Source: an uncultured Methanobrevibacter sp.
GTDB taxonomy: Archaea > Methanobacteriota > Methanobacteria > Methanobacteriales > Methanobacteriaceae
Length of the DNA stretch: 43,164 nt
Direction: 5' to 3'
Assembly: GCF_905235195.1 (NCBI RefSeq)
Contig: NZ_CAJOKH010000033.1
Span: 1-43,164, forward strand
A model generated the notes under the pieces. That model had not been told where the DNA came from and did not search any database. It saw only the letters and a program-made list of their open reading frames with translations. Shown here piece after piece: positions 1 to 43,164 of this stretch (positions within the stretch are counted from its first letter, which is position 1; each line of letters starts with the position of its first letter). The position numbers and the translations under genes were made by a program.

Positions 1-209
1 AGATTTAGAACAAAACAAGGTATATTTAACCAAATATTCAACAGAAAAAATGGATGGATGAAAAAAATAAAATCCCAACTAACAAAATGACAAAGCCTGA
101 AAAATTTTAATAAAAATTTTTAAAAATAAGTAAGATTAAAAATAGAAATTTTTCTATAATTATAGTTTAAGGTATAAAAATTAAAATAATGATTATTGAA
201 ATGGAAAAA

Positions 210-551
210 TCAAAATTCTATAGGTTTTTCCATAAATTTAAGATGATTTACATATTTTGAAACTGCTTCTTTAATAGATCCTTCATCTACAACAACTTTA
301 ATACCAGCATCATCTACCTTAATTTTTGATTTGAATCCTATTTGAAGAACAAATATTGTTTTTATATTATGATTGTTTAAAAAATCAACAATAATTGAAC
401 CTTGATGATGTTTATCCTCATCAATATCAAGTTCATATTTATCTAAAAGTTCCATATCTCCATTATCATAATCAAATATGCAAATAGAACTGGCTTTACC
501 AAAATGTAAATCTATATTTTCTCCATCACTTGATGCAACAGCAAATTTCAT
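210..551 (-). CDS. NifX/NafY-like dinitrogenase iron-molybdenum cofactor family protein
   Basis: The 113-residue product begins MKFAVASSDGENIDLHFGKA, the hallmark start of the dinitrogenase Fe-Mo cofactor biosynthesis (NifX/NafY/NifB C-terminal) fold: a strand, then a loop and the 'HFG' motif. The family binds iron-sulfur or Fe-Mo cofactor precursors; many methanogens carry stand-alone copies with no known nitrogenase role. The open frame extends further upstream, but that extension is a Phe/Ile/Tyr-rich translation of A/T spacer, so I start at the ATG at 551. No strong ribosome binding site is visible there (a GTGTG element lies just upstream). It follows an iron-sulfur flavoprotein and a ferredoxin on the same strand after a spacer of about 100 bp, suggesting a redox or Fe-S context. 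The family call is firm; the substrate is unknown. Confidence 0.85.
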   Translation of the reverse strand: MKFAVASSDGENIDLHFGKASSICIFDYDNGDMELLDKYELDIDEDKHHQGSIIVDFLNNHNIKTIFVLQIGFKSKIKVDDAGIKVVVDEGSIKEAVSKYVNHLKFMEKPIEF

Positions 552-655
552 AAAAACACACAAATAAATATAATAATAAATAAGAAATAATAAAAAAACT
601 TGATTAAAATGAAAATAAGAAAATAAATTTAAAAAAATAAAATAAAATAAAATTA

Positions 656-1240
656 TCATTTAATTTTATTTATTAATTTTGCAACATTAGCAGAAAAACG
701 TTTAACAGTTTGTATTCCTTCTTCATCATCAACAAAACTACCTTCTTCACCTGCAAAAACCATATTCCAATATGTACTTCCAGGAATAATCATTTCGTTA
801 ATTATAAAAAACATTGACATTTCTTGTAAGGTTAATGTTTGACCACCGCGTCTTGCAACAGCAATTGGTCCCCCAACCATCCAAGAAAGGAATTGATCTC
901 CACTTCTAGATATTTTACCAATTCTTTGAAGTGCAGCCATAATATCTCCACGAGCTGTTCCAAAGTATACTGGAACTGCAGGAATAAAACCATCTGCCTC
1001 TTTAAGTTTTTCAACTATTTCATTTACCTCATCATTGAAAACACATTTTCCAGAAGCACCACATTTATTACATGCAATACATGAGCGAATATCCTGACCC
1101 ACTAATGTTAAAATTTCTGCTTCCACTCCTTGTTTTTCAATTTCTTCTGCACATAATTTTAATATGCCCATAGTGTTTCCTTTCTTACGAGGACTACCAC
1201 ATAAAAGTATAACTTTTGAGATTGTATCACCCTTAATCAT
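656..1240 (-). CDS. Iron-sulfur flavoprotein (FMN reductase / flavodoxin-fold family)
   Basis: A 194-residue protein with the flavodoxin-like N-terminus of the NADPH-dependent FMN reductase family (VILLCGSPRKKGNT, residues 10-23), which binds FMN phosphate. The compact cysteine motif C54-x2-C57-x2-C60-x5-C66 is typical of archaeal iron-sulfur flavoproteins (Isf), which hold a [4Fe-4S] cluster next to FMN and take electrons from ferredoxin. Its ATG lies inside the last codons of the upstream ferredoxin gene (8 bp overlap), so the two are probably translationally coupled and may be redox partners. Family members reduce oxygen, peroxide or quinone-like acceptors; the substrate here is not known. 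Confidence 0.88.
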   Translation of the reverse strand: MIKGDTISKVILLCGSPRKKGNTMGILKLCAEEIEKQGVEAEILTLVGQDIRSCIACNKCGASGKCVFNDEVNEIVEKLKEADGFIPAVPVYFGTARGDIMAALQRIGKISRSGDQFLSWMVGGPIAVARRGGQTLTLQEMSMFFIINEMIIPGSTYWNMVFAGEEGSFVDDEEGIQTVKRFSANVAKLINKIK

Positions 1241-1427
1241 CGATTAATTTAATACATTCATTAGGACATAAATCCACACAAGTTTCACATAAACTGCATT
1301 CATCAATGTCTACAGGTTCAACTTTACCATCTACCCAAGAGAGAACTTCCATAGTACATAAATCTACACAGTCTCCACACTCATCTTCTCCATCACATTT
1401 AGCATGATCTATTATTATTTGTACCAT
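1233..1427 (-). CDS. 2[4Fe-4S] ferredoxin
   Basis: A 64-residue ferredoxin with two cluster motifs: C11-x5-C-x2-C-x3-C in the first half (CDGEDECGDCVDLC), and the classic C-x2-C-x2-C-x3-C-P in the second (CSLCETCVDLCP). The first motif has a longer first spacer than the standard x2, and the protein is strongly acidic, as expected for a low-potential electron carrier. A good site, GAGGTG, lies 5 nt before the ATG. The stop codon region overlaps the start of the iron-sulfur flavoprotein gene, which makes this ferredoxin its likely electron donor. Confidence 0.92.
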   Translation of the reverse strand: MVQIIIDHAKCDGEDECGDCVDLCTMEVLSWVDGKVEPVDIDECSLCETCVDLCPNECIKLIDD

Positions 1428-1583
1428 AATTACACCTCTAAAAAAATGCCTATTAAATTTATTTTAAATTAAATAACGATATTAATTAATAATAAATATT
1501 AAGTTCTTAGTTAATAAAAATATCCAAAATTATAAAATTATAAAATTATAAAAAATTTTTTAATTGAGAATTAAAAAATTTTA

Positions 1584-2342
1584 TTATTCTAATGCATTTA
1601 AACAGAAACAATCAAAATCATCATCTAAATTTAAAATAATTGAATGAAGTAAATTTAATAATGCTTTATTTTTCTTACTCGTAATCTCTTTAACTTCTTC
1701 AAATGTTAAAAGATCTTCAGATATGGAAGTTGCAAAATTAGTAACAATACATATTGCCTGGTAACACATTTCCTTTTCTCTTGCAAGTACTACTTCAGGA
1801 AGACCTGTCATACCTACCACATCACATTCCAAAAGTTTAAACATTTTTATCTCAGAGGCGGTTTCAAATCTAGGCCCATCTGTGCATACATAAGTACCAT
1901 GATCAATAATACTTTCATTATCATCTGCACATGATAAAATAACATTCCTTAAACGAGAACAATAGGGTTGTGACAGATCCATATGATGTACTTCATCATC
2001 AAAGAAAGTTTTCTCTCTTAAAACTGTAAAGTCCAAAAAGTCATCTACAAGAACAAAAGTACCCGGAGGCATGTCTAAATTCATAGAACCTACTGCATTT
2101 GTAGCTATAATCTGATTAACTCCACAATTTTTTAAAGCCTGTATATTAGCTTTATAATTTATCATATGTGGAGGAGTTTTATGTCCTTTTTGATGACGAG
2201 GAATAAAAGCAACTTTTTTTGAGTTAATATCTAGTATACTAACTTCAACAGAACCATATTCCGTATCAACAGTTTTCTCTTCAATAGAATCTGCAATATT
2301 GCTTATTTCATAAACTCCACTTCCACCAATAATACCTATCAA
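1584..2342 (-). CDS. mtnP: S-methyl-5'-thioadenosine / thioinosine phosphorylase
   Basis: A 252-residue purine nucleoside phosphorylase-family enzyme. IIGGSGVYE at the N-terminus is the phosphate-binding motif, followed by FIPRHQKGH, ATNAVGSMN and TDGPRFETASEI. The MTGLPEVVLAREKEMCY block and the Cys-x-Cys near the C-terminus are typical of MTA phosphorylases. It cleaves methylthioadenosine (or, in methanogens that first deaminate it, methylthioinosine) to the base and 5-methylthioribose-1-phosphate, recycling a by-product of SAM chemistry. The start is TTG at 2342, supported by GGTGAT a few bases upstream. Whether MTA or MTI is the physiological substrate cannot be decided from sequence; characterised methanocaldococcal relatives act on MTI. 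Confidence 0.9.
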   Translation of the reverse strand: MIGIIGGSGVYEISNIADSIEEKTVDTEYGSVEVSILDINSKKVAFIPRHQKGHKTPPHMINYKANIQALKNCGVNQIIATNAVGSMNLDMPPGTFVLVDDFLDFTVLREKTFFDDEVHHMDLSQPYCSRLRNVILSCADDNESIIDHGTYVCTDGPRFETASEIKMFKLLECDVVGMTGLPEVVLAREKEMCYQAICIVTNFATSISEDLLTFEEVKEITSKKNKALLNLLHSIILNLDDDFDCFCLNALE

Positions 2343-2402
2343 AATATCACCTATAAAAAAAATTTTATTTAAAAATTAAACTATTAAAATTATATTATTA
2401 AA

Positions 2403-2440
2403 AATCAATAAATAAAAAAATTAAAAGAAATAAGAATAAA
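2403..2440 (-). terminator. T-rich terminator after rtcB
   Basis: On the minus strand, immediately after the rtcB stop, there are several T runs (TTTTTATTCTTATTTCTTTT, then a T7 run). This matches archaeal termination, which needs oligo-T and no stem-loop. Confidence 0.45.
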
Positions 2441-2442
2441 AA

Positions 2443-3891
2443 TTATCCTTTTGTAACTGCAATAGGACTAACTTTAGCTACTAATTTTGCTATTCCTACT
2501 TTATCTGAAGTTTTAACAACGGAATCTACATTTTTATATGCTCCCGGTGCTTCTTCTGCAATAACCGGTTTAGTATTAGCTTTAAGTTCTATGCCTTTAC
2601 TTGCCATTTCTTTTTGAATGGATTCTGGAGTGAATTGTTTTTTAGCCTTAGCTCTAGATAAAACTCTTCCAGCACCATGTGCAGTAGAACCAAATGTTTC
2701 TTCCATAGCTAAATCAGTCCCATGAAGAATATAAGAAGAAGTACCCATTGTTCCAGGAATTAATACAGGCTGACCAATACTTCGATAATCTTTAGGTACT
2801 TCTATTCTACCTGGACCAAATGCTCGGGTTGCACCTTTTCTGTGAACAATAACTTCCTGAGTAGATTTTCTAACCTTATGAGTTTCAACTTTAGCAATAT
2901 TATGTGCCACATCATAAATAGTTGTCATACCCATTTCATCTGCAGATTTTTTAAATATAGTTTCAAAGGACTCTCTTACCCAATGAGTCATCATTTGTCT
3001 ATTAGCCCATGCATAATTAGCTGCAGCATACATTGCTTTGAGGTAATTTTGAGCTTCTTTAGAGTCAACTGGCGCACATGCAAGTTGTCTATCCGGAATA
3101 TTAACTTCATATTTTTTATATGCTTTATCCATTAATCTTAAATAATCAGAACATACCTGATGTCCACATCCACGTGAACCACTATGAATCATAACAGTAA
3201 TGTTTCCATCATTAAGTCCAAATACTTTTGCAGCTTCATCATTATAAATTTCATCTATTTTTTGAACTTCTAAAAAGTGATTTCCAGAACCAAGAGAACC
3301 TAATTGTGGAATTCCTCGTCTTTTAGCCTTATCAGAAACTAAACTTGGATCTGCATCCAATATTCTACCATTTTCCTCTAAAAATTTTAAATCATCATCC
3401 CATCCAAATTCATGATCAACAGCCCATTCAGCACCATATTTTAATACATCATCAACCTGGTTTTCTTTAAGATGAAATTTACCTTTACTTCCAACTCCAG
3501 ATGGAATATTCTTAAATAAAGTTTCTGTTAATTGTTTGATTTTAGGTTTAATTTCTTCTTCTGTAAGATTAGTTCTAATCATTTTTACTCCACAGTTAAT
3601 GTCAAAACCTACACCTCCAGGGCTGATTACACCATTTCTAGTACTTGTAGCACCAACCCCTCCAATACTAAACCCATAACCAAAATGAATATCTGGAAGT
3701 CCTATAGAATACTTTTGAAGGCCTGGAAGACATGCAACATTTGCAACCTGTTCAATTGCACCTTCCTCAAGATTTTCAAATCCATCATCATCTAAATATA
3801 AACGTCCAGGAACCCTCATTTCTCTTTTATAACTACTTGGAATTTCCCAAACATTATCACGAACTTTTACAATTTCATCTTTTACACTCAT
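2443..3891 (-). CDS. rtcB: RNA-splicing ligase RtcB
   Basis: A full-length, intein-free 482-residue RtcB. It joins RNA 2',3'-cyclic phosphate and 5'-OH ends using GTP and Mn2+, and is the tRNA-exon ligase of archaea. Metal-binding and catalytic residues line up with Pyrococcus RtcB: D97 and C100 in [11 protein letters not shown]205 in [14 protein letters not shown]236 in [13 protein letters not shown], and the guanylated histidine near residue 405 in [17 protein letters not shown] lies just before the ATG. The next gene upstream on the same strand encodes archease, the protein that activates RtcB turnover, so the pair forms a tRNA-splicing unit. Confidence 0.97.
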
Positions 3892-4054
3892 ATAACCACT
3901 TAATATTTTTTTTATAAGATTAATGAAATAAATTTGATTTAAAACTAAATTATTAAAGGAATATAATTTAATATAAAAATTTAAAAATTAATTAATTAAT
4001 TTATTATTTTATTTTACAATACTTAATATTTATTATACTATAAAATTTCTAATT

Positions 4055-4525
4055 TTATAAATCTAAAATAGCACGGACCTTACAAAACTTATCACATTTA
4101 ACTTCCATCATGTGAAATGTTATGGCTTTAACTTCTGAGCCTCTCATATGTTTTTTATCCCAATTTATTTCTTCACCCCTAACAGTCCCAGTTAATTTGT
4201 ATTGGTTTTGTGATGTTGTTTGGATTTTTTCAATATTAATATTAAAATCAGAAAATAAAAGTAATTCAACATTATGTAAAAACAATAATTCTTCCAAATA
4301 ATCATAAAGTAGTGAAACTAAATCCTCAGATAAAACCTCTATATTTTCTTCTCTTATAGCCTCCACATTATCTGTATTAGATATAATGTTAAACATTGCA
4401 AGACCTGCATTTTCAAAAGCCTCATTTAAACCATTACCATATGCTAAAAATCCAATATCTGCTGTGACATCAAAAAATTTATATGGTTTTCTAAAATCCG
4501 TTGTTTTTTTATTAATTCTATTCAT
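4055..4525 (-). CDS. Archease (RtcB activator)
   Basis: A 156-residue archease. The N-terminal block YKFFDVTADIGFLAYG corresponds to the family's F-D/E-H-TAD-I-G-x-x-A-x-G motif, and the C-terminal block has VKAITFHMMEV followed by a final VRAILDL with the terminal metal-binding Asp. Archease promotes RtcB guanylation and multiple turnover; its gene lies directly upstream of rtcB. The residue before TAD is Val rather than the His usual in the family, which may be a lineage trait. GTGTTATT precedes the ATG. It corresponds in position to MTH1598 of M. thermautotrophicus (from memory). Confidence 0.93.
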   Translation of the reverse strand: MNRINKKTTDFRKPYKFFDVTADIGFLAYGNGLNEAFENAGLAMFNIISNTDNVEAIREENIEVLSEDLVSLLYDYLEELLFLHNVELLLFSDFNINIEKIQTTSQNQYKLTGTVRGEEINWDKKHMRGSEVKAITFHMMEVKCDKFCKVRAILDL

Positions 4526-4621
4526 AATAACACTGTATTTAAGTTAATACATAATTTAATTAAATTATTTTTTAGAAATTTTTAAAAAAATATTAGTTTT
4601 CATAAGCTCTCTCAGATTTTC

Positions 4622-4629
4622 TTTAAATA
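4622..4629 (+). promoter_or_regulatory. TATA-like promoter element for the small membrane ORF
   Basis: TTTAAATA lies about 37 bp before the ATG of the 53-codon ORF at 4666. The spacing fits an archaeal TATA box with a short leader. No transcription evidence is available. Confidence 0.4.
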
Positions 4630-4665
4630 TGCTCCTTAACACACTAAAAGTAGTGAGTGATTAAT

Positions 4666-4827
4666 ATGTTCAAATATAATGATACAAAATTAAATGCAGA
4701 TTTAAGGAAAAAAACATCCTTATATGACATAATAGTCGATAATAATATAAATATTCAATCTTGCATGGTAATACTAATGGCTTTTTTAGTATTGCTTTTT
4801 ACAGTACTATCTATTGTTAGAGTATAA
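4666..4827 (+). CDS. Small tail-anchored membrane protein, unknown function
   Basis: A 53-residue ORF, divergent from archease. It starts MFKYNDTKLNADLRKK, has a polar N-terminal half to about residue 31, and ends in one strongly hydrophobic segment (residues 33-51, CMVILMAFLVLLFTVLSIV) with RV at the C-terminus. This is the layout of a tail-anchored single-span protein. A GTGAGTGATT ribosome-binding-like stretch sits just upstream, and a TATA-like TTTAAATA 37 bp before the ATG. It does not resemble Sec61-beta, SecG or small methyltransferase subunits that I know. Codon use is ordinary for the window. Coding status rests on the start signals and the membrane segment; homologues would be decisive. 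Confidence 0.55.
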   Translation: MFKYNDTKLNADLRKKTSLYDIIVDNNINIQSCMVILMAFLVLLFTVLSIVRV

Positions 4828-5360
4828 TCCTACATATTATTGTTTTACATTTTCTTTGTAATACCAAACCCAATACTCTAAGCATTACTAATTAAACTAT
4901 TAGTTCCATGCAATTTATAATTTATATTTGGTTAATTTAATTTAAATAATTAGTTAATTGTTAAATTCTAAGAAATTATTGAAATACTTTAATAATTAAA
5001 TTAGAAATTAATAGAACAAGTTATATGTCACTAATTCATTTTAAAAATTTATTAATCAATGTTTAAAATTTAAAAATTCTAAAGCTTAACTTAAAATGTA
5101 TTGCCACCTTAATGAATATATAACTAACTGATTATAGATTAAAAAACTAATAAATTATTAAAAAAATAAGTAAATAGTAAATTAAGTAATTATTAAATGA
5201 GTATTATGTAGATTATACATAGATAGTTTTTAATTCTAGAATATTAGTTTTATACTAATATTTCTAATTTTTTTTATGATAATTTATTTAATGAAAATAA
5301 GTTATAGAATAAGATTGATAGACGCAAATCAATATAAACATTTCCCAACAAAAATGTTAA
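4828..5360. other. Gene-free A/T-rich gap before cdc6
   Basis: About 530 bp with no ORF that has start signals, between the small membrane ORF and the 3' end of cdc6. Because it adjoins an origin-recognition gene I looked for Methanothermobacter-type mini-ORB repeats (TTACAGTTGAAA-like) and found no convincing cluster; only an isolated TTACATTTTC near 4842 is vaguely similar. Confidence 0.5.
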
Positions 5361-6479
5361 TTAAATATCCAAGGATTTAATATCCTCCGGATTAAATCTA
5401 ATTAAAACTTGTCTTGAATTTCCCCGGACACCCTTACCCGTAAGTTTTGTGTCTATTAATCTTAAAAATTCTAGTTTATCCAGGGTTCTGTTAAATGTGG
5501 CATAACTTAAACCAGTACTATTTTTAAATTTTTCAGATAATTCTCCTGCAGTTAAGACTTTATTATTTTCTGCAATTATTTTTAATAATTGTCTTTCAAC
5601 ATCACTTAATGATTTATAAGTTTCTACAAGATTAACTGAAACTTGTTGATTTTTTGCCTGTTTGAGATAGTCTAATGTAATTTTAGGTGATGCATTTGAC
5701 TCTGCAATATTACCACATACCTTTAATAAATCTATACCTACTCTTAAATCTCCACTATCTAATGCATAGTCAGTTATCTCTTCAAGAATTTCATCTGATA
5801 TTACACCTTCAAAGAAACCAGCTTTTGCTCTTTTAGTTAAAATTTCTAAAAGTTCTAATCTAGAATATGGTTGGAAAACAATATCCTGAGGTATAAAAAC
5901 AGTGTTAACATTTTTATCCAATGCATATTTAAATTCTAAATCTGATAATATAACAAATAAACCTGTCCTAACACCAGGAAATTCCTCGTAAGCTCTAAGT
6001 ATATCATAAAATAATTTATTAGCATTATTACCTTGGAAAAGATAGTTAACATCGTCAAATGCTACGATTAATGATTTATCTTCTTTTACTAAATGATCCA
6101 TGACTTGCTGATAAATTTTAGAATAAGGAACCCCAGTTTCTGGAGGATTATGTTTAAAAATCTTATTAAATATTTGGGACATAATACTAAATGGAGTTGT
6201 GTGAAGCTGACAATTAATAAAACAACAAACAATCTTATTTGAAGTTTGCTCAACTAGTTCAAATACTTTTTTAACTGCTGTAGTTTTACCAGTTGCACAT
6301 GGCCCCATGATTATAGAATTTACAGGCCTTCCTTCATGTAATGCAGGTCTAATAGACATAGCCATTGCTTCCATTTGACTGTCCCTAAATTCAAAATCTT
6401 GAGGAGTATAATCTGGATTAAAAACCATACTATTTCTGAAAATTGTTTCATCATGCATTAAAATATCTTCAATTCCCAT
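5361..6479 (-). CDS. cdc6: Cdc6/Orc1 origin-recognition initiator
   Basis: A 372-residue AAA+ initiator. Walker A GPCATGKTT is at residues 59-67; the Walker B strand LIVAFDDVNYLF has D142-D143, where many relatives have Asp-Glu. Sensor 1 is near VILSDLEF, sensor 2 is SGDLRVGIDLL, and a C-terminal winged helix follows (LTAGELSEKF...LSYATFNRTLDKLEFL). It binds origin DNA and loads MCM. The start is ATG at 6479 behind a strong GGGGGATT. The position next to archease matches the MTH1599 type of M. thermautotrophicus, which carries two such genes; a second copy would be expected elsewhere in this genome. Confidence 0.95.
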   Translation of the reverse strand: MGIEDILMHDETIFRNSMVFNPDYTPQDFEFRDSQMEAMAMSIRPALHEGRPVNSIIMGPCATGKTTAVKKVFELVEQTSNKIVCCFINCQLHTTPFSIMSQIFNKIFKHNPPETGVPYSKIYQQVMDHLVKEDKSLIVAFDDVNYLFQGNNANKLFYDILRAYEEFPGVRTGLFVILSDLEFKYALDKNVNTVFIPQDIVFQPYSRLELLEILTKRAKAGFFEGVISDEILEEITDYALDSGDLRVGIDLLKVCGNIAESNASPKITLDYLKQAKNQQVSVNLVETYKSLSDVERQLLKIIAENNKVLTAGELSEKFKNSTGLSYATFNRTLDKLEFLRLIDTKLTGKGVRGNSRQVLIRFNPEDIKSLDI

Positions 6480-6709
6480 AACAATCCCCCACTTTTAATA
6501 TTATAAACCATATATTTAAAATACTTAAATTAAAATTATCTAAATAAATAAAATTAAAAAATAAAATTAATTTAATAATTAAAATTAATTTAATAACTAA
6601 TAATATGATAAATAATTTAAGTTTTTATTATTACATTTAAAAATTATAATTAATTAAGCTTAAATAATTTTTTAAAATTTAAATAAATTGAAAAAATAAT
6701 TAATTTAAT

Positions 6710-7438
6710 TTAATCACATAAATTAATTAATTCTACACTAACATTATCTTTTATCCAATTAACTAATTCTTCAGCATATTTTAATTTTTTCTTTTTAATC
6801 TCATCAGCATCCATTAAATCTAATTTATTATTAGGTCTTGAATATTTAGTTACAATATCTCCAAAATCCATTCCAGCAAGAATAATAGATTTGGCACCTA
6901 ATTCTAATGCTAAAAATATTGCACGATCACCATCAGTAAATCCTCCAAAATTATAAAGACATCCCTCAGGTTTTGATTGGGTAGTTCCCATTACATTATC
7001 TAAAAATGAGGTGTATTTTCTAATTAAATCTTTATTATTACCATGACCATGAACAACCAAATATGCATTTCTAAAATTAGCAGCTAAAATATCATCCATA
7101 TTTCCATCTAAATCAGTAGCAATTATATCTGGAACAATATGCAATTCTAAAAGTGCAGTAGTAGCACCATCAGCAGATATTAAAACATAATCCTCCAAGT
7201 TATAATTTTCCCTAATATATTTAATATGTTGTTTAATTGAAGGTCCTGCCCCAAATACAATAAATTTATCTGTATTTTTAAAATCTACAATATCCTTCTT
7301 TAAATCATCAATAGTAATATATCCTTCTTCCATAAGGATTTGATTTAAAAGTTTTGCAGAATCCTCATCATCAACTTTAGAAAAATTAAAATCATCTAAA
7401 ATTCTTTCATACCATTTTTCCCATTCATCATAATTCAT
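6710..7438 (-). CDS. mptE: 6-hydroxymethyl-7,8-dihydropterin pyrophosphokinase MptE
   Basis: A 242-residue member of the archaeal MptE family (formerly DUF115). It transfers pyrophosphate from ATP to 6-hydroxymethyl-7,8-dihydropterin in tetrahydromethanopterin synthesis, replacing bacterial FolK. Diagnostic blocks are FGAGPSIKQHI, ISADGATTALL, PDIIATDLDGN, VVHGHGNNKDLI and GGFTDGDRAIFLALELGAK. The ATG at 7438 has only a weak upstream site. The spacing from cdc6 (230 bp) suggests separate transcription. Confidence 0.9.
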   Translation of the reverse strand: MNYDEWEKWYERILDDFNFSKVDDEDSAKLLNQILMEEGYITIDDLKKDIVDFKNTDKFIVFGAGPSIKQHIKYIRENYNLEDYVLISADGATTALLELHIVPDIIATDLDGNMDDILAANFRNAYLVVHGHGNNKDLIRKYTSFLDNVMGTTQSKPEGCLYNFGGFTDGDRAIFLALELGAKSIILAGMDFGDIVTKYSRPNNKLDLMDADEIKKKKLKYAEELVNWIKDNVSVELINLCD

Positions 7439-7788
7439 AATATTATTTTTCTAATTTTATATAAATAAAATTTATTAAATTAATTGAAAAATATTGGCAA
7501 AATTATAGTTATTTAGTTTAATTTTAAGATTATGTATAAATTTAATTTGGATTTATTTTAAAAAATAATCGTAAAAGTTGGAAATATTATTAAAATGAAA
7601 ATTTTAATTAATAAATATTAAACAATATTCTAAAAATACTGAAAAATTAGAAAGAAAATTGAATAAAAAATAAACAAAAAACTTTAATATTATATAAATA
7701 AAAAATTTAATTAGGTTGAAATTTAAAAAAAATTCTAAAATTAAAACCTATTAATCAAGCTTTTTGAATCTAATGGAGGAAATTTTAT
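7439..7788. promoter_or_regulatory. Divergent intergenic region between mptE and the aminotransferase gene
   Basis: 350 bp of A/T-rich DNA with no ORF. It must hold both divergent promoters. TTATATAAATA near 7689-7699 is a plausible TATA box for the plus-strand gene, giving a leader of roughly 70 nt that ends in the strong ATGGAGGAAATTTT site. Confidence 0.45.
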
Positions 7789-8937
7789 ATGGATAATACA
7801 TTATTAATGCTCCCAGGACCTGTAAATGTAGCTCCAAATGTGCTTGCTGCAATGTCTAAAGATATTGTAAATCACAGAGGAGATGAGTTCGGAGTAATAT
7901 ATAATGAAACTTGTGAAAGAATGTCTAAAGTGTTTAAAACCAATAATCAATCTTACATTCTTACATCATCTGGAACTGGTGCAATGGAAGCAGCTATATC
8001 AAACATAGCTGGTCCTGGAGAAAAAATTTTAAGTGTTGTTGGTGGAAAATTTGGAGAAAGATTTGCAGATATTGCAAAAATCCATGGAATTGACGTTGAA
8101 GAATTAGCTGTTGAATGGGGAACAGCTGTAACTCCTAAAGCAATTGAAACAGCACTTGAAGCTGATGAAAATATTAAAGTTGTTAGTGTAGTGCACAACG
8201 AAACATCTACAGGTGTAGCTGCACCTATTGAAGAAATTGGTAAAGTTATGAAAAATTATGATACATTATATGTTGTAGATACTGTATCCTCCCTTGGTGG
8301 AGATTATGTAGATGTTGATAAATTTGGAATCGATGTTTGTGTAACTGGCTCTCAAAAATGTTTAGCAGCACCACCAGGGCTTGCAGCAATTACATTAAGT
8401 GATGATGCATGGAAAGCAGTTGATGAAACTGATGCTAAAACATATTATTTCAACATGAAGAAATACAGAGATAATGGAAATAAAGATCCTGCACAAACTC
8501 CATATACTCCATCAGTATCATTAATTTATGGATTAAAAGAAGCTCTTAATGATATTGAAAAAGAAGGATTAGATAATAGGGTGGCACGCCACCATTTAAA
8601 TGCTAAAGCATCCAGAAGTGCTGTAAAAGCATTAGGTCTTGAATTATTTGCTGAAGAATCATGTGCTTCCAGTACTGTTACCGCAGTAAAAATGCCTGAA
8701 GGATTAAGCGATAGTGATGTTAGAGGCACTATGTTAAACAAATACAAAATCCAATTAGCAGGCGGTCAAGATCATCTAAAAGGTAATATTTTCAGAATAG
8801 GTCATATGGGAGTAGTTAATTATAAAGAATTAGCTATGACTTTTACAGCATTAGGTATGACCTTAAAAGAATGCGGTAAAGATATTGAACCTGGTGCAGG
8901 TGTAACTGCATTAGCTGATGTATTTTTAGAAGGATAA
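7789..8937 (+). CDS. Class V aminotransferase (serine-pyruvate / alanine-glyoxylate / aspartate type)
   Basis: A 382-residue PLP enzyme of the alanine-glyoxylate aminotransferase family. The LMLPGPVNVAPNVL N-terminus, NHRGDEFG, LTSSGTGAMEAAI, the aspartate of VVDTVSSLGG and the Schiff-base lysine K190 in TGSQKCLAAPPG are all present. In methanogens this family includes broad-specificity enzymes used for aspartate or for serine/alanine-glyoxylate exchange; I cannot assign the substrate. A strong GGAGGAAATTTT lies before the ATG. It appears monocistronic, followed by a T-rich stretch. Confidence 0.88.
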   Translation: MDNTLLMLPGPVNVAPNVLAAMSKDIVNHRGDEFGVIYNETCERMSKVFKTNNQSYILTSSGTGAMEAAISNIAGPGEKILSVVGGKFGERFADIAKIHGIDVEELAVEWGTAVTPKAIETALEADENIKVVSVVHNETSTGVAAPIEEIGKVMKNYDTLYVVDTVSSLGGDYVDVDKFGIDVCVTGSQKCLAAPPGLAAITLSDDAWKAVDETDAKTYYFNMKKYRDNGNKDPAQTPYTPSVSLIYGLKEALNDIEKEGLDNRVARHHLNAKASRSAVKALGLELFAEESCASSTVTAVKMPEGLSDSDVRGTMLNKYKIQLAGGQDHLKGNIFRIGHMGVVNYKELAMTFTALGMTLKECGKDIEPGAGVTALADVFLEG

Positions 8938-9362
8938 TTATATCCTTCACTTCTATTTTTTTAAATAAATTTTTTAATATGCTTAAACTCCTGTAGGATA
9001 ACTAATTTTTATCTAAGTATATAAATAATAAAATAAACTAAAACAGAAAATTACACAATAATATTAAAGACTAACAAATAAATAAACAAAAGTTGAGTAA
9101 TACTAACATAAGACTAAAAATCCAAATCAGAGTTACAATGGAAAATAAATAAAAAAAAGTTAATATTCACTGTATTGTTGTAGAGTTACCTATTTTAAAA
9201 CAAATAATTTTATCTTTAAAATAAAAATTTTTTATATATGATTAATAAGATTTTATATACAATTAATTAGATATTTTTTTATAATAAATAATTTTTATAT
9301 ATAATTAAACAATAAGTATTTTAATGAGAAAATTTTCTAAAATAATAATTTGGGGAAATAAA
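8938..9362. other. Gap between aminotransferase and gerW-like gene, with TATA-like repeats
   Basis: About 425 bp without a gene. A T-rich stretch (8951-8976) follows the aminotransferase stop and probably terminates it. Towards the right end, three TTTTATATA-plus-ATTAA modules occur (about 9229-9249, 9251-9270 and 9292-9312). The last is a good TATA candidate roughly 60 bp before the gerW-like ATG. Confidence 0.45.
8951..8976 (+). terminator. T-rich terminator after the aminotransferase gene
   Basis: T7 and T6 runs (CTATTTTTTTAAATAAATTT and onward) begin 14 bp after the stop codon, typical of archaeal oligo-T termination. Confidence 0.5.
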
Positions 9363-9794
9363 ATGTCAAATGAAGAAACAATAAAAACTACCTTAAATGA
9401 ATTAAATAAACTAATTAGCAGTAATAGTATTATTGGTGATCCTATAGAAACTGAAGATAAAATATTAATCCCTGTTGTGAAAATGGGCTTCGGATTTGGT
9501 ACTGGAGGAGCAAAAGATCTAGAAGCAACCGGAGCTGGAGGAGGAGTTGAACCTATAAGTATGGTTGTTGTCTCCAAAGGCCTGGAAGGTACTGAGGGCA
9601 TAAGAGTACTTGATATTAAAAAAGAAGATAGTTTAAACAAATCATTAAGTAATTTAAGTTTAATTATAACTGATTTAATTTCTAATTTTATAGGACCTAA
9701 TGGAGAATATACTGAAGGCGAATGGCAATACAGTCAAAGTGAAGAAAACAACTCTGAAGATGAATCAACATCAAATATATATGATGCTGAATAA
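9363..9794 (+). CDS. GerW/YtfJ-family protein
   Basis: A 143-residue member of the GerW (YtfJ) family, first described as a Bacillus sporulation/germination protein but found widely in non-sporulating bacteria and methanogens. Family traits visible are an N-terminal helix (TLNELNKL), then IGDPIETEDKILIPVVKMGFGFGTGG, a Gly-rich stretch (GAGGGVEPISMVVV) and an acidic tail. The frame is open to 9324, but the ATG at 9363 has a TTTGGGGAAATAAA site, so I start there. It is followed after 32 bp by a DUF2953 protein, the same pairing as ytfJ-ytfI in Bacillus. Function in archaea is unknown. Confidence 0.85.
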   Translation: MSNEETIKTTLNELNKLISSNSIIGDPIETEDKILIPVVKMGFGFGTGGAKDLEATGAGGGVEPISMVVVSKGLEGTEGIRVLDIKKEDSLNKSLSNLSLIITDLISNFIGPNGEYTEGEWQYSQSEENNSEDESTSNIYDAE

Positions 9795-9826
9795 GAAGAG
9801 TATTTAAAATTAAAAGTAGGGATTAA

Positions 9827-10468
9827 ATGAGTATTTTAACAATATTATTATATATAATTTGTATAATACTCATATTAATTCTAATATTCCTAATTATTGG
9901 ACTAAAAATTCGTATTTTTCTAAATTTTCATGAAAAATTTTATGGGAAATTTGAGATATATATTTTTAAAAAAATAAAAATCATTAAAAAAGAAATTTCC
10001 GCTAAAGAAGATTTGATGGGCAAAGAAAAAGATGAAAGTGATGAAAAGAACGAAAAAACACTTAAGGAAAAATATGAAGATAATAAAGATTTAATAAATG
10101 ATATAATTGCAAATAAAGAACCATTTATAGAAATTGTTAAAATTATTAAAAATTCCATAAAACATTCAAAAACAGAAGGGACAATTATTTATGGATTAGA
10201 AAGCCCTGTAGATACTGCTGAGATTGGTGGATTTTTATGGACAATAACAGGAATACTTAATTCAGGTAAAAATACAAAAATTACAGTAGATCCTGTGTGG
10301 AATAAGTTTTATCTGGAATTTACAATTGATACTAATTTTAAACTAAGTTTACTGATTCCTATAATAAAAATTTTAAAAATAATTATGAAAAATCCTACAA
10401 GAGATATTGTAATAAAACTCATAAAAATGAATCCGAGGAAAAAAGATGGACATAAAAGAGAAAATTAA
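9827..10468 (+). CDS. DUF2953 (YtfI-like) membrane-anchored protein
   Basis: A 213-residue protein with an N-terminal membrane segment (about residues 3-27, very rich in Ile/Leu), a charged linker with many Lys/Glu, and a C-terminal domain with GLESPVDTAEIGGFLWTITG and KITVDPVWNKFYLEF. These match the DUF2953 pattern (G-x-x-x-P-x-x-TA-x-x-x-G-x-LW, then a PxF-like strand). Bacillus YtfI carries the same domain and lies beside YtfJ. TAGGGATTAA precedes the ATG. The C-terminus overlaps the next gene by 23 bp. Its biochemical role is unknown; partnership with the GerW-like protein is inferred from the conserved pairing. Confidence 0.8.
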   Translation: MSILTILLYIICIILILILIFLIIGLKIRIFLNFHEKFYGKFEIYIFKKIKIIKKEISAKEDLMGKEKDESDEKNEKTLKEKYEDNKDLINDIIANKEPFIEIVKIIKNSIKHSKTEGTIIYGLESPVDTAEIGGFLWTITGILNSGKNTKITVDPVWNKFYLEFTIDTNFKLSLLIPIIKILKIIMKNPTRDIVIKLIKMNPRKKDGHKREN

Positions 10469-10745
10469 AGAAAATGATGATTTTTCATTTTATGATGAAA
10501 TTATCCTTGGTGATGAGATAATTATAGAAAACAAAATAATTCATCCTGTTTATATTGCAAGCATAATATTTTATAATGAATATGTTCCAAGTGCAACAAT
10601 CGATCCATTAGCATTTTTATTTAAAGAAAAACTTAAAAAAAAGAATGACACCGAATATGAATATTATCTAATATTTTTTGATGATGACTATGAAAAATAC
10701 ACCAAAGAAATCATAAAAAAGTATAATGAGAAATTAGAATATTGA
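10446..10745 (+). CDS. Uncharacterised protein, third gene of the gerW-like cluster
   Basis: A 99-residue acidic/lysine-rich soluble protein that I do not recognise. It starts inside the end of the DUF2953 gene, with GAGGA 9 nt before the ATG, so it is probably co-translated with it. Visible features are a short N-terminal charged helix, a central hydrophobic strand segment (HPVYIASIIFYNEYV), and a C-terminal run of Tyr, Asp and Lys (YEYYLIFFDDDYEKY). There is no signal peptide and no cysteine. The position implies a role with the GerW/DUF2953 pair. Confidence 0.7.
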   Translation: MDIKEKIKENDDFSFYDEIILGDEIIIENKIIHPVYIASIIFYNEYVPSATIDPLAFLFKEKLKKKNDTEYEYYLIFFDDDYEKYTKEIIKKYNEKLEY

Positions 10746-11056
10746 TTTTAATTGTAATAGTAAAAGATTAATCCATAATATAAATATAATGAAAAATTAG
10801 AAAATCTATCTACTATCCTTAGGATATTTAAAAAACTAGAAAAGATACTGAAATTATACAATATTAAGTGAATATAATAAAGATTAATATATAATTTCTA
10901 TAAAAAAGGTAAAAATTAAAATATATGTATCCACTCAAAAAATAAATCATATAAACTAAGACACTAAAATTAAGAAAATACTCTAATAAAATAGAAGTTA
11001 ATATTAAATAATAAAAACTCCATTTTATTAAAGACTAAAATTAAAAATTTTATTGA
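10746..11056. other. Convergent intergenic region
   Basis: 310 bp between convergent genes, with no ORF. A short hairpin-forming element TATCCT-T-AGGATA lies at about 10816-10828. Nothing else stands out. Confidence 0.4.
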
Positions 11057-12829
11057 TTATGCTCTTTTTTTAACAACTATCTTAGCGTTTTTAGATAATT
11101 TTACTCCAGCTATGTTTACAGAAACTTTAGCTTTATAAACGCCAGGATAATAATGAATTCCTAAACTTGCAATACCTTTACTATTAGTTTTAATCTTATA
11201 AGTATATTTAGAAACTTTAACAGTAATAAATTGGCCTGCAATCGGAGCACGTTTATATTTTAAAGAAACATAAAACCTTTTAGATGATTTATAAACTTTA
11301 ACTAAATTTTTAACTGTTAATTTAGTTAAAGATTTTTTCCATTTTTTAACAGTTACAGTAGACTGTTTTTTAACACTAGTCTTAGGAATAGTAGTTACAA
11401 CTTTATAGGTATTAGGTTTTAAATTAATTGCTAAATATGCTAAACCTTTTTTATTAGTAATAAGCTTATGAGTTTTACCATTAATTTTAACATTAACAGT
11501 CACACTAGCTTGAGGTACATCAGCAGAATTCACTACTTTAACTACAAGTTTTGTACCATCAGCATAATACATATTAACATTTTTAACTATTAATTCTAAA
11601 TCCGTACCCTTTTTAACTTCAAAATTCTGACTTGCAGAAGAAGCATTATATTCACTATTACCTAAATAATTAGCAGTAATCAAATAAAGACCTGCAACAG
11701 AAGGATTCCAATTATAACTAAATAAACCTTTATTTAAAGTTAAATTAGTATTAACAACAACAGCTCCAGAAGCTAAGTTTTTAATTAATAACTGAACACT
11801 ACCATCAACATCAGCAAAATTAACATTAGTTATAGGTACAGGCCCAGAAGGAGAAACACCACCATTAATATTGATAGCTTTACCAACACTAGTACTATTA
11901 CCACTCTTAATAGTAGTATCAGTAGGAAGTGGCTCCCCACCAGTAACTTCAAAATACTGACTTGCAGAAGAAGGTTCATATTCACTAGTACCTAAATAAT
12001 TAGCAGTAATCAAATAAAGACCAGCAACAGAAGGATCCCAAGAATAACTAAATGAACCATCTTCGTCTAAAGTTAAATTAGTATTAACAACAACATTACC
12101 AGAAGCTAAGTTTTTAATTAACAACAAAAGATTACCATCAACATAATCAGGTGAAGTAACACGACCATCAATATGTATAGGTGTACCAACACTAGTAGTA
12201 TTACCACTATTAATAGTAGTATCAGTAGGAAGTGGCTCCCCACCAGTAACTTCAAAATCCTGAATTGCAATAGAAGATCCATATTCACTAGTACCTCGAT
12301 ACTCAGCAGTAATCACATAACTACCAGCAACAGAAGGATCCCAAGAATAACTAAATGAACCCTCTTCGTCTAAAGTTAATTCAGTCCTAACAACAACCTC
12401 TCCATCCTTTCGAACTTCTAATCCAAGATCACCTTGACAAACAGGCATTAAATCGCTACCTATAACAACACCCTTAATATCGATAGGTTTACCAACATAA
12501 GTACTACTTTCACTTGTAATTTTAGTCGTAGTCCTCTCATTATTAGCATCAGTATCCAGACTTGCAGATGAAGAATCATCATCAGAATCAGTCACATCAA
12601 CACCATCATCAGTATCTTCTCCAACTACCTCAGAATCTGGCATATTATTTCCATCCTCAGTATCCTCATCAACTACCTCAGAATCTGGCATATTATTTCC
12701 ATCATCAATATCCCCATCATCTATTGTAGCATCTGGTAAATCAGATTTAGCAATATCCATATCACTATCAACAGCTGATATTGAAGATATTGAAACAAAT
12801 ATCATTAACACTAAAAATATAAAAAACAT
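11057..12829 (-). CDS. Secreted adhesin-like protein with Ig-like repeats
   Basis: A 590-residue secreted protein: hydrophobic signal region (FFIFLVLMIFVSISSISA), an Asp-rich stretch with a duplicated DGNNMPDSEVV unit, three Ig-like repeats of about 100 residues (each with a SVGK/T-P-I-type start, FSYSWDPSVAG-LYLITANYLG centre and SQ-x-FEV end), then two basic C-terminal domains (TNKKGLAYLAINLKPNTYKV; TNSKGIASLGIHYYPGVYKA). There is no C-terminal membrane anchor. Such proteins decorate the surface of host-associated Methanobrevibacter. The ATG at 12829 has no ribosome site; a better start (ATG at 12848 behind GGAGGATAATTTAGTA) is out of frame by one base in an A8 tract (12829-12836). With A7 the product would begin MKFYKKMFFIF, a standard signal peptide. 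Expression may therefore be switched off or variable here. Confidence 0.8.
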   Translation of the reverse strand: MFFIFLVLMIFVSISSISAVDSDMDIAKSDLPDATIDDGDIDDGNNMPDSEVVDEDTEDGNNMPDSEVVGEDTDDGVDVTDSDDDSSSASLDTDANNERTTTKITSESSTYVGKPIDIKGVVIGSDLMPVCQGDLGLEVRKDGEVVVRTELTLDEEGSFSYSWDPSVAGSYVITAEYRGTSEYGSSIAIQDFEVTGGEPLPTDTTINSGNTTSVGTPIHIDGRVTSPDYVDGNLLLLIKNLASGNVVVNTNLTLDEDGSFSYSWDPSVAGLYLITANYLGTSEYEPSSASQYFEVTGGEPLPTDTTIKSGNSTSVGKAININGGVSPSGPVPITNVNFADVDGSVQLLIKNLASGAVVVNTNLTLNKGLFSYNWNPSVAGLYLITANYLGNSEYNASSASQNFEVKKGTDLELIVKNVNMYYADGTKLVVKVVNSADVPQASVTVNVKINGKTHKLITNKKGLAYLAINLKPNTYKVVTTIPKTSVKKQSTVTVKKWKKSLTKLTVKNLVKVYKSSKRFYVSLKYKRAPIAGQFITVKVSKYTYKIKTNSKGIASLGIHYYPGVYKAKVSVNIAGVKLSKNAKIVVKKRA

Positions 12830-12904
12830 TTTTTTTATAAAATTTCATTACTAAATTATCCTCCAAAAAAAAATTTTTAAACATAATATTTTAAGAAAAA
12901 ATAC

Positions 12905-12937
12905 ATTGTATAAAAATTTCTTAAAATATTATACAAT
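12905..12937. promoter_or_regulatory. Inverted repeat in the adhesin promoter region
   Basis: ATTGTATAA (12905-12913) and TTATACAAT (12929-12937) are perfect 9-bp inverted arms separated by 15 bp, about 60 bp upstream of the adhesin start region. This could be an operator; in DNA this A/T-rich it could also arise by chance. Confidence 0.35.
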
Positions 12938-12959
12938 AAATAATTAAATAATATTAACA

Positions 12960-13183
12960 TTTTATGTCCATATAAAAAAAGAAATAAAAAATTAATATTA
13001 TTACTATACTAACATATTTTGAACCAATTATATATATTTACCTATTTTTAGAGTTATTATTCAAAAATTTACATATACAAAATAAAATTATATAATTTTA
13101 AAGGGGAAAATACAGCAATCATTCACATTCTAAAAAATAGTAGAGTGCCTAATTTATGCTTTGTATTTCAAGAGGCTGAAAAC
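12960..13183. other. Gap between adhesin promoter and ThDP-enzyme gene
   Basis: Together with the adhesin leader this makes a gap of about 335 bp. No ORF with start signals is visible. On the minus strand a short T6 run (13132-13137) lies about 50 bp past the stop of the ThDP enzyme and may end its transcript. Confidence 0.35.
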
Positions 13184-14800
13184 TTAAAAATCAGGTATGA
13201 ATAAATTAGGAAGTGGAATATTTTCTTCCCTGCTATTTATTTCAATGAAGTAAGGTCCATTCATACCCATAGCTTTTTTAATAGCTGTTTCTATTTCTTC
13301 ATTAGTATTTACTCTTTCACCCTCAATTCCATATCCTTTTACAATTGTCAAAAAGTCAGGATTTTTTAAATCAACCTCATATCTGAAATTTTCATCAATA
13401 TTCTCTTCCCATTGGCGAATAATGCCTAATTGATTATTGTTAATTAAAGTTATAATTATTGGAAGATTATATTCTCTGATTGTTGCAAGTTCTTCAATAC
13501 ACATTTGAAAACCACCATCCCCATTAATTACAACAACCTTCTCCCCCGGATGAGCTAAAGATATTCCTATTGCTCCTGGAAGACCCATACCCATAGGACA
13601 TAATGCTCCAGAATATGAAAATTTACCATATTTATCAGGATGAGCCAGTAACATTGCCCATGTAGCATGAGAACCTGCATCACCCATTACATAACTATCA
13701 CCAATATTATCATATATTGTTTGAATAGCAGATTGTGGCCTTAGTGGCAGAGATTTATCATAAACTCCATCAACAATCAAAGGCGTATCATTAGATTTAA
13801 TCTCACCTAACCATTTTTTATTATTTAAATTAAAGTCAATAGAATTTAATTCTTTTAAAACATAAGATACATCACCATTAATTTTAACTTTACCTTTAAG
13901 TACAGATTTATCAATATTAACATGAACAACTTTTTGTTCAAAGTTATTTAATTTAGAAGACAATATTGTAGTGCGTTCTGATAGTCTTGATCCTAAAACA
14001 ATTATTAAATCAGAATGTAAGTATGCAAAATTACTCATTGAACTTCCCCTTATACCAACTAAACCTAAATTAATTGGATTATTCTCATCAATTATACCTC
14101 TTGCTGGATAAGTAGTTGAAATAGGAATATTATTTTTCTCTGCAAATTCTTTTAACTCATGGCATGCATTAGCCCATATAACTCCAGAACCTCCAATAAT
14201 TAATGGTTTTTTAGATGAGTTAATCATATTAATTAAAAGATTCATTTGATTATAGTTATAATCTGTTTTATAATTAATTGGAGAATCAATAAATCTTTCA
14301 ACATCATCTTCCATTAAAACATCTTTTGGAAGATTAATATGAATAGGGCCACGAGGCTCTTTTTTAAATATTTCAATAGCTTCTTTTAAAGCTAAAATAG
14401 CTTCTCTCCCATTTGATGGAGCATAATTTTTAAAAGTAATATTTTCAAAAACCTCTGGTAAATCAAAGGATTGAAAATTATCTTCTAACCTTTCCTTATA
14501 TGGATTATCTCCGGTTAAAACTAAAACAGAGTTATTATCCTTATAGGCAGTTGCAACAGCCATAACAAAATTTAATGCACCTGGTGATGCAGTAGACATA
14601 CATACAGAAAAATTACCCGTAGAGTGAGCATACATATCTGCAGCATGTGCTGCTGCTTGTTCATGTCTTGTAAGTATATGCTTTATAGATGATTTTTCAA
14701 GCGCCTTATACATTGGAAGTATTTGCTCACCGGGATGACCAAATATATGAGCTACATTTGTATCTTCTAAAATTTTAACTAAAACTTCAGCAGTATTCAT
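13184..14800 (-). CDS. Thiamine diphosphate enzyme, acetolactate synthase large-subunit-like
   Basis: A 538-residue ThDP-dependent enzyme with the three-domain acetolactate synthase layout. The N-terminal pyrimidine-binding domain has the catalytic glutamate E47 in TRHEQAAAHAADMYA; the middle domain has IIGGSGVIWA; and the C-terminal domain has the ThDP/Mg motif GDGGFQMCIEELATIREYN ending in NNN. Where true synthases have G-x-PGG it reads GHPGEQILP. No regulatory small subunit (IlvN) is adjacent, and methanogens carry several such paralogues, so the reaction could be acetolactate synthesis or another 2-oxoacid decarboxylation/ligation. GTGGGATATT precedes the ATG. Confidence 0.8.
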   Translation of the reverse strand: MNTAEVLVKILEDTNVAHIFGHPGEQILPMYKALEKSSIKHILTRHEQAAAHAADMYAHSTGNFSVCMSTASPGALNFVMAVATAYKDNNSVLVLTGDNPYKERLEDNFQSFDLPEVFENITFKNYAPSNGREAILALKEAIEIFKKEPRGPIHINLPKDVLMEDDVERFIDSPINYKTDYNYNQMNLLINMINSSKKPLIIGGSGVIWANACHELKEFAEKNNIPISTTYPARGIIDENNPINLGLVGIRGSSMSNFAYLHSDLIIVLGSRLSERTTILSSKLNNFEQKVVHVNIDKSVLKGKVKINGDVSYVLKELNSIDFNLNNKKWLGEIKSNDTPLIVDGVYDKSLPLRPQSAIQTIYDNIGDSYVMGDAGSHATWAMLLAHPDKYGKFSYSGALCPMGMGLPGAIGISLAHPGEKVVVINGDGGFQMCIEELATIREYNLPIIITLINNNQLGIIRQWEENIDENFRYEVDLKNPDFLTIVKGYGIEGERVNTNEEIETAIKKAMGMNGPYFIEINSREENIPLPNLFIPDF

Positions 14801-14937
14801 AATATCCCACTATAACATTAAGTCATTGAATTAAATTAAATTAAATTAAAATTAAAATTAAAATTAATTAAATTAAATAAGTTAAATTAATAATAAATTA
14901 ATTATATTAAATTTAAAAGTGAATGTTAAATAATAAA

Positions 14938-15393
14938 TTATTCTTCTTCTTGATAAGAACCATTATATTCTCCAGAACCTACAACATCAAATACAACAGC
15001 CTGTGCTATTCTATCTCCTTTTTTAATTTTAAATGGAAAACTTCCATGATTAATTAATAAAAATTTTAAAGATCCATAAAAACCAGGATCTCCTACTGCT
15101 GTTTGAACAGAAACAAAAGATCTTAAAAGAGTAGACCTTGGATAATACAACATTGTATATCCTTTAGGAATTTTAATTTTCCTATCAATTTTTCCAATAT
15201 ATGCACAGTTAGGTTCAAGAGTATAAATAGGACCTTCTAATTTTTCCACTTCAGGTAAATTTTTATCATTATCTATTAATGAACCTGACCCTTTTTGTAT
15301 ATACATCTCATCTAAAGCCAAATCAATACCTGAAGGCTGTATTAATTCAGCAAAATCTGGAAATAATTTTTTAAGTTCACTTTCTCCCAACAT
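14938..15393 (-). CDS. dut: dUTP diphosphatase (archaeal, dCTP deaminase superfamily)
   Basis: A 151-residue protein of the dCTP deaminase/dUTPase fold, clearly shorter than canonical dCTP deaminases (about 190-200 residues) and similar in length to the archaeal dUTPase subgroup. Visible motifs are IQPSGIDLALDEMY, PKGYTMLYYPRSTLLRS and AVGDPGFYGSLKFLLINHG, then the KKGDRIAQAVVFDV strand and an acidic tail. It would convert dUTP to dUMP, keeping uracil out of DNA; a dCTP deaminase activity is the alternative. A textbook GGTGATTTA directly precedes the ATG. Confidence 0.82.
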   Translation of the reverse strand: MLGESELKKLFPDFAELIQPSGIDLALDEMYIQKGSGSLIDNDKNLPEVEKLEGPIYTLEPNCAYIGKIDRKIKIPKGYTMLYYPRSTLLRSFVSVQTAVGDPGFYGSLKFLLINHGSFPFKIKKGDRIAQAVVFDVVGSGEYNGSYQEEE

Positions 15394-15558
15394 TAAATCA
15401 CCATAATTTTAAAACATAAACTAAAAATGAATTTTACAATAAGTAAATTTTTAATATTAATAAATTAGAATTAATATTAAATACATTATATATTATATTT
15501 TATAGAAAATAATTTATAATAGTATAGTTTTTTAAAATTAAATAAAAAAGGTGATTAA
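15394..15558. promoter_or_regulatory. Divergent promoter region between dut and the tautomerase gene
   Basis: 165 bp of A/T-rich DNA between divergent genes. The TTATATATTATATTTTATAG stretch near 15486-15505 contains TATA-like sequences that could serve either direction. Confidence 0.4.
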
Positions 15559-15759
15559 ATGCCAGTAATAACAATTGCAGGAAATCCAGGAATTAGTAAA
15601 GAAAAAAAAGAAAAAATGATTAAAGAAGTTAGTCAAATTGTAGCAGATGCATATGATTTGCCAATAAGCACTACAACTGTTTTAATCCAAGCATACCCTC
15701 GATACCCTCGTGATGACATTGGTGTTGGAGGAGAAATCTTAAGTAATATTGATGAGTAA
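15559..15759 (+). CDS. 4-oxalocrotonate tautomerase-family protein
   Basis: A 66-residue subunit that starts Met-Pro-Val-Ile; after Met removal Pro1 is the catalytic base of the tautomerase superfamily. The family pattern SKEKKEKMIKEVSQIVADA, then STTTVLIQAYPR and a terminal IGVGGEIL, is present; in 4-OT enzymes an arginine in this region binds the substrate carboxylate. Such proteins form hexamers. The substrate in methanogens is unknown. AAAAGGTGATTAA precedes the ATG. It is monocistronic, with a T-rich terminator directly after. Confidence 0.88.
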   Translation: MPVITIAGNPGISKEKKEKMIKEVSQIVADAYDLPISTTTVLIQAYPRYPRDDIGVGGEILSNIDE

Positions 15760-15774
15760 GTTTAATAGCTTACT

Positions 15775-15787
15775 CTATTTTTTATTT
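15775..15787 (+). terminator. T-rich terminator after the tautomerase gene
   Basis: CTATTTTTTATTT starts 15 bp after the stop codon. It lies between convergent genes (the ftsY stop is at 15840). Confidence 0.5.
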
Positions 15788-15839
15788 AAAAAATTAAATA
15801 ATATTAAAATGATTAATTACAATTTAAAAACTAAAGAAT

Positions 15840-17327
15840 TTAGGAGAATAATTGGTCTAACATCCATTCTGCACTATATTCTTTAATATCATCATAACCT
15901 TGACCTACACCCAAAAAAAGTATAGGTTTTTGAATTACATAACCAATTGATAGGGAAGCTCCACCTTTAGCATCAGCATCAGCTTTAGTTAAAATTACAC
16001 CATCAATATCAATAGCTTCATTGAATTTTCTAGCCTGCTCTGTAGCATCATTACCAGTTAATGCATCACCTACAAAAATAACAAGATCTGGTTTTGCAAT
16101 TCTTTTAATTTTTTTCATCTCATCCATAAGATTAGTATTAGTTTGCATTCTTCCTGCAGTATCAATTAATACTAACTCTTTATTTTGAGCTGTGGCATGT
16201 TCTACAGCATCATATGCAACAGCAGCAGGATCTGATCCTTTTTGGTGTTTAATAATTTTTACACCAACATTATCTGCATGATGAGTTACTTGTTCAATAG
16301 CTCCTGCTCTAAAAGTGTCTGAAGCAGCGATAACTGGATTATAACCTTTTTTAAGGTAATAATTAGCCAATTTACCAATAGTAGTAGTTTTACCCGTACC
16401 ATTAATACCTACTAACATTACAACTAAAGGTTTACCTTCCTTAACTTTATCTTCAAGCATTTCAGTCATTGATTTACCTTCAACATTAATAATTTTAGCA
16501 ATAGCTTTTTGAAGAGCTTTATAAGTATATTCTTCAACATCACTACTTCTTTTAATTTTTTGACCAACTAAGTCTTCTTTTACAGATTCAACTACTTCAT
16601 TTGCAACATCTATTGCAACATCCCCTTCAAGTAAACCAATTTCAAGTTCAAATAAAATATCTTCAACATCATCTTCAGAGATTGTTTTTTCTTTTAAAAA
16701 TGAAAAAACACCCCTTCCTTTATCTTTATCATCACTATTTTCCTCTTCGACAATCTCATCAAAGATATCCTTTGCAGAAATTTCATCCTTAAATTTATCA
16801 CTGATAGGATCATCTTTCTCTTTTTTCCTACTATACCAGTGTTTTTTAGAATCCTCTTCATCTACATAATCAGATTTATAGTAATTTTCATCAAAGTCAT
16901 CATCTTCCACTTTATCATCTGAAGATTTACTTCTACTATACCAATGTTTTTTCTTAGGAGCTTCGATACCTAATTCTTCAGCTTCTTTTTTAGCTTCTTG
17001 TTCAGCTAAAGCTTCAGCAAATCTATCTTTTTTAACTTCCCCTTTTGAAGAATTTTTATCTTTTTTATTTTTATTAGGTGAAAATCTTGAAAAAAATCCT
17101 GATTTTTCTTCTAAAACCTCTTCCTCTTTCTCATCATCTTCATCTTCATCATCGAAAATAGCTTCCCATTCAGCATCTTCATCATCAATGTCTTTTTTTG
17201 AAATATCCTCTTCGATTTCTTCTGTTTCTATAAGTTCTATGTTATTTTCTTCTTTAGCTTCTTCAGTAACCTTATCAGTTAATTTATCACTAGTTCTAGA
17301 AAATCTCTTTTTTAATGATTCAAACAA
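15840..17327 (-). CDS. ftsY: Signal recognition particle receptor FtsY
   Basis: A 495-residue SRP receptor GTPase. The long N-terminal A-domain is highly acidic and Lys-rich. The NG domain follows: G1 GINGTGKTT (about residues 307-315), DTFRAGAIEQ, G3 DTAGRMQTN, G4 TKADADAKGG and GVGQGYDDI near the end. It docks SRP-bound ribosomes at the membrane for co-translational secretion, including the adhesins and AglB encoded here. The open frame reaches a TTG at 17360 with no site; the TTG at 17327, behind AAGGAAGGTAATAAC, gives the typical MFESLKKRFS start and is preferred. The A-domain linker repeats the motif KKHWYSR twice, about 34 residues apart. Confidence 0.95.
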   Translation of the reverse strand: MFESLKKRFSRTSDKLTDKVTEEAKEENNIELIETEEIEEDISKKDIDDEDAEWEAIFDDEDEDDEKEEEVLEEKSGFFSRFSPNKNKKDKNSSKGEVKKDRFAEALAEQEAKKEAEELGIEAPKKKHWYSRSKSSDDKVEDDDFDENYYKSDYVDEEDSKKHWYSRKKEKDDPISDKFKDEISAKDIFDEIVEEENSDDKDKGRGVFSFLKEKTISEDDVEDILFELEIGLLEGDVAIDVANEVVESVKEDLVGQKIKRSSDVEEYTYKALQKAIAKIINVEGKSMTEMLEDKVKEGKPLVVMLVGINGTGKTTTIGKLANYYLKKGYNPVIAASDTFRAGAIEQVTHHADNVGVKIIKHQKGSDPAAVAYDAVEHATAQNKELVLIDTAGRMQTNTNLMDEMKKIKRIAKPDLVIFVGDALTGNDATEQARKFNEAIDIDGVILTKADADAKGGASLSIGYVIQKPILFLGVGQGYDDIKEYSAEWMLDQLFS

Positions 17328-17958
17328 GTTATTACCTTCCTTAAAAAAATATTTATCCAATGAATAATCTATAAGAATTATAAATGAAATTTAAATAATA
17401 AATTTAATATAAAAATTTGAAATTAAGAATTTAATTAAGTTAAATTTAAATTTAATAATAATTTTAATTATGTTTAATTTTAATTTTAATAATATTATAA
17501 TTTTATGATTTTAAAATTTAAACTGAAAAAAATAAAAAAACTAATAAAATTCTAAAAATATTAATTTAGGATGATATATATGTGCATCTCAATATATTAA
17601 CAATAATGAGTATACATAAAATTTCATTAAATTGAAATTGTATTAAATAAAAATATGCAATTACATGATAAATATAAAAATAAACTATTGGTAAATTCAA
17701 ATAATGATAAGAAAAAATTTTGAAAAAAAATTAGTTTAAAATTATTTAAAAATATGTGTTTTATAATTTTTCCGTGCTTATTAAGATAAGACTTTGAAAA
17801 ATCATAAGATAAGTGAATATATTTAAAAAATTATTAAAAATATTATGAAATTGTATGAAGGTTAATAAATTGTTTATTTAAGCGAATATATAATATAAAT
17901 TAAATTAAACCATAAAATATTGTAAATAACTATTTATATTAATAAGAGGGTTGTTAAT
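17328..17958. other. Gene-free gap upstream of ftsY
   Basis: About 630 bp between divergent ftsY and the decayed adhesin gene, very A/T-rich and with no credible ORF. AATATATAATATAAA near 17884-17898 is a TATA candidate for the plus-strand pseudogene, about 65 bp before its start position. Confidence 0.4.
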
Positions 17959-18717
17959 ATTAAGTTAAAACTATTTTTAGCAGGAACTTTAATTTTAATT
18001 ATGATTATATCTTTAGGTTGAGTTTCTGCAAATGATGTTGAAAACTATGAAAGCATTAGTTTAACATAACATGGAGAAAATATTCAAACAACATCAAACA
18101 ATAATGATATTAATGTTAAGAGTGAAGAAAATGAAATTCTAAACAAATGATATGGATATTCCTAAGGGCAGGTATTCAGCGACTGTTAATACCAATCTTT
18201 CAAATGTTAATGTTACATTTACAGTAGATGATTTAATAATTGGAACTGCTCTAAGTGACCCATTAGGACTTGCAAAATTACAATAAGCAGTTCACAATTA
18301 AAAAAAAATTGGTTTAGGTACACACAGTATTTTAGTAATCTTTAATGGAGATGAAAATCATAGAGGTCCAATCAAACAGCGAAAATAAAGATAAACAAAG
18401 AAGCAAGTAAATTAGTAAATGTTAAAACCTCACAAAAATCCTATAAAAGTACTGCTAAAAAAATGCAATTAACTGCTACATAAAAAGATAGTAAAAATAA
18501 AGTAATGAAAAATCAAGTAATCTACTTTAAAATAAAAAATAAAACATTTAAAGTAAAAACCAACTCAAAAAGAATAGCTACACTAACACTTAATGCAGCA
18601 AAAATTAAATCACTAAAACTAAACAAAAAAGGTAACTATAAATTCACTGTAACTTATAATACCCCAGCAACATATAATCAATCTACTGGAAAAGGTACAT
18701 TGAAAGTTGTAAAATAA
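17959..18717 (+). pseudogene. Decayed adhesin-like protein gene
   Basis: Conceptual translation gives a signal peptide (KLFLAGTLILIMIISLG-stop-VSAND), an N-terminal spacer, an Ig-like domain (RYSATVNTNLSNVNVTFTVDD, then GTHSILVIFNGDENHRG) and a basic C-terminal Ig-like domain (YFKIKNKTFKVKTNSKRIAT through GKGTLKVVK, ending at 18717). It is broken by in-frame TGA 18019-18021, TAA 18067-18069 and TGA 18148-18150, a frame change just after that, further stops near 18284 and 18296, another frame change around 18390, and a TAA near 18481. The expected start codon is ATT, behind GAGGGTTGT. The number of lesions rules out sequencing error as the whole explanation. It lies opposite in strand to the flanking conserved genes. 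Confidence 0.85.
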
Positions 18718-18732
18718 ATTGGAATATTTAAA

Positions 18733-18764
18733 AATTTTTCCATTTTTTTTTCCATTTTTTTATT
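18733..18764 (+). terminator. Oligo-T terminator after the adhesin pseudogene
   Basis: Three T runs (TTTTTCCA, T9, T7) within 32 bp begin 16 bp after the pseudogene's last stop. This is a strong archaeal-type terminator that outlived its gene. Confidence 0.6.
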
Positions 18765-18927
18765 TAATCTTATTTTAATAAATTTTTTTAATATAAATAG
18801 ATTTAAATATTTTCTATTTTAAAAATATGGATTATATTTTAAAATATTAGTTTAAAAAGTAATAGTTTCTAAAAAAAATAATTGATAAATAGATTAATTA
18901 TAAAAAAAGTTTGTTTAAAGATTTAAA

Positions 18928-18966
18928 AAAAATTAAAAAAGAAAATTAAAAAATAAAAGAAAAGGT
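18928..18966 (-). terminator. Oligo-T terminator after pfdA
   Basis: On the minus strand, directly after the pfdA stop, comes CTTTTCTTTTATTTTTTAAT followed by more T runs. It ends the ribosomal/prefoldin operon before the pseudogene. Confidence 0.55.
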
Positions 18967-18972
18967 GTAGGA

Positions 18973-19410
18973 TTATTGTCCAGATAACTGAGCATCAAGT
19001 TGTAAATTCTTTGACAACTTTTCAGCAGCGGGTTGAAGTTGAGCAATAACATCAGTAACTTGTTGTAAAGATTTTAAAGTATTGTCCAAGTTTTCTTTTA
19101 ATTCCTCAGATTGGGAATCAATTGTAACTTTAGCTTCATCAACAGTCTGTTTTACAGCAATACCAGCACCAATACTCATTACAACATAATCAGTGTTTGT
19201 AATTTCACCTTCCATAAAAGCTCCACCACCAATAGGAACTAAAGATTCGGCAGAACCTTTACCTGCCATATCATCAATAGTAGTTTTTAAAACTTCAAGC
19301 TCAGCAAGTGATGCTTGAATAGCTTCTACTTGTTGTTGTAATAATTCTGCTTGATTACGATAAGCAGAAAGTTCACTTACCATTTGTTGTAACTTTTGCT
19401 GATCATCCAT
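18973..19410 (-). CDS. pfdA: Prefoldin subunit alpha
   Basis: A 145-residue prefoldin alpha subunit: an N-terminal coiled helix (QQKLQQMVSELSAYRNQAELLQQQVEAI), a central beta-hairpin region with LVPIGGGAFMEGEI and YVVMSIGAGIAVKQTVDEA, and a C-terminal coiled helix. Prefoldin is the alpha2-beta4 jellyfish chaperone that captures nascent proteins. A GTG at 19419 is possible, but it overlaps the GGTG site; the ATG at 19410, behind GGTGTTTTTT, is preferred. It is the last gene of the eL20-prefoldin string, only 12 bp after eL20. Confidence 0.93.
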   Translation of the reverse strand: MDDQQKLQQMVSELSAYRNQAELLQQQVEAIQASLAELEVLKTTIDDMAGKGSAESLVPIGGGAFMEGEITNTDYVVMSIGAGIAVKQTVDEAKVTIDSQSEELKENLDNTLKSLQQVTDVIAQLQPAAEKLSKNLQLDAQLSGQ

Positions 19411-19422
19411 AAAAAACACCTT

Positions 19423-19647
19423 TTATAAGATACCTTTAAGAACAAGATCTTCAACTTCATCAGGAGTGATTTCTTTTATTTCTTGAATATCTATTTGATT
19501 CCTATTTATTCCATGTTGACTACCGAATAAAGAGTAAATTTTTTCATAGATGTCTTTTTCATTAAATGATTTAAGTTCTTTAGTAAATTTTTGAGTCTGT
19601 GAGCCCATAACAAATTTACCTTTTACTCTATAAATTTTAGTTTGCAT
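19423..19647 (-). CDS. rpl18a: Large ribosomal subunit protein eL20 (L18a/LX)
   Basis: A 74-residue archaeal LX protein: KIYRVKGKFVMGSQTQKFTKEL, then a second half with YSLFGSQHGINRNQIDIQEI. It is a small 50S protein shared with eukaryotic L18a. GAGGGATTTAT precedes the ATG. It sits between aIF6 and prefoldin alpha, the standard archaeal order. Confidence 0.93.
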   Translation of the reverse strand: MQTKIYRVKGKFVMGSQTQKFTKELKSFNEKDIYEKIYSLFGSQHGINRNQIDIQEIKEITPDEVEDLVLKGIL

Positions 19648-19675
19648 ATAAATCCCTCATTTTGATAAAATATAT

Positions 19676-20350
19676 TTAAAATGAATCTAAAAATCCTAAA
19701 GATTCTTCAACCCTAGCCATTTCAGGGCCAGTAGTGTCTTCACCCACTATTACTCCTTTAGAATTAGATATAGAACAAGCACCAACTAGAGGAAGACCTC
19801 TATTAACAGTACCAATATTACCTTCTACACCAAATACCTTCTCAACAAAAGTAATTTCATCAGGCTTAGAATCTTTGTGAATAAGAAATCCTTTATTAGT
19901 AACAGCCATTAAAGAACCAATTATATCATAACCTGCAATGGTAGATTTTTCAACATCAACATTTAATGTTTCTTCAATAACATTTATAGCATTATCTGAA
20001 ACTTTAGGACTAACTATTGCCCCATTATCATTAGCTGCAAGAATATTACCAACTGCAGTGTATTTATCTGGTAATAATGCAATATTTTCAATACCTGCTT
20101 CTTTTAAAGCATTTAATTCCTTTTCAAATATTTGGGGAGAAACTATAAAACCATTTGAATTTCCCACCATTAATGCACCAGCTAAGTTAGATCCAGCAAT
20201 TGAACTTATAACAATATTTACATCTAAAGCTTGTTTTAAATCTTCTAATCTAGAATCTAAAATATTGTGAGGAACAATAGCTACATCATCATTAACAGCT
20301 ATATATACACCAAGATTTGGATTTCCTGTAAGATTAATTCTTTTCAACAT
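19676..20350 (-). CDS. eif6: Translation initiation factor aIF6
   Basis: A 224-residue ribosome anti-association factor with the five-fold pentein repeat; the units are visible as repeated 'A-x-x-N-x-x-G-x-I-V-S/H' elements (NSNGFIVSPQ, NDNGAIVSPK, TNKGFLIHKD, NSKGVIVGED). The N-terminus MLKRINLTGNPNLGVYIAVND is canonical and the length normal. It binds the 50S subunit and blocks premature joining. AAGGTAAATAAT precedes the ATG. It lies between eL31 and eL20 in a conserved string. Confidence 0.95.
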   Translation of the reverse strand: MLKRINLTGNPNLGVYIAVNDDVAIVPHNILDSRLEDLKQALDVNIVISSIAGSNLAGALMVGNSNGFIVSPQIFEKELNALKEAGIENIALLPDKYTAVGNILAANDNGAIVSPKVSDNAINVIEETLNVDVEKSTIAGYDIIGSLMAVTNKGFLIHKDSKPDEITFVEKVFGVEGNIGTVNRGLPLVGACSISNSKGVIVGEDTTGPEMARVEESLGFLDSF

Positions 20351-20406
20351 TATTATTTACCTTATTAAATTAAATAATGAACATACTTAAAAAACAAGTT
20401 GAAAGT

Positions 20407-20673
20407 CTAATCAGCAAGAACTGCTTTAACATATTTTTCATCATCTTCTTCAATAACAGTAGCTTTTACTTTGATTTTAGATGGAATTTTTTGTATTCCT
20501 CTTTCCCAAATTTTTTCGTTAATTGAAGCATCAATGACAATATCTTCAACTTTCATATGTTTCATTAAAAAGTTTCTAACTTCTCTAATAGCCCTAGGAG
20601 CTCTTATAGTCCTTTTAACGTTTTTAACGTTACGAAGAGGTATTGTGTAAACTCTTTCTAAATTTTCTGCCAT
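20407..20673 (-). CDS. rpl31e: Large ribosomal subunit protein eL31
   Basis: An 88-residue eL31 starting [14 protein letters not shown], with the [18 protein letters not shown] core and [21 protein letters not shown] three codons earlier overlaps the GGGGTG ribosome site, so the ATG at 20673 is the start. It follows eL39 by 11 bp in the operon. Confidence 0.95.
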
Positions 20674-20684
20674 ATTAAACACCC

Positions 20685-20840
20685 CTATAATTTAAGATTA
20701 TTTCTTCTCCAATTTCTAGGCTTAGGTCTGTATCTTAATTTACGATTAGTTTTAGCGTAAGCCCAAATAGGAATTCTTCTATTTTGTTTTGTTGCTTTAG
20801 CCATTCTTAATTTTCTAGCTAATGGTTTATTTCTACTCAT
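20685..20840 (-). CDS. rpl39e: Large ribosomal subunit protein eL39
   Basis: A 51-residue, extremely basic eL39 ([20 protein letters not shown], then [20 protein letters not shown], ending RRNNLKL). It lines the polypeptide exit tunnel. The open frame runs 20 codons further upstream, but GGTGAGAAT immediately before the ATG at 20840 fixes the start and gives the standard 51-residue length. Confidence 0.96.
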
Positions 20841-20896
20841 ATTCTCACCATAATATATAATCATTATTTTTATTTTGATACGGAACAATCTATAAT

Positions 20897-21481
20897 TCAA
20901 TCTTTTAATCCGACAACATTAGTCTGATAATGTTCTGGGAAAATTTCACTAGAATTTCCTCCCACCTCATCAATTAATATTCTAATTTCAACCTCATAAT
21001 CAGAACTATTGTCTTTATTGCTCTTTTCTTTTTTTACCTTGAATAATGATGAAACCAAGGTATTAATAGTTTTAAAACCAAAACTATCTAAATTTATGTA
21101 TTGAATATTTTTCCTTGCCTCTAAACTTTGAATTTGATCTTTATTAAGTTTAGGAGTTTTATCATCCCTACGAGTCCCATCAGCAACAACAGGATACTCT
21201 AATGCTGCAGCCTCAATTACTTCTTTGTGAATATATTTAATTCCCTCATTTGGAAATCCATCATTCATAATCATATTAACAGCATCTTGTAAAATCTTTT
21301 TATCTAAGCTTAAAACACGATGAGGCATATCTAATGATTTTGCAGATAATTTTGCAGGAATATAGGAATCATATACATTGAAATTTGCAGTAACAAGCTC
21401 TACTTCAAAGCCTAACCTTTTAAGAATTAGTCCCATAAGAGAACTGTCTTTACCGCCACTATACAATACACAAGCTTTCAT
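20897..21481 (-). CDS. PP-loop superfamily ATPase (COG1365-type)
   Basis: A 194-residue archaeal protein with the PP-loop ATP-pyrophosphatase motif YSGGKDSS at residues 7-14, followed by a Rossmann-like core ([17 protein letters not shown]) and [13 protein letters not shown], which may contact substrate. PP-loop enzymes adenylate their substrates (tRNA thiolation, NAD or GMP synthesis); this small class sits in the archaeal ribosomal-gene string but has no established reaction. It has AGGAAAT before the ATG and is 5 bp downstream of the PDCD5 gene, so it is co-transcribed with translation genes. A role in RNA or ribosome modification is inference. Confidence 0.8.
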
Positions 21482-21486
21482 AAAAA

Positions 21487-21831
21487 TTATTTCCTAGTAA
21501 TACGCATTTCCCTTTTTTGACCAGCTAATTGTGATAATAAAACTTTTAGTTGATCATCAGTTACTTTTCCTTTTAAACTACCAGCTTGAGCAGATTGAAT
21601 TAATTGAATTTCAATTTGTTGGACTAATTCAGGTCTAGTCAACTTAAGATTGGCTAATCTGCTTCGAGCTTCAGGAGTCATGATTTGTTTAACAGCTTGA
21701 TTAAGCTGAGCTTCTAATTGTTCTTGCTGAGCTTGCTGTTCAACTTGCTGTTGCATTTGTTCATTTGCAAGAGCTTGTTGTTTTTGTAATTCCTCCATTT
21801 TCTTACGACGAATATCTTCAAGTTCACTCAT
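21487..21831 (-). CDS. PDCD5-family DNA-binding protein
   Basis: A 114-residue PDCD5/TFAR19 homologue. It has an N-terminal helix with many Gln/Glu (QKQQALANEQMQQQVEQQAQ) and the conserved core ILxPEARSRLANL-type segment MTPEARSRLANLKLTRPEL, then LLSQLAGQKREMRITRK. The M. thermautotrophicus relative (MTH1615) has a solved three-helix structure. It binds DNA and may act with chaperonin/prefoldin systems, as in eukaryotes. The ATG at 21831 follows a GGAGATTTGTAT site; eight upstream codons in frame are not used. Confidence 0.92.
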   Translation of the reverse strand: MSELEDIRRKKMEELQKQQALANEQMQQQVEQQAQQEQLEAQLNQAVKQIMTPEARSRLANLKLTRPELVQQIEIQLIQSAQAGSLKGKVTDDQLKVLLSQLAGQKREMRITRK

Positions 21832-21866
21832 ATACAAATCTCCATATCTTTTCAATCAAAATAAAT

Positions 21867-22307
21867 TTAATATTTTTCAAGTCCTGGAATATCTTTTATT
21901 AATTCAGCAGAAGTTTTGTCTAAGAAAGATTGTCCTTGTGGAGTTACAACTCTTCCACCTTCAACTTTTTCAACATACCCTGCATCTTCTAATTGATGTA
22001 AAGCTACTCTAACTATAGAACCGCTACTTAATCTGAATTTTTCAGGGCGGACACCACGGTCTTTTTTACCACCGAAAGACCTTCTTAAACTTCTAACACC
22101 TACAGGACCAGCTATATATACTTTTCTTAAGATAGCTGCACATCTTACATACCACCAATCGACATTAACTGGTTTTCTTTCTTTATGAACACCAGTTTTA
22201 ACGAGACGAGACCATTCAGGTGATTGAATTTTATCATTATTGTTTTTAAATTCATCTGCGAGGTGATTGATTAATACCTCTGCAGGTACATCATATACAG
22301 TACTCAT
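21867..22307 (-). CDS. rps19e: Small ribosomal subunit protein eS19
   Basis: A 146-residue eS19: STVYDVPAEVLINHLADEFK, the WSRLVKTGVHKERKP and WWYVRCAAILRKVYI blocks, GPVGVRSLRRSFGGKKDRGV, and LHQLEDAGYVEK near the end. TATGGAGAATTAAT precedes the ATG. It is the first gene of the block that runs through PDCD5, PP-loop, eL39, eL31, aIF6, eL20 and prefoldin. Confidence 0.96.
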   Translation of the reverse strand: MSTVYDVPAEVLINHLADEFKNNNDKIQSPEWSRLVKTGVHKERKPVNVDWWYVRCAAILRKVYIAGPVGVRSLRRSFGGKKDRGVRPEKFRLSSGSIVRVALHQLEDAGYVEKVEGGRVVTPQGQSFLDKTSAELIKDIPGLEKY

Positions 22308-22468
22308 ATTAATTCTCCATATATTTATTTATAGAAAATAACTAAGTTAAATTCTAATATATTTAAAAAGATTTGTTAAATAGATAGAAATTCTTAATAT
22401 GATCCTCAAATTAAACTTAAATTTAGTCTTATGCTAAAGAAAAATAAGTTTGTAACTCAAAATGAGTA

Positions 22469-22732
22469 TTAAGATTTTTTCTTATAAATAATAGCAACAT
22501 GTCCTCTAACATCAACTAATTCTGAATTAGTTGCACTTACAATGTCGCTTATAAAATCATCTTTATTTTTTGCTATAGATCTAGCAAATTTTAATTTAAC
22601 AACTTCATTGGATTTTAATTGACGTTTAACCTCATCAATTACATTTTCATTTACACCAGATTTTCCAATGTTAATTGTTATAGCGGAAAGAGCTTCATTC
22701 ATAATTTCTTTTTTTGTTAATGTATGAGTCAA
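22469..22732 (-). CDS. YhbY-family (CRM domain) RNA-binding protein
   Basis: An 87-residue CRS1/YhbY domain protein: ITINIGKSGVNENVIDEVKR, LKSNEVVKLKFARSI, and LVDVRGHVAIIYKKKS with the GHVAIIY strand typical of CRM domains (usually G-x-x-x-x-LYR). Bacterial YhbY associates with pre-50S particles. The start is TTG at 22732 behind GGAGAG, inside the end of the RNase P subunit gene (38 bp overlap), implying translational coupling. Confidence 0.88.
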   Translation of the reverse strand: MTHTLTKKEIMNEALSAITINIGKSGVNENVIDEVKRQLKSNEVVKLKFARSIAKNKDDFISDIVSATNSELVDVRGHVAIIYKKKS

Positions 22733-23066
22733 TTTTAGCTCTCCTCTTTGATTTTATTTCCTTAATATAAGGAATTTTCATGATATGGCCGCATTCTGAA
22801 CATTTAATGTTAACAGTACTGTCAACTAGCCGGATTGAACAGTTTTGGCCCGGAAAAAGGAACTTGTGACAATTTTTACAGTATCGCTTGTTCCATTGAG
22901 CAGGAATTTTAATATTATATTTAGTGGATATTTTAAGTGCAAGTTCAGCATATCTGTGAGATCTTTCAGGATGAGTGAAAAACTCATTTTCTGCCATATC
23001 AAAAAGAATATTAATCCTTTCATTTGCAATCTTTAAAATCCATTTTGGTCTTTTTCCTCTACTCAA
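22695..23066 (-). CDS. rnp4: RNase P protein component 4 (Rpr2/Rpp21)
   Basis: A 123-residue archaeal RNase P subunit. Two N-terminal helices (ANERINILFDMAENEF and RSHRYAELALKISTKYNIKI) are followed by a zinc ribbon with CKNC (after RY) and CSEC. It pairs with Rpp29 to support 5' maturation of tRNA. The start is TTG at 23066, supported by AGAGGGGTATG. It leads a two-gene overlap with the YhbY protein. Confidence 0.9.
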   Translation of the reverse strand: MSRGKRPKWILKIANERINILFDMAENEFFTHPERSHRYAELALKISTKYNIKIPAQWNKRYCKNCHKFLFPGQNCSIRLVDSTVNIKCSECGHIMKIPYIKEIKSKRRAKIDSYINKKRNYE

Positions 23067-23512
23067 ACATACCCCTCTTATAAATGGAATATAAACTTCT
23101 ATAAATAGAATTGTAAATCTTTTAATAGTTTTAAAAGGTTTTAAAGAAATAAAAACTAATTCTAAACGATATTATAAAACCATAATATACAAGAAGAATA
23201 TTAAGAATGAATATGTTTTTTCTATATAAAAAGCTTTACTATAAAAAGCATATTACAATAAAAAGTTCCATTATTTTATATATTTTTGCTTATTAAAAAG
23301 CTTTTGTAAATAGACAAATACTTATAATAAATTCATAAAAAAAGCAAAAAATAAATTTAATAATTAAATAAGCTTTAATTATTCAAATAATGTATAAAAA
23401 GTTAAATTCAATATAAAAATAATAAAATAAAAATATATTGACCATATTAAAAGCTAATTTTAAATAAAAATTAAAGAAAATTAAATATAATTCTTGCTAA
23501 AAATTAACAGTA
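23067..23512. other. Gap with iterated ATAAAAAG(C/T) motif
   Basis: 445 bp without a gene. ATAAAAAGC/T occurs at 23226-23234, 23241-23249, 23258-23266 and 23394-23402, with the variant TTAAAAAGC at 23293-23301. It lies between the AK6-type gene's stop and the RNase P subunit start, so it includes that operon's promoter region. Confidence 0.45.
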
Positions 23513-24097
23513 TCATTTTTTTAATACCCATTCAATAAAATCTACTTCGCCAACAGGATAGGATAAATCATGACAGATAATTTTACATATTATATCTAAA
23601 ACGTCTTCAGGACTTTTATCTGTAACATCGATCTCACAGGTATTATCCCCATATTTTTCATATGCTTCAACAGAACATACTGCTAAAGCCTCAGATAAAA
23701 GATTTTCATTAATTTTAGAGGAGGTGTAGTTTCTATCACTAAGTCGGATTTTTAATTTATCTGGGTGGGCTCTTAAAATAATTACTTTATCTGCACCACT
23801 GCAAAAATGACTTAAGTGACCTTCAAAAATCAATAATTTATTTTTATTTTTGTTTTGTTTAAAGAATTCATTTTTTTGATTATTAAATGCTTTATCTAAG
23901 TTTTCAATATCTACAATCTTATAATCTTTTTCAGGGTCTCTACCTAATATTAAATCATTCCCAAATGCAAGTTCATTTGTTTTGATTAACTTAACATACC
24001 AGTTTTCTTTTAGATTTAATTTATCAAATAAAATTTGTGAAATAGTAGTTTTTCCAGTACATGGAGTACCACTAATAAATATTGTTTTGTTAATCAT
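23513..24097 (-). CDS. AK6/Fap7-type adenylate kinase family protein
   Basis: A 194-residue P-loop kinase. FISGTPCTGKTTIS carries the P-loop (residues 10-18), and the AK6 pattern follows: YKIVDIENL, LIFEGHLSHF, ADKVIILRAHPDKLKIRLSDRNY and KINENLLSEALAVCSVEAYE. AK6/Fap7 is an unusual adenylate kinase/ATPase that helps mature the small ribosomal subunit with uS11. GTGATTAT precedes the ATG. It lies 22 bp after the DRG GTPase gene, so the two are probably co-transcribed. Confidence 0.88.
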   Translation of the reverse strand: MINKTIFISGTPCTGKTTISQILFDKLNLKENWYVKLIKTNELAFGNDLILGRDPEKDYKIVDIENLDKAFNNQKNEFFKQNKNKNKLLIFEGHLSHFCSGADKVIILRAHPDKLKIRLSDRNYTSSKINENLLSEALAVCSVEAYEKYGDNTCEIDVTDKSPEDVLDIICKIICHDLSYPVGEVDFIEWVLKK

Positions 24098-24119
24098 ATA
24101 ATCACAAGAGTTGAAAAAA

Positions 24120-25217
24120 TTATTTTTTAAGAATAACTCTTAAAACATCTTCATCCTCAAGAACATGATCTGGACCTACTTTTTGACCTGGAAATTTTAC
24201 AGATGTTCCCCAAATCTTAGCATGTCTAAAGTTTTTAACAAATTCCCTATGTAATTTACCACATGCTTCAATAACAGTAGTGCCTCTTTTAATAATAAGA
24301 GGATCTTCCATATCTGCTTGTTTTCCCTGAGGTTTGAGATAAACTCTAATAAGACCTAAATTATTAAAAATAGTTTCTCTAAGATAATCCATATTATGTT
24401 TTTTATCAGCAGAAATAGGGATAAAATCAGGAATAGTTTCTCTAATATGATTCAGGTAAGTCTCATCAACTAAATCTGTTTTGTTCATAAGAATAATCAT
24501 TGGAACATAAGATTTATTTCCATCTAAAACATCAATGAATTGATCTATACTAATATCTTCCCTAAATAATACACTAGCATTGTGTATACCATATTCATTT
24601 AATACAGACCTAATTGTAACCTCATCAAGTTTTGATAATGGAATAGTTGAAGATACTTTTACTCCACCCCTACCAGTTTTTTTAACCCTTACATCAGGCT
24701 TGGTTTGGTTAGGTCTAACACCAATATCATGAATTTCCTTTAAAATAACATTAATATGCTGAGGATTTAAAACATCAAGAACTATGATAATTAAATCAGC
24801 ATCCCTTGCAACTGCTAAAATCTCTTTGCCTCTACCCTTACCACCAGATGCACCAGTAATAATACCTGGAACATCAAATATTTGAATTTGGGCATTGTTA
24901 TACTCCATAATACCTGGAATGATATCTAATGTTGTAAATTGATAAGCGCCAACTTTACTTTCTGCATTTGTTAATTCATTAAGTAATGTTGATTTTCCAA
25001 CAGATGGAAAACCTACAAGTACTGCAGTTGCATCTCCAGATTTCTTAACATAAAAACCCTGACCTTTAGTACCAGAACTGTTTCTTTTAATCTGTTCTTC
25101 TTTAAGTCTTGCAATCTTAGCTTTAAGTTTACCTATATGGTGAGAAGTAGCTTTGTTATACTGAGTTTTTTGAATCTCATCCTCAATATCTTTTATCTTC
25201 TGATCTATATCACTCAT
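24120..25217 (-). CDS. DRG-family GTP-binding protein (OBG/TGS)
   Basis: A 365-residue developmentally-regulated GTPase. After an N-terminal helical region ([20 protein letters not shown]), G1 is GFPSVGKST (residues 69-77), G2 lies in [13 protein letters not shown]3 is [18 protein letters not shown], and G4 is NKTD near residue 263. The C-terminal TGS domain ([12 protein letters not shown] through VLRVILKK) has normal length. DRG proteins associate with translating ribosomes in eukaryotes and are universal in archaea. GGTGTAGTT precedes the ATG. Confidence 0.95.
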
Positions 25218-25422
25218 AACTACACCAAATAAATAATAATTAAAAAATGAATAGGTTTTTAAAAACCATATAAAAATAATATATTAATATAATTTCTTCT
25301 TTTAAAATATATAAAACTTAAGATTAGAATAAAAATTTTAAAAATAATCTATTGAATTTAAAATAATCTAATAATCAATTGAAAAAAAGGTCAAATTATA
25401 TAAATATTAGTATAATTTAGAT

Positions 25423-25465
25423 TTAAAAAAAATAAAAAAAGAAAAGTTAAGATAAAAATCTTAAC
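25423..25465 (-). terminator. Stem-loop plus T-tract terminator after aglB
   Basis: GTTAAGAT (25446-25453) and ATCTTAAC (25458-25465) form a perfect 8-bp stem with a 4-nt loop, starting 10 bp past the aglB stop. On the minus strand the stem is followed at once by CTTTTTTTATTTTTTTT-type runs. It resembles a bacterial intrinsic terminator. Confidence 0.7.
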
Positions 25466-25474
25466 TATTAATAG

Positions 25475-28210
25475 CTAGGACGTAGTCCCATTTGTAGAAT
25501 TCGAAACATCAACAGTTGAAGAGGAGCTTCTTCCTCCTGCAGCCGTATTTTCAAAATTAACTTGCCACAATGAAACACCATTTGCCATATGTACCTGAGT
25601 AAATATGTCTTGACCATAACCACCTAAAAGATACAATCGAGTAAACATCGAATCAACAAGTTCATTACTCATTAATACAGCATTGTATGTACCATTATAT
25701 CCAAATACGTATAAGGTGTAATTACCATCACTAGCACCTTTAATACTTTCATTTTTAACAAGATAACCATCTTCAATAACAAGTAGATTACTTGCTTTTA
25801 ATGGATTATAGGTAGAACCATTTAGTTTAACTTCACTACCATTATTAGCAAATTTAGATACTATTTGAGCGCTAGTATTATTAGAGCTACCTCTTGTAAT
25901 TTTAGCAGTGAAATTAATACCAAACTCTTCATGCATTGGTATTTCACCTGTTTGGCCCGAAGCATTAAGAACTGTTTGGTTTTTACCAGTGTAGTATTGG
26001 TAGGCTTCTGTTTCATCACCATCAAATTTCCAATTACCAAAGTAAGTCCACCAACCTGCTTTTGCAAGCATATCTGAACTTGCAACAAATATAACTGGTT
26101 TTGGATTATCAGGGTGCGTAAGCTTTATAATAGCCGCAGAATCCCCACTTGAAACATGGTATTTACTTTGTAAAGTACTTTGAGCTTCAGATTTAGACTG
26201 AGGTAAAATTTCATTTAGTATTTTTACAGTAGTACCATTACTTCCATTAGTATAAGGAATCAATTGATTATATATTGGATCATAACCGCTAGTACCAAGC
26301 ATTCTGAAAATACCTGCAGATAATTCTAAATTATCCGTTGTCATTGCATGACCTAGCCAATAGGCCCTACCTTCTGAACCTTGCATACCTCCATCAAATA
26401 TGGTTTGTCTATCTGCTGCAATCTCAAATAAATAACCGAAATCCCACCATGAGCTTATTACTGTATCATTAGCTTGATTTTGTTTGATCCATTCCATAGA
26501 ATTCCACATATCATCATTAGTACCTGGAACAATATTTTGGCTAGTTAAGTGAGCAAAACATACTGTTGGAGAAACAATAGCTAAGAATATACAGAATATT
26601 GCTAGATATTTTGTATATGGTATATCATTATAAACCAAGGGTTTTTTAAGTTGATATAAAATTGCAGCAATAATAATAAGTGCTACCATTAAAACAATAC
26701 CGAAAATATGATTTACTTGGACAATAATAGGATAAGATCCGATAATTGCAGCTATAATAATCGTAGCTATAATTTTTTTATCATCTATTCTTCTAGCCTT
26801 AATATAATCTGCAGCATAACCTACAAAAATACCTGTAAGTATCCCAAATGGTAAGATTAATAATGTAATAAACCTTGCACCTTGAGTTACTGCAACTGCA
26901 GCTGAAAATGTCCATACAATAAATAATGTTAAGTACAATATCGTTTCTTTTCTTGATTTAACAACCTCATCTTGAGAGGCGAATTCAACAATATCACTAA
27001 GAGAGAAAGAAAACCTTTTATCAGCTTTTTTAGAAGTTGATTCTCTTAGATTTTTAGGTAATTTACCTGTAGAAGTTTTATTTGTAGAGGTTTTACTTAA
27101 TTTAAATAATCTGCTCACATATATGTAAAGAACTATTAAAGCAGCGAATAAACAAGTTATACCTCCAATACCGTTTATAGCAGCACCAGTATTAGCTAAG
27201 AAAGATCCTGATAATCCACCAGATATTAATGCTGGAACTTGAAGCTCTGCAACAGATACTCCTACATTAGGAAAACCAGTAAGAGTGGTTGTAGCTTGTA
27301 ATGAGAAACCTCCTAAAACATTATTGACAATACCAAATACTCCAGAACTATCAACAATAGTCAGTGCAATTACAAGTAAAACAACAAGACCGATTATTGA
27401 TAATACTTCACGTTGTAAAAGATATTCCTTAATCTTGCTTGAAAGAGAAACATTCTCATGAGAATGCTTAATATTCATATAAAAATTAAGTATTAAGTAC
27501 ACTACAATAAATAAAGCTAACATAGCTATGTAAAATACATAACCATCCCAAGACTCTGCAAATCCCATAATAGATAAAACTGAAAGTATTACAAATAATA
27601 TTTTATATATCTTCCTATCCGACCGAATACTTTCAATGAAAAATAGAATCGTGAACAGTGGGAATATAAAAATAAACATATCTGTATCAAAGAAACCCGG
27701 GAATGTGTGTGCAAAGTAGTTAGGAGACAATGCAATAAGTAAAGATGCGGCTATTGCACCATAATCATTAGTAACTCTCCTTACAATAGCATAGGCAGGA
27801 ATAACTGCTAAACAAGATATAATAGCTCCCGTCCAAAAAGCTACGGTTTTAACATCAAAATCACCGAATAACTGAGCTAAATTATACATCCATGACGTAG
27901 TCACACCAATACCCATTTTATATGTAGTATTCATACCATAAGGAGAAAATCTGTGATTATCCACCTGAGTGTTATTAACCAAAGTATCTCCATAGTAACC
28001 ATGATCAATATAATTCTGAGTCATCCTTAAGTTATAATATGAATCCATCTCTGAAAAGTAAGGAAGACCAGATGAATCAACATATTCTGCTTTCATATCA
28101 GAAGGGAGTCCATTTAATTCTATTGCTGGAGCCCTTAATGCAAATACAAAAGCTAAAAGTATGAGGACGATTACTACAGATTTAATTATATTCTTTGTAT
28201 TAGTATTCAT
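25475..28210 (-). CDS. aglB: Oligosaccharyltransferase AglB (STT3 family)
   Basis: A 911-residue membrane enzyme that transfers lipid-linked glycan to Asn in N-x-S/T sequons of exported proteins. The N-terminal half holds about a dozen membrane spans, with the first acidic loop motif EMDSYYNLRMT and the second, FFDTDMF. The catalytic WWDFG motif is at residues 588-592, starting the soluble C-terminal domain. It is likely to glycosylate the surface proteins encoded in this genome, many of which are rich in sequons. AGAGGATTTT precedes the ATG. A stem-loop terminator follows, separating it from the GTPase gene downstream. Confidence 0.95.
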   Translation of the reverse strand: MNTNTKNIIKSVVIVLILLAFVFALRAPAIELNGLPSDMKAEYVDSSGLPYFSEMDSYYNLRMTQNYIDHGYYGDTLVNNTQVDNHRFSPYGMNTTYKMGIGVTTSWMYNLAQLFGDFDVKTVAFWTGAIISCLAVIPAYAIVRRVTNDYGAIAASLLIALSPNYFAHTFPGFFDTDMFIFIFPLFTILFFIESIRSDRKIYKILFVILSVLSIMGFAESWDGYVFYIAMLALFIVVYLILNFYMNIKHSHENVSLSSKIKEYLLQREVLSIIGLVVLLVIALTIVDSSGVFGIVNNVLGGFSLQATTTLTGFPNVGVSVAELQVPALISGGLSGSFLANTGAAINGIGGITCLFAALIVLYIYVSRLFKLSKTSTNKTSTGKLPKNLRESTSKKADKRFSFSLSDIVEFASQDEVVKSRKETILYLTLFIVWTFSAAVAVTQGARFITLLILPFGILTGIFVGYAADYIKARRIDDKKIIATIIIAAIIGSYPIIVQVNHIFGIVLMVALIIIAAILYQLKKPLVYNDIPYTKYLAIFCIFLAIVSPTVCFAHLTSQNIVPGTNDDMWNSMEWIKQNQANDTVISSWWDFGYLFEIAADRQTIFDGGMQGSEGRAYWLGHAMTTDNLELSAGIFRMLGTSGYDPIYNQLIPYTNGSNGTTVKILNEILPQSKSEAQSTLQSKYHVSSGDSAAIIKLTHPDNPKPVIFVASSDMLAKAGWWTYFGNWKFDGDETEAYQYYTGKNQTVLNASGQTGEIPMHEEFGINFTAKITRGSSNNTSAQIVSKFANNGSEVKLNGSTYNPLKASNLLVIEDGYLVKNESIKGASDGNYTLYVFGYNGTYNAVLMSNELVDSMFTRLYLLGGYGQDIFTQVHMANGVSLWQVNFENTAAGGRSSSSTVDVSNSTNGTTS

Positions 28211-28594
28211 AAAATCCTCTGTTACATTTCTAATTAAAAAATTTTTTAAAAAGTTTTAAATTAAGTATACCTAATTTAAAAAAATTAATGATATTAAATT
28301 TAAATTAAATAAAATATTTATTTATTATATTAAAATTAATAAAAAATTATTGAATTTAAAATTAATTCAAGATTTAAAATTAATTATTCAAATAATATTT
28401 AAATATTATTCATTAATAATATTCTTTTTTAATGTTTTTAAATATATGTATTTATTTTTAAATAAATATTATAAAACTAAAAAAATTAAAAAAAATAAAA
28501 ATAAATTTTAATCATTAATTGTTATTTATAAAAAAATTAATGTTCTAATTAGTTTAATAAAAAATAAGAAAAATAAAAAGATTATTATAAAAAG
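28211..28594. other. Gap upstream of aglB with palindromes
   Basis: About 380 bp with no ORF. It contains a 20-bp perfect palindrome AATAATATTTAAATATTATT (28391-28410), a TATTTATTT-TT-AAATAAATA hairpin (28449-28468), and two copies of ATTTAAAATTAATT about 19 bp apart near 28353-28386. The promoter of aglB should lie in the left part. Confidence 0.45.
28558..28592 (-). terminator. T-rich terminator after topA
   Basis: Immediately past the topA stop, the minus strand has several T4-T6 runs (CTTTTTATTTTTCTTATTTT). Confidence 0.5.
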
Positions 28595-30760
28595 CTACTC
28601 CTGTTTAGATTCTTCAAGTGCTTTATCCAACTCATCAACATTACATGTGAATCTACAACTAGGAAAACCTCTACAACCTATAAATTCACCATAACGCCCA
28701 TGCCTTTTAATTAATTCTTTACCACACTTAGGGCAAGTTCCCACTACTTCAAGAACTTTATTCGTTTTTACATTTTCCTTACCACAATTAGGATCAAGAC
28801 AAGCATGTTGACGTGGTTTACCATAGGAAATAATAGGAAGGCCACAAGTAGGACATTTCTTTTTAAGGAAGTTAGCGCCTTTTGGAAGATTATAAATTAC
28901 TCTACAATCAGGATAATTAGAACAACCTACAAAACTATTTTTAGTTTTTGGAGAGTATCTTTTAATTAAATCTCCGCCACATGCACATTTACCAACAATC
29001 TGGCTTTTCATATATGCATCATAAAGTTTTGGGCCAATATCCTCCTCATTTTTTTGAATATCAGAAAGGATGCTACGAACCTCATAATATGCATCATCTA
29101 CAAGTTTTCCCCTTGTAAGTTTGCTGTCTCTAATTTTATCTAAATCCTTTTCAAAATTACGAGTTAACTCTTCTGAGGTAATATCCTTACAATATTCTTC
29201 TAAAGTATCAATAATATTTTCACCTAACTGATTAACCTCAATTTTTTTACCAGATATATATTTTCTATCATAAAGTTTATCAATAATATCTGCACGTGTA
29301 GCTTTAGTTCCCAATTCTCTTTTTTCAAGTTCTTTAATAAGAGAGGCTTCATTATACCTTGCAGGAGGTTTAGTTTCCTTCTCTTCAGATACTATATCTT
29401 TTACTTTAACCTTATCTCCTTTTTTAAGATCTGGAAAACTATCATTTTCTACCTTTTTAAATGGATAATGAGCTAACCATCCCATTTTAGAGACTCTTTT
29501 ACGTTTAAATTCAAAACCTTCCTCTGCAACATTAAGATTAACTTTCATAGTTTCAAGTTCAGATTCAGTTGAAAAAACACTTATAAATCTATAAACTATT
29601 AAATCATAAATCTTTTGCTCATCCTTATCTAATTTTTCAGGAAGTACTCCTGTAGGGTGAATTGCAGGGTGAGCAGCATCAGTTTTTTTACCTTCATTTG
29701 GTTTTAATTTTTTAGGTAAATCTGTAATGTGTTTTTTATACTCCTCATTTTGAGAAAGATTAATTAAAATATTTTTATAATTTAAAGATTCTGGTAATTT
29801 TTGAGAAGAAGTACGAGGGTATGAAGTGTATCCTCCAGTATATAAATTCTGAGCAATAAGCTGAGTTTTTTTAGGAGAAAATCCAAAAACAGAATGGGAT
29901 TCAGATTGAAGGCCTCCTAAATCAAAAGGTATTGGAGGTTTTCTAATAGTTCTTGAGATTTTAACACTACTTACATCAGCATTTGAACCTTTACAATTTT
30001 TATAAATATTTTCTGCACGCTGTTTATCAAAGATTTTACCATCTACATGATCTGCTATAATTTCATTTTCAAGTAATGCTTTAATTAACCAGTAAGGTTC
30101 TGGAACAAACTTTTTGATTTCTTTTTCTCTTTTTGTAAGTATGGAAAGAGTAGGAGTTTGAACACGACCTGCTGATAATTTTAAGTATTTTGATTTTGAT
30201 TTTCTAACAGATAACATTAAAGCTTTTGAAATATTAACACCAAAATAATAATCCAATATATGTCTTGCAATACCACTTTCAACCTGTGGCATATCTAAAT
30301 CTATTTTATTGTCGTATGCTTCAAGTAAATCTTTTTTTGTTAAAGTGGAAAATTTCATTCTAGAAACTTGAGAGAAATCTTTAATACCGCATGCATATTT
30401 TAATGCATTAAAACCAATTAAGGTTCCTTCAACATCATAATCACAAGCATGAGTAAAAGAATCTGCATCCTTTGCAAATTTCTTTATTGCATTTAAATAA
30501 TCTTTAGTAAATCTACTGGATTTATTTATTTCAAATGCAGGTACCCATTCCAAATCAAAATAATATGTGTCTCTGGAATTTTTAGGACTTAATGAATATA
30601 AATGACCAACTGCAGAAACAATTACAATATTGTTACCATCCTTTTCCAATTCCCAATAATTAACTTTTTTATTATATCTACCTTTTTTAGGATGGCTTGA
30701 TAAAGCTTGAGCAATTTTCTCAGCTGCTTTTGGTTTCTCACAAATAATTAATTCATTCAT
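28595..30760 (-). CDS. topA: DNA topoisomerase I (type IA)
   Basis: A 721-residue type IA topoisomerase. It has an N-terminal TOPRIM domain ([18 protein letters not shown], with the acidic triad in CDYDVEG), the active-site tyrosine Y314 in [10 protein letters not shown], and C-terminal zinc ribbons: CACGG...CSNYPDC, CPTCG...CLDPNC and CPKCG...CRGFPSC. It relaxes negative supercoils. GTGATAAAAA precedes the ATG. Length and domain order are normal for Methanobacteriales. Confidence 0.96.
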
Positions 30761-31100
30761 TTTTTATCACATTAAAATTTGATTTTAAAAAAATCATAAT
30801 ATTAAAATTTGAAAAATTTAATTAAATTTTCAAAAAATATAAATAAATTTATTTGACTTTAAACTTAGATTATTATTGAGATTTCATATTAATTTATTAA
30901 AATATGTAGTAAAATCCCGACAATTATAAATTTAAGTAAATTTATTAAAATTTTTAAAGAAATAATAAGTTAAGTTTATTAAAAATTTTAGAATAAAAGA
31001 CTTTAAATCTTCTTACTTTTATCTAATATACAATTAATATATATAAAATTTTTCATTAAAATTAAATTGCACTAATACTAAGATGTTATATTTTCTAAAA

Positions 31101-31275
31101 GAGTGAAAAGAAAAAATGCCCTATTTATAAATATATATTATAATGAGTGAAAAGAAGATTCCTTATATTATATATTATATTATTATAGACGAAAAGAAAA
31201 TACCTTATTTTATTATGTATATTATAAAATATGATTAAAAAGAATAATTCTTTATATTATTATTAATGATTGAAT
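31101..31275. repeat. Four degenerate tandem repeats, 43-45 bp period
   Basis: Units begin at 31101 (GAGTGAAAAGAAAAAATGCC), 31145 (GAGTGAAAAGAAGATTCCTT), 31188 (GACGAAAAGAAAATACCTT) and 31233 (GATTAAAAAGAATAATTCTT). Each is followed by a TAT/ATA-rich half. The spacings are 44, 43 and 45 bp. The purine-rich GA-GAAAAGAA head is the conserved part and it decays from left to right. The period is not a multiple of 3 and no frame is open, so it is not coding. It is not a CRISPR array: the variable halves are simple A/T sequence. Confidence 0.75.
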
Positions 31276-31464
31276 ATTAATTTAAAAAATAAATTATGTT
31301 TTAATTCGTATAATGTTAATTTTTAAAGAAAATTAATGATAAAATAAGTTTAGATATTTAAAAATCATTAATAATAGTCATTATTATTTGATAATAAATA
31401 AAAATCATGACTTTTTTAAGAACATGGCTTAAAATAAGAAAAATAGTGGCTTTAATTAAAAAAC

Positions 31465-31503
31465 AATCCTAAAAATAAAATAAAATAAAAGAAAAAAGAT
31501 ATA
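31465..31503 (-). terminator. T-rich terminator after serB
   Basis: The minus strand after the serB stop reads CTTTTTTCTTTTATTTTATT and continues T-rich for about 40 bp, an archaeal oligo-T terminator. Confidence 0.5.
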
Positions 31504-31512
31504 AACATTAGT

Positions 31513-33183
31513 TTATATCATACTTTTGTAAAAGTAAAAGCTCTTCTGTAGATAATTTTTTACCGTGTTTAAATTTATCAAAGATATTTTTTCAGCTTTC
31601 TCTTTTTCTTCAGTGTTTTTCTTTGGAGCAGATTGTTTTGAATTTGATTTACGTTTTCTTGGTCTAGAAGTACCAAGTTTTTTATTAATTACATGAATTT
31701 CACTTAAAACTAATTTAAATTCTTCATGTTTACTAGATGCAGCTTTTCTAGCTTCAACAAAAGATTTATGAGCTTCATCTGCAGCAGCCCTAATTTCATC
31801 AGTTTTTCTGAAATAGTGTAACATTTGTTCATGAGCTTCTTGAGCTTGTTCTGAAAGTTCAACAACTCTAGCATGATGATCTTCAGATTCTTTTCTAAAT
31901 TCTTGAGCTTGTTCTTTATTTTTATCATCTTCATGAACATCCATTAATTGTTTACGAAGGTCATTTGCATTTTTAACAAGCTGATTTTCTTTTTTAATAT
32001 CTAAAACTCTAGTTTCAATGATCTTATCAATCTTTTTGATTTCATTTTCGAGTTTGACTTTATCTTTTTTACCTGAGGACCATTCTAAGTTTTTAAGGTC
32101 TTTATTCGCTTTATTACGCAACTTTTTTTCTGCTTCAACTTCCTTGTTAATTGTATTACGTTGGTCTCTAAACTCAATAGCTTTGTTTAAATTTTCTTTT
32201 AAGGAATCATTCAATTCATCACGGATTTTACGTTGTTCTTTAGCAACCCTGTTGTAATGTTCCCTTTCTTCTACAATTTTAGCGATTTGTTCTTCTTTTT
32301 CAACTTTTTGTTGTTTTACACCTTCAATAGTGTCTGCAAGAACAAAATCATCGTTAAATTCTATAATTTCCTCATCAGCTTCTTCAGATTCAGCTTCAAC
32401 ATCAGCTGCTTCTTCATCTTCAGAAACTTCTTCATCTACTACATCTTCAGCTTCAGCTCTAACAGATTCATCTTCAACATCATCTGCAGTTTCATCGTTT
32501 GCTTCAACAGTTTCATCTTCAACAACTTCTTCTTCAGCTTCAGCATCTTCAGTAGCTTTTGCTTCAATAACAGGTAAAATTGTAGTTAAATCTTCTTCAT
32601 CAACAATGATATCAGCAATTTCTTTAACTGCTGGTTTTGCATTAAATGCAATACCTAATCCTGCAGCTTCAATAATGGAAATATCATTAGCTCCATCACC
32701 AATAGCCACACATTCTTCTAAAGAAATATCTTTATTTGCAATATAATTATTTAAAACATCAAGTTTAGAACCGGAAACTAAATCCCCATTTACTTCACCA
32801 GTTAATACACCATCTTCTTCTACTAATGAATTTACAAAAATACCATCAACTCCTAATTTTTCTTTTAATGGGTCAGCAATAATATCAAAACTACCACTAA
32901 TAATAATTACCTCATAATCATTATCTTTTAAGGATTTGACAGTCTCTTCAGCACCATTTGTGAGAGGGATTTTTTCTCTTAATTCAACAATATCTTCAAC
33001 AGAAACACCTTCAAGAAGTTTTACTCTTTCTTGAATTGAAGTTTCAAAGTCGAGTTCACCATGCATTGCCTTATCAGTAATTTCAGCAATTTGATCTTCT
33101 ACATTTGCAATTTTCCCTATTTCATCTATTGCTTCTCCATTCATTATAACATTATCTAAGTCAAATACTATAAGTTTAATCAA
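31513..33183 (-). CDS. serB: Phosphoserine phosphatase-like HAD protein fused to a long coiled coil
   Basis: A 556-residue product. Residues 1-205 form a SerB-type HAD domain: nucleophile motif DLDNV (D8, D10), SGSFD, a lysine in SGSKLDVL, and GDGANDISII. An Asp/Glu/Ala-rich linker follows (about 206-290), then roughly 230 residues of charged coiled coil like archaeal COG1340 proteins, then a basic tail. It may make serine or dephosphorylate another substrate. The TTG at 33183 (GGTGATCGTT before it) gives MIKLIVFDLD; the longer frame is not needed. The annotated C-terminus (SLINLNTVKNYLQ...) looks wrong: one base re-read at an A6 tract (31587-31592) gives IFDKFKHGKKLSTEELLLLQ and a stop at 31508. 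The 12-bp gap from TBP suggests one operon. Confidence 0.85.
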   Translation of the reverse strand: MIKLIVFDLDNVIMNGEAIDEIGKIANVEDQIAEITDKAMHGELDFETSIQERVKLLEGVSVEDIVELREKIPLTNGAEETVKSLKDNDYEVIIISGSFDIIADPLKEKLGVDGIFVNSLVEEDGVLTGEVNGDLVSGSKLDVLNNYIANKDISLEECVAIGDGANDISIIEAAGLGIAFNAKPAVKEIADIIVDEEDLTTILPVIEAKATEDAEAEEEVVEDETVEANDETADDVEDESVRAEAEDVVDEEVSEDEEAADVEAESEEADEEIIEFNDDFVLADTIEGVKQQKVEKEEQIAKIVEEREHYNRVAKEQRKIRDELNDSLKENLNKAIEFRDQRNTINKEVEAEKKLRNKANKDLKNLEWSSGKKDKVKLENEIKKIDKIIETRVLDIKKENQLVKNANDLRKQLMDVHEDDKNKEQAQEFRKESEDHHARVVELSEQAQEAHEQMLHYFRKTDEIRAAADEAHKSFVEARKAASSKHEEFKLVLSEIHVINKKLGTSRPRKRKSNSKQSAPKKNTEEKEKAEKISLINLNTVKNYLQKSFYFYKSMI

Positions 33184-33195
33184 AACGATCACCAA

Positions 33196-33741
33196 TTATA
33201 TTAAATCCAACTCTTTAAGCCTGTCGTAAGCTCTTTCTACTCCAAGCTTAGCATCGCTACGAGTTTTTGCACCGGTACAGACAACTTTTCCTGAACCGAA
33301 TAATAATAAAACTACTTTAGGATCAGTTAGACGATATACTAAACCAGGGAACTGTTCTGGTTCATATTCGGTGTTTTCTAATTCTAAAGCAACAGCTTCT
33401 AAATTTAATGCAGATTCCAAATCTGCTGAAGCTACAATATTTTGAATTTTAATTTCAAACTCATGAGGAATTTCTTTATCAATGACCCTCATAAGATCAA
33501 CAGTTTTTTTAATAGCTAACTTTGAGTCATCTATAGATTTAGCACCAGTACATACTAATTTACCTGAACTAAAAATCAAAGCAGCAGTTTTTGGATCTTT
33601 AAGTTTGAAAACTAAACCAGGGAATTGCTCGCGGTTAAAATCTACATCAGGTAAATTCTTAGCAACTTCAGTAAGTACTATATCTTTACCAATACTAGCA
33701 GAAGACACAATGTTTTCTATTTTGATATCAACATCGGTCAT
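33196..33741 (-). CDS. tbp: TATA-box binding protein
   Basis: A 181-residue TBP with the two direct repeats of the saddle fold. Repeat 1 contains FPGLVFKLKDPKTAALIFSS and GKLVCTGAKS; repeat 2 contains FPGLVYRLTDPKVVLLLFGS and GKVVCTGAKT. It nucleates archaeal transcription initiation with TFB. TTTGGAGGTTTATA precedes the ATG. SerB follows 12 bp downstream, with its ribosome site just past the TBP stop. Confidence 0.97.
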   Translation of the reverse strand: MTDVDIKIENIVSSASIGKDIVLTEVAKNLPDVDFNREQFPGLVFKLKDPKTAALIFSSGKLVCTGAKSIDDSKLAIKKTVDLMRVIDKEIPHEFEIKIQNIVASADLESALNLEAVALELENTEYEPEQFPGLVYRLTDPKVVLLLFGSGKVVCTGAKTRSDAKLGVERAYDRLKELDLI

Positions 33742-33783
33742 TATAAACCTCCAAATTATATTTTTAAAAAAAAGTAAGTAAAT

Positions 33784-33797
33784 ATTTTATATATAAT
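33784..33797 (-). promoter_or_regulatory. TATA-box candidate for the tbp-serB operon
   Basis: Read on the minus strand, TTATATATAAAATA lies about 43 bp before the tbp ATG, close to the archaeal TATA consensus and spacing with a short leader. Confidence 0.5.
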
Positions 33798-33972
33798 TTG
33801 AAAAATAAGTAAATCAAATATTAAATTAAAATTTTTACTATACATAACTTTGTATTTAAATAGTATATAAACTTAATTAAAAATAAATTTTTTTATCATT
33901 AAATATACAATATAAAAAATAATATAAGTTTATTAAAAAATCTTTAGAAAAATTGAAAGGAAAGTTATTAGA

Positions 33973-34527
33973 ATGATTGAAGTTGAAGCCAAAGCAAAAA
34001 TTGATAATTTTGAGAATATGCGTAATAGGATATTTAAATTAAATGCTTTAAAAATTAAAGAAGAACATCAAAAAGATATATATTTTAATAGTCCTATAAA
34101 AGACTTTGCAAAAACTGATGAAGCTTTAAGGATTAGAAAAACCTCATCTGAAAAAGGAAACCATATATTCATTACTTATAAAGGACCTAAAATTGATGAA
34201 AAAAGCAAAACTCGTAAAGAAGTTGAAATGGAAATAGAAAGTGAAATGAAAGCAGAAAAAATCTTTGAATCATTAGGTTTTAAAGCTGTTCGAAAAGTTA
34301 TAAAAGATAGAGAATATTTCCAATATGAAAATTACGAAATAAGTCTTGATAATGTTTATGGTTTAAGTCCCTATATGGAAATAGAAACAGTAGTTGAGGA
34401 AGGTGCCGATTACACCAAAGCCCAAGAAGAAATTTTTAAATTATTTGAAAAATTAGGTATAACAGATGGTTTTGAGAGAACTTCATATTTAGAACTACTT
34501 GAAAACCTTGATAATAAGAAAAATTAA
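33973..34527 (+). CDS. cyaB: CYTH-domain protein (class IV adenylate cyclase CyaB-like)
   Basis: A 184-residue CYTH protein. The signature ExExK appears as EVEAKAK near the N-terminus. DEALRIRKTS, FITYKGPKID, TRKEVEMEIE, VRKVIKDREYF and ISLDNVYGLSPYMEIETV supply the tunnel of Arg/Lys/Glu residues that binds triphosphates and metals. CYTH enzymes include class IV adenylate cyclases, thiamine triphosphatases and tripolyphosphatases; archaeal members are often called CyaB, but inorganic triphosphatase activity is equally likely. AGGAAAGTTATT precedes the ATG. Confidence 0.88.
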   Translation: MIEVEAKAKIDNFENMRNRIFKLNALKIKEEHQKDIYFNSPIKDFAKTDEALRIRKTSSEKGNHIFITYKGPKIDEKSKTRKEVEMEIESEMKAEKIFESLGFKAVRKVIKDREYFQYENYEISLDNVYGLSPYMEIETVVEEGADYTKAQEEIFKLFEKLGITDGFERTSYLELLENLDNKKN

Positions 34528-34550
34528 CTAAATTAGATTTATCGATTATT

Positions 34551-34560
34551 CTTTTTTTAT
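34551..34560 (+). terminator. T-run terminator after the CYTH gene
   Basis: CTTTTTTTAT lies 24 bp after the stop codon. Confidence 0.45.
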
Positions 34561-34907
34561 TCCATCTAAATTAAAGATTCGATAATAAACTTAATAAATA
34601 TAAATATCTATTTCATTAAAAAATGAAACATTAGGCCTTAACTAAGCTTATTGTCTAATCCTTTAAATACTCAAAGAACAAATATGATAAATATTTAAAT
34701 ATTTTTATAAATTTAAAAATTTTTTATAATCTTAAATTAGTTATCCATAAGAATTACATAATCTGAATAAACAAAATTAGTTTAAAACTTTTATCCATAA
34801 GAATTAAATAAATTAAATAAATTAAATAAATAGATTTATTGAATATATTTCGAGTATATGGTTTTAAAAGATAATATTAAAATTGAAAAAGCAATGGAGT
34901 GAGAGAT
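34561..34907. promoter_or_regulatory. Leader region of aksA
   Basis: About 350 bp without a gene. The right half holds an exact 16-bp direct repeat (listed separately), a short AAATAAATT-type run (about 34802-34830) and the GGAGTG ribosome site of aksA. Confidence 0.4.
34741..34806. repeat. Exact 16-bp direct repeat upstream of aksA
   Basis: TTATCCATAAGAATTA occurs at 34741-34756 and again at 34791-34806, exactly 50 bp apart, roughly 100-165 bp before the aksA start. Two identical copies on the same face region suggest operator sites for a regulator of aksA. Confidence 0.6.
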
Positions 34908-36080
34908 TTGCAATACTTTGTAAGTCCTTATAATAAAGAAGTTAAATACAAATTTAAAAAAGACATAACCGTTTATGATACAACACTTCGTGATGGAGAA
35001 CAAACCCCCGGTGTTGCATTTAGTAGCGATGAAAAAGTGTCTATTGCAAGAAAATTAGATGAACTTAAAGTTCCCCAAATTGAAGCAGGTTTTCCAATAG
35101 TATCTAATGCTGAAAGAAACATTGTTAAAAAAATTGCAAACGAAGGTTTAGATGCACAAATTATCTGTCTTGCAAGAACAAAAATAGATGATATTGATGC
35201 TGCATTAGATTCTGATGTTGATGGAATAATTACATTTATGGGTGCATCCGATTTACATCTTGAGCATAAATTACATTTTACAAGAGAACAAGCTTTAAAC
35301 TTATGTATGCGTTCTGTTGAATATGCAAAAGACCATGGACTGTTTGTAGCATTTTCAGCAGAGGATGCAACAAGATCAGACTTAGATTTCTTAAAAAGAA
35401 TGTATAAAAAAGCTGAAAGTTATAATGTAAATAGAATTCATATTGCAGATACTGTTGGAGCAGCAACTCCACAAGGAATTGATTATTTAGTTAAAGAGCT
35501 TAAAAAAGATATAAAAACTGATATTGCAATGCATTGTCATAATGATTTTGGACTTGCTGTAAGTAATTCAATTGCAGGTCTTTTAGCAGGTGCAAGTGCT
35601 GTTTCAGTTACTGTAAATGGTATTGGTGAGCGTGCAGGTAACGCTTCACTTGAAGAATTAGTAATGACACTTAAAATTTTATATGGAAAAGATTTAGGTT
35701 TTAAAACAAAACATATAAAAGAGGTTTCATCTCTTGTTTCTCAAGCAACGGGACTTGATATACCATATAATAAACCAGTTGTTGGTAAAAATATATTTAG
35801 ACATGAATCAGGTATTCATGTAGATGCAGTTATTGAAGAACCATTAACCTATGAACCATATATTCCAGAGCTTGTAGGTCAACAAAGACAGTTAGTTTTA
35901 GGTAAACATTCTGGTTGTAGAGCAGTAAAAGCAAAGCTTGATGCATGTGGTTATAAAGTTAGTGATGATCAGTTATGCGAAATTGTAAGAGAAGTTAAGA
36001 AAACAAGAGAAAAAGGAACTTATATTAACGATGATGTTTTTAAAGAAATTGTTAGAAATATTAACCTTGCAGACCCATAA
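34908..36080 (+). CDS. aksA: (R)-homocitrate synthase AksA (LeuA/NifV family)
   Basis: A 390-residue member of the 2-isopropylmalate/homocitrate/citramalate synthase family. TVYDTTLRDGEQTPGVAF is the catalytic N-terminal motif; HIADTVGAATPQG and MHCHNDFGLAVSNS carry the metal-binding His residues; VNGIGERAGNASLEE and a shortened C-terminal part follow, without a full leucine-feedback domain. With the homoaconitase large subunit next on the strand, the likely role is chain elongation of 2-oxoglutarate for coenzyme B; the order matches MTH1630-MTH1631. Isopropylmalate or citramalate synthesis is the alternative. The start is TTG at 34908, 8 nt after GGAG; a GTG three codons earlier overlaps the site. 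Confidence 0.85.
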   Translation: MQYFVSPYNKEVKYKFKKDITVYDTTLRDGEQTPGVAFSSDEKVSIARKLDELKVPQIEAGFPIVSNAERNIVKKIANEGLDAQIICLARTKIDDIDAALDSDVDGIITFMGASDLHLEHKLHFTREQALNLCMRSVEYAKDHGLFVAFSAEDATRSDLDFLKRMYKKAESYNVNRIHIADTVGAATPQGIDYLVKELKKDIKTDIAMHCHNDFGLAVSNSIAGLLAGASAVSVTVNGIGERAGNASLEELVMTLKILYGKDLGFKTKHIKEVSSLVSQATGLDIPYNKPVVGKNIFRHESGIHVDAVIEEPLTYEPYIPELVGQQRQLVLGKHSGCRAVKAKLDACGYKVSDDQLCEIVREVKKTREKGTYINDDVFKEIVRNINLADP

Positions 36081-36546
36081 AACTTCTTCTTTTATTTTTT
36101 TAAATCATTTTTTTAAAATATTTCTTAAAATCAACAACTTATTTTAATTTATTTATTTATTTAATCTAAATAATCTAAGTTTATAATTAATTTTAATTAA
36201 TTAATCAGAATTATTTTAATTAATAAATTGATTAATATTAGTTAAAAATGATAACTTAGTTAAAATTTGAGTTAATTATAATATTGTTAACATTTTATAT
36301 TAGTTAAAGCTAATTAATTTTAATATATAATCTAAAATTATAATTTAAGCTTATTTATTAATCATAAAATTATTGGTAAAAAATTCTAAAAATAATATAA
36401 TAATTATGTTTAATGGAAATTATTATTTAATAAAATATTAAACATCAAAATATTTATAAAAATATTAACTAAAAATATGTATAATAAAAGTTAATTATAA
36501 TTTTAAAATTTACAAAATAATTATAATAGAAAATTAAAGTGTAAAA
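36081..36546. other. Gap between aksA and hacA
   Basis: 466 bp of nearly pure A/T with no ORF. T-rich runs at 36085-36114 probably terminate aksA. TTAGTTAAA recurs at about 36239, 36256 and 36301; no stronger structure is seen. The hacA promoter must lie in the right part. Confidence 0.4.
36085..36114 (+). terminator. T-rich terminator after aksA
   Basis: CTTCTTTTATTTTTTTAAAT and a second T7 run follow within 35 bp of the aksA stop. Confidence 0.5.
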
Positions 36547-37797
36547 ATGAATATTACAGAAAAAATTTTATCTGAGAAAGTGGGTCATCAAGTTAGTCCT
36601 GGAGAAATTATAGAAGCTGATGTGGATTTAGCTATGAGTCATGATGGTACTTCTCCTCCTGCTATTAAAACATTTGAAAAAGTAGCAGATAAAGTATGGG
36701 ACAGTGAAAAAATAGCTATAATATTTGACCATAATGTACCTGCAAATACTATTGGTTCTGCTGAGTTTCAAAGGGTTACAAGGGACTTTATTAAAAAACA
36801 TGGAATTACCCACCATTACATTAATGGAGAAGGTATCTGCCACCAGGTACTTCCAGAAAAAGGTCTTGTAGAACCTGGAAAATTAATAGTAGGTGCAGAT
36901 TCACATACATGTACTTATGGAGCATTTGGAGCATTCTCAACTGGAATGGGTGCAACAGATATTGCAATGGTTTATGCTACTGGTAAAACTTGGTTTATGG
37001 TTCCTGAATCTATAAAAATTAATGTGGAAGGTAAATTGAATAATCTTACTTCAAAAGACATAGTCTTAAATATTATTGGCGAAATTGGTATTGCAGGAGC
37101 TACCTATAAAGCTGCTGAGTTTTTTGGAGAGACTATTGATAAGTTAGATGTTGCAAGTAGAATGACTATTACCAATATGGCTATAGAAATGGGTGCTAAA
37201 AACGGAATAATGGAACCTAATAAAGAAACATTAAAATATGTTGCAAAAAGAACTGGTAAAAAAGAAAATGAACTTAATATAAAACGTTCAGATAAAGATG
37301 CAGAATATTATAAAGAGTATTATTTTAATATTGATGATATTGAAGAACAGATAGCATGTCCTCATGATGTAGACAATGTAAAAAATATTAGTGCAGTTGA
37401 AGGAACCTCTATTGACCAAGGCGTTATTGGTTCATGTACAAATGGTAGATTAATAGATTTAAAACAAGCTGCAGATATACTTAAAGGAGAGAAAGTCCAT
37501 GAAGATGTTCGTTTAATAATCCTTCCTGCATCACGTGAAATATACCTTCAGGCAATAGAGAAAGGTTATATTGAAACCTTTGTTGAATCTGGTGCAATAG
37601 TATGTAATCCTGGATGTGGACCATGTCTTGGTGCACATATGGGTGTTTTAAGCGAAGGTGAAACTTCAATATCAACAACAAATAGGAATTTTAAAGGGAG
37701 AATGGGAGATTCTAACTCTTCAGTGTATCTTGCAAACTCTAAAGTAGTTGCAGCTTCAGCAATTAAAGGATATATTGAAAAACCAGAAAATATTTAA
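36547..37797 (+). CDS. hacA: Methanogen homoaconitase large subunit
   Basis: A 416-residue aconitase-superfamily large subunit (LeuC/HacA type). [4Fe-4S] ligands are C297 in GSCTNGR and C356 and C359 in PGCGPCLG; VGADSHTCTYGAFGAFSTGMG and the KTWFMVPESI block are typical. With its small subunit, which is not in this window, it isomerises homocitrate to homoisocitrate, and longer homologues, for coenzyme B synthesis; isopropylmalate isomerase is the alternative. It lies downstream of aksA on the same strand but 466 bp away, so it probably has its own promoter. No strong ribosome site is seen (AAAGTGTAAAA before the ATG). Confidence 0.87.
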   Translation: MNITEKILSEKVGHQVSPGEIIEADVDLAMSHDGTSPPAIKTFEKVADKVWDSEKIAIIFDHNVPANTIGSAEFQRVTRDFIKKHGITHHYINGEGICHQVLPEKGLVEPGKLIVGADSHTCTYGAFGAFSTGMGATDIAMVYATGKTWFMVPESIKINVEGKLNNLTSKDIVLNIIGEIGIAGATYKAAEFFGETIDKLDVASRMTITNMAIEMGAKNGIMEPNKETLKYVAKRTGKKENELNIKRSDKDAEYYKEYYFNIDDIEEQIACPHDVDNVKNISAVEGTSIDQGVIGSCTNGRLIDLKQAADILKGEKVHEDVRLIILPASREIYLQAIEKGYIETFVESGAIVCNPGCGPCLGAHMGVLSEGETSISTTNRNFKGRMGDSNSSVYLANSKVVAASAIKGYIEKPENI

Positions 37798-37926
37798 TTT
37801 TTATATTAAATTAATTAGAACCTGAAAAAATTATTAAATTAATGGAACTTTAAAAAACAATTAAAAAAAAATGATAAATGTAAAAAGAAGTATTTAAGTT
37901 TAGGTCTATTGATAGAATGTGAAAAT

Positions 37927-38496
37927 ATGGATGATAATAATATAAATATTAGATTAATTGAAAAAGTAGAAAAACTTGAAAGTAGTTATGGGCGAAAATT
38001 TTCAAATACGCAAAAAATCCTACTTTCAACTGATGGGTCCATTACTGCAATATTAGATGTTTTATATGGTAAAATTGATTTTACAACCATTGAACAACAT
38101 ATTGAAAAAGCATCCAAAGAAGTTGCAGAACATTTAAACATTGAAGAAGGAAATGAAGTTGCAAGTAGAATAATTTTAATGCATAAAGAGGATAAACCTT
38201 TAATTCATGCATTAAGTTATATTCCTCTTGAAAGATTAAGCGAGGGGATGGAATTAGATTTAAGATCTGGTAAAATTCCAATCGGCAGAATATTAAAAAA
38301 ATACCGCGTCGAATCTAGAAGAGAAATCAAAAATATACATATTGAAAAACCTAATAAATATATTAAGGAAATCTTTAATACTGATGAAGATGTATTAACC
38401 AGAGATTATGATATTATTAAAGATGGTGAAATATTTATGTGGATTGAAGAAATTTTCCCTGTAAGTTATTTTAATGAAAATATTAGTGAATATTAA
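37927..38496 (+). CDS. Chorismate pyruvate-lyase-like protein (DUF98 family)
   Basis: A 189-residue protein of the DUF98/Rv2949c-like chorismate lyase family. Visible traits are KILLSTDGSITAILDVLYGK at the N-terminal side, the paired basic/acidic motif LIHALSYIPLERLSEGM, IPIGRILKKYRVESRREIK, and a final LTRDYDIIKDGEIFMWIEEIFP. If active it would make 4-hydroxybenzoate from chorismate, a precursor for tetrahydromethanopterin; that fits a methanogen but is inferred. The open frame begins with TTG at 37909; the ATG at 37927, behind GTGAAAAT, is slightly better supported. Confidence 0.78.
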   Translation: MDDNNINIRLIEKVEKLESSYGRKFSNTQKILLSTDGSITAILDVLYGKIDFTTIEQHIEKASKEVAEHLNIEEGNEVASRIILMHKEDKPLIHALSYIPLERLSEGMELDLRSGKIPIGRILKKYRVESRREIKNIHIEKPNKYIKEIFNTDEDVLTRDYDIIKDGEIFMWIEEIFPVSYFNENISEY

Positions 38497-38597
38497 GTTT
38501 AATTAAATTTGTAAAATAAGTTAAATTTAAATTCAATGCTTAAGATTAAAATAAAATCCACGACTTAAATTTAAAATAAATTGACTATGGTGATTAA

Positions 38598-39581
38598 ATG
38601 GGAGTGAAATTTAAAGATATTGCAAGTCCTGAAAAAATTAGTTTAAAAGATTTGGAAGGTAGAACAATAGCTATAGATGCATATAACACTATTTATCAAT
38701 TTTTATCAGGTATTCGACAAAGAGATGGTACTCCTCTTAAAGATGCAAATGGAAATATTACTTCCCATTTAAGTGGTATATTATATAGAACTTCATCTAT
38801 TGTTGAAAAAGGCATAAAACCTATCTATGTATTTGATGGTAAACCATCAGAGCATAAAGCAAGTACCATAAACAAACGTCAAGAAATTAAAGAAAAATCA
38901 GAAGAACAATGGAGAAAAGCAGTAGAAGCAGGCGATGAAGAACTTGCACGTAAATATGCAATACGTACCTCTAGAATGACCCCATATATTATAGAAAGTT
39001 CAAAAGAATTACTTGATTATATGGGAATACCTTATGTTCAAGCATCAGGAGAAGGTGAAGCACAAGCATCCTATATGGTTTTAAATAATGATGCGTGGGC
39101 AGTTGCATCACAGGATTATGATTGTTTGTTATTTGGTTCTCCAAGAAGTATTAGAAACCTTACCTTAAGTGGTGGATTATCTAATCTCGAGTATATGGAG
39201 CTTGAAAAAGTACTAAACCATGTTAATCTTACAAGAGAAGAATTAATTGACTTGGCACTTCTTGTAGGTACTGATTTCAATGATGGAGTACATGGCATTG
39301 GTGTTAGAAAAGGCTTGAAATTATTAAAAGATAAAAGTTTGGAAGAAGTTTTAAATGATTTGGATGTAGAACCTAAAACTAATCTATTTACTTTAAGAGA
39401 AATTTTCATGAATCCCGATGTTAATACAAAATATAAAATTAAATTTAAAAGTGTAGATAACGATAAAATTACCGAGTTCTTATGTGAAAATCATGGATTT
39501 TCAAAAGAACGTGTGTTAAATACTACAGATAAAATGAAAAAATTAAATACTACTCAAAGGAGTTTAGAAGACTGGTTTTAA
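38598..39581 (+). CDS. fen: Flap endonuclease 1
   Basis: A 327-residue FEN1: GVKFKDIASPEKISLKDLEG and RTIAIDAYN at the N-terminus, YVFDGKPSEHK, then the nuclease core GEGEAQASYMVLN and ASQDYDCLLFGSP with the metal-binding acidic residues, and DLALLVGTDFNDGVHGIGVRK (helix-hairpin-helix). The C-terminus ends QRSLEDWF, a standard PCNA-interacting peptide. It removes flaps during Okazaki fragment and repair synthesis. A perfect GGTGATTAA precedes the ATG. Confidence 0.96.
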   Translation: MGVKFKDIASPEKISLKDLEGRTIAIDAYNTIYQFLSGIRQRDGTPLKDANGNITSHLSGILYRTSSIVEKGIKPIYVFDGKPSEHKASTINKRQEIKEKSEEQWRKAVEAGDEELARKYAIRTSRMTPYIIESSKELLDYMGIPYVQASGEGEAQASYMVLNNDAWAVASQDYDCLLFGSPRSIRNLTLSGGLSNLEYMELEKVLNHVNLTREELIDLALLVGTDFNDGVHGIGVRKGLKLLKDKSLEEVLNDLDVEPKTNLFTLREIFMNPDVNTKYKIKFKSVDNDKITEFLCENHGFSKERVLNTTDKMKKLNTTQRSLEDWF

Positions 39582-39587
39582 TATAAA

Positions 39588-40241
39588 TTAAAATGGAGGA
39601 AATGATTCTCCAAAAACATATTTAACATATTCTCGTGCAAGGTCTACTTGATGAGGATAAGATTTTGAAATTTTTTTAGTAAAATCCAAACGACTAGTAG
39701 ATTTTGTAATTAATTTTAAAATGTCCATATAACGGTTGATTGATGCTTCTTTAGAAAATTGGAAATTATCCTCTGCAAATTTAACTTTATTATCATCTAA
39801 ACAAGGAATTTCCAAAGTTTGACATATTGTCTCTGGAGTAAAACATTTTCTACGTATTAATGGTGAAACTGAACTTACTAATACATAATCTCCACAGTCA
39901 ATTAAAGGTGGAACACCTTGAGTTTTTAAACGGGACATATCTGTTAGTCTGTGAAAATTATTAATATTATAACAATGGAGTTCTGTGTAGAAGTCAGGTT
40001 TATATAAATTAATTAAATCGATTATTTTTAAACCTTGTTTTGATGTGTAAAACTCTTTATCAACAGTTGAAATATATGGAGATTTATCAAAGTTATAAAT
40101 ATAAATCTGACCCTTTGAAAAATCCGGTTTTTTTAAAAGTTTAATTAATTTAATAGAGGTTTTGCCTTCATTAGCATGAACTCCCCCAATAAATAATTTA
40201 ACAGGACCCTTACCATTATCAATGTGTTGAAAATATACCAT
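39588..40241 (-). CDS. DUF2119 protein, possible M14-like zinc hydrolase
   Basis: A 217-residue methanogen protein of the DUF2119 family. KLFIGGVHANEGKTS near the N-terminus has the H-x-x-E pair (H22, E25) seen in zinc carboxypeptidase/AspA-AstE-like enzymes, and FYTELHCYN supplies a further His (H89) in a strand context like the third zinc ligand. This suggests a hydrolase acting on a peptide or acyl-amino substrate, but no activity is known. It is convergent with fen, with only 6 bp between stops. The start region has just a weak TTTGATAAT. Confidence 0.75.
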   Translation of the reverse strand: MVYFQHIDNGKGPVKLFIGGVHANEGKTSIKLIKLLKKPDFSKGQIYIYNFDKSPYISTVDKEFYTSKQGLKIIDLINLYKPDFYTELHCYNINNFHRLTDMSRLKTQGVPPLIDCGDYVLVSSVSPLIRRKCFTPETICQTLEIPCLDDNKVKFAEDNFQFSKEASINRYMDILKLITKSTSRLDFTKKISKSYPHQVDLAREYVKYVFGESFPPF

Positions 40242-40309
40242 ATTATCAAAAGTTATAAAAATAAAATCTAAAAATTAAAATAACTAGGGCAAGTAAAATA
40301 TGTAAAATA

Positions 40310-40331
40310 AATAAAAAAGAAAAAAATTAAG
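40310..40331 (-). terminator. T-rich terminator after ahcY
   Basis: The minus strand shows TTTTTTTCTTTTTTATTTAT about 20 bp past the ahcY stop. Confidence 0.5.
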
Positions 40332-40345
40332 GAAAATAATTAAAA

Positions 40346-41602
40346 TTATGTTCCTTCCTGCCAATTTGCCATATATTCTTTTTGACGATCTGAAATTGAA
40401 TCAATTTCAATATTCATAGATTTTAATTTTAAACTAGAAACCTCATAATCAATTTCATCAGGAGCTTTCATAACTCCAACATCCATTTTTCCATTATTAT
40501 TAAGAATATATTTAGCAGATAAAGCCTGTACAGCAAAACTCATATCCATAATCTCAGCAGGATGTCCTTGACCACTTGCTGCTGCAAGATTTACAAGACG
40601 ACCATCAGCTAAAAGATATAATTTTCTGCCATCTTTCATAGTAAATTCTTCTATACTTTCACGAACAGTTTTAACACTAGTAGATTGAGCTTCCAAATCT
40701 TGTCTGTTAATTTCTACATTAAAGTGTCCAGAATTACAAAGCATACAACCATCTTTCATGTATTTGAAATCATCCCCAGAAATAATATTAATATTACCAG
40801 TAACTGTAATTATAATGTCTGAAATTTTAACTGCTTCTCTAATTGGCATTACTCTAAAACCATCCATTCTAGCTTCAAGTGCTCTTATAGGATCAACTTC
40901 AGTTACAATTACATTTGCACCTAAACCTTGAGCACGAGTTGCAACTCCACGGCCACACCATCCGTAACCACAAACAGTGAAATTTTTACCTGCAATTAAC
41001 ATATTAGTTGTACCCATTATTGCATCAAGAGATGATTGACCAGTACCATATCTGTTATCAAATAAATATTTAGTGTAAGCATCATTTACTGCAATAACCG
41101 GGAATTTTAATGCTTTATCATCAGCCATTGCTTTTAATCTGTGAACACCAGTAGTAGTTTCTTCACATGCTCCCATTATATTACTTAATAAATCAGTTCT
41201 TTTACTGTGTAAATACATAATCATATCTGCACCGTCATCAATAATGATATCCGGTTTATGACTTAATACATCATCAATAGCTTCATAATATTCTTCTTCT
41301 GTTTGTTCTCTCCAACCATAAATGTTTAAGCCTAAAGCAGCTGCACCTGCTGCTGCATCATCATGAGTAGATAAAGGATTACAACCAGTCATAGCTACTT
41401 CCGCACCACCTGCTTGTAATGTTAAACCAAGATTGATGGTTTTAGGTTCTAAATGCAAACAAGAACCAATAGTGATTCCTTCAAATGGTTTTTCTTCTTT
41501 AAATACTTCTTTAATATGTTCTAAAACAGGCATATGCTTTTGTACCCATTCGATTTTCATTATTCCATCATCTGCAAGAGACATATCTTTTACATTACTC
41601 AT
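40346..41602 (-). CDS. ahcY: S-adenosyl- or S-inosyl-L-homocysteine hydrolase
   Basis: A 418-residue AdoHcy hydrolase-family enzyme. Diagnostic blocks are CLHLEPKTINLGLTLQAGGA, GCNPLSTHDDAAA, DDGADMIMYLH, the NAD-binding Rossmann motif GYGWCGRGVATRAQGLGA, and NSGHFNVEI near the C-terminal half. It removes the methyl-transfer product SAH; in methanogens that deaminate SAH first, the real substrate is S-inosylhomocysteine. The open frame begins at 41635, but GTGATGTTT directly before the ATG at 41602 marks the start (MSNVKDMSLAD). It fits with the MTA/MTI phosphorylase gene elsewhere in the window as SAM by-product salvage. Confidence 0.92.
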   Translation of the reverse strand: MSNVKDMSLADDGIMKIEWVQKHMPVLEHIKEVFKEEKPFEGITIGSCLHLEPKTINLGLTLQAGGAEVAMTGCNPLSTHDDAAAGAAALGLNIYGWREQTEEEYYEAIDDVLSHKPDIIIDDGADMIMYLHSKRTDLLSNIMGACEETTTGVHRLKAMADDKALKFPVIAVNDAYTKYLFDNRYGTGQSSLDAIMGTTNMLIAGKNFTVCGYGWCGRGVATRAQGLGANVIVTEVDPIRALEARMDGFRVMPIREAVKISDIIITVTGNINIISGDDFKYMKDGCMLCNSGHFNVEINRQDLEAQSTSVKTVRESIEEFTMKDGRKLYLLADGRLVNLAAASGQGHPAEIMDMSFAVQALSAKYILNNNGKMDVGVMKAPDEIDYEVSSLKLKSMNIEIDSISDRQKEYMANWQEGT

Positions 41603-41985
41603 AAACATCACAATATTATTTTTATTTAGAATCAAAATTAATAAATAGTTTAAAGTTATATTAATTTAAAAAAAAATTAATTTATAAAAAAACATAATTA
41701 TTATATGTATGGTCTAGTATTTAAACTTACTAAACTAAAATAAGTTTTCACAATATAAATAAAAATTAAATAAAAATTAAAACAATTAATATATATTTTT
41801 TGTTTATTTTTAATATAAATATAATGTGATTAGATAGGTTTAAAGTTAATAACTTTAAAAAAATTAAAAAGCTATAATGAATTCATAGATGAAAAAAAGA
41901 AATTAAAATAGTAAATTAATTGAATATTGGTCAAATATAAAAGATTATTTATTATGATTTATAAACAATTAATTAGGTGATAAAA
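41603..41985. other. Divergent gap between ahcY and the right-hand adhesin pseudogene
   Basis: About 380 bp, with no ORF. It contains the perfect inverted repeat TTTAAAGTTA-A-TAACTTTAAA (41839-41859) roughly 140 bp before the pseudogene start. Both promoters must lie here. Confidence 0.4.
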
Positions 41986-42969
41986 ATTAAGATAATGAAA
42001 ATTATGATTGTTATTACTACTTCTTATATCCATAGGTACGGTTTCTACAATAGAATTTAAAAATGACCAAGTAAGTGATAGTATAGAATTAAATCAAAAT
42101 GATGAAAACATTAATATAAAAATCAATAGTGATTTTTCAAAAACACCACAAAATAACAATATTGAAAATGAAGAAAAATCATTCACTGATTTAAGTAATG
42201 AAATAAAATCTGCAGAAGATTCACTGAATTTAACTGAAAACTACAAATTCAATAATAATACAGATAAAGATACAGGTATTGTTATAAGTAAAAATAATTT
42301 GTCCTTGACGGTAAAGGATTTACAATTGATGGAAATAATAAATCAAGAATATTTAAAATTACAGGAGATAATATTGTAATAAAGAATCTTATTATAAAAG
42401 GAGGATATTGTGAAACTGCTGCAGGAATATACTGTTGAGGGAATCTAACATTAAATAATATTAGTTTTATCAATAATTACGCAAATACAAGAGCTGGAGC
42501 TATATGTCTTATCAATAATAACACCCTTAACTGTAATAATTGCCAATTTATTGATAATTATGCAAAAACAGCATCATCAATATATGTAAGAGATAGCTAT
42601 CTCAATATCATCCATTCCAATATAAGCTCTAAAATGTTTAACAAATGGTCACAAATCTATTGTGAAGATAATTCAACTATTTATGCAGATTATATTATTT
42701 TTACAAATTGTTCCTCTGCTTATGCCCCTGCATTCTATTTTAAAACATCTAACTCTAAAATAATTAATTCTAGATTTATTAATTTAAAAGGAAATATTAC
42801 CTGCGGTGCAATAGGAAACATTGGAGCAGGTAGTTTATACATTAAAAATTGTGAATTTATAAACACAAGGTCCTCTAAAAATGGAGGTGCAATATATGTA
42901 GATAGTAGTAATGTAATAATACTTGATAGTATATTTAACAATGCTACATCTAGAATTAGGGGACATTAG
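41986..42969 (+). pseudogene. Decayed beta-helix adhesin-like protein gene
   Basis: Piecing frames together gives a signal peptide (IMKIMI, then LLLLLISIGTVSTIEF), a spacer ending LSNEIKSAEDSLNLTENYKF, then the typical methanobrevibacter adhesin beta-helix start (LDGKGFTIDGNNKSRIFKIT, VIKNLIIKGG) and repeated helix rungs such as NISFINNYA, CQFIDNYAK and CEFINTRSSKNGGAIYVDSS. Lesions are a frame change inside the signal peptide (about 42004-42010), a second just before CTTGAC at 42304, and an in-frame TGA at 42436-42438. The frame ends at TAG 42967-42969 after only a few rungs, where intact relatives continue for hundreds of residues. AGGTGA lies upstream of ATT (41986) and ATG (41995). Confidence 0.82.
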
Positions 42970-43164
42970 TTCAATTAACTGGTATTTAAAACTGTGATAA
43001 ATAAAAGAAGAAAAAATACAATATAATTAAAAGGTGAATTATTTTGAGTGGTTAATTTTAAAAGGGTATTTGTCAATTTGTTAGTTGGTAATTTTGTTTT
43101 TGTGATTTTTTAGGTTAAAATTTTTGATTTTTTGTTTTTTGCGAAAAATTTTCATAAAATATAT
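42970..43164. other. Right-end tail, T/G-skewed
   Basis: A GGTGA ribosome-like site at about 43033 is followed only by short frames (GTG-initiated 21 codons, hydrophobic; TTG-initiated 3 codons). The plus strand is unusually T/G-rich from about 43040 to the edge. It may be the decayed beginning of another surface-protein gene or a noncoding tail; the window ends before this can be judged. Confidence 0.3.

Follow-up and report, generated by a model that had tools for sequence, protein, structure and literature searches.

An off-frame A8 run at the start of an adhesin-like gene in a Methanobrevibacter genome: tentative reading as an incidental slipped-strand allele

Introduction

The nearest precedent for the gene described here is the 5' poly(A) tract of inlA in Listeria monocytogenes: the A7 form is in frame and the A6 form is off, with a stop after residue 8, and reversion has been measured at 5.5e-7 (A6 to A7) and ~4e-8 (A7 to A6) (PMC2831843). 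The same work of Orsi et al. surveyed 5' homopolymeric tracts across prokaryotes, 18 archaeal genomes included (PMC2831843). The repair protein NucS of Mycobacterium smegmatis leaves indels of 1-2 bp unrepaired, which its authors tied to homopolymer-based silencing (PMC11551767). The gene product belongs with the adhesin-like proteins (ALPs) of Methanobrevibacter and Methanosphaera, which share with it a signal peptide, Ig-like Big_3_5 domains, C-terminal CarboxypepD_reg-like repeats and numerous paralogues per genome, and from which it shows no notable difference. Among archaeal systems, the variation of the haloarchaeal virus phiCh1 proceeds by DNA inversion and not by homopolymer slippage. 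Phase variation of phiCh1, which appears in PMC8371274 as a listed reference (Klein et al. 2012), would, as far as that listing goes, resemble the present case in affecting an adhesion protein of an archaeal system and differ from it in residing in a virus. Literature searches of partial coverage on phase variation in archaea or in Methanobrevibacter, on ALP frameshifts and on slipped-strand events in methanogens retrieved nothing relevant.

The gene compared with these systems lies on the minus strand of the window, i.e., the whole analysed stretch of 43,164 nucleotides, which is contig C33 of an archaeal assembly (G000) of 1.89 Mb in 107 contigs. It resembles inlA as a surface adhesin whose frame is lost when an A-run after the start changes in length by one base, the rest being intact and the change reversible in principle. 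However, inlA is known from a population polymorphism with measured reversion, while the present gene is known from one archaeal sequence and the change is +1 instead of -1. If the extra A is real, the gene would work like inlA. With the tracts surveyed by Orsi et al. it shares the position of a poly(A) near the 5' end of a coding gene, in contrast to which the A-runs of G000 and of its sister genome G001 were at or below synonymous expectation. Like the NucS-only mycobacteria, G000 encodes EndoMS/NucS and yielded no canonical MutS, and indels of 1-2 bp may similarly escape repair in the archaeon, albeit the indel-blindness of NucS was demonstrated in M. smegmatis and not in methanogens (PMC11551767). 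If both real and polymorphic, the extra A would represent an archaeal counterpart of the inlA-type inactivation of surface proteins and would suggest that NucS-type repair causes slippage in methanogens; in the case of an assembly error, it stands as a warning against inferring contingency loci from single metagenome-assembled genomes (MAGs). The codon-usage and family-wide tests described below provide a baseline for off-frame A8+ starts, in which no preference for surface genes was visible.

Materials and Methods

The 107-contig source assembly is apparently a MAG. The comparison set included four genomes of the genus (G000, G001, G002 and G003) with one genome per species and a single assembled sequence of the focal locus; the family-wide set consisted of 139 Methanobacteriaceae genomes, drafts included, which may contain errors of their own. 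G000 was sampled as stretches covering ~0.85 of its 1.89 Mb, with gene starts predicted by simple rules, and the scan for comparable start arrangements covered 620 open frames of at least 150 aa, antisense frames included. The null model for A-runs consisted of synonymous codon shuffles in the first 48 nt of genes (n = 325 genes in G000). Seven homologues were compared: G002:C77 (a and b), G000:C13, G001:C8, G001:C24, G003:C28 and G003:C260. In the family-wide survey, the pattern was a Shine-Dalgarno-ATG closely followed by A8+; loci were fetched for part of its matches in the 139 genomes and judged by whole-ORF checks. The weights given below to an assembly error, an incidental allele and a selected switch are judgements, not computed values.

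Results and Discussion

Start region and reading frames

Read on the minus strand, the start region consists of a T9 run in the leader (12865-12873), directly followed by the Shine-Dalgarno motif GGAGG (12860-12864, conserved in the paralogue alignment), a spacer of 11 nt, the intended ATG (12846-12848), AAATTTTAT, the A8 homopolymer (12829-12836) and TG. From this ATG the frame MKFYKKNVFYIFSVNDICFNIFNISC (12768-12848, minus strand) is aborted after 26 codons by a TGA at 12768-12770. An intact adhesin-like frame of 590 codons (11057-12829, minus strand), for which the ORF list gives as start an ATG overlapping the end of the tract (12827-12829), encodes the remainder of the signal peptide, an acidic repeat region, Ig-like Big_3_5 domains and C-terminal CarboxypepD_reg-like repeats. 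A change by one A moves the frame: A8 leads to the early stop, while with A7 in its place the ATG at 12846-12848 reads MKFYKKMFFIFLVLMIFVSISSISAVD and runs into the 590-aa frame, so that by frame comparison the tract is one A above the coding register. The secretion signal peptide, aligned by eye with that of a paralogue, was complete only when read in the A7 register (MKFYKKMFFIFLVLMIFVSISSISA).

Re-reading confirmed in full the positions and frames given in the earlier note for GGAGG, ATG, A8 and the stop after 26 codons, together with its statement that removal of one A joins a signal peptide to a 590-residue adhesin whose downstream frame contains no stop. Its description of the internal in-frame ATG (12827-12829) was equally accurate: this codon is located 30 nt from GGAGG, lacks its own Shine-Dalgarno site and leaves out the basic n-region present in the paralogues. 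Another in-frame ATG, at codon 24 of the open frame, lies close to the stop at 12768-12770 and could yield at most a signal-less product.

The focal gene was the sole case in the ~0.85 Mb scanned of an off-frame Shine-Dalgarno-ATG with a homopolymer whose long frame had no Shine-Dalgarno start nearby, and the arrangement is therefore not background noise. The ATG at 12846-12848 is supported as the intended start.

Encoded protein

The model PF16640 (Big_3_5) matched three stretches of the adhesin with an E value of 1.9e-23, CarboxypepD_reg was matched as well, and Ig-like, beta-rich repeat domains, a feature of Methanobacteriales adhesin-like proteins, were present; the curated NCBIfam models gave no match to the focal protein. 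The C-terminal domain was common to ~11 ORFs of G000 (22 matching stretches), which is consistent with dispensability of the focal adhesin: the gene is probably dispensable as one of many adhesin genes. The acidic N-terminal region contains an intragenic 48-bp tandem repeat in 2.5 copies (12603-12723, minus strand), in which a change of copy number keeps the frame and which could allow variation in adhesin length by recombination.

Homologues, coding register and upstream repeat

In a related rumen MAG, a paralogue (G002:C77, 1241-3010, minus strand) starts with MKNLSKFFIVFLVLITVVSISSISAAD after its own GAGG-ATG. This signal peptide and the A7 reading of the focal gene were equal in length and aligned without gaps, which identifies A7 as the coding register and means that the assembly has one A too many. 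In a second paralogue from the same contig (G002:C77a, 3464-5488) the distance between GGAGG and ATG was 11 nt as in the focal gene (GGAGGATATATTTAGAATG). The tract itself was not conserved: none of the seven homologues had a run of at least seven A after the start. Beyond the genus, a DNA search with the focal 5' region over the 139 family genomes produced weak AT-rich matches only; scanned viral contigs had no match to the exact tract flank, and the contig search for the focal gene in public genomes matched the paralogue contig (OMVX01000088.1) and found no second strain.

Upstream of the Shine-Dalgarno motif there is an inverted repeat (12882-12933, minus strand) with 17-bp arms at 12882-12898 and 12917-12933 (TATAATATTTTAAGAAA and TTTCTTAAAATATTATG, one mismatch). 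Similar inverted repeats precede G002:C77a (5495-5541, 19-bp arms) and the homologue in G000:C13 (just upstream of 22842, 18-bp arms), with 21-33 nt between their ends and the ATG. A strict form of the pattern matched only the focal site, on both strands because it is palindromic, and the G002:C77 site in the four genus genomes, in which the reversed control had no matches. The repeat is a probable shared operator or promoter dyad. The alternative of a leader RNA hairpin was rejected: its z score of -1.9 was dominated by the AT-rich inverted repeat, which is better read as a DNA operator. With the frame free of stops and the Shine-Dalgarno motif, start and upstream repeat all kept, the focal gene is not visibly decaying.

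Codon usage and A-runs at gene starts

Lysine at the gene starts of G000 was encoded by 522 AAA and 88 AAG codons. Runs of at least seven A were found in 27 of 325 gene starts against 27.8 expected from the synonymous shuffles, and runs of at least eight A in 5 against 6.8 expected. In the sister genome G001 the observed numbers were lower than expected in each class: 32 against 40.8 for A>=7, 5 against 11.2 for A>=8 and 0 against 4.5 for A>=9. Since the A-runs were at or below synonymous expectation, there is no excess to explain in either genome. Long A-runs at gene starts are not kept as switches and, if anything, are seemingly avoided in G001; the focal A-run is an ordinary one, arising from lysine codons.

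A proposed incidental slipped allele

Our preferred explanation, held tentatively, is that the extra A represents a +1 slipped-strand allele that arose incidentally and recently and could in principle revert, and not a tract selected as a switch. The n-region Y-K-K-M, encoded as TAT AAA AAA ATG, would produce A7 from preferred lysine codons, and insertion of one A by replication slippage, the simplest cause, would have converted A7 to A8 in the sampled genotype. Ribosomes starting at the Shine-Dalgarno-ATG would then reach a stop 26 codons on, the adhesin with its signal peptide would presumably not be made, and the probable dispensability of the gene would explain why the A8 allele is tolerated. 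We infer a real extra A, lost expression and a capacity to revert. The gapless A7 match to the G002:C77 paralogue and the 590-codon frame without a stop argue for this explanation, as do the numbers of A-runs at gene starts, equal to the shuffle expectation in G000 and lower in G001, the apparently good assembly of long A/T runs in G000, and the presence of a second off-frame A8 in a beta-helix surface protein gene from another genus (L240, see below).

G000 encodes EndoMS/NucS. Its sole match to MutS domain V was a 649-residue protein combining this domain with a helix-hairpin-helix and free of other MutS domains, and a canonical MutS was not found in G000. Because NucS is present, canonical MutS was not found and NucS is indel-blind in M. 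smegmatis, uncorrected slippage is plausible. What weighs against an incidental allele is the reliance on a single assembled sequence, for which the indels in conserved genes described next make a consensus error credible.

Possible assembly error

An error of assembly or consensus, or a merging of strains, is a serious possibility, to which we give a somewhat lower rank: the organism would have A7 and express the adhesin normally from the Shine-Dalgarno-ATG. In favor of it are the fact that A7 is the conserved register and the nature of the 107-contig assembly, which is apparently a MAG and includes a contig with an ABC transporter of probable eukaryotic origin. In the conserved genes common to G000 and G001 (352 kb of sampled stretches), 9-10 apparent frame-breaking indels were counted in G000 against 2 in the reverse comparison (Fisher p ~0.07, using 9); the ten loci correspond to ~9 separate genes, some of them read antisense. 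They are located at L131:17352, L138:4751, L138:6622, L110:5725, L130:9603, L113:16111, L120:7230, L134:16184 and L141:14416. The elevated indel load of G000 looks like assembly damage, and two of the indels, on contig C9, resemble one-base changes in short A/T runs. However, the others were mostly of 2-10 nt and none was at a run of eight or more. Furthermore, ~91 A/T runs of at least 8 were present within ORFs of at least 150 aa in G000, at most two of which were flagged as a possible frame switch; the one of the two with inspected flanks resembles a gene junction or an antisense reading, and no run was demonstrated to be a break (upper 95% bound of ~4% for 0/91 broken runs). Likewise, none of the 27 A/T runs of at least 8 in conserved coding sequence was at a detected break. 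A length error exactly at A8 is thus possible but would be atypical of this assembly.

The contig with the transporter (G000:C93, locus L061) encodes an ABC_membrane/ABC_tran protein with long glycine- and lysine-rich inserts, is eukaryotic-looking, perhaps from a rumen protist, and is probably a contaminant of the assembly.

A selected switch as an unlikely reading

It is unlikely that the gene is an evolved phase-variable contingency locus, in which selection would maintain A7/A8 slippage and the adhesin would be on or off in sub-populations. The location of the tract at the very beginning of a gene for a surface protein, the intact downstream frame, a mismatch repair that is likely indel-blind and the second off-frame A8 adhesin from another genus would fit such a locus. 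Against it, the homologues are free of the tract, A-runs of at least 8 at gene starts do not exceed the codon expectation, no other gene in the ~0.85 Mb has the same arrangement, and A7/A8 is short for fast switching, as illustrated by the inlA rate of ~4e-8 from A7 to A6 (PMC2831843).

The family-wide survey adds to the points against a switch. Of the fetched A8+ starts, 58 kept the frame and 6 were off frame; two of these six were dropped: L061, from the probably eukaryotic contig, and L254, where the pattern is inside a gene and not at a real start. The remaining off-frame tracts accounted for 2 of 25 surface-type genes, i.e., those with a hydrophobic N-terminus, and for 2 of 37 others (Fisher p = 1.0, on small numbers), the in-frame counterparts being 23 and 35, respectively. 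The off-frame fraction of ~6% (4/62) among the examined A8+ gene starts mixes errors and real alleles. The surface-type pair consists of the focal gene and the striking case of L240 (G017:C127:15388-15499), from another genus of the family, which reads GGAGGTGAAAATA-ATG-TTT-GT-A8 with 15 codons before a stop, and whose shifted frame encodes a signal peptide and a beta-helix surface protein. The other two, L223 (A9) and L284, are not adhesins. L223 (G100:C70 and G103:C28) goes off frame at A9 right after the start, the local sequence being identical in the two genomes, and, with a primase-like gene beside it, is probably a provirus gene.

The focal tract has one feature of contingency loci, the movement of the frame by one unit, but membership in the class fails on three others that were tested: tracts were not in excess over sequence composition in G000 or G001, off-frame tracts were not concentrated in surface genes family-wide, and the tract was not conserved in the homologues compared. 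Of the reversible OFF state, as opposed to decay, proposed in the earlier note, the absence of visible decay held up, with frame, start and inverted repeat kept, and the idea of a dedicated switch did not, on the same three grounds. We similarly doubt the broader proposition that surface proteins of methanogenic archaea undergo poly(A) phase variation aided by an indel-ignoring, NucS-type repair, with L240 as an independent second case.

Recoding and internal start as improbable alternatives

Rescue of a fixed A8, by loss of one A through RNA polymerase slippage or by a +1 shift of the ribosome along the A-run, is very improbable: A8 could permit slippage in principle and the downstream frame is intact, but the homologues are free of the tract and hence give no sign of a conserved recoding site. 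Hardly any weight is given to translation from the internal ATG with A8 as an untranslated leader, since this codon, although the first ATG of the open frame and still before the hydrophobic core, has no Shine-Dalgarno motif in range and would give a product deprived of the basic n-region, while the upstream ATG has the same spacing as in G002:C77a.

Other surface-protein genes

A separate observation concerns five surface-protein genes, two in L098 (G000:C50) and one each in L102 (G000:C27), L137 (G000:C35) and L203 (G001:C3), which have no usable ATG or GTG before the signal peptide; one of them has TTG. They have in common a GAGGTG motif with ATT or ATA ~5 nt beyond it (e.g., GAGGTGTTAAAATT AAG AAT), which suggests that these genes may use non-canonical ATT/ATA starts.
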